Of a DNA stretch of 50,080 nucleotides, positions 1 to 50,080 are shown in pieces. This DNA is from an uncultured Pelagibacteraceae bacterium (GTDB lineage: Bacteria; Pseudomonadota; Alphaproteobacteria; Pelagibacterales; Pelagibacteraceae). Below the pieces are notes generated by a model that was given only the letters and a program-made list of their open reading frames with translations, ran no database searches and was not told the DNA's origin. Position 1 is the first letter of the stretch; every line of letters starts with the position of its first letter. Location: contig CACPCD010000004.1 in NCBI GenBank assembly GCA_902632315.1, forward strand, positions 1 through 50,080, written 5' to 3'. A program made the position numbers and the translations under genes.

Positions 1-1536
1 AAAATATTAATAAACTGCTTTTATTTAATATTATTAGGAATTTTAAGTTCTTTTAGTTTGCCACCCTACAATTTTTTCTGGATAAACTTCTTCACTTTCA
101 GCTTTTTTTTTATTTTTCTCTTTCAAAATTTAAGTATCACTCAAGATCGTAAAGTTTATTTTTTTTATGGATGGTTGTTTGGTTTTGGATATTTTGTAAG
201 CGGACTATATTGGATATCCATTTCATTAACATTTGATAATGATTTTAAATTTCTTATTCCTATATCAATAATATTAATTCCATCTTTTTTGGCACTATTT
301 TTCGGATTAATTTCTCTTTTTTTTTCACTTCTTAGTTCAAAAAAAATTTTAAGTTCATTGTTTTTATTTTCATTATTATTTGGTTCCCTCGAGTACATAC
401 GAGGAACTATTTTAACAGGATTTCCGTGGAATTTAATAGTTTATAGTTTATCAGAAAAAATAAACCTGATAAGAATAGTATCATTAATTGGCACTTACTC
501 TCTAAATTTAATTGCAATAACCATATTTACTCTTCCATCAATATTTTTGTTAAAAATATCAAAAAAAAATATTCTAGTTGGTATACTATTATTATCTTTT
601 CCATTTCTTTTTTCAAAATTTGGTCAGACTTATAAAATGAATTTTTTTGACCAAGATTTAATTCAAAACAAAATTATAATCAGGGCTATAAATTCCAATA
701 TAGAAATAGATAAATTTTATGGGAATTATCCTGCAGAAATAGCTATTAAAGATCTAATCAAAATAAGTGATCCAGATAAAGATAAAAAAATATTTTTTTT
801 ATGGCCAGAGGGGATAATACCAAATACTAACAAAGATGAACTATACCTTTATAAAGATTTATTTGAAAGCAATTTTAGTGAAAACCATTTAATTGGTCTT
901 GGGATAAATAACAAAGAAACAAAGGATGGAGAGAGAACTTATTACAATTCATTTTCAATATACGATAATCATTTAAATTTGATTAATTATTATAATAAAT
1001 TAAATTTAGTTCCTTTTGGTGAATTTCTTCCATTAGAAAACCTTCTAAAAAAAATTGGCTTTAAAAGTTTAACTAATAATTATCAATCTTATTCACACGG
1101 TAAAACTCGAAAGGTGATTCAAGTAGACATGAACTCTTCATTCATAAAATTTATTCCATTAATTTGTTATGAGATTATTTATTCAGGTAAAATAACAGAC
1201 ACAAATGAATTTGATTTTATATTAAATATTTCTGAAGATGGATGGTTTGGAAAATCAATAGGTCCAAAACAACATTTTATCCATAGTGTATTTCGTTCAA
1301 TTGAAACTGGTAAATATATAGTCCGTTCTGCAAATAATGGAGTTACAGCAATTGTGAACCCAATAGGTGTAATTGAAAAAAAATTAAGTAATGGAGAAAA
1401 TGGTTTTATAGATTTTGAAGATAGGAGAAATATTAAATCGACAATATTTTCAATATATGGAAATAAAATTTTTGGATTCTTAATTTTATTGTATATTTTT
1501 TTAATAATTTCATTTAATAGAATTAAAAATGAGTAA
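1..1536 (+). CDS. lnt: Apolipoprotein N-acyltransferase, 5' end cut by window
   Basis: Inner-membrane enzyme that transfers a fatty acid from phospholipid to the N-terminal cysteine of lipoproteins, the last step of lipoprotein maturation. The reading frame is open from the first base, so the TTG at 58 is probably not the start and the true start lies upstream; 511 residues are visible. The N-terminal 210 residues are strongly hydrophobic membrane segments. A nitrilase-like domain follows with the Glu-Lys-Cys triad at visible residues E270 (WPEG), K333 ([11 protein letters not shown]) and C389 (LICYE). A last membrane helix closes the protein. Its end overlaps metK by 8 bases, so the two are likely co-transcribed. 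Confidence 0.93.
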
Positions 1537-2698
1537 CTTAAAAAATTTTCTTTTTACAAGCGAATCTGTTTCAGAGGGTCATCCTGATAAAGTTTCAGAT
1601 AGAATATCAGATATGGTTGTGGATACATATCTGTCTGCTGATCCATATTCGCGTGTTGCATGTGAAACACTTACAACTACAAATAAAGTTGTTTTGGCTG
1701 GTGAGGTAAGAGGACCAGAATTTAAAAAAGATGATTTAATCCAAAAAGTAAGGGAATGCATAAAAGATATTGGTTATGATCAACGTGGTTTTACTTGGAA
1801 AGAAGCAACAAAAATTGAGAGTCATCTTCATTCTCAGTCTTCAGATATTGCAATGGGTGTAGATTCGAGTGGAAATAAAGATGAGGGTGCAGGCGATCAA
1901 GGTATCATGTTTGGTTATGCATGCAATGAAACTGAAGATTTAATGCCAGCACCAATTCATTATTCTCATAAAATTTTAAGGTTAATGGCTGAAGACAGAA
2001 AATCTGGAAAGTTAAAAAATATTGAACCAGATTCTAAAAGTCAAGTGACTTTTGAATATATTAATGGAAAACCCGCAAGAGTAAAATCGGTAGTCATATC
2101 CTCACAACACTCACCAGATGTAAATCAAGATCAAGTAAGAAATTTATTAAGACCTTACATGATTAATTCTATTCCTAAAAAATTTATAGAAGATTTCAAC
2201 GAAGACGAATTTTATGTTAATCCAACTGGTAATTTTGTTATTGGTGGGCCAGATGGTGATTGTGGCTTAACGGGAAGAAAGATCATTGTAGATACATATG
2301 GAGGTGCTGCACCACATGGCGGAGGAGCTTTCTCAGGTAAAGACCCTACTAAAGTTGATAGATCAGCTGCTTACGCAGCGAGATATATAGCTAAAAATGT
2401 AGTTGCTTCAAAAATAGCTGATAAATGTTTAATACAATTAGCTTACGCAATTGGAGTATCAAAACCTTTGTCAATTTACATAAATCTTTTTGAAAATGAT
2501 TTTGATAAAAATAAATTTGTCGTGAATAAAATTAAAGAGAATTTTGACTTAAGTCCAAGAGGTATAAGAGAGATGTTAGAACTAAATAAACCTATATACG
2601 AAAAAACAGCAGCTTATGGCCACTTTGGAAGAAAACCAGAGACAGACGGCTCATTTTCATGGGAAAATACAGATAAAATAAACATTTTCTTAAAATAG
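1529..2698 (+). CDS. metK: S-adenosylmethionine synthetase
   Basis: Cytosolic enzyme making S-adenosylmethionine from methionine and ATP. The 389-residue length is normal for the family. Signature stretches are present: [12 protein letters not shown] near the N-terminus (ATP and metal binding), [12 protein letters not shown] near residue 120, and the glycine-rich [15 protein letters not shown] loop near residue 260. The ATG lies inside the last codons of lnt (8-base overlap), which argues for translational coupling. No SAM riboswitch can precede it because the upstream DNA is coding. An intrinsic terminator follows about 56 bases downstream. Confidence 0.97.
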
Positions 2699-2704
2699 TT
2701 TCTA

Positions 2705-2732
2705 TTGAATAATTAAAAAACTTTAATATATT
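2705..2732 (+). promoter_or_regulatory. Possible promoter for the nusA operon
   Basis: TTGAAT (2705-2710) and TATATT (2727-2732) are separated by 16 bases in the metK-nusA gap. It is the only reasonable sigma70-like pair I see between the two genes. In such AT-rich DNA this could be chance. If used, the transcript would start near 2739 and run into the hairpin at 2755 almost at once. Confidence 0.25.
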
Positions 2733-2754
2733 CCAAATACATTGTTGCATTATC

Positions 2755-2781
2755 AAAATGGGCCTTGGCCCATTTTTTTTT
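2755..2781 (+). terminator. Intrinsic terminator between metK and nusA
   Basis: A perfect 9-base-pair stem (aaaatgggc / gcccatttt) closes a CTTG tetraloop and runs into nine T residues (2773-2781). This is a canonical rho-independent terminator and a natural end for the lnt-metK transcript. The nusA ribosome binding site GGAG starts at 2782, the next base after the T run, so no promoter fits between terminator and nusA. Transcription of nusA must therefore start upstream and read through, or be controlled here. Confidence 0.85.
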
Positions 2782-2796
2782 GGAGAAAACAAAAAT

Positions 2797-4350
2797 ATGT
2801 TGAATAAAAGAGCTGATAAATTGGAATTATTAAGAATTGCTGAGGCAGTAGCTTTGGAAAAGTCAATTGATAAAGAATTAATAATTTCCTCAATGGAAAC
2901 AGGAATTGCTAAAGCAGCAAAGTCTAAATTTGGTCAAGATAATGAGATTAAAGTCTCAATAAATAGAGATAACGGTGATATCGAAATTTTTAGAAAACTT
3001 ATTATTAAAGAAAAACCAGAAAATTCAAATACAGAAATAAAACTTGAAGATGCAATCTTAATTAATCAAGTTAATAAAGATAAAAACATAGGTGATGAAG
3101 TTCTTCAACCTTTACCATCGTTTGATTTTGGAAGAATTGCAGCTCAAACCGCTAAACAAGTAATTAGTTTTAATGTAAGGGAAGCTGAAAGAGAAAGACA
3201 GTATAATGATTTTATAGACAAAAAAGATACAATACTTAGTGGCATAGTCAAAAGATTGGAATTCGGTAATGTAATTGTTGATTTAGGAAGAACTGAAGCG
3301 ATCATACAAAAAAATGAACTAATACCAAGAGAAAATATTAAACCAGGTGATAGAATAAAAGCCTACTGTTATGACGTGAGAAGAGAACCAAGAGGTCAAC
3401 AAATATTTTTGTCTAGAGCTCATCCAAAATTTATGGAAAAGTTATTTGTGCAAGAAGTTCCAGAAATTTATGATGGTTTAATAGAGATAAAATCTTCATC
3501 TAGAGATCCAGGTAGTCGAGCTAAGATTTGTGTAAAAGCTGTTGATACTTCTTTAGATCCAGTTGGTGCATGTGTTGGTATGAGGGGTTCAAGAGTTCAG
3601 GCAGTTGTAAATGAACTTCAAGGAGAAAAAATTGATATTGTTAATTGGTCAGAAGATCCAGCAATTTTAGTTTCAAATTCATTATCGCCAGCAGAAGTAC
3701 AACGAGTGAATGTTGATGCAGAAAGAAAAAAACTTGATGTTATACTTACTGAGGAAAACTTAAGTAAAGCTATAGGTAGAAGAGGACAAAACGTGAGGTT
3801 AGCTACTAAACTTTTGAACTATGAAATAAATATAATGACTGATCAAGAGGATTCTGAAAGAAGACAATTAGAATTTAAGGAAAAAACTGATAATTTTGTT
3901 AAAAACTTAGAGCTCGATGAAACACTTGGTCAACTTCTTGTGGCTGAAGGTTTTTCGACTATTGATGATATAAAAGACAGCAAAAAAGAAGACCTAGCAA
4001 AAATTGAAGGAATAGAAAAAGATACTGCTGAAGCTTTAATAGAAAGAGCAAAAGAATTTTATGAAAAAGATCAAGAGGACATATCTAAAAGAATAAAAGA
4101 TTTAGGCTTAGCTGATGATTTGATACAACACAAAGGTCTAACACCAGGAATGTTAGTCACTCTTGGGGAACAAAAGATTTTAAATCTTACAGACTTTGCA
4201 GATTTGGCTTCTGATGAACTTACAGGTGGTTTTGATGTAATAAAAGGTGAAAAAGTAAAAATTCAAGGATATTTAGAGGATTTTGCTTTATCAAAATCTG
4301 AAGCTGATGAATTAATTATGTCTGCAAGAAATATAATATACAAAGATTGA
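2797..4350 (+). CDS. nusA: Transcription termination/antitermination factor NusA
   Basis: RNA polymerase-binding factor for pausing, termination and antitermination. I start at ATG 2797 (517 residues) because it follows GGAG at 2782-2785; the frame is open back to an ATG at 2758, but that codon lies inside the terminator hairpin. Domains in order: N-terminal polymerase-binding domain (about 1-130), S1 domain from about 143 (SGIVKRLEFGNVIVDLGR), two KH domains about 230-345 (GMRGSRVQAV and IGRRGQNVRLA), then two acidic helix-hairpin repeats about 360-515. The acidic repeats are typical of proteobacterial NusA. rimP, often directly upstream of nusA, is absent here. Ten bases separate it from infB. 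Confidence 0.95.
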   Translation: MLNKRADKLELLRIAEAVALEKSIDKELIISSMETGIAKAAKSKFGQDNEIKVSINRDNGDIEIFRKLIIKEKPENSNTEIKLEDAILINQVNKDKNIGDEVLQPLPSFDFGRIAAQTAKQVISFNVREAERERQYNDFIDKKDTILSGIVKRLEFGNVIVDLGRTEAIIQKNELIPRENIKPGDRIKAYCYDVRREPRGQQIFLSRAHPKFMEKLFVQEVPEIYDGLIEIKSSSRDPGSRAKICVKAVDTSLDPVGACVGMRGSRVQAVVNELQGEKIDIVNWSEDPAILVSNSLSPAEVQRVNVDAERKKLDVILTEENLSKAIGRRGQNVRLATKLLNYEINIMTDQEDSERRQLEFKEKTDNFVKNLELDETLGQLLVAEGFSTIDDIKDSKKEDLAKIEGIEKDTAEALIERAKEFYEKDQEDISKRIKDLGLADDLIQHKGLTPGMLVTLGEQKILNLTDFADLASDELTGGFDVIKGEKVKIQGYLEDFALSKSEADELIMSARNIIYKD

Positions 4351-4360
4351 GAGATGAAAA

Positions 4361-6574
4361 ATGGAAAACAAAAAAACAAAACTTACAATCTCTGGCAGTC
4401 CAAAAAAGTCTTTTAAAAATTTTGATTCTTCAAAAACAAAGGGTAAAAAAACAGTAGTAATAGATAAACAATCTGCAAGAACTTCTAATAAAGGAGCTTT
4501 TAATAGACCAACATCTCCAAGAACTAATTCACCGGGTTTTAAGAGGGGATCATCATTTAATCCAAATTTTGCCCCAAAAGCACAACCGATAAGTAGTGAT
4601 TTCGAAAGACGTAAACTCGCCGAACAAAGAGCAACGAAAAGGCTTAAAGGAGATTCAGAGAATGAAAAAAAAGGAAAAATAGGTTCAAAAAAAAGAGAAG
4701 TCAAACTAACTGTTTCAAGAGCTTTAAGTGATGAAATTGAAACAAGAGAGCGAAGTTTAGCTTCTGTAAAAAGAGCGAGACAAAAAGAGCTTAAAAGTAC
4801 AAATAATCAGGAAGATAAAGAAAATTTAAAACCAATTAAGAGAGATGTAAATATACCTGAAGCTATAACTGTAAGAGAACTAGCTAATAGAATGGCAGAG
4901 CAATCTAGTAATGTAATAAAATTTTTATTTGGTATGGGAGTAACTGTTACAATAAATCAAACTTTAGCAGCAGATACAGCCGAATATCTTGTTAAAGAAT
5001 TTGGACATAATCCGATCCGAGAGGAAAAAGCAGAGGAAATAATTAAAAAAATTAAAGAGTCGAGGTCAGAAAATTTAAAAAATAGACCCCCAATAGTTAC
5101 TGTAATGGGTCATGTTGATCACGGAAAAACTTCTGTTTTAGATGTTTTGAGAAGTGCAAACGTTGTGTCAGGTGAATTTGGCGGTATTACCCAACACGTT
5201 GGTGCTTATCAAATCGAAAATCAAAAAAATAAGATAACATTTATAGATACACCAGGTCATGCTGCATTCACAGAAATGAGAGCAAGAGGTTCAAAATTAA
5301 CAGATGTTGTAGTGTTGGTTGTTGCAGCCGATGATGGAGTAAAACCACAAACTGTTGAGTCGATTAGACATGCTAAGGCTGCAAATGTACCAATTGTTGT
5401 TGCAATCAATAAATGTGATTTGCCAGGTGCAGATCCCCAAAAAATTAAAAATCAATTATTAGAACATGAACTTATTGCGGAAGACCTATCTGGAGATACT
5501 TTAATGGTTGAAATTTCAGCAAAAACAAAACTTAATTTAGATAAATTAGTTGAAGCAATTATTCTACAGTCTGAAATTTTAGATTTAAAAACTAATTTTG
5601 AGTCAAAAGCTACTGGAGTTGTTTTAGAGTCAAAAATTGATATTGGCAGAGGTCCTGTAGCAAACGTAATTATTACAGCAGGTACTCTTAAAAAAGGAGA
5701 TTTTTTCGTTAGCGGACTTAAATGGGGTAAAGTGAGGGCTATAATTAATGACAAAGGTAAAAATATTGATCAGGCATTACCATCAACACCTGTAGAAATT
5801 TTAGGTATTAATGGTGCCGCTAAAGCAGGTGATGATTTTATTGTTTTATCTTCAGAGAAAGAAGCAAAAATTTTAAGTGAAAATAGAGCTCAAGAAAATA
5901 AAGAAGGAAAAAATCCTCTTACATTTGCCACACAAGAATCAGCTTTCTCAAATAAAGCAAGCGAAGAATTAAATTTAATAATAAAATCTGATGTGCATGG
6001 ATCATCTGAAGCTATCAAAAGTGCCGTAAATCAAATTAAACATGACGAGGTAAAACCAAAGATTATTTTATCAGATATAGGTATGGTAACTGAGACTGAC
6101 GTAACTCTGGCAAAAGCATCAAATGCAGTCCTAATTGCTTTTAATGTAAAACCTAGCAAAGAGGCAAAAAAACTTGCTGAAAGTGAAAATATTAAGATTT
6201 CTTCTTATAATATTATTTATGAGGTACTGGATTTTGTTAAAAAAAGAATGTCAGGTTTACTAGCACCAGACGTTTCTGAGGCAGTCACAGGTTCTGCTCA
6301 AATTTTAGAAATTTTTAAAGTCTCTGGTGCTGGAAAAGTTGCTGGTTCAAAGGTCATAGATGGTGAGATATCTAGCAATTCTAGTGTTAGAATAATTAGG
6401 GACGGAAGTATCATTTTTACAGGTAAAATTGCCTCTATTTTCCGAGAAAAAAATCAAGTAAAAGAAGTCAGCAATGGTCAAGAGTGTGGAATTACTTTAA
6501 AAGATTATATGGATTTTCAAAAAAACGATACAATTGAAGCGTTCAATGTTACATCAAAAGAGAGAACAATATAA
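4361..6574 (+). CDS. infB: Translation initiation factor IF-2
   Basis: GTPase that places initiator tRNA on the ribosome. The 737 residues comprise a Lys/Ser/Arg-rich N-terminal region (about 1-165), an IF2-N domain (about 168-215), and the G domain with GHVDHGKT (about 248), DTPGHAAF (about 294) and NKCD (about 349), followed by domains II-IV ending in the initiator-tRNA-binding C-terminal barrel. GAGAG at 4349-4353 serves as ribosome binding site. The stop TAA shares its last A with the rbfA ATG (TAATG), so rbfA is probably translated by re-initiation. The ylxR gene commonly found between nusA and infB in other bacteria is missing. Confidence 0.97.
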
Positions 6575-6942
6575 TGGCTGATAGAATAGGAAAACCAATT
6601 TCTCAACGACAATTAAGAGTGGGTGAAATGATCAAACAATCTTTGAGTATGATTTTTCTGAGAAATGAAGCTAAATTGCCGAACATTGAAACAAATACTA
6701 TAACTGTAACAGAAGTAAGGATGAGTCAAGATTTGAAAATTGCAAAAGCTTACGTTCTACCTTTGGGTGGAAAAGATGCCGATGAGGTAATTGATAAGTT
6801 AAAGGAATATTCTTTCTTAATAAGAAAAATTTTATCACAAAAGATTATTGTAAAATTTTTACCAAAATTACTCTTCAGAAAAGATGAGTCCTTTGAATAT
6901 GCTGAAAAGATTGAAAACTTGATAAAACAAACAAATAAATAG
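6574..6942 (+). CDS. rbfA: Ribosome-binding factor A
   Basis: Small 122-residue KH-fold protein that assists maturation of the 30S subunit near the 5' end of 16S rRNA. The N-terminal RQLRVGEMIKQSL and central ITVTEVRMSQDLKIAKAYV stretches fit RbfA. It starts in a TAATG overlap with infB and is followed after ten bases by rpsO. In many proteobacteria truB sits between rbfA and rpsO; it is not present here. Part of the translation operon nusA-infB-rbfA-rpsO-pnp. Confidence 0.92.
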   Translation: MADRIGKPISQRQLRVGEMIKQSLSMIFLRNEAKLPNIETNTITVTEVRMSQDLKIAKAYVLPLGGKDADEVIDKLKEYSFLIRKILSQKIIVKFLPKLLFRKDESFEYAEKIENLIKQTNK

Positions 6943-6952
6943 GATAAAAAAT

Positions 6953-7201
6953 ATGAATAAAAGTATAAAAGAATTAGCTATACATGATAAAGATACAGGT
7001 TCTTCTGAGATTCAGATAGCTTTACTAACAGAAAAAATAGAGTCTCTCTCAAAACATATTAAACAGTTCAAAAAAGATAAACACTCATCAGTTGGATTGT
7101 TGAGAGCAGTAAATAGGAGAAAAAAATTGTTAGACTATCTTAAAAGAAATAAGATTGATTCTTACAAAAATGTACTGTCGAAATTGAATTTAAGAAAGTA
7201 A
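6953..7201 (+). CDS. rpsO: Small ribosomal subunit protein S15
   Basis: 16S rRNA-binding protein of the 30S platform. It has 82 residues, slightly shorter than the usual 88-89, with the loss at the N-terminus. The core is clear: DTGSSEIQIALLTEKIESLSKHI, then HSSVGLLRAVNRRKKLLDYLKR, the rRNA-contacting part. AGGA at 6942-6945 is a plausible ribosome binding site. The downstream spacer to pnp is unusually purine-rich and lacks the hairpin that separates rpsO and pnp in Escherichia coli. Confidence 0.95.
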   Translation: MNKSIKELAIHDKDTGSSEIQIALLTEKIESLSKHIKQFKKDKHSSVGLLRAVNRRKKLLDYLKRNKIDSYKNVLSKLNLRK

Positions 7202-7258
7202 AGGTCAAGAAAGATAGAACGGAATGGAACGAAACGAACGAAACGAAATGGAAATGAA
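7202..7258 (+). promoter_or_regulatory. Purine-rich repeated spacer between rpsO and pnp
   Basis: By hand count 46 of 57 bases are purines and only five are T, in a genome where intergenic DNA is full of T. Short units such as ggaac, gaaac, gaac, gaaat and ggaaat follow one another from about 7216 to the pnp start. So few pyrimidines make a stable hairpin impossible. It probably acts as an unstructured leader with multiple weak GGA ribosome-binding elements for pnp, but its role is inferred. Confidence 0.5.
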
Positions 7259-9331
7259 ATGTTTAAAATATACAAGAAGGAAATTGAAGTAGCAGGAAAA
7301 AAAATAAGTTTAGAAACAGGCAAGGTAGCAAGACAAGCAGACGGAGCAATAATCGCCACATGTGGAGAAACAGTTGTTTTAGCAACAGTAGTTGGAGCAA
7401 AAAAAGTTAATCCTGATATGGATTATTTTCCGTTATCTGTAAATTACCAAGAAAAATACTATGCAGCCGGAAAAATTCCAGGTGGGTATTTTAAAAGAGA
7501 GGCACGACCTACAGAAAGTGAAACACTAATTTCAAGATTAATTGACAGACCAATTAGACCATTGTTCCCTGATGAATTTAAAAATGAAGTTCAGTTATTA
7601 CCAACTGTAATTTCCTATGATAAAGAAAATGAAGCAGATATTTTATCAATTATTGCCTCATCTGCTGCGTTAGCTATATCTGGAATGCCATTCATGGGGC
7701 CTGTAGGAGCATCTAGAGTTGGATTTATTAGTGGAAAATACGTTTTAAACCCATCTAAAGCTGAATTAGAAAACTCAAGCTTAGATTTAGTTGTAGCAGG
7801 AACAAAAGATGCAGTGCTAATGGTTGAGTCAGAAGCTAATGGTTTGACTGAGGAAGAAATGTTAAATGCAGTTAAATTTGGTCATGAAGGATTTGTTCCA
7901 GTGATTAAAATGATAGAGGAACTTGCTAAAGAATGTAGAAAACCTGAATGGATTGTTGAAAAAAAAGATTTGTCAGAAGTAAAGAAAAAACTTGAGGAAA
8001 CATTTACTGAGGATCTAAAAAAAGCTTTTGCAACAAAAGATAAGCAAGATAGGTCAAATCAAATTTCAGAAATAACTGATAAAGCTAAAAAACTTTATGA
8101 GGAAGATGAAAATTACACTGATCTAGATGTAAACAGTCAATTAAAAGATCTTGAAAAATCCATAGTAAGAACAGATATTTTAAAAAATAAAAATAGAATT
8201 GATGGAAGAGGTTTGTCAGATGTAAGACCTATCTCTTGTGAAGTCGGCGTCTTACCAAGAACACATGGTTCCGCATTGTTTACTAGAGGTGAGACTCAGG
8301 CTATCGTCACCGCTACTTTAGGAACATCTGACGATGAACAAAGAATTGAAAGCTTAGATGGTCTTCAAAGAGAACGATTTATGCTTCATTATAATTTCCC
8401 TCCTTTTTCGGTTGGTGAAACTGGAAGAATTGGAACCGGAAGACGTGAAATCGGTCATGGTAAATTAGCTTGGAGAGCCATTAACTCTTCATTACCTTCA
8501 AAAGAAGCATTTCCTTATACTTTTAGAATAGTATCAGAGATTACAGAGTCTAATGGTTCTTCCTCAATGGCAACTGTTTGTGGAACATCTTTAGCTCTAA
8601 TGGATGCTGGTGTGCCGATTAAAGAACCTGTTGCGGGTATTGCAATGGGATTAATAAAAGAAGGTGATGATTTTAGTGTACTATCAGACATTTTAGGTGA
8701 TGAAGATCATTTAGGAGATATGGACTTTAAAGTTGCTGGAACTAAAGATGGAATTACTTCACTTCAAATGGATATTAAAATCACCGGTATTACATTTGAA
8801 ATAATGGAGCAGGCATTAAGCCAAGCTAAAGATGGAAGAATTCACATCTTAGGAGAGATGAATAAAGCATTGTCAGCTTCAAGAGCAGATGTAGGAAAAC
8901 ATACTCCTAAAATGGAAAAAATCACTGTGGACAAAAAAGATATTGCAGCTGTGATTGGAAAAGGTGGAGCAACGATAAGAGAGATAGTTGAAAAATCAGG
9001 TGCAAAAGTAGATGTGAATGATGAAGGTGTAGTAACAGTTGCTGCTCCAGATGAAGAATCTAGAAACATTGCTATGCAAATGATTAAAGACATAACTGCT
9101 AAAGCCGAATTAAACAAAATTTATTCAGGTAAAGTAATGAAGATTATGGAATTTGGTGCATTTGTTAACTTCTTAGGAAAACAAGATGGACTTGTTCATA
9201 TTTCAGAACTTGCAGATAAAAGAGTAGCTAAAGTAACTGATGTTGTCAAAGAAGGTGATGAAGTAAAAGTTAAAGTGATTGGTTTCGATAGAGGTAAAGT
9301 TAAACTTTCTATGAAACAAGCTGCTGAATAA
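7259..9331 (+). CDS. pnp: Polyribonucleotide nucleotidyltransferase (PNPase)
   Basis: Phosphorolytic 3'-5' exoribonuclease of RNA decay. The 690 residues follow the family plan: first RNase PH domain (about 1-230), helical linker, second catalytic RNase PH domain (about 310-540, with [16 protein letters not shown] and [12 protein letters not shown]), KH domain (about 555-615, [11 protein letters not shown]) and C-terminal S1 domain (about 620-690, [17 protein letters not shown]). Start ATG 7259 sits at the end of a purine-rich repeat and fits the normal N-terminus of the family. It is last in the operon and converges with fabI. Confidence 0.97.
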
Positions 9332-9345
9332 TTAAATTCTAAAAA

Positions 9346-9429
9346 TTAGAAACGCTCTAAGCAAGCTTTATACGCTTTCTTAGCAGCGTATTCTGTATTC
9401 GCATTAATAACATCTTTTTTTTTTGACAT
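9346..9429 (-). CDS. Possible 27-residue small protein downstream of fabI
   Basis: A 27-codon frame starts ATG at 9429, three bases after the fabI stop, and ends TAA at 9346-9348. The peptide begins MSKKKDVINANTEYAAKKA and ends in CLERF, a soluble, charged, probably helical sequence. Its position suggests translation coupled to fabI. Against it: no Shine-Dalgarno sequence, and the region contains a near-inverted repeat (9353-9361 with 9379-9388) that could be RNA structure. I do not recognise a family. Confidence 0.35.
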   Translation of the reverse strand: MSKKKDVINANTEYAAKKAYKACLERF

Positions 9430-9432
9430 TGT

Positions 9433-10218
9433 TTAACTAATATTCTTAGGATCTGGCATTCCAACTTTATTATATCCAGCATCTACGTAGTGAATTTCAC
9501 CAGTAACACCGTTAGCAAGATCACTTAGTAGATATAATGCTGAATTTCCAACATCATGGATATCTACATTTCTCTTAAGGAAAGAATGGTCTTCATTCCA
9601 TTTATATAAGAATTTTGCATCTCCAATTGCAGACGCAGCTAATGTTTTGATAGGTCCAGCACTTATTGCATTTACTCTCATACCTTTGGCTCCTAAATCT
9701 CTTGCTAAATACTTAACACTTGCCTCAAGAGCTGATTTGCAAACACCCATTACGTTATAATTTGGGATTGCTTTAGTAGACTCGTAAGTTAACGTTAGTA
9801 AACTTCCATCTTTTTTCATAACTTTTGAGGCTTCTTTTGCAACCTCAGTAAATGAAAAACATGAAATTAACATACTTCTTAAAAAGTTTTCTCTAGTAGT
9901 ATTTAAATATTCACCTGATAATTCTGATTTGTCTGAAAAAGCAACTGCATGAACAACAAAATCAATTTCACCCCATTGTGATTTAATATCTTCAAATAAT
10001 TTAACTATCTCTTCTTTTTTTTCAACATCACAACTAAATGTTACTTTTGAATTTAACTTTTCAGCTAAAGGAATAACTCTTTTTTTTAAAGCGTCTCCTA
10101 AGTAAGTGAATGCGAGTTCAGCACCAGCTTCAGCTAACTTTTGTGAAATACCCCAAGCAATAGATCTCTCATTTGCAACACCCATGATTAAACCTTTTTT
10201 ACCCTTCATTAAACTCAT
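9433..10218 (-). CDS. fabI: Enoyl-[acyl-carrier-protein] reductase (NADH)
   Basis: Catalyses the last reduction of each fatty acid elongation cycle. The 261-residue short-chain dehydrogenase begins with the FabI nucleotide-binding stretch GVANERSIAWGISQKLAE. The catalytic Tyr-x6-Lys is visible as YNVMGVCK near residue 155-162, and RVNAISAGPIKTLAASAI follows as in FabI. It lies three bases downstream of fabB and completes the fabA-fabB-fabI operon. That combination gives the anaerobic route to unsaturated fatty acids plus general elongation. Confidence 0.95.
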   Translation of the reverse strand: MSLMKGKKGLIMGVANERSIAWGISQKLAEAGAELAFTYLGDALKKRVIPLAEKLNSKVTFSCDVEKKEEIVKLFEDIKSQWGEIDFVVHAVAFSDKSELSGEYLNTTRENFLRSMLISCFSFTEVAKEASKVMKKDGSLLTLTYESTKAIPNYNVMGVCKSALEASVKYLARDLGAKGMRVNAISAGPIKTLAASAIGDAKFLYKWNEDHSFLKRNVDIHDVGNSALYLLSDLANGVTGEIHYVDAGYNKVGMPDPKNIS

Positions 10219-10221
10219 AAA

Positions 10222-11433
10222 TTAAACCTTTTCAAAAATTAATGCAGCATTAGTTCCACCAAAACCAAAACTATTAGACATTACAGTATTTAAAGTTGCA
10301 CCAGTTTCAGTTTTTGCAACTATAGGAAATTTTTTAGCCTCCTCATCCATCTCACTAATATTCGCTGAACCAGCGATGAAATTATTTTTCATCATAATTA
10401 AACAATATATGGCTTCATGCACAGAAGCAGCACCAAGAGGATGACCTGATAGAGATTTTGTTGAACTTATTTTTGGAATATTGTCTCCAAAAGTACTTTT
10501 AACTGCATTTAACTCCGTAATATCTCCAACTGGAGTAGAAGTTCCGTGAGTATTAATATAATCAATTTTATTTTTAGCTGTAGACATTGCCATTTGCATA
10601 CATCTTACAGCCCCCTCGCCTGATGGCGCTACCATATCGTACCCGTCTGAAGTTGCTCCATAACCAGTTAATTCAGCATAAATTTTAGCACCTCTAGCTT
10701 TAGCGTGTTCGTATTCCTCAAGCACTAAAACTCCACCACCACCTGCGATTACAAACCCATCTCTAGTTTTGTCATAAGCTCTTGATGCTGTCTCAGGAGT
10801 ATCATTATATTTTGATGATAAAGCAGTCATAGCATCAAACATCGCAGTCATCGCCCAGTGAATCTCCTCACTACCTCCTGCAAAAACAACATCCTGTTTT
10901 CCCATTTGTATTAGTTCCATTGAATTACCAATACAATGTCCACTAGTTGCACATGCAGAGCTCATTGTATAATTTGTTCCTTTTATTTTAAAAGGCACAG
11001 CTAGAGTTGCTGATGCTGTACTTGCCATAGTTCTTGGGACAATAAATGGCCCCATTAGTTTTGGAGTTTTAGCTCGAGTTTTATCGGCTGCTAAAATAAC
11101 ATTTTCAATTGATGGGCCACCTGAACCCATAACAATACCCGTCTTGAAATTACTAATTTCTTTTTCTTCTAAGCCAGAGTCTTTTATAGCTTCATTCATA
11201 GCTATATAGTTGTAAGCTGAACCAGATCCCATAAATCTTATTGTTTTTCTGTCAATATGATCTTCAAGTTTAATATTTGGTTTTCCATGAACATGACTTT
11301 TAAGGTTATGCTCTTTATATTCTTCTGCAAAAGATATTCCTGATTTAGAGTTCAACAGTGAATTATGCACCTCTTCTTGATTATTACCTAAACAAGAAAC
11401 AATACCTAAGCCTGTTATAACTACTCTCCTCAT
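10222..11433 (-). CDS. fabB: 3-oxoacyl-[acyl-carrier-protein] synthase I
   Basis: Condensing enzyme of fatty acid elongation, needed for extending cis-unsaturated chains made by FabA. The 403-residue thiolase-fold protein shows the active Cys in [12 protein letters not shown], and the two catalytic histidines in [10 protein letters not shown] and SGHPLGAAS. Pairing with fabA supports type I (FabB) rather than FabF. Its ATG shares a base with the fabA stop (TAATG at 11431-11435 on the minus strand), implying coupled translation. Confidence 0.93.
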
Positions 11434-11933
11434 TATTTAAAAAGTCCTACTTTCAAACTTTCAGCAGAATATATCTTTTTACCATCTGCTAGAACAACAC
11501 CATTTGCAAGACCTACAGTTGTTCCACCTGGTGACATAATTTTTTTCATATCTATTTCATATCTAACTAAACTAATGTTTTCTAGAACTTCTCCTGTAAA
11601 TTTCACTGTTCCAACTCCTAGGGCTCTACCTCTTCCAGGGTTTCCTATCCAACCTAAATAAAAACCCACTAACTGCCACATAGCATCAAGACCAAGACAA
11701 CCAGGCATAACAGGATCCTCTTTGAAATGGCAATCAAAAAACCAAAGATTTTTTTTTATGTCCAGCTCTGCTTTCAATGAGCCTTTTTTAAAAGCGCCAT
11801 CATTATCGTTAATTTCGGTTATTCTGTCAAACATGAGCATTGGGGGTAAAGGCAGTCTAGCATTTCCTGGGCCAAAAAGTTTTCCATTTCCACAATTAAT
11901 GAGCTCATCGTATGAATATGAGTTTTTTTTCAT
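11433..11933 (-). CDS. fabA: 3-hydroxydecanoyl-ACP dehydratase/isomerase
   Basis: Hot-dog-fold enzyme that dehydrates 3-hydroxydecanoyl-ACP and isomerises trans-2 to cis-3, the branch point of unsaturated fatty acid synthesis. It has 166 residues. The catalytic His and Asp occur in [20 protein letters not shown], and the usual [12 protein letters not shown] stretch precedes it. It is first in fabA-fabB-fabI and is transcribed away from the Irr-type regulator; the operator-like box at 11992-12008 lies 58 bases upstream of its start and could influence both directions. Confidence 0.95.
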
Positions 11934-11991
11934 AAAATTAAATATTCTTATTACTTGATTTTAAAGGTTAATCATATACTTTTTAAAGTTG

Positions 11992-12008
11992 TTTAGAACA
12001 ATTATAAA
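11992..12008. promoter_or_regulatory. Fur-family (Irr-like) operator upstream of irr
   Basis: TTTAGAA (11992-11998), CAA, TTATAAA (12002-12008). Both arms are identical to those of the site in the katG promoter at 12462-12478, with the same three-base spacer, so 15 of 17 bases agree. The left arm equals half of the rhizobial iron control element bound by Irr (TTTAGAA...TTCTAAA, as I recall it). The right arm differs from the mirrored half by one base. It lies 16 bases before the GTG I assign to the regulator and suggests autoregulation. Confidence 0.6.
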
Positions 12009-12024
12009 TTATATTGTCTTTTTT

Positions 12025-12423
12025 GTGAAATATATAGATAAATTAAGAAATTCTGGATTAAGACCTACAAAACAGAGACTTCAAATATGTAAAGTTTTAT
12101 TTGATACTAAAAAGACATTTCATTTTACAATAAATGATCTTGCTAAAAAAATTAAGAAACAAATTAATGATAACATCTCTTTAGCAACAATTTATAATAC
12201 TATTCATGCATTTGAAAAAAAAGGATATTTAAAACAAATTCCAATAAATTCTAATGAGACATATTTTGATACAAATATTTCTGATCATCATCATTTTTAT
12301 GATTTAAAAGAGGAAAGATTAATTGATTTAGAAAATTCTGATGTTGGGCCAATAAATATTAAGAAAAAAATTAACGGAAAAAAAATTAAATCAGTAGAAG
12401 TTCTAGTCAAGCTTGAAGATTAA
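12025..12423 (+). CDS. irr: Fur-family transcriptional regulator, Irr type
   Basis: DNA-binding regulator of iron/haem and peroxide genes. From GTG 12025 it has 132 residues; the frame is open to a TTG at 11989, but that start would place the operator box inside the gene and add a hydrophobic tail, so I prefer GTG. The Fur winged helix is clear: GLRPTKQRLQICKVLF near the N-terminus and the recognition helix SLATIYNTIHAFEKKGYLKQI. A histidine-rich stretch DHHHFYD follows. Only one cysteine is present, so the CxxC zinc site of Fur/PerR is missing, as in Irr. The position beside fabA is where irr sits in many alphaproteobacteria. Confidence 0.8.
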   Translation: MKYIDKLRNSGLRPTKQRLQICKVLFDTKKTFHFTINDLAKKIKKQINDNISLATIYNTIHAFEKKGYLKQIPINSNETYFDTNISDHHHFYDLKEERLIDLENSDVGPINIKKKINGKKIKSVEVLVKLED

Positions 12424-12451
12424 CTTTTTCAATTTTTCATTTTTTATCTCA

Positions 12452-12480
12452 TTGACACTTATTTAGAATCATTATAAAGT
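12452..12480 (+). promoter_or_regulatory. katG promoter
   Basis: A consensus -35 TTGACA (12452-12457) is followed after 17 bases by TAAAGT (12475-12480). The predicted start falls near 12487, so the GAGGAG at 12486-12491 would be at the very 5' end of the mRNA, 7-11 bases before the ATG. The operator-like palindrome at 12462-12478 fills the spacer and touches the -10, an arrangement suited to repression by steric block. Confidence 0.65.
12462..12478. promoter_or_regulatory. Fur-family (Irr-like) operator in the katG promoter
   Basis: TTTAGAA (12462-12468), TCA, TTATAAA (12472-12478). It has the same arms and spacing as the box upstream of irr. Read as a 7-1-7 element (TTAGAAT-C-ATTATAA, 12463-12477) it differs at one position from the PerR box of Bacillus as I recall it. 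It lies between -35 and -10 of katG, so binding by the adjacent regulator should repress the gene. Confidence 0.65.
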
Positions 12481-12497
12481 ATTCCGAGGAGACAATT

Positions 12498-14735
12498 ATG
12501 AGTACGGAAAGTTATAAAAAAAAATCATTTAAATCAGAACAATTAAGCAAATGTCCATTTACTGGAACAGGAACACCAGCAAAATTCTCTGCTGGTAGGG
12601 GGCAAACAAATAGAGATTTTTGGCCTAATAGTCTTAATTTAAAAATTTTAAGCCAACACTCTGAATTATCAAATCCAATGGATAAAAAATTTAATTATTC
12701 AAAAGAATTTAAAAAACTTAACTTCAAGGCTCTTAAGAAAGATTTAAAAAAATTAATGACAAGTTCCCAGGAATGGTGGCCAGCAGACTACGGTCATTAC
12801 GGCCCTCTATTTATAAGACTTGCATGGCACGCTGCAGGTACTTATAGAACTGGTGATGGTAGAGGTGGAGCAGGAACAGGCAATCAACGTTTTGCGCCAT
12901 TAAATGCATGGCCAGATAACGTAAATTTAGATAAAGCAAGATTACTTCTATGGCCAATTAAAAAGAAATATGGAAAAAAAATATCTTGGGCAGATTTATT
13001 TATATTAGTTGGTAACGTTGCCCTTGAGTCTATGGGATTTAAAACATTTGGTTTTGGTGCTGGTAGGAAAGATATATGGGAGCCAGAAGATGATATTTAT
13101 TGGGGATCAGAAAAAGAAATGCTTGGTGTTAATAGATATAGTGGAAAAAGAGATTTAGAACAACCACTTGGTGCTTCGCATATGGGACTGATATATGTAA
13201 ATCCTCAAGGTCCTGATGCAAATCCTGATCCATTACTTGCAGCTCATGATATAAGAGAAACATTTGGAAGAATGGCAATGAATGACTACGAAACAGCGGC
13301 TTTAGTTGCTGGAGGTCACACATTTGGAAAATCTCACGGAGCTGCTCCAGAATCTCATAAAGGACCAGACCCCGAGGCTTCTAAAATTCAAGATCAAGCA
13401 ACAGGATGGAACAGTAATTTTAAGTCGGGAAAAGGTGTAGATACGATTAGTAGTGGTATAGAGGGTGCATGGACTCAAAACCCAATTAAATGGGATATGG
13501 GATATTTAGATTGTTTATATGGACATGAATGGGAACTTACAAAAAGCCCAGCAGGCGCTCATCAGTGGACCCCAAAGAAAAATGGTCAAGAAATAAAAAT
13601 GGTTCCTGACGCTCATAAAAAAAATGTTTTACATCCACCAATGATGCAGACAACTGATATCTCATTAAAAGTTGACCCGAGCTATGGCCCTATAACAAAA
13701 CATTTTCATAAAAATCCTAGAGAGTTTCACGACGCTTTTGCAAGAGCCTGGTTTAAATTGACTCATAGAGATATGGGTCCACGAGCCTGTTATTTGGGAA
13801 ATGAAGTTCCAAAAGAAGAATTGATTTGGCAGGATCCAATAGATAAACCAAAATATAAGATTAAAATAAAAGATATTAAAAAACTTAAGTCAGATGTGAT
13901 AAAATCTAAAATTTCTGTTTCTGACCTAGTCTCAACAGCATGGGCTTCAGCTTCAACATTTAGAGGATCCGACAAAAGAGGTGGAGCAAATGGTGCAAGA
14001 ATAATGCTTGAACCTCAAAAAAGTTGGAAGGTTAACAATCCAAAAAAACTTTCTCAAGTAATCAAAGTTTTACAAAAAATAAAAAACAAATTTGATACTA
14101 AAACTAAAAGTGTTTCAATGGCTGATTTGATAGTTTTAGCTGGAAATGTAGGAATAGAAATAGCAGCTAAAAAAGCAGGTCAAAATATTATTGTGCCATT
14201 TTCACCTGGAAGAGGAGATGCTAGACAAGATCAAACAGATATTCACTCATTTGGTCTCTTAGAACCACAAGCGGATGGGTTTAGAAATTATTTAAATGAG
14301 ATATCAGAAAATGTATCAGCTGAGGAAAAATTAATTGATAAGTCCCAATTAATGGGACTAACTGCACCAGAAATGACAGCTCTTATTGGTGGACTACGAG
14401 TTTTGAATACTAATTATGATGGTTCTAAATTAGGAGTTTTTACAAATAAGCCTGGAACACTTTCTAATGATTATTTTGTAAATTTACTAGATATGGCAAC
14501 CACTTGGAAAGAAACAGACGAGTCGGAACAAACATTTGTTGGTACAGATAGAAAAACAAATAAAATTAAGTGGAAAGGAACTAGGGTCGATCTTATCTTT
14601 GGATCTAATTCACAACTAAGAGCGCTAGCTGAAGTGTATGCTTGTGAAGACTCTCAGCCCAAGTTTATCAACGATTTTGTCACTGCATGGGTCAAAGTGA
14701 TGAATGCAGATAGATTTGATTTAAAGTTAAACTAA
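12498..14735 (+). CDS. katG: Catalase-peroxidase KatG
   Basis: Haem enzyme that removes hydrogen peroxide by catalase and peroxidase reactions. The 745 residues form the usual two tandem peroxidase-like halves. In the active N-terminal half I see R107-W110-H111 (RLAWHAAG), Y233 (LIYVNPQG) and M259, which with W110 form the family's Trp-Tyr-Met cross-link, and the proximal H274 ([10 protein letters not shown]). No signal peptide is apparent. A strong GAGGAG ribosome binding site precedes the ATG. It has its own promoter with an Irr-like operator and is followed after 19 bases by an oxygenase gene. Codon use resembles its neighbours, so no sign of recent transfer. Confidence 0.97.
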
Positions 14736-14754
14736 CAGAATTATAAATTATTTT

Positions 14755-15351
14755 ATGCCAACAGTGAGTTTCGAAGACTTTTATCAAGTTCCAGATTTAA
14801 ATTTTGATATTTCAAAATTAAGAAAAGATTTAGAAAAGATTTTAAAAAATAAACAATTTAATTCTCCGGGTGTTACTCACTTTGGAGCTATCCCAATAAA
14901 TCAAATTCCAAATGATGAAAATTCCATAAAAGGGAATAACATTAGGGGTAAATATTGGACTATTGCAGATGACACTGGAAAAGAGGTTTCTAGAGATATT
15001 GAAATTGATGAATCTAAATATTCACAGATAGTTCCTGAATTTGAAAATACCTATTTTAAAGAGGTATATGAAACATTAGCTAAAAAATTCAAACTAGGTA
15101 GGGTTAGGTTATTATTAAAAGAACCAAGGTCAACTTTAAGTTGGCATAAAGATCCTGAATGCAGACTCCATGTTCCTATAATTACAAATAAGGGCTGTTC
15201 AATGGTTATTGAAAACGTTGCGAAACATCTTCCTGCTGATGGAAAAGTTTGGATAACGAATAACACAAAATATCATAATTTTTTTAATGGAGGAGAACAA
15301 GCAAGAATACATTTAGTTGCATGTGTTCTAGAAAGCCCTTTTCAAGATTAA
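14755..15351 (+). CDS. 2-oxoglutarate/Fe(II) oxygenase, aspartyl/asparaginyl beta-hydroxylase-like
   Basis: Probable iron- and 2-oxoglutarate-dependent hydroxylase of 198 residues; substrate unknown. The iron-binding HxD is seen in STLSWHKDPECRLHVPI near residue 130, and the distal His plus the 2-oxoglutarate-binding Arg in HNFFNGGEQARIHLVACVL near the C-terminus, spaced as in the aspartyl/asparaginyl hydroxylase family. It follows katG by 19 bases without an evident promoter, so it may be co-transcribed and under the same control. Whether it is linked to peroxide or iron metabolism is inference from position only. Confidence 0.7.
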   Translation: MPTVSFEDFYQVPDLNFDISKLRKDLEKILKNKQFNSPGVTHFGAIPINQIPNDENSIKGNNIRGKYWTIADDTGKEVSRDIEIDESKYSQIVPEFENTYFKEVYETLAKKFKLGRVRLLLKEPRSTLSWHKDPECRLHVPIITNKGCSMVIENVAKHLPADGKVWITNNTKYHNFFNGGEQARIHLVACVLESPFQD

Positions 15352-15379
15352 ACATAAATTTTTATAAATTATCTTAAAC

Positions 15380-15835
15380 CTAATTGATTGAACCCCAAAC
15401 ATTATTTGTTTTAATCCAGCCTTTAAAATCCTCAGATTTTATTTTACACCAATTAAGTTTACATTTTTGAACGACTAACATCCTACCTTTTTTGATTTTA
15501 GCAATAGGTTTTGCAAAATTATTAGGTTTTTGGAATAGGATTTTATCTTCTAAGACAATTAATGAGTTTATCTTTTTTAACTGAGAAACATGTATCCAAC
15601 CACTATTATTTTTGATATCAATAATTCTTCTGAAATTTTCTTTTTTATCTATTAGTTTTATTGGATAGTCGAGTTTTTTATAAACATATTTGACAGGAGA
15701 GTCAAAACTTGGACCATATCTTACATTAACTTTATTTTTTTTTAATGATAGAAAAATTTCACCTGCGTTTGCATATGAAACAATACATGAAATAAAAAAA
15801 AATAATAAAATCTTTGTATTTATTTGCAGTGACAT
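15380..15835 (-). CDS. Secreted SH3-domain protein
   Basis: 151 residues with a cleavable signal peptide ending near ANA-GE (about residue 25), so periplasmic. Two bacterial SH3-like repeats follow: NVRYGPSFDSPVKYVY...GWIHVSQL and ILFQKPNNFAKPIAKIKKGRMLVVQKC...GWIKTNNVWG. Such proteins are thought to bind cell wall or act as scaffolds; no enzymatic motif is seen. It is the last gene of the ubiE-ubiB-coaBC-dut operon and overlaps the upstream ThiF-like gene by 16 bases. Confidence 0.8.
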   Translation of the reverse strand: MSLQINTKILLFFFISCIVSYANAGEIFLSLKKNKVNVRYGPSFDSPVKYVYKKLDYPIKLIDKKENFRRIIDIKNNSGWIHVSQLKKINSLIVLEDKILFQKPNNFAKPIAKIKKGRMLVVQKCKLNWCKIKSEDFKGWIKTNNVWGSIN

Positions 15836-16575
15836 TGTTTTCTTTTTTTTATTTTTACTTTTCTAAAATTCAAATTTAGCAAATCAAGGATTAAAATAAA
15901 CTTATTCAAATTCTTACCGATATTTAAAATTTGTTTCAAAATCTCATTAGCCTGAATAGCTCCAACTACAGCAGCTACATTTCCTAAAACTCCATCATAC
16001 TCACAGTTTAATATATCATCTGAAATTTCGTTCTCTTGAAAAAAACATCTTAAGCAAGGATTTTTTAAATCTTTAAAATTAAACGTAAAGACATGACCAT
16101 CAAATTTACTTATTGCCCCAGTTACGAGAAATTTTTTTGAAAGATTACATAAATCATTAATTAAAAATTTTGTTTTGAAATTGTCTGATCCATCAATAAT
16201 ATGAGTGTAATCTTTAAGAATTTTCTTAAAATTATTTTTATTAGCTCGTATTTTGTAAGAAATAACTTTCGTGTTAGGGTTTATTTGATTTAATTTTTTT
16301 TTTGCAACATCTACTTTAAATTTATTTAAATCATTTGTATTATATAGACTCTGTCGATGTATATTTGATAAATCAACTTTATCAAAGTCAATTATCCCGA
16401 TTGAACCAACTCCTGCTCTTGCTAAAAATTCTGCTGCCGGACAACCCAATCCTCCCATCCCAACAATTAAGACTTTAGAATTAATAATTTTTTTCTGCCC
16501 TAAAATTCCTACATTTTTAAGGATAATTTGACGTGAGAATCGCTCAATTTGATCTTTATTTAATTTTGATTTCAT
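15820..16575 (-). CDS. ThiF/MoeB/HesA-family adenylyltransferase
   Basis: E1-like enzyme that adenylates the C-terminus of a small sulphur-carrier protein in thiamine or molybdopterin synthesis; which carrier is not decidable here. The 251 residues contain the ATP-binding VLIVGMGGLGCPAAEFLARAG, the SNIHRQSLY stretch with the catalytic Arg, and DGSDNFKTKFLINDLC. The usual first zinc pair is present as CLRCF near residue 175, and CHC at the C-terminus could supply the second pair. It overlaps dut by four bases (ATGA). Confidence 0.85.
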   Translation of the reverse strand: MKSKLNKDQIERFSRQIILKNVGILGQKKIINSKVLIVGMGGLGCPAAEFLARAGVGSIGIIDFDKVDLSNIHRQSLYNTNDLNKFKVDVAKKKLNQINPNTKVISYKIRANKNNFKKILKDYTHIIDGSDNFKTKFLINDLCNLSKKFLVTGAISKFDGHVFTFNFKDLKNPCLRCFFQENEISDDILNCEYDGVLGNVAAVVGAIQANEILKQILNIGKNLNKFILILDLLNLNFRKVKIKKRKQCHCK

Positions 16576-17009
16576 TTACCCGTTGATCCAAAACCACCTT
16601 CCCCTCTAAGAGTTTCAGGTAGATCTTCACTTTCTTCGAATTCCATTTTGATGACAGGAGTCAATATCATCTGAGCTATTCTATCTCCATTATTAATTAC
16701 AAAATTTTTATCACCATGATTAAAAATAATTACTTTAATTTCTCCTCTATAATCACTGTCAATAGTGCCAGGTGTATTTAAAACAGTTATACTATTTTTA
16801 GCTGCTAAACCAGACCGTGGTCTAATCTGAATTTCAAAATCTTTTGAAAATGCGACAGATAAACCTGTAGAGACTAATGTTGATGTTTTTGGTTTTAAAG
16901 AAATAGGGTTTTTTATAAAAGCCATTAAATCCATACCCGATGCCCCTTCAGTTTTATATGTAGGTAATTTTACGTTTGGATCTAATCTTTTAATTAGTAC
17001 TTTAGCCAT
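16572..17009 (-). CDS. dut: dUTP diphosphatase
   Basis: Hydrolyses dUTP to dUMP and pyrophosphate, preventing uracil incorporation and feeding dTMP synthesis. The 145-residue trimeric-type protein shows the family motifs in order: GASGMDLMA (1), RPRSGLAAKNS (2), NTPGTIDSDYRGEIKV (3), NGDRIAQMILTPV (4) and the C-terminal RGEGGFGSTG (5). It overlaps the end of coaBC by eight bases. Pairing of dut with coaBC is widespread in proteobacteria. Confidence 0.96.
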   Translation of the reverse strand: MAKVLIKRLDPNVKLPTYKTEGASGMDLMAFIKNPISLKPKTSTLVSTGLSVAFSKDFEIQIRPRSGLAAKNSITVLNTPGTIDSDYRGEIKVIIFNHGDKNFVINNGDRIAQMILTPVIKMEFEESEDLPETLRGEGGFGSTGK

Positions 17010-18213
17010 TACTAATATGATTGACTATTCTGTCGACTATCTCCTCTGATATTTCTGACTTTTTTCTAAATGATAGCTTTTCTGTTTTTTTTTTATTATC
17101 TTTATAATGTATTACGACTTCATTATAATCAGAATTGAAACCAGAATTATTTTTTGAAACATCATTTGCTATTATCCAATCACAATTTTTATTAGATAAT
17201 TTTTGAATTGCGTTTTCATTTAACTGATCTGTTTCAGCAGCAAAACCTATTACTAATTTTGGTCGCATTGAATTGTGGTTAGAAACATAATGTAGTATAT
17301 CTACATTTTTTTCTAAATTTAATGTTAAATTATCTTGCTTCTTTATTTTGGTTGAACTCATTTTTTTTAATTTGAAATCTGCTACTGCAGCAGAAAATAT
17401 TGCTATATCTGCAGGCAAATTTTGTTGAGTAGCTTTTAACATCTCTTCAGCAGTCTCAACTTTGACAAGATTTATATTTTCTCCTACCTCTAGGTTCGTT
17501 GGTCCAGATATTAATGTGGTATTAAAACCTTTTTTTGAAAGAGATTTTGCAATCTCAAAACCTTGTTTTCCGCTTGATTTATTTGAGATGAATCTTACAG
17601 GATCAAGATATTCATAAGTTGGACCTGCTGTTATCAGAGCTTTAATCTTTTTGTTTTTTTGTTTATTAAGTAAAAAATCTTTAATTTCATTGAAAATATC
17701 TATAGGATCAGACATCTTTCCCTCCCCATATTCACCGCATGCCATATCCCCAGTTACTGGTCCAATAACTTTATAACCAAAGTTCTTTAAAGTTTTTAAA
17801 TTATCTTTTGTTGATTGATGCTCCCACATTCTTACATTCATTGCTGGAGCCAAAAAAATTTGTTTATTTGACGCAAGTATCACTGTCGAAGCTAAATCGT
17901 CGGAAGATCCAAAACTAAGTTTTGCAATTGTATTTGCTGTTGCAGGAGCTATAATGATTACATCAGCCCATCTTGATAATGATATGTGGTCCATTTCGGC
18001 TTCGTTCTCTAAATTGAAAAGATCATCGTAAACTTTGCCTTGAGATAAAGAAGAAATGGATAAAGGAGTTACAAATTCTTTTGCACTTTTAGTTAGAATC
18101 GTTTTTATTTCTGCGTTATATTTTTTGAATAATCTAATTGTTTCAAGACTTTTGTAAGCAGATATGCCTCCACAAATTATAAATAAAATTTTTTTATTTG
18201 TTAAATCTTTCAT
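17002..18213 (-). CDS. coaBC: Bifunctional phosphopantothenoylcysteine decarboxylase/synthetase
   Basis: Two sequential steps of coenzyme A synthesis. The N-terminal flavoprotein domain (CoaC, about 1-180) has ICGGISAYKS, the active His region and APAMNVRMWEH. The C-terminal CoaB domain (about 190-400) starts with ALITAGPTYEYLDPVRFISNKSSGKQG and includes SAAVADFKL and the CTP-binding region around GFAAET. At 403 residues it is full length. It starts eight bases after ubiB ends. Confidence 0.96.
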   Translation of the reverse strand: MKDLTNKKILFIICGGISAYKSLETIRLFKKYNAEIKTILTKSAKEFVTPLSISSLSQGKVYDDLFNLENEAEMDHISLSRWADVIIIAPATANTIAKLSFGSSDDLASTVILASNKQIFLAPAMNVRMWEHQSTKDNLKTLKNFGYKVIGPVTGDMACGEYGEGKMSDPIDIFNEIKDFLLNKQKNKKIKALITAGPTYEYLDPVRFISNKSSGKQGFEIAKSLSKKGFNTTLISGPTNLEVGENINLVKVETAEEMLKATQQNLPADIAIFSAAVADFKLKKMSSTKIKKQDNLTLNLEKNVDILHYVSNHNSMRPKLVIGFAAETDQLNENAIQKLSNKNCDWIIANDVSKNNSGFNSDYNEVVIHYKDNKKKTEKLSFRKKSEISEEIVDRIVNHISNG

Positions 18214-18221
18214 TTCAAGAA

Positions 18222-19790
18222 TTAAAATACCAATAATCCAAAAATTACAAGGACTAATAAACCAATAATAGATTGATTCCTAAATGCAATCATTTCTGTT
18301 TTTTTGGTATTCAATGCATTATAAGAATTTGAATTTTGTGGTATCTGCCCACTAGCTAGAAAAGTTAATGCTTGATTAGCCTTATCCATAATTTCAGGAA
18401 ACTCGGGTAACCTTTTTAGGACTTCGTTGGTGTTCTCTAAAGTTTCATTAATCGTCGTAATTGGATCTTTGGTTTCTTTCAACCAACTTTCTAATACAGG
18501 CTTCGAGGTTGTCCAAATGTTTGTGTTTGGATTAAGTTTTCTCGCAACACCTTCAACTACAACCATTGTTTTTTGCAACATTAATAATTGAGGTTGTGTT
18601 TGCATATTAAATTTTTCTGTAACATCAAATAATTGTTTTAATAATTTACCTCCAGAGATATCTTTTACTGCCTGTCCAAAGATTGGCTCACCTATAGATC
18701 TTAATGCTTGCGCAAGGTCGTCTATTGGGACATTTTTTGGTACTAGGCCAGCGATTAAGTGAACTTCAGCAACTTTGCGATAATCTCTTTGAATAAATCC
18801 AAATAATATTTCAGCCAAGAACCTTTTACTCATTTTGTCTAGCCTTCCCATTATTCCAAAATCAATTGGAACTATATGACCATTGTTATCTATGAAAATA
18901 TTCCCTTGATGCATGTCAGCATGAAAAAAACCATCTCTTACCGCATGTCGTAAAAAATTTTGAATAATCGCCTCAGCAATTTTATCAGTCTTAAAATTTC
19001 TTTTTTCTATCTCTTTAGTCTCTCTAATTGATACTCCATCAACCCAATCAAGTGTCATTACATTTTCACTTGTAAAATTCCAATAAATTTGTGGAACTCT
19101 AAAACCAATATCATTCTTTGTATTTTCTGCATATTCATTTGCTGCTGCTGCTTCAAATCTTAAGTCCATTTCAAGATTGGTAATTTCTTTTAATAAAAAA
19201 ACTACCTCAACTAATTTAAGTCTTTTTGTTTTTTTAGCGAAAGATTCTATCAAAAAAGCAAAAAGCATCATCGCATCTATCTCATCATTAAATATTCTCT
19301 TTATATTTGGTCTTAAAATTTTTATAGCAACATCTTTAATTGTTCCATTATCATTAATTTGTGCTTTGTGTACTTGAGCTATAGAAGCAGCGGCGACTGG
19401 TTCGCTAATATTTATAATAGAATTATAAGTTTCAATGCCAAGGTCATTCTTAATGATTTCTTTAGCTTCTAATAATGAAAATGGAGGAAGTTTATCTTGA
19501 AGATTTTCAAGTTTAGCTGAAAGTTCATCACCAATTATATCTGGTCTTGTAGCTAAAAATTGACCAAGTTTTATGAAAGTTGTTCCCATTGACTCTAGAG
19601 AACTAGATAATCTTTCACCTTCATCTTTATTTGTATCATGTTCATTTTTTTTTGAAAAAGAGAAAGACAGAAATTTGAATAATATCTTTACAGCTATTGG
19701 TGGTTCTTTAAATTTTGATGTAATATTGAGAATATCTGATTTAGCGACTTTTCTTCCAAGTTTGAATAAAGTTATTAATTTTTTAAACAT
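18222..19790 (-). CDS. ubiB: Ubiquinone biosynthesis ATPase/kinase-like protein UbiB
   Basis: Membrane-anchored ADCK/Coq8-family protein needed for ubiquinone synthesis. I start at ATG 19790 (522 residues), which shares a base with the ubiE stop; a GTG four codons upstream is possible. The KxGQ motif signature appears as TTFIKLGQFLATRPDIIG, followed by kinase-like elements SIAQVHKA, VAIKILRP, and HADMHQGNIFIDNNGHIVPIDFGIMG. Two hydrophobic C-terminal segments fit the usual membrane anchor. Together with UbiE upstream it marks an aerobic quinone pathway. Confidence 0.94.
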   Translation of the reverse strand: MFKKLITLFKLGRKVAKSDILNITSKFKEPPIAVKILFKFLSFSFSKKNEHDTNKDEGERLSSSLESMGTTFIKLGQFLATRPDIIGDELSAKLENLQDKLPPFSLLEAKEIIKNDLGIETYNSIINISEPVAAASIAQVHKAQINDNGTIKDVAIKILRPNIKRIFNDEIDAMMLFAFLIESFAKKTKRLKLVEVVFLLKEITNLEMDLRFEAAAANEYAENTKNDIGFRVPQIYWNFTSENVMTLDWVDGVSIRETKEIEKRNFKTDKIAEAIIQNFLRHAVRDGFFHADMHQGNIFIDNNGHIVPIDFGIMGRLDKMSKRFLAEILFGFIQRDYRKVAEVHLIAGLVPKNVPIDDLAQALRSIGEPIFGQAVKDISGGKLLKQLFDVTEKFNMQTQPQLLMLQKTMVVVEGVARKLNPNTNIWTTSKPVLESWLKETKDPITTINETLENTNEVLKRLPEFPEIMDKANQALTFLASGQIPQNSNSYNALNTKKTEMIAFRNQSIIGLLVLVIFGLLVF

Positions 19791-20494
19791 TATATTTTCC
19801 ACCCACTATGAATAGAAACGATACCACCTGAAAGGTTCTTATACGTGCAATTTTGAAAACCGTTTTTTTTCATTAATTCTTTCAGTTCATCCTGATTTAT
19901 AAAATTCTCGATACTTTTAACTAAGTATTCATATGGCTCTTTCTCTCCAACGATTAGTTTTCCAATTTTAGGAATTATTTTTGAGTAATTTTTATATATA
20001 AAATTTAGATTTGAATTTTGAATTTTTGAGAATTCAAGACATAAATATCGACCACCAGGCTTAAGTACCCGATAGGCTTCAGATAAAGCTTTGTTTAAAT
20101 TTTTTGTATTTCTTAAACCAAAACTTATAGTATAAAAATCAAATGAATTATCTTTTAAAGGAATTTTTTCTGCAGCTGAGACTATAAAATCTACATTATT
20201 AAATCCTTTTAATTTTTCTTTACTTATTTTAATCATTCCTAAGTTTGGGTCGATGCATGTAACTTTTGCATTTTTTTTTACTTTGCTCAGATAAAGTTTA
20301 GCAATGTCACCTGTACCACTTGCTACATCAATAAGCTTTTTATTATTTGATGGATTCATCAGATAAATTAAATCTTTTTTCCACAATCTATGAATACCAA
20401 ACGACATAAAATCATTCATAAGATCATACTGATCATATACTTGATTGAAAACGTTTTGGACTAATCCTTTTTTATTTTGTAAATATTGTTGCAT
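19790..20494 (-). CDS. ubiE: Ubiquinone/menaquinone methyltransferase UbiE
   Basis: SAM-dependent C-methyltransferase of quinone synthesis. The 234 residues contain VFNQVYDQYDLMNDFMSFGIHRLWKK at the N-terminus, the SAM-binding LIDVASGTGDIAKLYL (motif I), and SFGLRNTKNLNKALSEAYRVLKPGGRYLCLEFSK, all diagnostic of UbiE. It heads the minus-strand operon continuing to ubiB, coaBC, dut, the ThiF-like gene and the SH3 protein. It diverges from mutM with only 32 bases between the starts. Confidence 0.95.
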   Translation of the reverse strand: MQQYLQNKKGLVQNVFNQVYDQYDLMNDFMSFGIHRLWKKDLIYLMNPSNNKKLIDVASGTGDIAKLYLSKVKKNAKVTCIDPNLGMIKISKEKLKGFNNVDFIVSAAEKIPLKDNSFDFYTISFGLRNTKNLNKALSEAYRVLKPGGRYLCLEFSKIQNSNLNFIYKNYSKIIPKIGKLIVGEKEPYEYLVKSIENFINQDELKELMKKNGFQNCTYKNLSGGIVSIHSGWKI

Positions 20495-20526
20495 AAAAAT
20501 TAATTATATAAGGAATATAATACTTA

Positions 20527-21393
20527 ATGCCAGAATTACCAGAAGTAGAAGTTGTTAGACAATCTTTAGATAAAAAAATTAGACGAAAAACGGTAAAAAA
20601 AATTATCGTAAGGAACAGGAATTTAAGAATTAAACTACCTAAAAATTTCGCCTCTATAATGAAAAATCAAAAAATAATAAAAATTGATAGATTTTCAAAG
20701 TATATTATTTTACATTTATCTGGTGGTAAATTTTGTCTTTTTCATCTTGGAATGTCAGGGACAATACATATTCTTTTAAAAAAAAAAAAAAATTTTATTA
20801 CAAATTCCAGTTTTTATAATACACCCATTCTGCCTAAAAAACATAATCATATAGAAATAATTTTTAAAGACATTAAAGTTATTTATAATGATCCAAGAAG
20901 ATTTGGTTTTTTTCAAATATTAGATAATTCGTTTTTATTAAAAAAAAGGTTGTCTCACTTCGGGCCTGAGCCCTTTCAATCTAAGTTTAATCTAAATTAT
21001 ATTTCTTCCTTTTTCAAAAAAAAGCAAAAAAATATCAAAAATTTTTTATTAGATCAAAACTTTGTCTCAGGAATAGGTAATATTTATGCAAGTGAAATTT
21101 TATTTTTTTGTAAAATTAACCCCATTAAAGAAGTACACCTTTTACAAAAAAAGGAGTTAAAAAAAATAATTATCAATTCAAGAAGAGTATTAGTTAATGC
21201 AATTAAAAAAGGTGGTTCAACTATTAGAGATTTTAAAAACACATCTGGAAAAAAAGGTAATTTTCAAAAAGATTTTAAGGTTTATGATAGAGAGGGACTA
21301 AGATGTAAGAGGAAAAGTTGTGAGGGAATTATATTAAAAAAAGTAATCACAAATAGATCGACTTTTTTTTGTAATTATTGTCAAAAAAATTAA
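20527..21393 (+). CDS. mutM: Formamidopyrimidine-DNA glycosylase
   Basis: Base-excision repair enzyme that removes 8-oxoguanine and opened purine rings. The N-terminus PELPEVEVVR carries the catalytic Pro2 and Glu3. Later come GPEPF, the helix-two-turn-helix DQNFVSGIGNIYASEILF, and a C-terminal zinc finger with Cys pairs in CKRKSC and CNYC. At 288 residues the length is normal. The gene is lysine-rich, with long A runs. It is followed by rpsT, which has its own promoter. Confidence 0.95.
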   Translation: MPELPEVEVVRQSLDKKIRRKTVKKIIVRNRNLRIKLPKNFASIMKNQKIIKIDRFSKYIILHLSGGKFCLFHLGMSGTIHILLKKKKNFITNSSFYNTPILPKKHNHIEIIFKDIKVIYNDPRRFGFFQILDNSFLLKKRLSHFGPEPFQSKFNLNYISSFFKKKQKNIKNFLLDQNFVSGIGNIYASEILFFCKINPIKEVHLLQKKELKKIIINSRRVLVNAIKKGGSTIRDFKNTSGKKGNFQKDFKVYDREGLRCKRKSCEGIILKKVITNRSTFFCNYCQKN

Positions 21394-21401
21394 TTATTTG
21401 A

Positions 21402-21430
21402 TTGACCCAAATTAATTCACAAGCTATACC
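21402..21430 (+). promoter_or_regulatory. Promoter of rpsT
   Basis: TTGACC (21402-21407) and TATACC (21425-21430) are separated by the ideal 17 bases in the mutM-rpsT gap. The rpsT ATG begins only nine bases after the -10, so the transcript would start about two to four bases before the start codon. No Shine-Dalgarno sequence is present in the nine bases, which fits a leaderless message. Confidence 0.6.
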
Positions 21431-21439
21431 CCTGCAAAT

Positions 21440-21700
21440 ATGGCCAATACAAAATCAGCAATTAAAAGAATAAGACGAATATCAAAACAAACAGCCGTAA
21501 ATAAAACACGAAAAAGTAGGTATAAGAACGCTTTAAAGAAGATGAATGTTTTAATTGTTGAAAAGAAAAAATCTGAAGCTTTAAAATTCTTACCTAAGTT
21601 GAATTCAGAGCTAATGAGGATTGCTAAAACTGGCATAATAAAAAAACAAAACGCGTCTAGGAACGTTTCAAGAATTACAAAAAAAATAGCTCAACTATAA
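21440..21700 (+). CDS. rpsT: Small ribosomal subunit protein S20
   Basis: 86-residue basic protein binding 16S rRNA. The N-terminus MANTKSAIKRIRRISKQTAVNKTRKSR and the C-terminal GIIKKQNASRNVSRITKKI are typical of S20. It is placed between mutM and dnaA as in many alphaproteobacteria. The upstream promoter predicts an almost leaderless mRNA. A weak hairpin (GTTGT/ACAAC, 21717-21735) followed by five T lies just downstream and may terminate it. Confidence 0.95.
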   Translation: MANTKSAIKRIRRISKQTAVNKTRKSRYKNALKKMNVLIVEKKKSEALKFLPKLNSELMRIAKTGIIKKQNASRNVSRITKKIAQL

Positions 21701-21978
21701 TCTTTTACAATAGTGGGTTGTTAAGAAGATACAACTTTTTGATCTACATAATCTGCGATTAAATTTACCTGTGGCACAATATTTAGATTTAGTAAATAAC
21801 GTTACACAATTGAATTCAATTAAAAATTTTATTTATTTATAAAAATTAGAATTAAGTTTTATAAAAAAAATTTCAATTAGCGCTAGTAAACAATCCTAGA
21901 TTTTATTTTTTTTTTATTTTTCAAAATTATTTGTTGCAATAACTTTATTATGGTTCTAACTGAAGCATCCCCAAAAAA
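21701..21978 (+). other. Gene-free AT-rich region upstream of dnaA
   Basis: 278 bases with no credible open frame. It holds a weak rpsT terminator-like hairpin (21717-21740), several A and T tracts (notably around 21899-21920) and probably the dnaA promoter; TATTAT at 21946-21951 is a possible -10 without a good -35. I looked for DnaA boxes (TTATNCACA and complement) and found only poor partial matches such as ttacacaat near 21803. It is the longest gene-free stretch of the window, but origin function cannot be claimed. Confidence 0.4.
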
Positions 21979-23388
21979 ATGACTAACTCTACAATAAATA
22001 AAAACTTAAAATCTGATACAGTAAATTGGAATCTAATTCAAAATGAGATGAAAACAAAATTAGGTTCAGATATATACGAAAGTTGGTTGAAAAAAATTGA
22101 CTTTGTTGAAGAATTTAGAAATTATATTTTGTTATCTGTGCCAACTCGATTCATTCGTGATTGGATTACTTCAAGATATTTAGATCAAATTTTACAAATA
22201 ATCAAAAATTATAAAAAAGATATTATTAGAATAGAATTTAAAATAATAGAGCCAGTTACTCTAAGAAAGGAAGAAATAGAGAAAGATAATTTTGTTGATG
22301 ACAAAGAAAATATTACGTTTCTTAAAGATTCCTTCTTACAATATAATCGAATAGATCCTAACAAAAGATTTGAAAATTTCATTACTGGACCAAGCAATAA
22401 GTTAGCTTTTGAAGCATCCCTAAAAGTTACAGAAATAAAGTCTCATTATAATCCATTTTACCTTTATGGTGGTGTTGGAATGGGAAAAACACATTTGTTG
22501 AATTCAATAGGTTTTGAATTAAAGAAAAAAAATAAAGTAATGTTTATTTCAGCCGAGAGATTTATGTATCAATTTGTTAAATCAATTAAGTCAAATGATA
22601 TGGTGAAATTTAAGGAGTATTTCAGAAATACTGACATTTTAATAATCGATGATATTCAATTTATGAATGGAAAAGAGGCTATGCAAGAAGAGTTTTTTCA
22701 TACTTTTAATGCATTGTTAGACAAAGGGTCTCAAATTATAGTTTCTGCTGATCGAGCACCAAATAAATTGTCCAGAATTCAAGAAAGAATTAAATCAAGA
22801 TTCTCTGGAGGGTTAGTTGTAGACATTCAAAAACCAGACTTTGAGTTAAGAAAAAAAATAGTAGAAAAGAAAATATATGATCTTAATAATTTATATCCAG
22901 AAGAAATTAATTTATCAAAAGAAATACAAGATTTTATAAGTTTAGAAATTAACACAAGTATTAGAGAGTTGGTAGGAGCAATAAATAGAATTGTATCTTT
23001 CGCAAGAATCTACAAAAAAATGCCGAATTTGTCAGAAACTAAGGTAGTTTTAAAAGATTTACTTAACTTAACTGAAAATAAAGTTACCATAGATTTAATT
23101 CAAACTTTGGTTTGTAGATTTTTCAAAATAAGCAAAAATGAGATGTTATCATCCCGTCGATCAAGATATTTAGTTAGACCTCGACAAACAGCAATCTATC
23201 TAACAAAAATCTTAACTTCAAAATCCTTACCTGAAATTGGTAGAGAATTCTCCAATAGAGATCACACAACAATTATCCACTCAGTGAAAACTATTGAAAA
23301 GTTAAAGAAGCAAGATCCAGAAATGGTTGAAAACATCAATAAAATTAAAAATCAAATTTTATACAATAATAAGGATAATGAAATTTAA
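21979..23388 (+). CDS. dnaA: Chromosomal replication initiator DnaA
   Basis: AAA+ ATPase that opens the replication origin. The 469 residues have the standard layout: domain I (about 1-85), a short linker, the AAA+ domain (about 115-330) with Walker A GGVGMGKTHL, Walker B ILIIDDIQF and sensor/arginine-finger region RIQERIKSRFSGG, and the DNA-binding domain IV with RPRQTAIYLTKILT and the signature EFSNRDHTTIIHSVKTIEKL. Its end overlaps dnaN by 11 bases. Confidence 0.97.
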   Translation: MTNSTINKNLKSDTVNWNLIQNEMKTKLGSDIYESWLKKIDFVEEFRNYILLSVPTRFIRDWITSRYLDQILQIIKNYKKDIIRIEFKIIEPVTLRKEEIEKDNFVDDKENITFLKDSFLQYNRIDPNKRFENFITGPSNKLAFEASLKVTEIKSHYNPFYLYGGVGMGKTHLLNSIGFELKKKNKVMFISAERFMYQFVKSIKSNDMVKFKEYFRNTDILIIDDIQFMNGKEAMQEEFFHTFNALLDKGSQIIVSADRAPNKLSRIQERIKSRFSGGLVVDIQKPDFELRKKIVEKKIYDLNNLYPEEINLSKEIQDFISLEINTSIRELVGAINRIVSFARIYKKMPNLSETKVVLKDLLNLTENKVTIDLIQTLVCRFFKISKNEMLSSRRSRYLVRPRQTAIYLTKILTSKSLPEIGREFSNRDHTTIIHSVKTIEKLKKQDPEMVENINKIKNQILYNNKDNEI

Positions 23389-24490
23389 CGTAAATCAACA
23401 AGATCTTCAGCAAGCACTTAATTATTGTCAGGGCGTTATTGAAAAAAGAAGCACCTTGCCTATCTTATCAAACATTTTATTAGATTTAAAAAATTCAAAA
23501 TTAACAATAACCGCAACAGATTTAGATTTAATATTTATTCATCAAATGAATAATGTAGAAGTATTAGAAGAGGGAAAAACAACAACACAGTCGTCGACAA
23601 TGTATGACATTGTTAGAAAATTTCCATCAGGAAAAAAGATAAATTTTGCGATGACAGATAATGGAAAATTACACTTAGAGTCAGAGAAATCTTTTTTTAA
23701 TCTAAATTGTATAAATGCATCAGAATTTCCAATTACTGATGAAAATTTTCAGCAAAACGAATTTTCAATTAAATCTAAACAGCTACTAAAATTGTTAAAT
23801 AAATGTAAGTTTTCTGTTTCTAACGATGAAACTCGCCACTACTTAAGTGGAATTTATTTTCACCAAACAGAGGTAGACGAAAAAGTCTATTTGACAGCAG
23901 TCGCCACTGACAGTCACAGAATGTCAATTTCAAAAATTAGGCTTGAGGAAAAGATTGATTTTGATCCAATCATATTACCAAAAAAAACTATTTTTCAACT
24001 TTGTTCTTTATTAGATAATTACGATGGAATTGTTAAAGTTTCAAATGTCAAATCAAAAATAAAATTTGAATTAAAAGACAGTATATTAATTTCAAAACTT
24101 ATAGATGGTAAATTTCCAAATTATATTCAAGTAATACCAAAGAATAATCAAAAAAAATTAAATATTGACCTAAAACTTTTTTTAAATTCTGTTGATAGAG
24201 TTGCATCAGTTTCTCTAGACAAGAAAGATGGTGTAAAATTTAACTTAACAAAAGATACTTTAAATCTGTCGGTGAACAATACTAATAGCGGAGATGGAAA
24301 AGAAACTCTGGCAGTTAAATTTGATCACGATTTAGAAATAAGTTTTAATTCAAAATATTTAATCGATGTTGCATCACAATTAGATGGAGATAATATTGAA
24401 TTGTTTTTAAATGAGACTGGTTCACCAGCATTAATAAAAGATCCAGGAGACTTTGACAGTATATTTGTTGTAATGCCAATGAAGGGTTAA
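23378..24490 (+). CDS. dnaN: DNA polymerase III beta sliding clamp
   Basis: Processivity clamp of the replicative polymerase. I start at ATG 23378 (370 residues), since MKFNVNQQDLQQALNYCQGV matches the usual N-terminus; an upstream in-frame ATG at 23327 lies deep in dnaA. Three clamp repeats are spread across the protein, with LPILSNILLD near the start, ATDSHRMS in the middle and the conserved C-terminal VVMPM. The start lies 11 bases before the dnaA stop. It converges with plsC, overlapping by four bases. Confidence 0.96.
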   Translation: MKFNVNQQDLQQALNYCQGVIEKRSTLPILSNILLDLKNSKLTITATDLDLIFIHQMNNVEVLEEGKTTTQSSTMYDIVRKFPSGKKINFAMTDNGKLHLESEKSFFNLNCINASEFPITDENFQQNEFSIKSKQLLKLLNKCKFSVSNDETRHYLSGIYFHQTEVDEKVYLTAVATDSHRMSISKIRLEEKIDFDPIILPKKTIFQLCSLLDNYDGIVKVSNVKSKIKFELKDSILISKLIDGKFPNYIQVIPKNNQKKLNIDLKLFLNSVDRVASVSLDKKDGVKFNLTKDTLNLSVNNTNSGDGKETLAVKFDHDLEISFNSKYLIDVASQLDGDNIELFLNETGSPALIKDPGDFDSIFVVMPMKG

Positions 24491-25197
24491 TTTAATAAAT
24501 CAAGTTCCGAATAAATTGAATTTTGCAAAGTGTAAGTGAACTCTTCTTGTGATAATCCGGTTGGTATTTGTTTTAAGATTGATACTGTAATGTTTCTGTT
24601 TGATTGCTTGTGTCCTTTTTTTGGCCATACATGTCCAGAGTTTATTGCAATTGGTTGACATGAAATTTTTAATTCTTGATAAATTCTAGACACCCCTTTT
24701 TTAAAGTCAGGTTTTTCATTGGGCAAAACTCTTGTACCTTGAGGAAATATTACCAGAGGTCTATTAGTAGCCATTATAATATTTGATATATCATTAAAAA
24801 AACTTAGGTTATCTCTTGAAATTTTGTTTCTTTTGATGGAAATCGATCCAATCTTTTTTAGATACCAGCCAAAAATAGGTATCGAAAGTAACTCCTTTTT
24901 CAAAACAAATACTGGAGAATTAAAAATTGTTTGAAGGTAGAATGTCTCAAACATGGACTGATGAGAGCATGCTATAAAAAATTTTTCATTTTTTATTATA
25001 TTTTCCTCTCCTTTTAAAATTACTTTTGATGATAAAAAAAATCTTAAGCAAAATTTTGTCCAATATCCCATTAATTTTCCTCCTATTAAAACTACTGCTT
25101 GAGGTAAAAAAAGAGCAGGTAAAAAAATTAATGAAATAATTATGATTCCTGTAAAAAAGAAAATTGAAAATAAAAAGTTTTTAATCATCTTTATCAA
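24487..25197 (-). CDS. plsC: 1-acyl-sn-glycerol-3-phosphate acyltransferase
   Basis: Membrane enzyme adding the second acyl chain to make phosphatidic acid. The 236 residues begin with a long hydrophobic segment. The acyltransferase block I is seen as SHQSMFETFY, where the usual HX4D has Glu instead of Asp, a known variant, and block III as FPQGTRV. It is the last gene of argH-lptM-lysA-plsC, three bases after lysA. Confidence 0.88.
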   Translation of the reverse strand: MIKMIKNFLFSIFFFTGIIIISLIFLPALFLPQAVVLIGGKLMGYWTKFCLRFFLSSKVILKGEENIIKNEKFFIACSHQSMFETFYLQTIFNSPVFVLKKELLSIPIFGWYLKKIGSISIKRNKISRDNLSFFNDISNIIMATNRPLVIFPQGTRVLPNEKPDFKKGVSRIYQELKISCQPIAINSGHVWPKKGHKQSNRNITVSILKQIPTGLSQEEFTYTLQNSIYSELDLLN

Positions 25198-25200
25198 AAG

Positions 25201-26412
25201 CTATATTAATTCCTTTAGCTTTTGTCTTTTTTTTATAATTTTTACTTTTGAATTTTTTATAAGCAGTTCAATAGCTTTAGGTCTTATATTGTAATTAGAA
25301 CTTAATGACATGCCATAGGCACCAACATCACAAATTATAATAAGTTCTTTTTCTCTTAATTCTTGAAATTTTTTAAAAGATGAAAACCTGTCAGTACTTT
25401 CACAAATTGGACCTACAAATTCATAGTTTTTAACAAACTTCTTGTTTCTTTTTTCAGAGGGCAGCATATTATGGTGAGCACCATATAATGCTGGTCTCAT
25501 TAAATCATTCATAGCAGCATCAAGTATAACAAAATTTTTCTTACCACTTTTTTTTATATAAATTATTTTAGTTATAAGAAATCCAGTATTTCCTATAATA
25601 GATCTTCCAGGTTCAAAAATTATTTTTGATTTATGTTTCTTTAAGAATTTATCTATGGCTAAGCAATATTTTTTATAATTAAGCTTTTTATTTCCAGTAT
25701 ATGAAATTCCCATACCACCACCTAAATCAATAAATTCGAAACTGAAATTTGTTTTTTTAATAATCCTATCGATTACTTTTAACATCTTTTCATATGGTTT
25801 ATGGTCCAATATTTGACTACCAATATGAGCACTAAGACATTTAAGAATTATATTTTTGGATTTTTTACAATAATTTACTAAATCACAAAATATCTTATCA
25901 TTTACACCGAATTTGTTTTCTTTTTTTCCTGTTGAAATTTGTCTTAAAGTTTTAGCGTCCGTATTCGGGTTGAGTCTGATACCAATATTTACTTTCTTAT
26001 TTCTTATTTTGGCTATTCTTTCGATTTCTTTTATTTCACTCCGTGACTCAACATTTATTAGTAATATTTTTTTGCTGATTGCAAACTCAATCTCTTCTGA
26101 AGTTTTTCCTATTCCTGAAAAAACTATTTTTTTTGGATTAATACCAGCTTTTAAAGCGAGCATTAATTCTCCCATTGATACTACATCGGCTCCTAATCCA
26201 AATTTTTTTATTTCTTTAATCAAGTTCAAGTTTGTATTTGATTTTACAGCAAAACAAATTAATGGAGAAAAAGAATTAAAATTTTTTTTAAAAGTATTAA
26301 TATTATATTTTAATTGATTGTATGAATAACAATATGATGGTGTACCATACCTTTTGGCTAAAGTATTTACACTTATATTTTCAATTTTAAGTTTATTATT
26401 AAAATATTTCAT
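25201..26412 (-). CDS. lysA: Diaminopimelate decarboxylase
   Basis: PLP enzyme making lysine from meso-diaminopimelate. In 403 residues the PLP lysine is K57 (CFAVKSNTN), followed by GADVVSMGE, HIGSQI, the phosphate-binding DLGGGMGISY, EPGRSIIGN, and the second-subunit cysteine in GPICESTDRFS, all typical of LysA. Its ATG shares a base with the stop of the small lipoprotein gene upstream (TAATG). The argH-lptM-lysA order is conserved in proteobacteria. Confidence 0.95.
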   Translation of the reverse strand: MKYFNNKLKIENISVNTLAKRYGTPSYCYSYNQLKYNINTFKKNFNSFSPLICFAVKSNTNLNLIKEIKKFGLGADVVSMGELMLALKAGINPKKIVFSGIGKTSEEIEFAISKKILLINVESRSEIKEIERIAKIRNKKVNIGIRLNPNTDAKTLRQISTGKKENKFGVNDKIFCDLVNYCKKSKNIILKCLSAHIGSQILDHKPYEKMLKVIDRIIKKTNFSFEFIDLGGGMGISYTGNKKLNYKKYCLAIDKFLKKHKSKIIFEPGRSIIGNTGFLITKIIYIKKSGKKNFVILDAAMNDLMRPALYGAHHNMLPSEKRNKKFVKNYEFVGPICESTDRFSSFKKFQELREKELIIICDVGAYGMSLSSNYNIRPKAIELLIKNSKVKIIKKRQKLKELI

Positions 26413-26543
26413 TAAATCTTGATTATAAAAATAGTTTGAATATCAGCCTTATTACTTAAGTCTTTATATTCAGGATCACCCTTTTTTCCACAAGAAAATA
26501 TCATGAAGGATATTATAGAAATATATATTATTTTTTTTATCAT
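26412..26543 (-). CDS. lptM: LptM-like small lipoprotein
   Basis: A 43-residue lipoprotein too short for routine gene calls. A hydrophobic signal (about 1-17) ends in a lipobox-like IFSC with Cys18, followed by GKKGDPEY, the hallmark of the LptM/YifL family, which is known in Escherichia coli to assist assembly of the LPS translocon LptD. It is tightly wedged: its ATG overlaps the argH stop (ATGA) and its TAA overlaps the lysA ATG (TAATG). The family normally sits between argH and lysA, which supports the call. Confidence 0.82.
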   Translation of the reverse strand: MIKKIIYISIISFMIFSCGKKGDPEYKDLSNKADIQTIFIIKI

Positions 26544-27931
26544 TTTTGTTTTTTATATTTTGTTATCATTTTTTTAATATTACTAAAAGATGTTCCACCA
26601 TAGGTTTTTTTTGAATCCACAGAATTATATAAATTAAAGACTTTTAAAACATCATCAGTTAGTTTTGGTTCAACTTTCTGTAATTCAATTAATGTTAATT
26701 GATCAAGATTTTTTTTGGTTTTTTCTGCGTAATTTACTATTGCGGCTGTTTTTAAATAAGCTTTTCTAAAAGACATTGAGTGGTTTTTTACTAAATAATC
26801 AGCTAAATCTGTTGCAGTAATATACCCTGAGTTTGCGAGTTGAAGCATTTTTTTTTTATTTGGAGTTAAATTTTTAAGGATTTCATCAAGTATTTTGAGT
26901 GAGTTTACAAGATTATCATTAGACTTAAAAATAAACTCCTTATCATCTTGGAGGTCTTTAAAATATGATAATGGCAGTCCTTTTAAAACTGTAAACATGG
27001 AAAATAAATTTCCATATGAAACTCCTGATTTTCCTCTCAAGAATTCTAACAAATCAGGATTTTTTTTTTGAGGCATTATGGATGATCCAGTTAAAACTTT
27101 ATCTGATAAATTTATTAGATTAAAACCATTCGAATTCCAAATAATAAGTTCTTCGGCAATTCTAGATATGTGCATTGAACAAGTAGATACACTAAATAAA
27201 AACTCTAAAGCAAAATCTCTATCAGATACGGTATCAATTGAATTATTTGTAGGTTTTTCAAACCCCAATTTTTTGGTCGTATAATTTCTATCGATATTAA
27301 AAGATGTACCTGCTAAAGCAGCAACTCCTAATGGATTTTCATTTAGATTTTCAAAATTATTTCTAAATCTTTTTTTGTCTCTATAAAAAATTTCAACATA
27401 AGCTAGCAAGTAATGTGCAAATGAAATAGGTTGAGCATTTTTAAGATGTGTAAAGCCTGGCATAATAGTCTTTATATTCTTCTCAGCTATATTTAATGTT
27501 GTTTTAATAATCTTATCTATTAAGAAAATAATATTTTCTGTTGCTGATTTCATCCATAATTTAAGGTCAGTAATTACTTGGTCATTTCTAGATCTTCCAG
27601 TATGTATATATCCTGCTTCTTCTCCTATTATTTGAAAGAGCCTTTTTTCAATATTCATATGAATATCCTCAAAACTTGTATTGAATTCAAATTTTTTGCT
27701 TAATATTTCTTTTTTAATCTTATTAAGACCATAGATTATTTTATTCTTTATTTTGAAAGAAATTATTTTTTGTTTAAACAACATTTCTACATGAGCAATA
27801 GATCCAATAATATCCTCTTTATAAAGTTTCTTATCAATGTCTATGGAGCTCCCAACTCTTTGGAAGAGGGAGGAAGTGTTAGTTTTCAATCTAGTGGACC
27901 ATATTGCCTGGTTGTTTTTATTTTTTGTCAT
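26540..27931 (-). CDS. argH: Argininosuccinate lyase
   Basis: Last step of arginine synthesis, cleaving argininosuccinate to arginine and fumarate. In 463 residues the family motifs are present: HTGRSRNDQV near residue 110, the catalytic His in PGFTHLKNAQPISFAH, and the signature loop GSSIMPQKKNPD near residue 280. It heads the minus-strand argH-lptM-lysA-plsC operon and diverges from tlpA with 24 bases between the start codons, so the two promoters must overlap coding or each other. Confidence 0.96.
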   Translation of the reverse strand: MTKNKNNQAIWSTRLKTNTSSLFQRVGSSIDIDKKLYKEDIIGSIAHVEMLFKQKIISFKIKNKIIYGLNKIKKEILSKKFEFNTSFEDIHMNIEKRLFQIIGEEAGYIHTGRSRNDQVITDLKLWMKSATENIIFLIDKIIKTTLNIAEKNIKTIMPGFTHLKNAQPISFAHYLLAYVEIFYRDKKRFRNNFENLNENPLGVAALAGTSFNIDRNYTTKKLGFEKPTNNSIDTVSDRDFALEFLFSVSTCSMHISRIAEELIIWNSNGFNLINLSDKVLTGSSIMPQKKNPDLLEFLRGKSGVSYGNLFSMFTVLKGLPLSYFKDLQDDKEFIFKSNDNLVNSLKILDEILKNLTPNKKKMLQLANSGYITATDLADYLVKNHSMSFRKAYLKTAAIVNYAEKTKKNLDQLTLIELQKVEPKLTDDVLKVFNLYNSVDSKKTYGGTSFSNIKKMITKYKKQK

Positions 27932-27955
27932 GTTAAATAATTATACCTATTTAAT

Positions 27956-28462
27956 ATGAGATTTTTAATAATATTTATTTTTTTAATTACCAATTCTTTT
28001 GCCGAGGAGATAGATGGAATAAAAAATCTTGTCCTTATAAAACCCAAAAAGCATGATAGTTTAACGTTTTTAGATGATCAAAATAATCAATTGAGTATAA
28101 ATGAGTTTCAGGGAAAACTTATTTTGTTGAATTTTTGGGCTACTTGGTGTGCTCCATGTAAAGAGGAAATGCCCTCATTAAATTTGTTACAAAAAAAAAA
28201 AGAATTGAATAATTTAGAGATTTTCCCAATTAATATTGGTCAGGATAATCCAAAAAAAGCTGTAATTTTTTTCAAAGATCTTAAAATTAATAATTTAAAA
28301 CCTTATTTTGACTCACCTGATACACTTGCTAAAAAATTTCAACTAAGAGGAATACCTACCACAGTAATTATAAATAAAGAGGGGGAAGAGTTTGCAAGAA
28401 TCGTAGGCTCAATAGATTTTGAAGATAAAAAATTTATAGAATGGTTAAGTAAATTTAATTAA
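27956..28462 (+). CDS. tlpA: TlpA-like periplasmic thioredoxin
   Basis: Probable membrane-anchored or secreted thiol-disulphide protein of 168 residues, of the type that reduces haem or copper-site cysteines during cytochrome maturation. An N-terminal signal (about 1-17, ending SFA) precedes a thioredoxin fold with the redox motif WATWCAPCKEEMPSL and the cis-proline in RGIPTTVI. Opposite argH is its usual position in alphaproteobacteria. It converges with the HIG1 gene by four bases. Confidence 0.88.
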   Translation: MRFLIIFIFLITNSFAEEIDGIKNLVLIKPKKHDSLTFLDDQNNQLSINEFQGKLILLNFWATWCAPCKEEMPSLNLLQKKKELNNLEIFPINIGQDNPKKAVIFFKDLKINNLKPYFDSPDTLAKKFQLRGIPTTVIINKEGEEFARIVGSIDFEDKKFIEWLSKFN

Positions 28463-28665
28463 TTTTTAAAAAAGTATGCAAAACCAACTAGGGCAATTAT
28501 TGCAACAAATTGTAATAAAACTCTTAATTGCATTAACTTGTTTGAATATTTTTTACTAGTTTCTCCTCCCTTGAACAATGTTCCTATTCCTAATATTAAT
28601 ACTATTCCTACTGCAAAAAGAAGAATTATAGAAAATATTTTTAGTAATATTCCAGATATCATCAT
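28459..28665 (-). CDS. HIG1-domain (hypoxia-induced) membrane protein
   Basis: Short membrane protein of 68 residues from the ATG at 28665; the frame is open further upstream but that part would overlap the divergent esterase and lacks similarity. Two transmembrane segments flank a polar loop GGETSKKYSNKLMQLRVLLQ, whose NKLMQLRV(L/A)LQ stretch is the HIG1 signature. Bacterial and mitochondrial relatives are associated with cytochrome oxidase. It probably acts in the respiratory membrane. Confidence 0.75.
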   Translation of the reverse strand: MMISGILLKIFSIILLFAVGIVLILGIGTLFKGGETSKKYSNKLMQLRVLLQFVAIIALVGFAYFFKN

Positions 28666-28711
28666 TATATTGTAAGGTGTTTTGTAAATAAAAAAACATA
28701 AATTACATGCT

Positions 28712-29362
28712 ATGACATTTTGTCTAGATTCCACTATCATAAAACCAGATAATAATGCCAAAATCTCACACGCAATTATTTTACTCCATGGTTATGGAGG
28801 AGATGGAAAAGACATAAGTATGTTATCAATGAATTGGAAACGATATTTGCCTAACACAATTTTTATATGTCCTAATGGTCATGAAAAATGCTCCATTAAT
28901 CCAACAGGATTTCAATGGTTTGATTTAACAAAAGATGACCCTAATTATATTTTAGAACAATCTTTAAAGGCAGAAGATATATTAAATAAATTTATTAATG
29001 AAATTAAAAGCGAATACCATCTAGAAAATGACAAAATTTGCTTATCAGGATTTAGCCAAGGTTGCATGATGTCTATCAATCTAGGCCTTACTGTAGAAAA
29101 AAATTATAATTGCGTTATAGGTTTTTCTGGAAAAATCATTGATCAAGAAAACCTTAGAGAAAGGAAAAAAAATTCTACAAATATACTACTTTTACATGGA
29201 GATTCTGACGCAGTTGTGTCACCAAGTTTTTTATTAGAGGCTAAAGACTTTTTAATAAGAAATAATGTTAATATAGAAACACATTTAATAAAAAATTGTG
29301 ATCATCATATTCCCATACAGGCATCAAGTATAGCATTAAATTATATCTTAAAAAAAATTTAA
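28712..29362 (+). CDS. Phospholipase/carboxylesterase family alpha/beta hydrolase
   Basis: 216-residue cytosolic esterase. The catalytic triad is readable: nucleophile Ser in LSGFSQGCMM, Asp in LLHGDSDAVV, and His in KNCDHHIPIQ. The oxyanion stretch AIILLHGYGGDGKDI begins near residue 20. This pattern fits the carboxylesterase/thioesterase group (YpfH-like); substrate unknown. It diverges from the HIG1 gene with 46 bases between starts and precedes the HNH nuclease by 47 bases. Confidence 0.85.
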   Translation: MTFCLDSTIIKPDNNAKISHAIILLHGYGGDGKDISMLSMNWKRYLPNTIFICPNGHEKCSINPTGFQWFDLTKDDPNYILEQSLKAEDILNKFINEIKSEYHLENDKICLSGFSQGCMMSINLGLTVEKNYNCVIGFSGKIIDQENLRERKKNSTNILLLHGDSDAVVSPSFLLEAKDFLIRNNVNIETHLIKNCDHHIPIQASSIALNYILKKI

Positions 29363-29409
29363 TCTTACTAATCATTGAAATAATTTTTTATTTAAGTTAA
29401 AAATATAAA

Positions 29410-29979
29410 ATGAGTAATTTTATTGAACAAGATATTTCATTAGAAAAATGCCCAGCATTGGTCTTAAATGCTGATTATAGACCTTTAAGTTACTATCCTT
29501 TGTCATTATGGTCTTGGCAGGACACAGTTAAATCAGTTTTTTTAGATAGAGTAATTATAGTAAGTAATTATGATAGGGTTGTTAGAAGTCCATCATTTAA
29601 TATGCGATTACCAAGTGTTATTGCTTTAAAAGATTATATTATTCCACAATCAAAACCGAGTTTTACAAGATTTAATGTTTTTCTAAGAGATAAGTTTTCG
29701 TGTCAGTATTGCGGCAGTGGTGAAGAACTAACTTTCGATCACTTGTTACCACGATCTAAAGGTGGCGAAACGAATTGGGACAACGTTGTTACTGCGTGTT
29801 CGGCTTGCAACGTAAAAAAGGGTGGAAAGTTATTAAAAACTTCAGGCATGAAGCTTCATCAATATCCTTTTCAACCATCAACAGAAGATTTACACCGTAA
29901 TGGTAAAAATTTCCCACCAAATTATCTCCATAAAAGTTGGATGGATTATCTATATTGGGACGTAGAATTAGAAGCTTAA
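29410..29979 (+). CDS. HNH endonuclease family protein
   Basis: 189 residues of a group widespread in alphaproteobacteria as a single chromosomal gene. The HNH core is complete: CQYCGSGEELTFDHLLPRSKGG (first Cys pair and catalytic His), NWDNVVTACSACNVKKGG (Asn/His region and second Cys pair), so a zinc-bound beta-beta-alpha metal fold is expected. An N-terminal half of about 95 residues of unknown function precedes it. There is no adjacent restriction or phage gene, so a housekeeping DNA role is more likely than defence; this is inference. Confidence 0.8.
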   Translation: MSNFIEQDISLEKCPALVLNADYRPLSYYPLSLWSWQDTVKSVFLDRVIIVSNYDRVVRSPSFNMRLPSVIALKDYIIPQSKPSFTRFNVFLRDKFSCQYCGSGEELTFDHLLPRSKGGETNWDNVVTACSACNVKKGGKLLKTSGMKLHQYPFQPSTEDLHRNGKNFPPNYLHKSWMDYLYWDVELEA

Positions 29980-29982
29980 AAT

Positions 29983-30513
29983 TTAAACTTTTTCCGAAAT
30001 TCGAATCGCTATTTTTGAACCAGTTTTAATAATCTTATCCATGATTGAATAAAAACCTTTTTTTGAAGCACCCTCTTCATAGGCAATATCTTTATGGTCT
30101 AGTTCATCTTGTCTAAATTTAGTTATTTTTTTTTTTAGTTCCTTCTCATCAGAACCTAATTGATTAATTTGATCTAAATAATGTTTATCAATCACTTCTT
30201 CGACAGATGCTGTACACAACATTGCTGCTTTTTTTCCTAACAAAGTCGACCCAAAACCTAAGCCGACACCTAATAGATCCCACAAAGGTAAAAATTTAGT
30301 TGGTCTGATGTTTCTTTTTTTAATTTCGTTTTCGAAATATTGACAATGTTCTATCTCATGTTCTTTCATGTCTTCAATCGTTTTTTTTAAACTGTCATTT
30401 TTTACTATTGTATTAAGAGCTAACAATTGACCTTCATAAATTTTTACTGCACCTCTCTCACCCGCATGATCAACTCTTATAAATTCTTCAACTTTGCTAT
30501 TTGTTTTTTTCAT
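29983..30513 (-). CDS. coq7: 3-demethoxyubiquinol 3-hydroxylase (Coq7)
   Basis: Di-iron hydroxylase of ubiquinone synthesis, 176 residues. The iron ligands are seen in four helices: DHAGERGAVKIYEGQ, MKEHEIEHCQYF, ASVEEVIDKHYLDQ, and RQDELDHKDIAYEEGA, giving the two ExxH pairs of the Coq7 family. It overlaps dsbB by 17 bases and is the last gene of the YqaA-dsbB-coq7 group. With UbiB and UbiE elsewhere in the window it confirms an aerobic ubiquinone pathway. Confidence 0.94.
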   Translation of the reverse strand: MKKTNSKVEEFIRVDHAGERGAVKIYEGQLLALNTIVKNDSLKKTIEDMKEHEIEHCQYFENEIKKRNIRPTKFLPLWDLLGVGLGFGSTLLGKKAAMLCTASVEEVIDKHYLDQINQLGSDEKELKKKITKFRQDELDHKDIAYEEGASKKGFYSIMDKIIKTGSKIAIRISEKV

Positions 30514-30982
30514 ATTTAATATAAATTTTTGTAAGGGTTATAATTAAAAATAAGCTTAATACAATATTAATACTCGTTAAGGATAATCCAAAAATCCTAA
30601 ATGTCACATCTTTACAACTTACAATTTTCTTATTTAGCTGTTTAATTAAATCCTCCTTAGACATACTTTCAGTTAAATCTTTTACGCCACAAACAGTAGA
30701 TTCTTGAATATAACCTTGCTCAATTCCAAGATGGTAGATTGAGATCGCAAAAGAAAAGATAAAAACGAGGATTAACAATATAACGAAAAATCTCTCATTC
30801 TTCTTGAAAATAAACATTGTAATTATTAATATTGCACTTAATCCATAAGGAATTCTTTCTATTAAACACAAATTGCAAGGCTGATGTCCAAGAACGTGTT
30901 CAATAAAATATGCAGAAATTAATGCAATCAGACTTAATATTAAAATTATTTTTAAGTATAATGTGGTTTTGAAATTAAACAT
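30497..30982 (-). CDS. dsbB: Disulphide bond formation protein B
   Basis: Inner-membrane quinone-linked oxidase that recharges DsbA. The 161 residues have four hydrophobic segments. The first redox pair is in GHQPCNLCLIERIPYG near residue 37; the second pair, C in VCGVKD and C in IVSCKDV, flanks the second periplasmic loop. The single-residue-pair CNLC spacing matches the family. It overlaps its upstream neighbour by eight bases and coq7 downstream by 17. Confidence 0.88.
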   Translation of the reverse strand: MFNFKTTLYLKIILILSLIALISAYFIEHVLGHQPCNLCLIERIPYGLSAILIITMFIFKKNERFFVILLILVFIFSFAISIYHLGIEQGYIQESTVCGVKDLTESMSKEDLIKQLNKKIVSCKDVTFRIFGLSLTSINIVLSLFLIITLTKIYIKYEKNK

Positions 30983-31580
30983 TTAATTTGAAAATTAGAT
31001 AGATTATTAAACCAATTAAAACAATTGATATTCCGACCATTGTAAACCATTTGGATCCATGTTTGTCCATAAATTCAGAAAAATAATCTCCAAATTTGTA
31101 TGATAAATATGACACAATAAAAAATCGTAAACCCCTAGAGATTAAACTTATTAAGATAAAGATAAAAAAATTAAAACCTATAAGGCCACTTGCGATAGTA
31201 AAAACTTTATAAGGGAGTGGAGTAAAGCCTGCTAAAAAGAGTATACTTAGCCAAGCATAAAAACCACTATTATCTATCAAATTGTTTTTGATATTATACA
31301 ATTTATTTTCGTAACCATAGAAGTTCATTATTTGAACTCCAAAGTCAAAAAAGAAAGCACCAATCAAATAACCGAACATTCCACCAATTACAGAAAATAT
31401 TGTTGTAATAAGAAAGATTTTAATGAAATCCTTTTTATTTGATATTACCATTGGAATTACCATCACGTCTGGAGGAATAGGAAAAAACGAACTTTCAATA
31501 AATGATACAATTGCTAAGTAAAATTTAGAACTTTTATGGGCTGCTAAATCTAAACATTTTTTGTAAAGACTTTTAAACAT
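30975..31580 (-). CDS. YqaA/DedA-family membrane protein
   Basis: 201-residue membrane protein of the VTT/SNARE-associated group, likely involved in lipid or small-molecule transport; function not established. SFIESSFFPIPPDVMVIPMV near residue 27 is the family signature, and the later LFLAGFTPLPYKVFTIASGLIG with its paired prolines matches the second re-entrant loop. Several hydrophobic segments are evident. First gene of the group leading to dsbB and coq7, transcribed away from tRNA-Leu. Confidence 0.8.
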   Translation of the reverse strand: MFKSLYKKCLDLAAHKSSKFYLAIVSFIESSFFPIPPDVMVIPMVISNKKDFIKIFLITTIFSVIGGMFGYLIGAFFFDFGVQIMNFYGYENKLYNIKNNLIDNSGFYAWLSILFLAGFTPLPYKVFTIASGLIGFNFFIFILISLISRGLRFFIVSYLSYKFGDYFSEFMDKHGSKWFTMVGISIVLIGLIIYLIFKLNV

Positions 31581-31639
31581 TTTTTGGTTTTAATATAATT
31601 TTAGTTCTTATACTATTTAATAAATTATTAAACAATTAA

Positions 31640-31724
31640 GGGCGAATGGCGGAACTGGTAGACGCGCACGACTCAAAATCGTGTTTCGCAAGAAGTGAGA
31701 GTTCGATTCTCTCTTCGCCCACCA
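31640..31724 (+). tRNA. tRNA-Leu (anticodon CAA)
   Basis: Acceptor strands GGGCGAA (31640-31646) and TTCGCCC (31714-31720) pair fully, followed by discriminator A and an encoded CCA at 31722-31724. The anticodon stem CACGA/TCGTG closes the loop CTCAAAA with anticodon CAA. A long variable arm makes it class II, and the T loop GTTCGATTC is standard. TATACT at 31609-31614 is a plausible -10. The next start codon follows the CCA after four bases. Confidence 0.96.
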
Positions 31725-31728
31725 AATT

Positions 31729-33429
31729 ATGGAATTAAGTAGAATTAACAGCTTAGTTGAACTTTTTTTTAAAAAGCATGAGGAGATAAGCTCTGTTTTC
31801 GATAGGCCATTTTTAAAATGGTTAAAAGATGATAAAAAAGAATTTTTAACTTGGAGTCAAGTTGAGACAAAGATCAAGATTTTATCAGACCACTTAAGCA
31901 AAAACTTATCTAAAGGAGACAGATGTATTCTATTATCTGAAAATAGACCTGAATGGCTCATTGCAGATATAGCAATCATGAGCGCTGGAGGAGTGACAGT
32001 CCCATTATTTACAACATATTCGGAAAAAGATTACGAGTACATTATAAATGATTGTAAACCAAAAATATGCATTATTTCAAATAACGCACAATTTAAAAAA
32101 ATAGAAAACTTTATTTCAAAAGAAATGAAGGTTTTATCAATTGAAAATATCAATGATAAAATAGAGAGTATACAAAGTATCTTTGATAAATCTTTTCAAC
32201 AAGATAGATTAGAAAATCAATTAGCTACTTATCAAAAAATTAAAAGAAAAGATCTTGCTTGTATAATTTATACATCTGGAACAACTGGCAATCCTAAAGG
32301 TGTGATGCTCAGTCATGGAGGTATTTTATCAAACTGCGAGGGTGCTCAAGAAATTTTAATGTCATTAGTTAAAAAAAGTAATCCGGTTTTTCTCACTTGG
32401 CTACCTTTGTCTCACTCTTACGAACACACTGTCCAATACGTTCAAATTTCACTAGGTGCAAAAGTTTTTTATGCAGAAAGTCTAGAAAAATTATTGCCTA
32501 ATATGTCAATTGCAAAACCAACAATTATGACTGCTGTACCAAGATTCTATCAAAATTTGTACAGTAAAATTTCATTTAATTTTTCAAAGCAAAAAGGGTT
32601 TAAAAAAAAGTTGATAGAAAAAACTATTTTACTTGGTACAAAAAATTTAAATAAAGAAAACCTCTCTTTTAAAGAAAAAATTGAGAATCTTTTGTGCGAA
32701 TTTTTAGTAAGAAGAAAAATAAAAAAGCAGTTCGGTGGGGAGTTAAAAGCCTTTGTTTCTGGAGGTGGAGCATTAGACCAAAAAATTGGCGAATTTTTGA
32801 ATTCTATAGGGTTGCCAACACTTCAAGGATATGGATTGACAGAAACGTCACCTGTTGTGAGTTGTAATATTCCTGATGAAATCAAGATCGAGACCGTAGG
32901 GCCACCTTTCAAAACTAATCAGGTAAAAATTGCCAAGGATGGTGAAATCTTGGTAAAAGGTGAAAATGTAATGCTTGGTTATTGGAACATGAAAAAAGAA
33001 ACTGATGAAGTTTTAAAAGATGGCTGGCTATATACAGGTGACATAGGAGAAATAACTAAAGAAGGAAATTTAAGAATAACTGATAGAAAAAAAGAGATCA
33101 TTGTGTCCTTAGGTGGTGACAACATTTCTCCCTCAAAAATTGAAAATTTATTGTGTTTAAATGAAAAAATTAAACAAAGTTTTGTTTATGGAGACAAAAA
33201 AACTTATTTAGTAGCTCTTATCGTGAGTGAAAGTGAAAAAAATAAAAAAGAAATAGAATTTTATATTGAAAAATTAAATAAAAGTTTATCTTTAGTTGAA
33301 AAAGTAAAAAAATTTAAATTAATTAGTGAAGAATTTACAATTGAAAATGGAATGTTAACACCAACTTTAAAACTAAAAAGAAAAAAAATTTTAGAAAAAT
33401 TTCAAGAAGATTTAGAAAAACTTTATTAA
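31729..33429 (+). CDS. fadD: Long-chain acyl-CoA synthetase (AMP-binding)
   Basis: Activates fatty acids to acyl-CoA through an acyl-adenylate. The 566 residues carry the AMP-binding signature YTSGTTGNPKGVMLSHGG near residue 184, the QGYGLTETSPV motif near 365, YTGDIGEI near 435 and the C-terminal DRKKEIIVSLGGDNISPSKIE hinge region. The sequence is closer to the FAA1/ACSL-like long-chain group than to acetyl-CoA synthetase. Its ATG comes four bases after the tRNA-Leu CCA and no Shine-Dalgarno sequence precedes it, so the mature mRNA may be leaderless after tRNA processing. Confidence 0.88.
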   Translation: MELSRINSLVELFFKKHEEISSVFDRPFLKWLKDDKKEFLTWSQVETKIKILSDHLSKNLSKGDRCILLSENRPEWLIADIAIMSAGGVTVPLFTTYSEKDYEYIINDCKPKICIISNNAQFKKIENFISKEMKVLSIENINDKIESIQSIFDKSFQQDRLENQLATYQKIKRKDLACIIYTSGTTGNPKGVMLSHGGILSNCEGAQEILMSLVKKSNPVFLTWLPLSHSYEHTVQYVQISLGAKVFYAESLEKLLPNMSIAKPTIMTAVPRFYQNLYSKISFNFSKQKGFKKKLIEKTILLGTKNLNKENLSFKEKIENLLCEFLVRRKIKKQFGGELKAFVSGGGALDQKIGEFLNSIGLPTLQGYGLTETSPVVSCNIPDEIKIETVGPPFKTNQVKIAKDGEILVKGENVMLGYWNMKKETDEVLKDGWLYTGDIGEITKEGNLRITDRKKEIIVSLGGDNISPSKIENLLCLNEKIKQSFVYGDKKTYLVALIVSESEKNKKEIEFYIEKLNKSLSLVEKVKKFKLISEEFTIENGMLTPTLKLKRKKILEKFQEDLEKLY

Positions 33430-33547
33430 TTTCATTAAAATTTTTGATTATTAAGCGCATAAACATTAACTTTTTTAAACATTTAATAAAAAAATAAATA
33501 TTTTTTTTATTTTATTTTTTTTCAAAATTTTAACTTTAATTAAAGAA

Positions 33548-33576
33548 TTGACATAACGCGTATAAAAAAATAAAAA
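33548..33576 (+). promoter_or_regulatory. Promoter of the small basic peptide gene
   Basis: A perfect -35 TTGACA (33548-33553) is followed after 17 bases by TAAAAA (33571-33576). The predicted start near 33583 falls just before the 20-base palindrome and leaves about 44 bases of leader before the ATG. The region upstream back to the fadD stop has no other signal I can support. Confidence 0.6.
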
Positions 33577-33585
33577 TAAGTAAAT

Positions 33586-33605
33586 AACGAATCAATTGAT
33601 TCGTT
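33586..33605. repeat. Perfect 20-base palindrome in the leader of the basic peptide gene
   Basis: aacgaatcaattgattcgtt is its own reverse complement over all 20 bases. It lies directly after the predicted transcription start and eight bases before the AGGGAG ribosome binding site. It could be an operator for a dimeric regulator, or as RNA a hairpin at the mRNA 5' end that stabilises the message. Confidence 0.75.
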
Positions 33606-33626
33606 TAACTAAAAAGGGAGCTAAAG

Positions 33627-33704
33627 ATGCCTAAGAGAAGAAAAAAAGCAAAGAAGGCTAAGAAAAAAGCTAAGAAAAAAGCTAAGAAAAGAAGAAGAAG
33701 ATAA
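33627..33704 (+). CDS. 25-residue Lys/Arg-rich basic peptide
   Basis: A complete gene of 25 codons: ATG 33627, TAA 33702-33704. By count 13 Lys, 6 Arg and 4 Ala, plus Met and Pro; 19 of 25 residues are basic. The middle repeats the unit AKKK, encoded by a tandem 12-base repeat (gctaagaaaaaa), and the end is RRRR. AGGGAG at 33614-33619 is one of the best ribosome binding sites in the window. A promoter and a strong terminator flank the gene, so it looks like an abundant single-gene transcript. Composition resembles histone H1 tails or disordered ribosomal tails; nucleic acid binding is inferred. I do not recognise a named family. Confidence 0.75.
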   Translation: MPKRRKKAKKAKKKAKKKAKKRRRR

Positions 33705-33724
33705 TTACTTAGTATTCTTTATTA

Positions 33725-33768
33725 AAAACGCTTCTCATAACGATTTACGTGTGAGAGGCGTTTTTTTT
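33725..33768. terminator. Intrinsic, probably bidirectional terminator
   Basis: aaaacgcttctca (33725-33737) pairs with tgagaggcgtttt (33752-33764) through 13 positions including one G-T pair; an inner acg/cgt pair shortens the loop. Eight T (33761-33768) follow on the plus strand, ending the basic peptide transcript. On the minus strand the same hairpin is followed by five T, and the carD stop codon overlaps its foot, so it can serve both convergent genes. Confidence 0.85.
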
Positions 33769-34627
33769 ACTCTAAATTCTCCTCATCAGTTTCTGTAATA
33801 GGTTCTTGGTCGGCTAAATCAGATGTTTCAGAAGTTTTTGCCACAGGAGGTGTTTTTGGTTGAGCTTCTAAGTTTCTTTTAAGAGCTTTGTCCAACTTTT
33901 TTTGTGTATCTTCAGTAGAAATATTCAATATAATTTGAAATTCAGATAACACTCTCTCGTAAGCTTTTTCAAAAAGTTGTCTTTCACTATATGATTGATC
34001 AACCATTAAATCATCACCTTTATTTAAATCTCTAACAACTTCAGCTAATTCATAAATTTTTCCTGAAGATATTTTAGCTTCATATTCTTGTGCCCTTCTA
34101 CTCCACATAGATCTTTTTATTTTTGGCTTACTTTTGAGAATAGAAATACATTTATTCACCTGATTTATTGTGGCTAGGGGGCGAAGGTGAGACTGCTTAT
34201 TAACAGGAACCATGCCGTTTGCTTTATCTTTCTCAAATTTAATTACATAAGTCTCCACGTCAATTCCACCAATATTAATTTTTTTAAATTCAGTGATTTG
34301 GCCGACTCCATGTTTTGGATAAACTACAAAATCTTTTAGCTTATATTCCCTCTTTTCTGTTTCTTGTTTTTTAACTTTCTTTATTTCAGGTTTTACTTCG
34401 TTAGATTTGGAGATTCTTAAATTATCAGTTTTGTTCTCTTTATTTTTATCATCAATTTTTGTAATTTTTTTTGGGTTCCTTTTTAGTTTTGGTTTGATTT
34501 TTTTAGTTTTTACAGATGATAGTTTCTTTGATTTTGCAACCTTTTTTTTAGGCGCTTTTATTTTTATTTTTTTGGATTTTTTTTTAAATGTTTTCTTTAA
34601 AATATTTTTCAAACTTATTTTGCTCAT
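33767..34627 (-). CDS. carD: CarD-family transcription regulator with Lys-rich N-terminal extension
   Basis: CarD binds the RNA polymerase beta subunit and stabilises open promoter complexes. The CarD domain starts near residue 95 with [16 protein letters not shown] and continues through [13 protein letters not shown] and [29 protein letters not shown]. Before it lies an extension of about 93 residues, 36 of them Lys by count, with APKKKVAK-type repeats; the tail after residue 250 is acidic. I choose ATG 34627 (286 residues); ATG 34642 is possible. Either start overlaps fdxA by 44-59 bases. It is last in the helicase-TerB-fdxA-carD operon. Confidence 0.85.
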
Positions 34628-34910
34628 CTTTATATTTTTCATGATCCGATGGAGGATCTTTTTTTTCTGTTATATTAGGCCAGAACTCTGAATATTTTTT
34701 ATTGATTTCTAACCATTTATCGCTACCTGGTTCCGTATCAGGTTTAATAGCCTCAACAGGACATTCAGGTTCACAAACGCCACAATCTATACACTCATCA
34801 GGTTTAATTACAAGCATATTTTTACCTTCGTAGAAGCAATCTACAGGGCAAACGTCCACACAATCCATCAATTTACATTTGATGCATTTGTCATTTACTA
34901 TGTAAGTCAT
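34584..34910 (-). CDS. fdxA: 7Fe ferredoxin FdxA
   Basis: Small electron carrier of 108 residues with one 3Fe-4S and one 4Fe-4S cluster. The cluster ligands lie in [21 protein letters not shown] and [16 protein letters not shown], and the C-terminal extension with [16 protein letters not shown] is as in FdxA of other alphaproteobacteria. The partner is not evident. Its start overlaps the TerB stop by four bases (ATGA) and its end overlaps carD. fdxA-carD adjacency is common in this class. Confidence 0.94.
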
Positions 34911-35323
34911 TTAGAAAATTGATTTTTAATTTTTTCTTTAATATCGCCCATTGTTTTATTGTCAATGTATAAAAGTCCCGCGAGTCTTCTCATTAAACTA
35001 GTTTCATAAATATCAGCCTCATTATTAGAGTAAATAATTTTCCATAAAGCCTCAATTATCTTTATTTTATCTTCATTCTTTAAAGTTTTAACTTCTCTTG
35101 TAAATTCTAAAATTTGATTAGCATCACTCTCAATTTTTTTGGCATCAATTAATATATTTTTTATATTTTCTTTTTTCGCACCTAATTGCAATATTGTTTC
35201 CTCAATTATTTTTTCTTCAGTTTCTGAAAAGTTTTCATCAATTTTTGCTGCATGAATTAATAAAGCAGTAATATTATTCAAATTCTTATTTTCATCTTTA
35301 ATCTTATTTTTTCCAAAAAACAT
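34907..35323 (-). CDS. TerB-family protein
   Basis: 138 residues, all-helical and soluble. The pattern [31 protein letters not shown] with its conserved acidic positions, and later [22 protein letters not shown], fits the tellurite-resistance TerB fold, known for metal-binding acidic helices. Function in this context is unknown. It starts five bases after the helicase ends and overlaps fdxA by four bases, so it is a genuine operon member. In related alphaproteobacteria I recall an S4-domain (HslR-like) gene in this position. Confidence 0.75.
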
Positions 35324-35328
35324 ATTTT

Positions 35329-37803
35329 TTATTTAAAATTTAGATCTTTTAAGACACCAAAAGGGCTTTCTTTTCTACCTTTTTTATCAAAAGTTTTTTT
35401 AATAATCTTTCTAGGCATGTACACAAAAAAGATTTCGTTTTTTTCTTCTGTAACTTTGTAATTCATTTTCTTTAATAATTTTTTAAAGTTTTCTTTACTA
35501 CATCCTAATAGATTTATCATTTCAGGGACCATTTTAATTTTTTTCTCTTTATTCGAGTTTATTATTTGTACGAATAACCTTTCTAAAATATCAATTCTAA
35601 CAAAAAAATTATCAAACTTTTCAAAGCCACAAAGAAGCATAAAATTTTTATTTACCTGATTTTTATTTTCTATAAAATTAAGACCAAATTTTGGTGGTTG
35701 TAAATCAAAATACTTTTGGTGAAAATTTTTCCAAAGTAATGTTCTTAATGAGACTGCCTCAGGTTTAATCAATCTGTATAAAAAAACATGATATCTTCCA
35801 AATTTAACTCCCAATTCTCTTAAAACTTTTCTTTCACTTTGACCTAAAACATTGAGATATTCAGAAACTTGTTCTCTTTTTAAAACACCATTATTCTCAT
35901 AAAGTTGATATGCAAGAGCTTTAATTGACGAATTTTTTTCTTTTAAATCTTTTAAATCAATTAAACTTTTTAAAATAAAATCAATTTTATTTTTAATCCA
36001 TTTATTTAAAAAATTTGTTAATTTTTGCTTTTGATTTAATTCTAAAATATCATCAACTATTAATTCAATATTTGGATTTAAATAATCTCTACCAGGTATA
36101 ATTCTTCCTATTGCATTATCATTCCAATAAATTCTAAAATTGTCCTTTAAATCAACTAATCCTGTTTCAATAATTATTTGAATTCTTTTTTCAAGTTCTG
36201 GACCAACAGTCTGTCTTGCAGCTTTTTTAAGAGATTTAATATCTGTTTCTAAAGCTCCTTTTTTTAAATCAAGCTCCAGTTTTAAACCATTTATTTTACC
36301 AATGAATTGATTGTCTATCATTACTTTGTTGTCATCTAAAATTTTTGTATCAAATTCCATATCTTGCTTTAAACCTCGGACAAGCACACTGGCTCTTTTA
36401 TCAATAAAAGTTTTTGTAAGTTCCTCATGAAGTCTGTCTGAAAGTCTATCTTCTAATAATTTTGTTTTTTCTATCCAATAATTTTGATTTTCTACCCAAT
36501 TATTTTTATTTGAAACATAAGACCAAGTTCTTACATTTGCAATTCTATTTGATAAAGAATCAACATTTCCCTCTAATTTATCTAATTTAACTAATTGAAG
36601 ACGCATAAAATCGTCTGTGATTTTACCTTTATCTTTATTCAGATATGTAAATACATTTTTAATCACTTCATAATGGTTTCCGTAAGTTTTTTTAACAAAA
36701 TCAGGTATCTGACAACATTCCCATAATAATTTAAGTTTTTCTTTACTCAATTTATCATTTTTAAACTTTTGTTCTTTTAAGAAAAATTTAAGTGCTTTTT
36801 CATCTTCGCATTCATGAATTTTTCTTAACCAATCCTTATTTTGTTTTTCATCAAGTGATTTTATTAGAGCGAACGGGTTATTAAAATCTAAATTTGAATT
36901 CCTCCAAAAAAGAGATCGAATTTCTTCAAACTTATGATTTTCAATTAAATTAACTTCATCTGCATTTATTTCTTTACAACTTCCAGTTATCCCAAAACTT
37001 CCATCATTCAAATATCTCCCTGCTCTTCCTGCTATTTGTCCAATTTCAGATAGATTTAATTTTCTTAATTTTTTTCCATCAAACTTTTTCAAATTAGAAA
37101 AATAAACATTATCCAGATCCATATTAATCCCCATTCCAATTGCATCAGTGGCGACTAAAAAATCAACATCACCTGACTGATACAGCTCGACTTGAGCATT
37201 TCTAGTTTTAGGACTTAAGGAGCCCATAACTATAGCTGCTCCACCTTTTTGTCTTCTTATCAATTCAGCAATTGCATAAACCTCTTCAGCTGAAAACGCA
37301 ATAATTGCAGTTTTTCTATTAATTCTTGAAATTTTTTTGTGTCCAGAATATGAAAGTTTAGATAACCTTTCTCTATTAATAAACTCTATATCATCTTCTA
37401 ATTTTGAAATTATATTTCTAATAGTATTAGAACCCATAAACATTGTTAATTTATTACCTCTCATATTCAGTAAACGATCTGTAAATATATGACCTCTCTC
37501 GTGATCTGCGCACATTTGTATTTCATCAACTCCAACAAAATCTAAAAATTTATCTATAGGCATAGACTCTACAGTACATAAAAAATATTTTGCGTTTGAA
37601 GGTATTATTTTTTCTTCTCCTGTTATTAGTGCGACTTTATCTGATCCGATTTTTTTGCTTACTTTGTCATAAACTTCTCGGGCCAATAATCTAAGTGGAA
37701 ATCCAATCATTCCACTATCGAAAGATAACATTGTTTCAATAGCTAGATGAGTTTTACCCGTATTTGTTGGTCCTAAGACAGCAGTGATTTTATTTTTATA
37801 CAT
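35329..37803 (-). CDS. Suv3-like ATP-dependent RNA helicase
   Basis: Superfamily 2 helicase of 824 residues, related to the mitochondrial degradosome helicase Suv3. Motifs in order: Walker A GPTNTGKTHLAIE (about 11-19), DEIQMCADHERGHIFTD (motif II, DEIQ box) near 90, MGSLSPKTRNAQVELYQ and DFLVATDAIGMGINMDLDNVYF (motifs IV-V), and QIAGRAGRYL (motif VI) near 262. A long C-terminal Suv3-type region follows. It probably unwinds RNA, perhaps with PNPase as in mitochondria; pnp is in the window but 28 kb away, so this is inference. First gene of the operon to carD. Confidence 0.88.
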   Translation of the reverse strand: MYKNKITAVLGPTNTGKTHLAIETMLSFDSGMIGFPLRLLAREVYDKVSKKIGSDKVALITGEEKIIPSNAKYFLCTVESMPIDKFLDFVGVDEIQMCADHERGHIFTDRLLNMRGNKLTMFMGSNTIRNIISKLEDDIEFINRERLSKLSYSGHKKISRINRKTAIIAFSAEEVYAIAELIRRQKGGAAIVMGSLSPKTRNAQVELYQSGDVDFLVATDAIGMGINMDLDNVYFSNLKKFDGKKLRKLNLSEIGQIAGRAGRYLNDGSFGITGSCKEINADEVNLIENHKFEEIRSLFWRNSNLDFNNPFALIKSLDEKQNKDWLRKIHECEDEKALKFFLKEQKFKNDKLSKEKLKLLWECCQIPDFVKKTYGNHYEVIKNVFTYLNKDKGKITDDFMRLQLVKLDKLEGNVDSLSNRIANVRTWSYVSNKNNWVENQNYWIEKTKLLEDRLSDRLHEELTKTFIDKRASVLVRGLKQDMEFDTKILDDNKVMIDNQFIGKINGLKLELDLKKGALETDIKSLKKAARQTVGPELEKRIQIIIETGLVDLKDNFRIYWNDNAIGRIIPGRDYLNPNIELIVDDILELNQKQKLTNFLNKWIKNKIDFILKSLIDLKDLKEKNSSIKALAYQLYENNGVLKREQVSEYLNVLGQSERKVLRELGVKFGRYHVFLYRLIKPEAVSLRTLLWKNFHQKYFDLQPPKFGLNFIENKNQVNKNFMLLCGFEKFDNFFVRIDILERLFVQIINSNKEKKIKMVPEMINLLGCSKENFKKLLKKMNYKVTEEKNEIFFVYMPRKIIKKTFDKKGRKESPFGVLKDLNFK

Positions 37804-38010
37804 TTCTATCTTTAGTGTATTTTAATTTTAACCTACCAGATATTGTTGGTGTTAAAGAACAAAAATGGACTAAAACATGACCGAATCGTTGAATTAAAAG
37901 TTCTCATTTTACTTTTTTTAATTAATTTTAGTTTAACACAATTAAAACCATTTCAAAAATATTTTAGATAAATGTCTTTTTCTTAGAACTTGATATTAAA
38001 GGATAAAAAC

Positions 38011-38436
38011 TTATCCCCCTGGTCCTAAATCTGAAGGTTTTATTTTGAGAATTTTCCAAACTCCAGATGCAGAAGTAATAGTTTTATTATTACATCTCAG
38101 TTCACAAAATAAAAAAACAAGTGTTTTTGTTTTTTTTAAAATTTTAACATTTCCTAAAATTTCATCTCCAATCTTAGTTGCACCTATAAACTTTAAATCT
38201 AAAGAAATAGTTACACATGGTGCGTTATCTGCAGATCGGTGAGCTGCAGTACCTGCTCCAGCATCAACTAAAGCTGAGAGATAACCTCCATGAGTGATAC
38301 CAGCAGCGTTGAGGTGATTTTCACTAACTACAGATTTAAATTCATACTCAAACTCAGAAATACTTCTGAACAAAAGACCTCCATTATGTTTCATGAAACC
38401 TGGTTTAAGACTTATTTGTTCAAATTTTTCAGACAT
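38011..38436 (-). CDS. PaaI-family hot-dog thioesterase
   Basis: 141-residue acyl-CoA thioesterase-like protein. The hot-dog motif is clear: HLNAAGITHGGYLSALVDAGAGTAA, with the Asn/His-Gly and acidic residue of the PaaI type, then CVTISLDLKFIGATKIGDEI. Substrate unknown. It stands alone on the minus strand, downstream of tRNA-Arg, with about 200 gene-free bases before the helicase operon; I see no clear terminator there. Confidence 0.85.
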   Translation of the reverse strand: MSEKFEQISLKPGFMKHNGGLLFRSISEFEYEFKSVVSENHLNAAGITHGGYLSALVDAGAGTAAHRSADNAPCVTISLDLKFIGATKIGDEILGNVKILKKTKTLVFLFCELRCNNKTITSASGVWKILKIKPSDLGPGG

Positions 38437-38554
38437 AATTCTTTATAATATAAAAGTTAAAACTAATAAAATTATAAAAATAATAATAAAAAAATAAATT
38501 ACAGACATTTGCAAAGAACACCTAAAAATCCATTTAAACATATGTTTACTCTCA

Positions 38555-38631
38555 TGGTGCGCCTGCTAGGAGTCGAACCCAGAACCTCCTGGTCCGTAGC
38601 CAAGCGCTCTATCCAGTTGAGCTACAGGCGC
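38555..38631 (-). tRNA. tRNA-Arg (anticodon ACG)
   Basis: On the minus strand the acceptor GCGCCTG (from 38631) pairs with CAGGCGC, followed by discriminator A and an encoded CCA (38557-38555). The anticodon stem CTTGG/CCAGG closes the loop CTACGGA with anticodon ACG, read as ICG after editing. D arm (GTAGCTCAACTGGATAGAGC) and T arm (GGGTTCGACTCC) are standard. A 14-base palindrome at 38535-38548 lies just downstream. Confidence 0.97.
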
Positions 38632-38704
38632 ATTTTTAATTTTTATTTAATTATAGTATACCAATTTTTAGTGTATTTTAATTATAAGACAAATTTAAAA
38701 TTTT

Positions 38705-39880
38705 ATGAGCAATAAATCAAAAGAAGTGGTTATTGTAAACGCAATTAGAACACCAATAGGAAAATATGGGGGTTCATTAAAAAATATTAGATCTGATCAA
38801 CTTGGATCTATTGTTATAAAAGAAGTTCTAAAAAAATCTAAATTTGTTAATGAAGAGATTGACGAGGTAATAATGGGCCAAGTATTAACTGCAGGGACTG
38901 GTCAGAACCCCGCAAGACAAGCCGCAATTAATGCTGGCATACCTATTTCAAAACCAGCTCATATAATTAATCAAGTATGTGGGTCTGGCCTTAGAGCGGT
39001 AATATCTGGTTACCAATCAATCAAATTAGGACAGTCAAATAATGTAATCTCAGGAGGTCAAGAAAGCATGTCTTTAGCTCCACATTCAATTTTTTTTAGA
39101 GATGAAAAAAAAATATCAGAAGATAAATTATTAGACACAATGGTTAATGATGGGTTGATAGATGCATTTAATAAATATCATATGGGCGTGACGGCAGAGA
39201 ATGTTGCAAAAAAGTTTAATATAACAAGACAAGAACAGGATGAATTTGCTTTGAAATCTCAAAAAAAAACAGAATTAGCAATCACTAATAAAAAATTTAA
39301 TGAAGAGTTAGTAAAAATAAATCATAATGAGAGTATCTTAGATGTGGATGAACATCCAAGGATTGGATTAAAAATTTCAGATTTAGAAAAACTAAAAACT
39401 GTTTTTCAAGATAATGGAACTATTACACCGGGAAATTCCTCAGGTATTAACGATGGTGCTGCAGCTTTGTTATTAACCTCATTAGATGAAGCAGAAAAAA
39501 AATCGATAGAACCGCTAGTAAAAATTGTATCGTGGTCTTCAGTTGGTGTAGATCCATCTGTTATGGGCTTAGGTCCAATAGAGGCTGTTCGTCAAGCAAG
39601 TAAAAAAGCAAAATGGAATTTAGATGAAATTGATTTATTTGAAATTAATGAAGCTTTTGCATCTCAAAGTATTGCAGTGATTCGTGAATTAGGTATTGAT
39701 CAAAATAAAGTAAACGTTAATGGTGGAGCCATAGCTCTTGGCCATCCTATTGGTGCATCTGGTGCAAGAATACTTGTAACTTTGATACATGAAATGAAAA
39801 GGCAAAAAAAAAATAAAGGTTGCGCAACACTCTGCATAGGTGGTGGAATGGGTATAGCTTTGTGTGTGGAGAGAATTTAG
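38705..39880 (+). CDS. Acetyl-CoA acetyltransferase (thiolase)
   Basis: Condenses two acetyl-CoA to acetoacetyl-CoA or runs in reverse in degradation. The 391 residues have the nucleophilic Cys in NQVCGSGLRAVISG near residue 91, the NEAFASQS motif, the catalytic His in GGAIALGHPIGASGARI near 350, and the second Cys in CATLCIGGGMGIA. The length and motifs match the biosynthetic (PhaA/AtoB) type. There is no adjacent acetoacetyl-CoA reductase or polyhydroxyalkanoate synthase, so its pathway is open. Confidence 0.93.
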   Translation: MSNKSKEVVIVNAIRTPIGKYGGSLKNIRSDQLGSIVIKEVLKKSKFVNEEIDEVIMGQVLTAGTGQNPARQAAINAGIPISKPAHIINQVCGSGLRAVISGYQSIKLGQSNNVISGGQESMSLAPHSIFFRDEKKISEDKLLDTMVNDGLIDAFNKYHMGVTAENVAKKFNITRQEQDEFALKSQKKTELAITNKKFNEELVKINHNESILDVDEHPRIGLKISDLEKLKTVFQDNGTITPGNSSGINDGAAALLLTSLDEAEKKSIEPLVKIVSWSSVGVDPSVMGLGPIEAVRQASKKAKWNLDEIDLFEINEAFASQSIAVIRELGIDQNKVNVNGGAIALGHPIGASGARILVTLIHEMKRQKKNKGCATLCIGGGMGIALCVERI

Positions 39881-40053
39881 GAATTAATTTTTCCGTATTT
39901 CTCTTCTAATAAAATTTTTTGTATCCATATTTTAGCATCTACGTAAGTGCTAACTTTTGGCTGAATAAGTGTTTTTAATAACTTTTTAAACATATTTGAA
40001 GCATGCATGTAAAGAGTGTCAAAAAATTGAGCAGAATGTGTTAAGATTTGCAT
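39877..40053 (-). CDS. Possible 58-residue small protein
   Basis: A 58-codon frame fills the gap between the thiolase and aceE on the opposite strand: ATG 40053, TAA 39877-39879. The peptide is moderately basic and amphipathic, with MHASNMFKKLLKTLIQP near residues 16-32 and a charged C-terminus (LLEEKYGKINS). Its end overlaps the thiolase stop by two bases, as genuine convergent genes here do. No Shine-Dalgarno sequence is obvious, and I recognise no family. A short frame in AT-rich DNA could be chance, but the composition looks protein-like. Confidence 0.5.
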   Translation of the reverse strand: MQILTHSAQFFDTLYMHASNMFKKLLKTLIQPKVSTYVDAKIWIQKILLEEKYGKINS

Positions 40054-40087
40054 TTAACAACTTTTTTATAGTGTATAAGACATAAAA

Positions 40088-43000
40088 ATGACTGAAAAAT
40101 TATTAGTTCCTGATATTGGTGATTTTGAGAATGTCGAGGTAATTGAATTATTAGTTAAGGAGGGTCAAGAAATAAAAAAAAATGATCCTGTCATAACCAT
40201 AGAAAGTGATAAATCTAGTGTTGAAATACCCTCAATTTTTTCGGGTAAAATTGATAATATAGTTGTAAAAGTTGGTGATAAAGTTTCAAAAGGAGATTTA
40301 ATTTTAAATATTTCAAGCATTGATCAAAAGCCTTCTTCTTCGCTAGATGTTCCAAAAGATACTGAAAATTTAATACAAGAGGCAGAAAGTTCTTTAAAAA
40401 AAACTCAAGACCAAAAAAAACCAATTCAAAAAACAGAAAAAGAAAAAACTGGAACAATACAGGTAGTGAATGAGGGAGATATTGATCCATTGGAGACGAA
40501 CGAGTGGTTAGAATCTCTTTCAGACGTCATAGAAAAGGACGGAAATCATAGGGCTCACTATTTAATCAAAGAACTTATTAATAAAGCATATATGGAAGGG
40601 GCTAATATTCCATATACACAAAACACTCCTTACATAAATACAATCCCTGTAGGGGAGGAAAAAAAATCAAACGGTGATCAAAATATAGAAAGAAGGATTA
40701 GATCTTTAATAAGATGGAATGCTGCTGCGATGGTAGTAAGGGCAAATAAAAAATTTCCTGAACTTGGAGGTCATATTGGAACTTTTGCATCCGCAGCTAC
40801 CTTATATGATGTTGGAATGAATCATTTTTGGAGAGCTAAAAATAATAAATTCGGAGGAGATTTAGTTTATTTTCAAGGACACAGTGCACCTGGTATGTAT
40901 GCAAGAGCATTTCTTGAGGGAAGATTAAATGAAAAACAATTAGACAGTTTTAGACAAGAGGTCAATCCAGGTGGTTTGTCTTCATACCCTCATCCATGGT
41001 TAATGCCGAACTTTTGGCAATTTCCAACTGTTTCAATGGGCTTAGGACCAATGCTAGCTATTTATCAAGCAAGATATATGAAATATTTAATTAATAGAGG
41101 TCTAATTAAAGATGAGGGCAGAAAAGTTTGGGCATTTTTGGGAGATGGAGAAATGGACGAACCAGAGTCTCTTGGAGCAATAGGTTTAGCAGCAAGGGAA
41201 AAATTAGATAATCTTATATTTGTTGTAAATTGTAACCTTCAGAGATTGGATGGACCTGTACGTGGTAATGGAAAAATCATTCAAGAATTAGAGGGAATTT
41301 TTAGGGGTGCAGGATGGAACGTCATTAAGGTGATATGGGGCTCATATTGGGATCAATTATTAGCAAATGACAAAACTGGCCATTTAGTAAAAACAATGAA
41401 TGAAACAGTCGATGGTGAATATCAAGCGATGAAAGCAAGAAATGGAGCTTATGTTAGAGAAAAATTTTTCGGAAAATATGCAGAAACAAAAGAATTAGTT
41501 TCTAGCCTTTCAGATAAAGATATATGGAGATTAAATAGAGGTGGCCATGACCCTCATAAAGTTTTTGCTGCATACGATAAAGCATCTAAAAATATCGGAA
41601 GCCCAACGGTTGTGATCGCTAAGACTATCAAAGGTTATGGTATGGGCAAAAGTGGGGAAAGTGTAAATACTACGCACCAGACTAAAAAATTAGATGTCGA
41701 TGACTTAATGTATTATAGAGATAGATTTGATGTTCCTTTGACCGATCAACAGGTTAAGAATATTGAATATTATAAACCTGATCAAAATTCTCCAGAAATT
41801 AAATATATAAAAGAAAGAAGACTTCAATTAGGTGGATTTATTCCAGAGAGAACTACCTATGCTAAATCAATTAAAGCACCTCCTAAAGATATTTTTGAAA
41901 ATATGAAAGTTTCAACTGGCAAAAAAGAAATGTCTACTACCATGGCATTAGTGAGAATGCTAACAAATCTTCTGAGAGATAAAAATGTAGCACCCCGATT
42001 GGTCCCTATTATTCCAGATGAAGCTAGAACATTTGGCATGGAAGGTTTTTTTCAAAAAGTTGGAATATATGCCCATGAGGGACAAAAATATGAACCTGAA
42101 GATTCTGCCCAATTGAGCTCTTATAGAGAGGAAAAAAGTGGACAGGTTTTAGAAGAAGGAATTACAGAAGCAGGAGCGATGTCATCATGGATTGCTGCGG
42201 GAACTTCATACACAAATCATGATATTGAGATGATACCTATTTATCTTTTTTACTCGATGTTTGGATTTCAAAGAATCGGAGATCTAGCATGGGCAGGTGC
42301 AGACAGTCAGTCTAGAGGATTTTTAATTGGAGCAACAGCTGGAAGAACAACTCTAGCAGGAGAAGGTCTACAACATCAAGATGGTCATAGTCATCTTATG
42401 GCATCAACAATTCCAAACTGTGTATCGTATGATCCAACCTTTCATTATGAATTAGCAGTTATTTTTAGAGATGGATTAAAAAGAATGCACGAAAAAAAGG
42501 AGAATATTTTCTACTACATTACGACTATGAATGAAAATTACTCTCATCCAGCTATGCCTAAAGATAAGTCTTGTGAAGAAGGAATTTTAAAGGGCATGTA
42601 CAAAGTTAAGGAGTTTAATAAATATAAAAAAACTAAAATTCAATTTTTGGGATCTGGCACAATTTTAAGAGAAATGATTGCAGGTGCTGAAATATTGCAA
42701 AAAGAATATCAAATAGATAGTGAGATTTGGAGCGTGACAAGTTTCAATGAATTAAGAAGAGACGGCCTAGAGGTTGAAAGATATAATCTTTTAAATCCGG
42801 ATAAGGAACCAAAGAAGTCATATGTTGAAAAATGTTTAGGTAAAACAGAAGGACCTATTTTAGCTGCTTCGGATTATATGAGAATGAACTCAGATCAAAT
42901 CAGACCCTACGTTAGTAAAAGTTTTTATTCACTCGGAACAGATGGTTTTGGACGAAGTGATACTAGAAAAAATTTAAGAAATTTTTTTGAAGTTGATAAG

Positions 43001-43126
43001 GAGCATGTTGTTACTTATGGATTAAGTGTATTAGCTAAAGAACAGCTTGTAGCATCTAAGTACGCTAAAGAAGCAATTAAAAAATATAAAATAGATATTA
43101 ATAAACCAATGCCAACAAAATTATAA
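40088..43126 (+). CDS. aceE: Pyruvate dehydrogenase E1 (AceE type) with N-terminal lipoyl domain
   Basis: Thiamine diphosphate enzyme decarboxylating pyruvate. The 1012 residues exceed the usual 890 or so because residues 1-78 form a complete lipoyl domain with lipoyl-lysine K42 in ESDKSSVEIPS, joined by a Lys/Gln-rich linker (79-130). The E1 core begins near 131 with DIDPLETNEWLESL, the normal AceE N-terminus, and has GHSAPGMYARAFLEG, the thiamine-binding GDGEMDEPESLG...VVNCNLQRLDG, and RTTLAGEGLQHQDGHS. It overlaps aceF as TAATG. Most alphaproteobacteria use a two-subunit PdhA/PdhB E1; the homodimeric type and the beta-proteobacteria-like lipoyl sequence hint at old transfer. Confidence 0.95.
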   Translation: MTEKLLVPDIGDFENVEVIELLVKEGQEIKKNDPVITIESDKSSVEIPSIFSGKIDNIVVKVGDKVSKGDLILNISSIDQKPSSSLDVPKDTENLIQEAESSLKKTQDQKKPIQKTEKEKTGTIQVVNEGDIDPLETNEWLESLSDVIEKDGNHRAHYLIKELINKAYMEGANIPYTQNTPYINTIPVGEEKKSNGDQNIERRIRSLIRWNAAAMVVRANKKFPELGGHIGTFASAATLYDVGMNHFWRAKNNKFGGDLVYFQGHSAPGMYARAFLEGRLNEKQLDSFRQEVNPGGLSSYPHPWLMPNFWQFPTVSMGLGPMLAIYQARYMKYLINRGLIKDEGRKVWAFLGDGEMDEPESLGAIGLAAREKLDNLIFVVNCNLQRLDGPVRGNGKIIQELEGIFRGAGWNVIKVIWGSYWDQLLANDKTGHLVKTMNETVDGEYQAMKARNGAYVREKFFGKYAETKELVSSLSDKDIWRLNRGGHDPHKVFAAYDKASKNIGSPTVVIAKTIKGYGMGKSGESVNTTHQTKKLDVDDLMYYRDRFDVPLTDQQVKNIEYYKPDQNSPEIKYIKERRLQLGGFIPERTTYAKSIKAPPKDIFENMKVSTGKKEMSTTMALVRMLTNLLRDKNVAPRLVPIIPDEARTFGMEGFFQKVGIYAHEGQKYEPEDSAQLSSYREEKSGQVLEEGITEAGAMSSWIAAGTSYTNHDIEMIPIYLFYSMFGFQRIGDLAWAGADSQSRGFLIGATAGRTTLAGEGLQHQDGHSHLMASTIPNCVSYDPTFHYELAVIFRDGLKRMHEKKENIFYYITTMNENYSHPAMPKDKSCEEGILKGMYKVKEFNKYKKTKIQFLGSGTILREMIAGAEILQKEYQIDSEIWSVTSFNELRRDGLEVERYNLLNPDKEPKKSYVEKCLGKTEGPILAASDYMRMNSDQIRPYVSKSFYSLGTDGFGRSDTRKNLRNFFEVDKEHVVTYGLSVLAKEQLVASKYAKEAIKKYKIDINKPMPTKL

Positions 43127-44385
43127 TGTCAGAAATTGAGATAAAAGTACCCAATATTGGAGATTTTAAGGATGTAGAAGTGATTGAGGTTTTAGTTTCC
43201 GAAGGGCAAATTTTAAAAAAAAATGACCCTTTAATAACAATAGAAAGTGACAAATCTAGTGTAGAAATTCCTTCAATTTTTGATGGTAAAATTAAAACTT
43301 TAATAATAAAAGTGGGAGATAAAGTTTCAGAAGGAGACTTAATCTTAATTTTAGAAAATATTAATGAAGCACAAGAAAAAGTTGAAAAAAAACCATTAAT
43401 TGAGAAAGAAATTAAAAAAAATCAGGAAATAAAACCAAAGTCTCAAAAAATACTAACTGATCAAAATAAAGTTTTAAATATATCATCTGCAAGTCCAAAA
43501 GTTAGAAAATTTGCGAGAGAACTTGGCGTTGATATTAACCAAGTTGTAGGAAGTGAACGCAAAGGCAGAGTTATTGAGAGTGATGTAAAATTATTTGTCG
43601 CTTCGAGATCTAGTAATTTAATTAACAATTATAATAAAAGTAATGAAAAGATAAAACAGGAATACTCTCATTCAGAATTTGGAGAAGTAGAAATAAAAGA
43701 TATACCAAGAGTAAAAAAATTATCATCAAAATACTTGATGAATTCTTGGACAAATATTCCTCATGTGACTAATCATGATGAAGCAGATATCACAGAGTTA
43801 GAAGAATTTAGAACATCCCTGAGGGATATTTATACTGGAGAAAAAAAAAAAATTACACCTTTAGCTTTTATAGTCAAAGCTTTGACAGCTTCATTAAAAA
43901 AATTTCCTAATTTTAATAGTTCTATCGATGATATTGATAGTGGAAAAATGACTGAAAAAAAATATTATCATATTGGAATAGCGGTGGATACTCCGCACGG
44001 TTTAATGGTTCCCAAACTAAGAAATGCAGACAATAAAAATATTAATCTTATAAGTTCTGAGCTTAAAAATCTTAGTGATCAATGTAGAAATCTTAAGATT
44101 GATAAAAAAGAATTATTTGGTGGATCTATGACAATAACAAGTTTAGGTGGAATTGGAGGATCATTTTTCACACCTATTATAAATTTTCCTGAAGTTGCAA
44201 TATTAGGAGTCGGAAGAGCTGTAAAAAAACAAGTTTTCGTTGATGGAAAATTTGTTACTAGAATTATGTTGCCTTTATCATTGTCCTATGACCATAGAAT
44301 TATCGATGGAGCAGAAGCCGCTCGATTTAACAATGAGTTAAAAGAAAATTTAGGAAAGAACTTTGCTTATAAATTAGCAGTCTAA
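43126..44385 (+). CDS. aceF: Pyruvate dehydrogenase E2, dihydrolipoamide acetyltransferase
   Basis: Core of the pyruvate dehydrogenase complex, transferring acetyl to CoA. The 419 residues have one lipoyl domain (1-78, lipoyl K43 in ESDKSSVEIPS), a linker, the peripheral subunit-binding domain (ASPKVRKFARELGVDINQVVGSERKGR, about 125-160) and the catalytic domain ending in SLSYDHRIIDGAEAARF with the active His and Asp. Gammaproteobacterial AceF often has two or three lipoyl domains; here one is in E2 and one in E1. The E3 gene lpd does not follow. Confidence 0.95.
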   Translation: MSEIEIKVPNIGDFKDVEVIEVLVSEGQILKKNDPLITIESDKSSVEIPSIFDGKIKTLIIKVGDKVSEGDLILILENINEAQEKVEKKPLIEKEIKKNQEIKPKSQKILTDQNKVLNISSASPKVRKFARELGVDINQVVGSERKGRVIESDVKLFVASRSSNLINNYNKSNEKIKQEYSHSEFGEVEIKDIPRVKKLSSKYLMNSWTNIPHVTNHDEADITELEEFRTSLRDIYTGEKKKITPLAFIVKALTASLKKFPNFNSSIDDIDSGKMTEKKYYHIGIAVDTPHGLMVPKLRNADNKNINLISSELKNLSDQCRNLKIDKKELFGGSMTITSLGGIGGSFFTPIINFPEVAILGVGRAVKKQVFVDGKFVTRIMLPLSLSYDHRIIDGAEAARFNNELKENLGKNFAYKLAV

Positions 44386-44393
44386 AAAAAATT

Positions 44394-45284
44394 ATGTCTA
44401 AAACAGTCTCATTATTAAGTGCATTATTATGCACATTTATTTGGGGAACTACTTTTATTGCCCAGGATACGGGTATGGACGATATAGGTCCTTTTACTTT
44501 CAACGCAGTAAGATTTTTTGTCGGATTTTTAGCAATTATTCCTCTTGTTTTTTTATTTGAGTTAAAAAAATTTAGATCAGAGTTTAAATTAGATTTCAAA
44601 ACTTTTGCTACACTCTCCTTTTTAATCGGATTATCACTTTTTTTAGGCTCAGCATTACAACAGGTTGCTCTTTTGTATACCGATGTTGCAAATGCAGCTT
44701 TTTTTACAATTTTCTATGTCCCTATGGTACCAATAATAATTTTTCTATTTAGAAAAAAAACAATACATTGGAGTGTGTGGCCATCTGTGGTTCTATGTTT
44801 AATTGGTGGTTATCTACTTACCAATTTTCATGATGCAACAGTAAGACTTGGTGATACACTCGTTGTATTAGGAGCTTTGTTTTGGAGCACTCATATTATC
44901 TTTACTGGAATAATAGTTACAAAATATAATTTACCTTTAACTTTAGGTGCCGTTCAAACTTTGTTAGTAGCCTTATTTTCTTTTGTGATTGGATTTATTT
45001 ATGAAGAATTTATAATAGAAAATATTTTGAATGAGATAGATTCAATTTTATACGCAGGAATTCTTTCAGGGGGTTTTGCTTTTGTTTTGCAAATTTATGC
45101 ACAAAAAAATATTACACCTGCTCCAGCTGCAATAATTTTTTCATTAGAAGGAGTTTTTGCAACAATTGCAGCTTGGTTTTTATTAAATCAGATATTAGGA
45201 GTTAATAATTTATTAGGATGTTTCTTTATATTATGTGGTGTTTTATTATCTCAATTACTACCTTTAATTAAACGGTCAGTCTAA
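44394..45284 (+). CDS. EamA/DMT-family transporter
   Basis: 296 residues with about ten hydrophobic segments in two EamA repeats. The first begins with LLSALLCTFIWGTTFIAQDTG and has NAVRFFVGFLAIIPLVF; the second repeats the pattern from about residue 150 and ends in SLEGVFATIAAWFLLNQILG. Such proteins export amino acids or other metabolites, but the substrate cannot be read. It starts eight bases after aceF and may be in its transcript, and converges with uppP by four bases. Confidence 0.88.
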   Translation: MSKTVSLLSALLCTFIWGTTFIAQDTGMDDIGPFTFNAVRFFVGFLAIIPLVFLFELKKFRSEFKLDFKTFATLSFLIGLSLFLGSALQQVALLYTDVANAAFFTIFYVPMVPIIIFLFRKKTIHWSVWPSVVLCLIGGYLLTNFHDATVRLGDTLVVLGALFWSTHIIFTGIIVTKYNLPLTLGAVQTLLVALFSFVIGFIYEEFIIENILNEIDSILYAGILSGGFAFVLQIYAQKNITPAPAAIIFSLEGVFATIAAWFLLNQILGVNNLLGCFFILCGVLLSQLLPLIKRSV

Positions 45285-46048
45285 AAATAAATTGTTAACA
45301 ATAAAATTAATGCAACTATCAATCTATAAATTACAAAAATATTTAATGAAAATTTATTTAAATAAATTAAAAAAAATTTTACCGTTATATACGAAAATAG
45401 AAAAGACAATACTATCGCAATAATTACTAATAAATTAATCTCTAAAGTTTCATTCTGTATATCTTTTAATCCAAGAAAACTTGCTCCTGCTAACGCAGGG
45501 ATAGAGAGCAAAAATGAAATTTTACCTGAATCTACTCTATTAAAATTTAAAAATCTTGCAGCTGTCATAGTAATACCTGCTCTACTAACCCCAGGTACTA
45601 ATGCGAGAATTTGAAATAATCCAATAAATATCATGGATCTTAAGTTAAGGTTAGTAGAAATATTTTGATCAATTTTTCTCTTATCAGCGAAGTATAAAAT
45701 GACTCCAAATAACAATGTAGTCCATGCTATAACCTTAATATTTCTAAGAAGATGAATTAATTCAGATGAATGAAGTATGTATCCAAAAATAATGAGCGGT
45801 ATAGAACCAATTAAAATTAATTTTAATAATTTTTGATTGTGTTTCAAATTGAATAAATCTTTTTTAAAAAAAAATATTATTGCTAATAAAGAACCTAAGT
45901 GTAAACTTATGTCTATTAAAAGTGAACTTGATTTAAGATCATATAGGTTAGACACTATTATTAAATGAGCTGATGAACTTATCGGTAAAAATTCAGATAT
46001 TCCTTGTATGGCTGATAGAATAAGAATTTCTATAAAATCTTGGAACAT
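45281..46048 (-). CDS. uppP: Undecaprenyl-diphosphatase
   Basis: Membrane enzyme that recycles the lipid carrier of peptidoglycan and LPS synthesis. The 255 residues contain the two BacA/UppP motifs: QGISEFLPISSSAHLIIV near residue 15 and LVPGVSRAGITMTAARFLNF near residue 150, with eight or so hydrophobic segments. It is transcribed alone, diverging from gltD across a 150-base gap. Confidence 0.94.
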   Translation of the reverse strand: MFQDFIEILILSAIQGISEFLPISSSAHLIIVSNLYDLKSSSLLIDISLHLGSLLAIIFFFKKDLFNLKHNQKLLKLILIGSIPLIIFGYILHSSELIHLLRNIKVIAWTTLLFGVILYFADKRKIDQNISTNLNLRSMIFIGLFQILALVPGVSRAGITMTAARFLNFNRVDSGKISFLLSIPALAGASFLGLKDIQNETLEINLLVIIAIVLSFLFSYITVKFFLIYLNKFSLNIFVIYRLIVALILLLTIYF

Positions 46049-46230
46049 ATATCTGTGGTAGCTTAAAAAATATCTATTTAAAACACTTCGATTTAAACAT
46101 AATAGATATGCAAAAATTAAAAATTCTATGTTTTAAGCTGTTTTTATCCAAATATAAGTCAATATTACTGACCTAAATAATTCTTTTACTAATAAAAACA
46201 ATGTATATTTTGCGTAGATTCAAAAAAGAT

Positions 46231-47670
46231 ATGACTGATAAAATGTTAAAATTTGTAAAAATAGGTCAACAAACTCCACCTAAAAGAGAGGTAAATGAGC
46301 GAAAAGATGATTTTAATGAAATTTATGATGAATTTATAAATCAAAAAGCTCAGGAGCAATCAAGCAGGTGCTCGCAATGTGGAGTTCCGTTTTGCCAAGT
46401 ACATTGTCCTTTAAGTAATAACATTCCAGACTGGTTAAAATTAACTGCTGAGGGCAGGCTTAAGGAAGCTTATGAGCTTTCTCAAAGCACCAATAATATG
46501 CCTGAAGTGTGTGGTAGAATATGCCCTCAAGATAGATTGTGCGAGGGTAATTGTGTAATTGAGCAATCAGGTCATGGAACAGTTACAATTGGTTCAATGG
46601 AGAAATTCATCACAGATAATGCCTGGGAACAAGGCTGGGTAAAACCAATTCAAGTAAAATACGAGAAGGAGCAAAGTGTTGGAATAATAGGTGCAGGACC
46701 AGCAGGATTAGCAGCTGCTGAACAATTAAGAAAAGATGGATACAAAATAACTATTTATGATAGATACGATCGAGCTGGAGGATTACTCATATATGGTATT
46801 CCAAATTTTAAACTAGAAAAACATGTAGTTCAAAGAAGAACACGACTTTTAAAAGATGGAGGAATAGAATTTATACAGAATTTTGAAGTAGGTAAAGATG
46901 CTACTTTAGATCAACTAAGAAAAAAACATGATGCAATTTTAATTGCTACAGGTGTTTATAAACCAAGAGAAGTTAAATTACCTGGAAATGATTTGAATAA
47001 TATTTTCCCAGCTATGGAGTTTTTAACAGCTTCAAACAAAAAAGGTCTAGGTGATAAAGTAGAATTGTTTGATAAGGGTGTTCTAAATGCCGAAGGAAAA
47101 GATGTAGTAGTTATAGGCGGAGGAGATACTGCTATGGATTGCGTAAGAACATCTATTAGACAAAAAGCTAAATCTGTCAAATGTCTTTATAGAAGAGATA
47201 AAGAAAATATGCCTGGATCTGCAAGAGAAGTTGCAAATGCTGAAGAAGAGGGAGTTGAATTTGTTTGGTTATCAAGTCCAAAAGAATTTAAGGGTAAAAA
47301 CAAAGTTGAAAATTTAATAGTTGATCAAATTAAATTAGGTTCACCTGATGATTCAGGAAGAAGAAGACCTGAGATTAAAGAAGGCTCTGAATTTGAATTA
47401 AAAGTTGATATGGTAATCAAAGCTTTAGGATTCGACCCTGAAGACCTACCACTTCTTTTTGATAATAGAGAATTGCAAGTTACTAAATGGGGTACAATAA
47501 AAACTGATTTTGATACTATGGAAACAAACCTTAAAGGAGTTTTTGCTGCTGGAGATATTGTTCGAGGAGCATCACTGGTAGTTTGGGCTATAAAAGATGG
47601 AAGAGATGCAGCAGTAGCTATCAAGGCCCATTTAGAAAAAACTGAAATAAATAAAACAAAAGTAGCATAA
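46231..47670 (+). CDS. gltD: Glutamate synthase small subunit
   Basis: NADPH-oxidising flavoprotein subunit of GOGAT, which makes glutamate from glutamine and 2-oxoglutarate. I start at ATG 46231 (479 residues, MTDKMLKFVKIG); an ATG at 46201 adds ten residues without similarity. The N-terminal domain has iron-sulphur Cys clusters CSQCGVPFCQVHCP (about 47-60) and CGRICPQDRLCEGNC. The FAD motif GIIGAGPAGLAAAEQLRKDG and NADPH motif VVIGGGDTAMDCVRTSIR follow. The stop overlaps the gltB ATG (TAATG). In the gap before it (46049-46230) I see only weak inverted repeats. Confidence 0.96.
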   Translation: MTDKMLKFVKIGQQTPPKREVNERKDDFNEIYDEFINQKAQEQSSRCSQCGVPFCQVHCPLSNNIPDWLKLTAEGRLKEAYELSQSTNNMPEVCGRICPQDRLCEGNCVIEQSGHGTVTIGSMEKFITDNAWEQGWVKPIQVKYEKEQSVGIIGAGPAGLAAAEQLRKDGYKITIYDRYDRAGGLLIYGIPNFKLEKHVVQRRTRLLKDGGIEFIQNFEVGKDATLDQLRKKHDAILIATGVYKPREVKLPGNDLNNIFPAMEFLTASNKKGLGDKVELFDKGVLNAEGKDVVVIGGGDTAMDCVRTSIRQKAKSVKCLYRRDKENMPGSAREVANAEEEGVEFVWLSSPKEFKGKNKVENLIVDQIKLGSPDDSGRRRPEIKEGSEFELKVDMVIKALGFDPEDLPLLFDNRELQVTKWGTIKTDFDTMETNLKGVFAAGDIVRGASLVVWAIKDGRDAAVAIKAHLEKTEINKTKVA

Positions 47671-50080
47671 TGGAAATTTATAAAAAGAATCTTGAATTAC
47701 TCTCAAAAAATCATGTTTATTCCAAAGAAATGGAACATGATGCTTGTGGTGTAGGTGTAATAGCTTCTACAGAAGGTAAAAAATCCAGAGCTATTGTAGA
47801 ATATGGAATAGAAGCATTAAAAGCAGTTTGGCACAGGGGAGCGGTTGATGCTGATGGTAAAACAGGTGATGGGGCAGGTATACACGTCGAAATTCCAAAA
47901 GACTTTTTCATAGAAAAAATACAAGTCACAGGACATGATTATGATAATTCTGAAATTTGTGTTGGAATGATTTTTTTACCTAAAAATGACTATTCCTCAC
48001 AAGAAAGTTGTAAGACAATCGTTGAAAGTGAATTAACAAAAAATAATTTCAGCATTTATGGTTGGAGACAAGTTCCTGTAAACCCCAAAGTTTTGGGTGA
48101 AAAGGCTCTTCAAACTATGCCAGAAATAATTCAAGTTTTATTTAAATCAAACGATTCAAATTTATTAGATAAAGAATTAGAGAGAAAAATTTATGAGACT
48201 AGAAAAAGAATTGAAAACAAGGCCTTTAATGCTTCATTAAATAATTTTTATATTTGTTCGATGAGCTCAAAATCAATAATATATAAGGGTCTATATTTAG
48301 CTGAGGCTATATCAGATTTTTATCATGATTTGCAGGACAAAAGATTTGTTTCGAGATACGCAATTTTTCATCAAAGATTTTCAACCAATACCGCACCAAG
48401 TTGGAGTTTAGCACAACCTTTTAGAGCGGTTGCTCATAATGGAGAAATAAACACTTACAAGGGAAATAAAAATTGGATGAAAGTTCATGAGCAAGAAATG
48501 AGTAGTCCACTTTTTGATGATGTAGAAAATTTAAAACCTGTAATTCAAAAAGGAGTTTCCGACTCTGCTGCCTTAGATAACGTATTTGAATTGTTAAACA
48601 AATCAGGACAATCAGCACCATTAGCTAAGTTGATGTTAATTCCTGACGCATGGTCAAAAAAAAATAAGACTTTACCCAAGAGCCATCAGCAATTGTTCAA
48701 TTTTTTGAATAGCACTATGGAACCTTGGGATGGACCAGCTGCTATTGCCGCTACAGATAATGAATGGGTGATAGCTGCCAATGACAGAAATGGACTGAGA
48801 CCTCTTAGATATGCAATCACAAAAGATAAAATGCTTTTTGCTGGGTCTGAAACAGGTATGATTGAATTAAATGAGAAAAAAATTCTTTCCAAAGGTAGAT
48901 TGGGGCCAGGTGAGATTATTGGTGTTAGAATTGAAAAGGGAAAAGTTTTTTCAAATAGTCAAATTAAAGATTACTTAGCAAAAGAATTTAAACATTTTAA
49001 TTCCCAAATCGTAGATTTAGATGAAAAATTATCAATCTCAAACGAAAAAAACACTTTTGAAGGAGAGGATTTAAGAAGAAGACAATATACTTTTGGAATA
49101 AGTTTGGAAGACTTAGAGCTAATTTTACACCCAATGGCTGAGGATGCTAAAGAGGCAACTGGCTCGATGGGGGATGATACTCCTCTAGCTGTTCTTTCTG
49201 ACAGGTATAGACCTCTTTATCATTTTTTTAGACAAAATTTTAGTCAGGTAACAAATCCTCCAATAGACTCACTTAGAGAGAATAAAGTAATGAGCTTAAA
49301 AACAAGATTTGGAAATCTAGGAAATATTCTCGATTTTGACACGCTTACTAAGGAAAATATTTATGTTTTAAACAGTCCAATTTTATCAAATTCTCAGTTT
49401 AATAAATTTATAAATTTTTTTGGAAAAAATTCAGTAGTAATTAATTGCACATTTTCTCAAAATGATGACTTGTCAGGTGCGATAGCAAGAATCCAAAAAG
49501 AGGCTGAGATTGCAGTAAGACAAGGAGTAACCCAACTAGTTTTAAGTGATAAAGAGCTCTCACCAAAAAATATGCCTATACCAATGTTATTGTGCGTTGG
49601 GGCTATAAATTCTTTTTTAATAGAAAAGAAATTAAGAGGATATGTATCTATCAATGTTCAATCTGGAGAAGCTTTAGATACACATTCGTTTGCAACATTA
49701 TTAGGTGTAGGCGCAACAACTGTAAATCCTTATCTAGCGTTTGACAGCTTATATCAAAGACATACAAAAAAACTTTTTGGACAATTTAGTTTTGATGACT
49801 GTGTTCAAAGATATATAAAATCAGTTAATGCTGGTTTGTTGAAAATCATGTCTAAGATGGGAATTTCTGTTTTAAGTTCTTATAGGGGTGGTTGCAATTT
49901 TGAGACTGTTGGATTAAGTAGAACAGTTGTGAATGATTACTTTCCAGGAGTAATATCAAAAATCTCTGGTATTGGATTAGTTGGTATTGAAAAAAAAATT
50001 CGAGAAATTCACAAAGAGGCATTTGAAAGCACAGAAACTGTTTTGCCTATCGGAGGTATATACAGGTATAGAAAGAATGG
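47670..50080 (+). CDS. gltB: Glutamate synthase large subunit, 3' end cut by window
   Basis: Large subunit of NADPH-GOGAT; the frame is open from ATG 47670 to the window end, giving 803 codons of the usual 1500 or so. A 25-residue propeptide precedes the glutaminase nucleophile C26 in EHDACGVGVIAS. The amidotransferase domain continues with WHRGAVDADGKTGDGAG, RFSTNTAPSWSLAQPFRAVAHNGEINT, and RPLRYAITKD. The central domain follows (GDDTPLAVLSDRYRPLYHFFRQ), then the start of the FMN-binding region reaching GGIYRYR at the edge. It is translationally coupled to gltD. Confidence 0.97.
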   Translation, partial: MEIYKKNLELLSKNHVYSKEMEHDACGVGVIASTEGKKSRAIVEYGIEALKAVWHRGAVDADGKTGDGAGIHVEIPKDFFIEKIQVTGHDYDNSEICVGMIFLPKNDYSSQESCKTIVESELTKNNFSIYGWRQVPVNPKVLGEKALQTMPEIIQVLFKSNDSNLLDKELERKIYETRKRIENKAFNASLNNFYICSMSSKSIIYKGLYLAEAISDFYHDLQDKRFVSRYAIFHQRFSTNTAPSWSLAQPFRAVAHNGEINTYKGNKNWMKVHEQEMSSPLFDDVENLKPVIQKGVSDSAALDNVFELLNKSGQSAPLAKLMLIPDAWSKKNKTLPKSHQQLFNFLNSTMEPWDGPAAIAATDNEWVIAANDRNGLRPLRYAITKDKMLFAGSETGMIELNEKKILSKGRLGPGEIIGVRIEKGKVFSNSQIKDYLAKEFKHFNSQIVDLDEKLSISNEKNTFEGEDLRRRQYTFGISLEDLELILHPMAEDAKEATGSMGDDTPLAVLSDRYRPLYHFFRQNFSQVTNPPIDSLRENKVMSLKTRFGNLGNILDFDTLTKENIYVLNSPILSNSQFNKFINFFGKNSVVINCTFSQNDDLSGAIARIQKEAEIAVRQGVTQLVLSDKELSPKNMPIPMLLCVGAINSFLIEKKLRGYVSINVQSGEALDTHSFATLLGVGATTVNPYLAFDSLYQRHTKKLFGQFSFDDCVQRYIKSVNAGLLKIMSKMGISVLSSYRGGCNFETVGLSRTVVNDYFPGVISKISGIGLVGIEKKIREIHKEAFESTETVLPIGGIYRYRKN

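Follow-up and report, generated by a model that had tools for sequence, protein, structure and literature searches.

The window is a 50,080-nucleotide stretch of a SAR11 genome that comprises 916,519 bases in 41 contigs and is 82.6% complete. SAR11 are the ocean's most abundant bacteria. The genes at the locus follow the order fabA (11433–11933, reverse strand), irr (12025–12423, forward strand) and katG (12498–14735, forward strand). The irr gene encodes a Fur-family regulator of 132 amino acids, and the closest named Irr records, from Pelagibacterales/Pelagibacteraceae, are 88–89% identical to it. Its most likely start is a GTG at 12025, because an earlier in-frame TTG (11989) would enclose a conserved box within the gene. 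katG, the occupant of an irr-linked slot, encodes a catalase-peroxidase of 745 amino acids from an ATG at 12498. The next gene (14755–15351), whose product has an aspartyl/asparaginyl beta-hydroxylase domain (PF05118), begins 19 nt past katG and may share its transcript.

Two predicted Irr-type operators flank irr on the forward strand. The first, TTTAGAA-CAA-TTATAAA at 11992–12008, ends 16 nt 5' of the likely irr start, and the second, TTTAGAA-TCA-TTATAAA at 12462–12478, ends 19 nt 5' of the katG ATG. Both lie where an earlier note had placed them, with identical arms and 15 of 17 bases equal. The katG promoter appears to consist of a -35 element, TTGACA (12452–12457), and a likely -10 element, TATAAA (12473–12478), that begins 15 nt past it and falls within the right arm of the operator. 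The box therefore covers the promoter spacer together with the likely -10; the earlier placement of the site between -35 and -10 holds for the spacer, but not as a description of the whole site. The window katG promoter carries one box only. Among 38 representative loci, eight of the ten promoters with two hits have their second box 30–32 bp upstream, a spacing of roughly three turns of the helix, and flanking the -35.

These representatives were drawn from 145 SAR11 loci at less than 85% identity in Irr and FabA; the compared loci are related by descent, and their counts are not independent events. With one mismatch allowed, as the earlier note had proposed for a scan of SAR11 promoters, the gap between irr and its target contains the box in 33 of the 38 (katG 24/26, rubrerythrin 9/12), and in 27 of them it is exact; 200 dinucleotide shuffles average 0.11 and reach 2 at most. 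The stretch upstream of irr contains it in 23 of 38 (shuffle mean 0.165; maximum again 2), and is without it at this threshold in the other 15. When the letters of the motif are permuted, no version hits more than 4 of the 38 gaps. Both sites are confirmed and far exceed chance expectation, and the comparison supports the proposal of matched operators at irr and katG. Twelve promoters picked to represent each type align with 12 invariant columns, all inside the box. In 80 named SAR11 loci, fabA and irr are followed by katG (56) or the rubrerythrin gene rbr (24), with the target box present at no more than one mismatch in 56/56 and 17/24, respectively, and at two mismatches in the other seven rbr loci. 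fabA is divergent from irr in all 80 and keeps its place also in genomes whose irr box is lost, so nothing points to control of fabA by the box, which the earlier note had considered.

Looser searches dilute this pattern. Allowing two mismatches, the motif is not unusual within the window (14 found, 9.7 expected), and the genome-wide scan at that threshold gives no signal, with 313 motif matches against 482 for the reversed control. A strict pattern, TTTAGAA-YNR-TT(A/C)TAAA with zero mismatches, is informative: in the 118 family genomes, with rows sorted and summed by hand, it returned 95 rows, or 92 distinct sites once three palindromes counted twice were removed, and 79 of these belong to irr, katG or rubrerythrin loci. 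The 13 exact sites elsewhere fall below the reversed-pattern control (30); eight are in open reading frames and five are intergenic, and no gene is common to different genomes. The earlier note had named equal frequency at unrelated positions as evidence that would count against its proposal; at zero mismatches the ratio is 79 to 13, which agrees with a circuit largely confined to the irr locus. In the window's own genome, a third exact copy lies inside gcvT, and the 82.6% recovered contains 20 further sites with at most one mismatch, 19 within open reading frames and one intergenic. A regulon beyond the irr locus was considered and set aside on these counts of exact sites in the family and of sites with at most one mismatch in this genome; weaker sites may exist elsewhere.

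Some of the scattered exact boxes have neighbors worth recording. One (L164, G014:C42:19306-19322) stands 26 nt before a 1-Cys peroxiredoxin gene, assigned by Pfam, and may mark an extra Irr target. Further single exact boxes off the locus (L163, L166, L167 and L171) are seen ahead of a gene for a xanthine/uracil permease (G014), a gene for a small protein without family (G083) and, in G113, a gene preceding that for the APS reductase beta subunit; in G004 the neighbor is a DctP-type gene.

The regulator contains a Fur domain (PF01475, 71.7 bits; cut-off 23.1), and its best family match is IrrA (NF045678), in keeping with its earlier designation as Irr-type. The NCBIfam Irr/IrrA models score it at 126.1 bits (cut-off 150) and 115.3 bits (cut-off 170), in both cases below the cut-off, and four other SAR11 Irr proteins, at 124–146.8 bits, also miss the cut-off of 150 (0/5 tested in all). 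PerR families give at most 57.4 bits against the 126.1 for IrrA. By these scores the protein is a divergent Irr-type regulator, IrrA being its best family by far, but it would not be filed as IrrA. Across 146 aligned SAR11 Irr segments, the HHH (HxH) haem motif is retained almost without exception (H88 and H90 in 146, H89 in 145). The CxxC zinc motif, already reported missing from the window protein, occurs in none of the 146 and in one of 25 non-SAR11 reading frames; the Cys-Pro haem regulatory motif, present in just part of the Irr family, occurs in 0/146 and 0/25. Five PerR-type ligands (H33, D82, H88, H90 and D101) are conserved in all 146 SAR11 and all 25 other Irr proteins. Equivalent residues are named for B. 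japonicum Irr (PMC4700492), and a set that Irr also has does not separate PerR from Irr.

The main finding, which escaped the earlier note, is that katG and rubrerythrin are, judged by gene order, exchanged behind the same box. Among 146 SAR11 loci, irr is followed by katG in 105 and by rubrerythrin in 40, which accounts for 145, and in no case by both. Irr orthologues (E below 1e-34) are found in 66 of the 118 family genomes, with katG next in 49, rubrerythrin in 16 and a contig end in one. Irrespective of irr, katG matches, fragments included, occur in 77 of the 118 (40/57 + 37/61), rubrerythrin in 16, both in none, and neither in 25, many of them incomplete. A gene for a GlpC-like Fe-S protein lies 3' of rubrerythrin in those 16 genomes, with a piece of it in G038, and is found in 0 of the 77 katG-bearing genomes. 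Since this gene tracks rubrerythrin and is absent from katG genomes, the exchanged unit is probably rubrerythrin with its Fe-S partner on one side and katG on the other.

The exchange appears to have recurred. A quick tree of Irr and FabA from 146 loci implies ten occupant changes, seven of them forced by starred branches; the tree is built from the genes that flank the slot, and recombination could shift this count. The KatG proteins of SAR11 form two clades, each fully supported and each with different nearest outside relatives. The first type occupies the slot both in the window and in its relatives, and the second includes both slot and non-slot SAR11 genes. An earlier KatG tree, whose outside rows were chosen by likeness to the window KatG, could not distinguish one origin from two. 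A quick tree of 86 sequences that took in the outside rows nearest the second type rejects a single SAR11 clade (AU p 0.001), placing two separately derived KatG clades in the irr-linked slot. Whether the promoter was kept in place or imported with katG was addressed by a nearest-promoter comparison, which gave a mixed result. Eleven katG matches in other SAR11 genera (L099–L103, L176–L181) have one or two in-frame stops in their span, which may be real or edge effects.

Comparison with other members of the class suggests where this arrangement came from. Rubrerythrin matches, from close to distant, occur in 171 of 289 genomes of the class, and irr lies just upstream on the same strand in 25 of the 29 best-scoring non-SAR11 rbr loci fetched. 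Within 200 nt 5' of rbr, these 25 loci carry the box at two mismatches or fewer in 20 and at one or none in 9, counted without a shuffle control. Because the order irr, box, rbr prevails outside SAR11, it is likely the ancestral arrangement. The right arm is TTCTAAA in six of the nine boxes with at most one mismatch and TTATAAA in none. The SAR11 box thus departs by a single base from the symmetric Irr box found elsewhere in the Alphaproteobacteria (TTTAGAA-N3-TTCTAAA): A replaces C, and this A supplies the TATAAA -10 of katG. The proposal that the site is a hybrid of Irr and PerR boxes is ruled out by this symmetric Irr-type box, which differs by one base and occupies the same position at irr-rbr loci outside SAR11.

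Outside SAR11, katG is seldom found beside irr. Only two of 57 fetched non-SAR11 katG loci have irr adjacent at more than 100 bits, and both also contain rubrerythrin. In L353 (G379) the order is irr, a one-mismatch box, katG and rbr; in L339 (G225) it is katG, irr and rbr, with a two-mismatch box upstream of katG. These two loci may be intermediate states between the two occupants. Of the 57 non-SAR11 katG loci, 27 have an OxyR-like gene within the fetched flanks (15/28 + 12/29), against 0 of 60 SAR11 katG loci. A profile model that we take to be OxyR gives at most 61 bits in 24 SAR11 genomes, the ordinary LysR level, with no clear OxyR among them, and in five non-SAR11 genomes it gives 239–253 bits in three and 75–87 in two. 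No genome passed the 329-bit cut-off, so the absence of OxyR from SAR11 rests on this contrast in score.

Loss of irr provides a natural experiment. Of 63 SAR11 katG loci, which are related rather than 63 independent cases, 43 have irr adjacent and 20 lack it. The box (at most one mismatch) is present in 42 of the former and one of the latter. The exception among the 43, L104, has a two-mismatch site. L097, counted among the 42, has a one-mismatch site that overlaps the called start, its better placed site having two mismatches. In six of the 20 loci without irr, katG and fabA are immediate neighbors, as a deletion of irr would leave them, and a two-mismatch copy of the box is seen in one locus of the 20 besides the perfect box of G006. 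In G006 (L177 / L159), katG stands beside fabA, irr is gone and neither Fur-family protein is seen; irr may have been lost recently or may sit on a contig that is missing, or the box may have another reader.

The operators, their conservation, their loss along with irr and the exchange of the target are read from sequence. Building on them, we infer, with a probability of about 0.75, that Irr binds these sites and represses its own gene and that of one peroxide scavenger, and that haem or peroxide releases it. A dimer of SAR11-type Irr would bind the 17-bp near-palindrome both ahead of irr and where it covers the -10 of the gene that follows, so that the two genes stay off. That next gene would supply a single peroxide scavenger, katG here and rubrerythrin with the GlpC-like Fe-S protein in other SAR11. 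Irr would be inactivated by haem, or by peroxide through the iron bound at H33, D82, H88, H90 and D101; the scavenger would then be made, and more Irr with it, so that the switch would be reset. A box over the -10 would fit repression, as at mbfA of S. meliloti, where an iron control element (ICE) lies across the promoter and expression is freed when that element is mutated (PMC7540006). In B. japonicum, haem leads to the loss of Irr (PMC4700492) and exposure to H2O2 to its degradation (PMC4902296). SAR11 Irr has no Cys-Pro motif, which makes degradation by the Cys-Pro route unlikely; the candidate inducers would be haem at the HxH motif or peroxide at the metal site. Counted against this mechanism are the 15 of 38 representatives without an irr box, the box without irr in G006, the L097 site, the missed NCBIfam cut-offs and the detection of Pelagibacterales rubrerythrin both day and night in a metaproteome (PMC8707726).

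Published expression data bear on the sign of regulation. In P. ubique, rbr mRNA is reported 1.57-fold up (P 0.025) 24 h after iron chelation, Irr protein is described in the same source as without significant change under iron limitation, and the irr transcript tracked stationary phase more than iron (PMC2864753). The rise of rbr speaks against a simple iron model, which would have a classical Irr target go down; small as it is, the rise suits a peroxide signal or activation better. It would also be expected if Irr activates, or only fine-tunes, with production of the scavenger under iron shortage, and box position is known to decide whether Irr represses or activates (PMC7762939). This alternative is nevertheless unlikely, given that the box covers the likely katG -10, the usual position of a repressor site, and that deletion of Irr in R. 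sphaeroides raises katE and peroxide resistance. As katE is under OxyR there, the deletion effect may be indirect (PMC3413700).

That a second Fur-family protein binds the boxes, with irr a mere neighbor, is less probable still. Such a protein, about 30% identical and more weakly matched, is found in 87 of the 118 family genomes, and Fur-family boxes can resemble one another. Yet the paralogue persists in 11 of the 20 katG genomes that lack irr, without a box at katG in any of them, a pattern that speaks for Irr rather than the paralogue as the reader of the box. G006, the sole irr-less genome with a box, shows neither protein, and across the class the box marks the neighbor of irr. The idea that the sites are merely AT-rich promoter sequence conserved for RNA polymerase draws on the TATAAA in the right arm and on how common the two-mismatch motif is, but we regard it as very improbable. 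TTTAGAA sits in the spacer, a region whose bases RNA polymerase does not require to be specific, and permuted motifs fall far short of the 33 of 38 gaps. At one mismatch or fewer the box is missing from 19 of 20 irr-less katG loci, and just 5 of 13 exact off-locus sites are intergenic.

With Irr as the preferred reader of the box, the locus can be placed in an evolutionary setting, on which we would wager evenly. In SAR11 Irr, a global iron and haem regulator, may have turned into a local, PerR-like peroxide switch for itself and one scavenger. katG, OxyR-linked in many relatives, would have entered this switch beside rubrerythrin, as the two non-SAR11 genomes G379 and G225 still have it, and displaced it; two separately derived KatG clades would have done so, with some ten occupant changes under a constant operator. 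Published accounts place katG in most offshore SAR11 genera (PMC12636525), and in one study 4 of the 28 SAR11 members had rubrerythrin (PMC11366302). A passage on P. ubique describes it as without catalase and other antioxidant defences (PMC3033426), and Fur and Irr have already been reported there (PMC2864753). A literature search of titles, abstract starts and text passages returned no Irr-type katG operator, rubrerythrin exchange or OxyR absence for SAR11. We make no claim to have been first with the irr and rbr boxes, as Rodionov 2006 and Rudolph 2006 may hold Pelagibacter Irr-box predictions. Peroxide handling is central to the debate on which ocean microbes protect others. In irr-bearing SAR11, the either/or state of katG and rubrerythrin can be read from the genome at one locus with one operator, and the pattern suggests that SAR11 without katG are not defenceless. 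A streamlined genome, it appears, can swap an enzyme and keep its control, and a minimal Irr switch that is compact and recurrent makes its inducer testable.

Several known systems share parts of this design. Like the OxyR-katG pairs of other Alphaproteobacteria, the locus has a regulator gene next to katG; it differs in that OxyR-like genes flank nearly half of the outside katG loci and none of those in SAR11. PerR switches, whose targets include katA and ahpC, also pair a Fur-family protein with a peroxide scavenger and use five equivalent ligands (PerR H37, D85, H91, H93 and D104), whereas the SAR11 regulator best matches Irr, lacks CxxC and is accompanied by an Irr-type box. A further parallel is the Irr/ICE regulon of rhizobia and Rhodobacter, with its Fur-family regulator bearing HxH and its box over the promoter. 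Set beside that regulon and the published ICE consensus, SAR11 stands apart in its right arm TTATAAA, in the lack of Cys-Pro in its aligned Irr proteins, in katG as a target, and in having exact boxes above control level only at irr and its one neighbor. The two nonetheless share targets in peroxide and iron defence, which in Bradyrhizobium include a rubrerythrin-like gene (PMC3413700).
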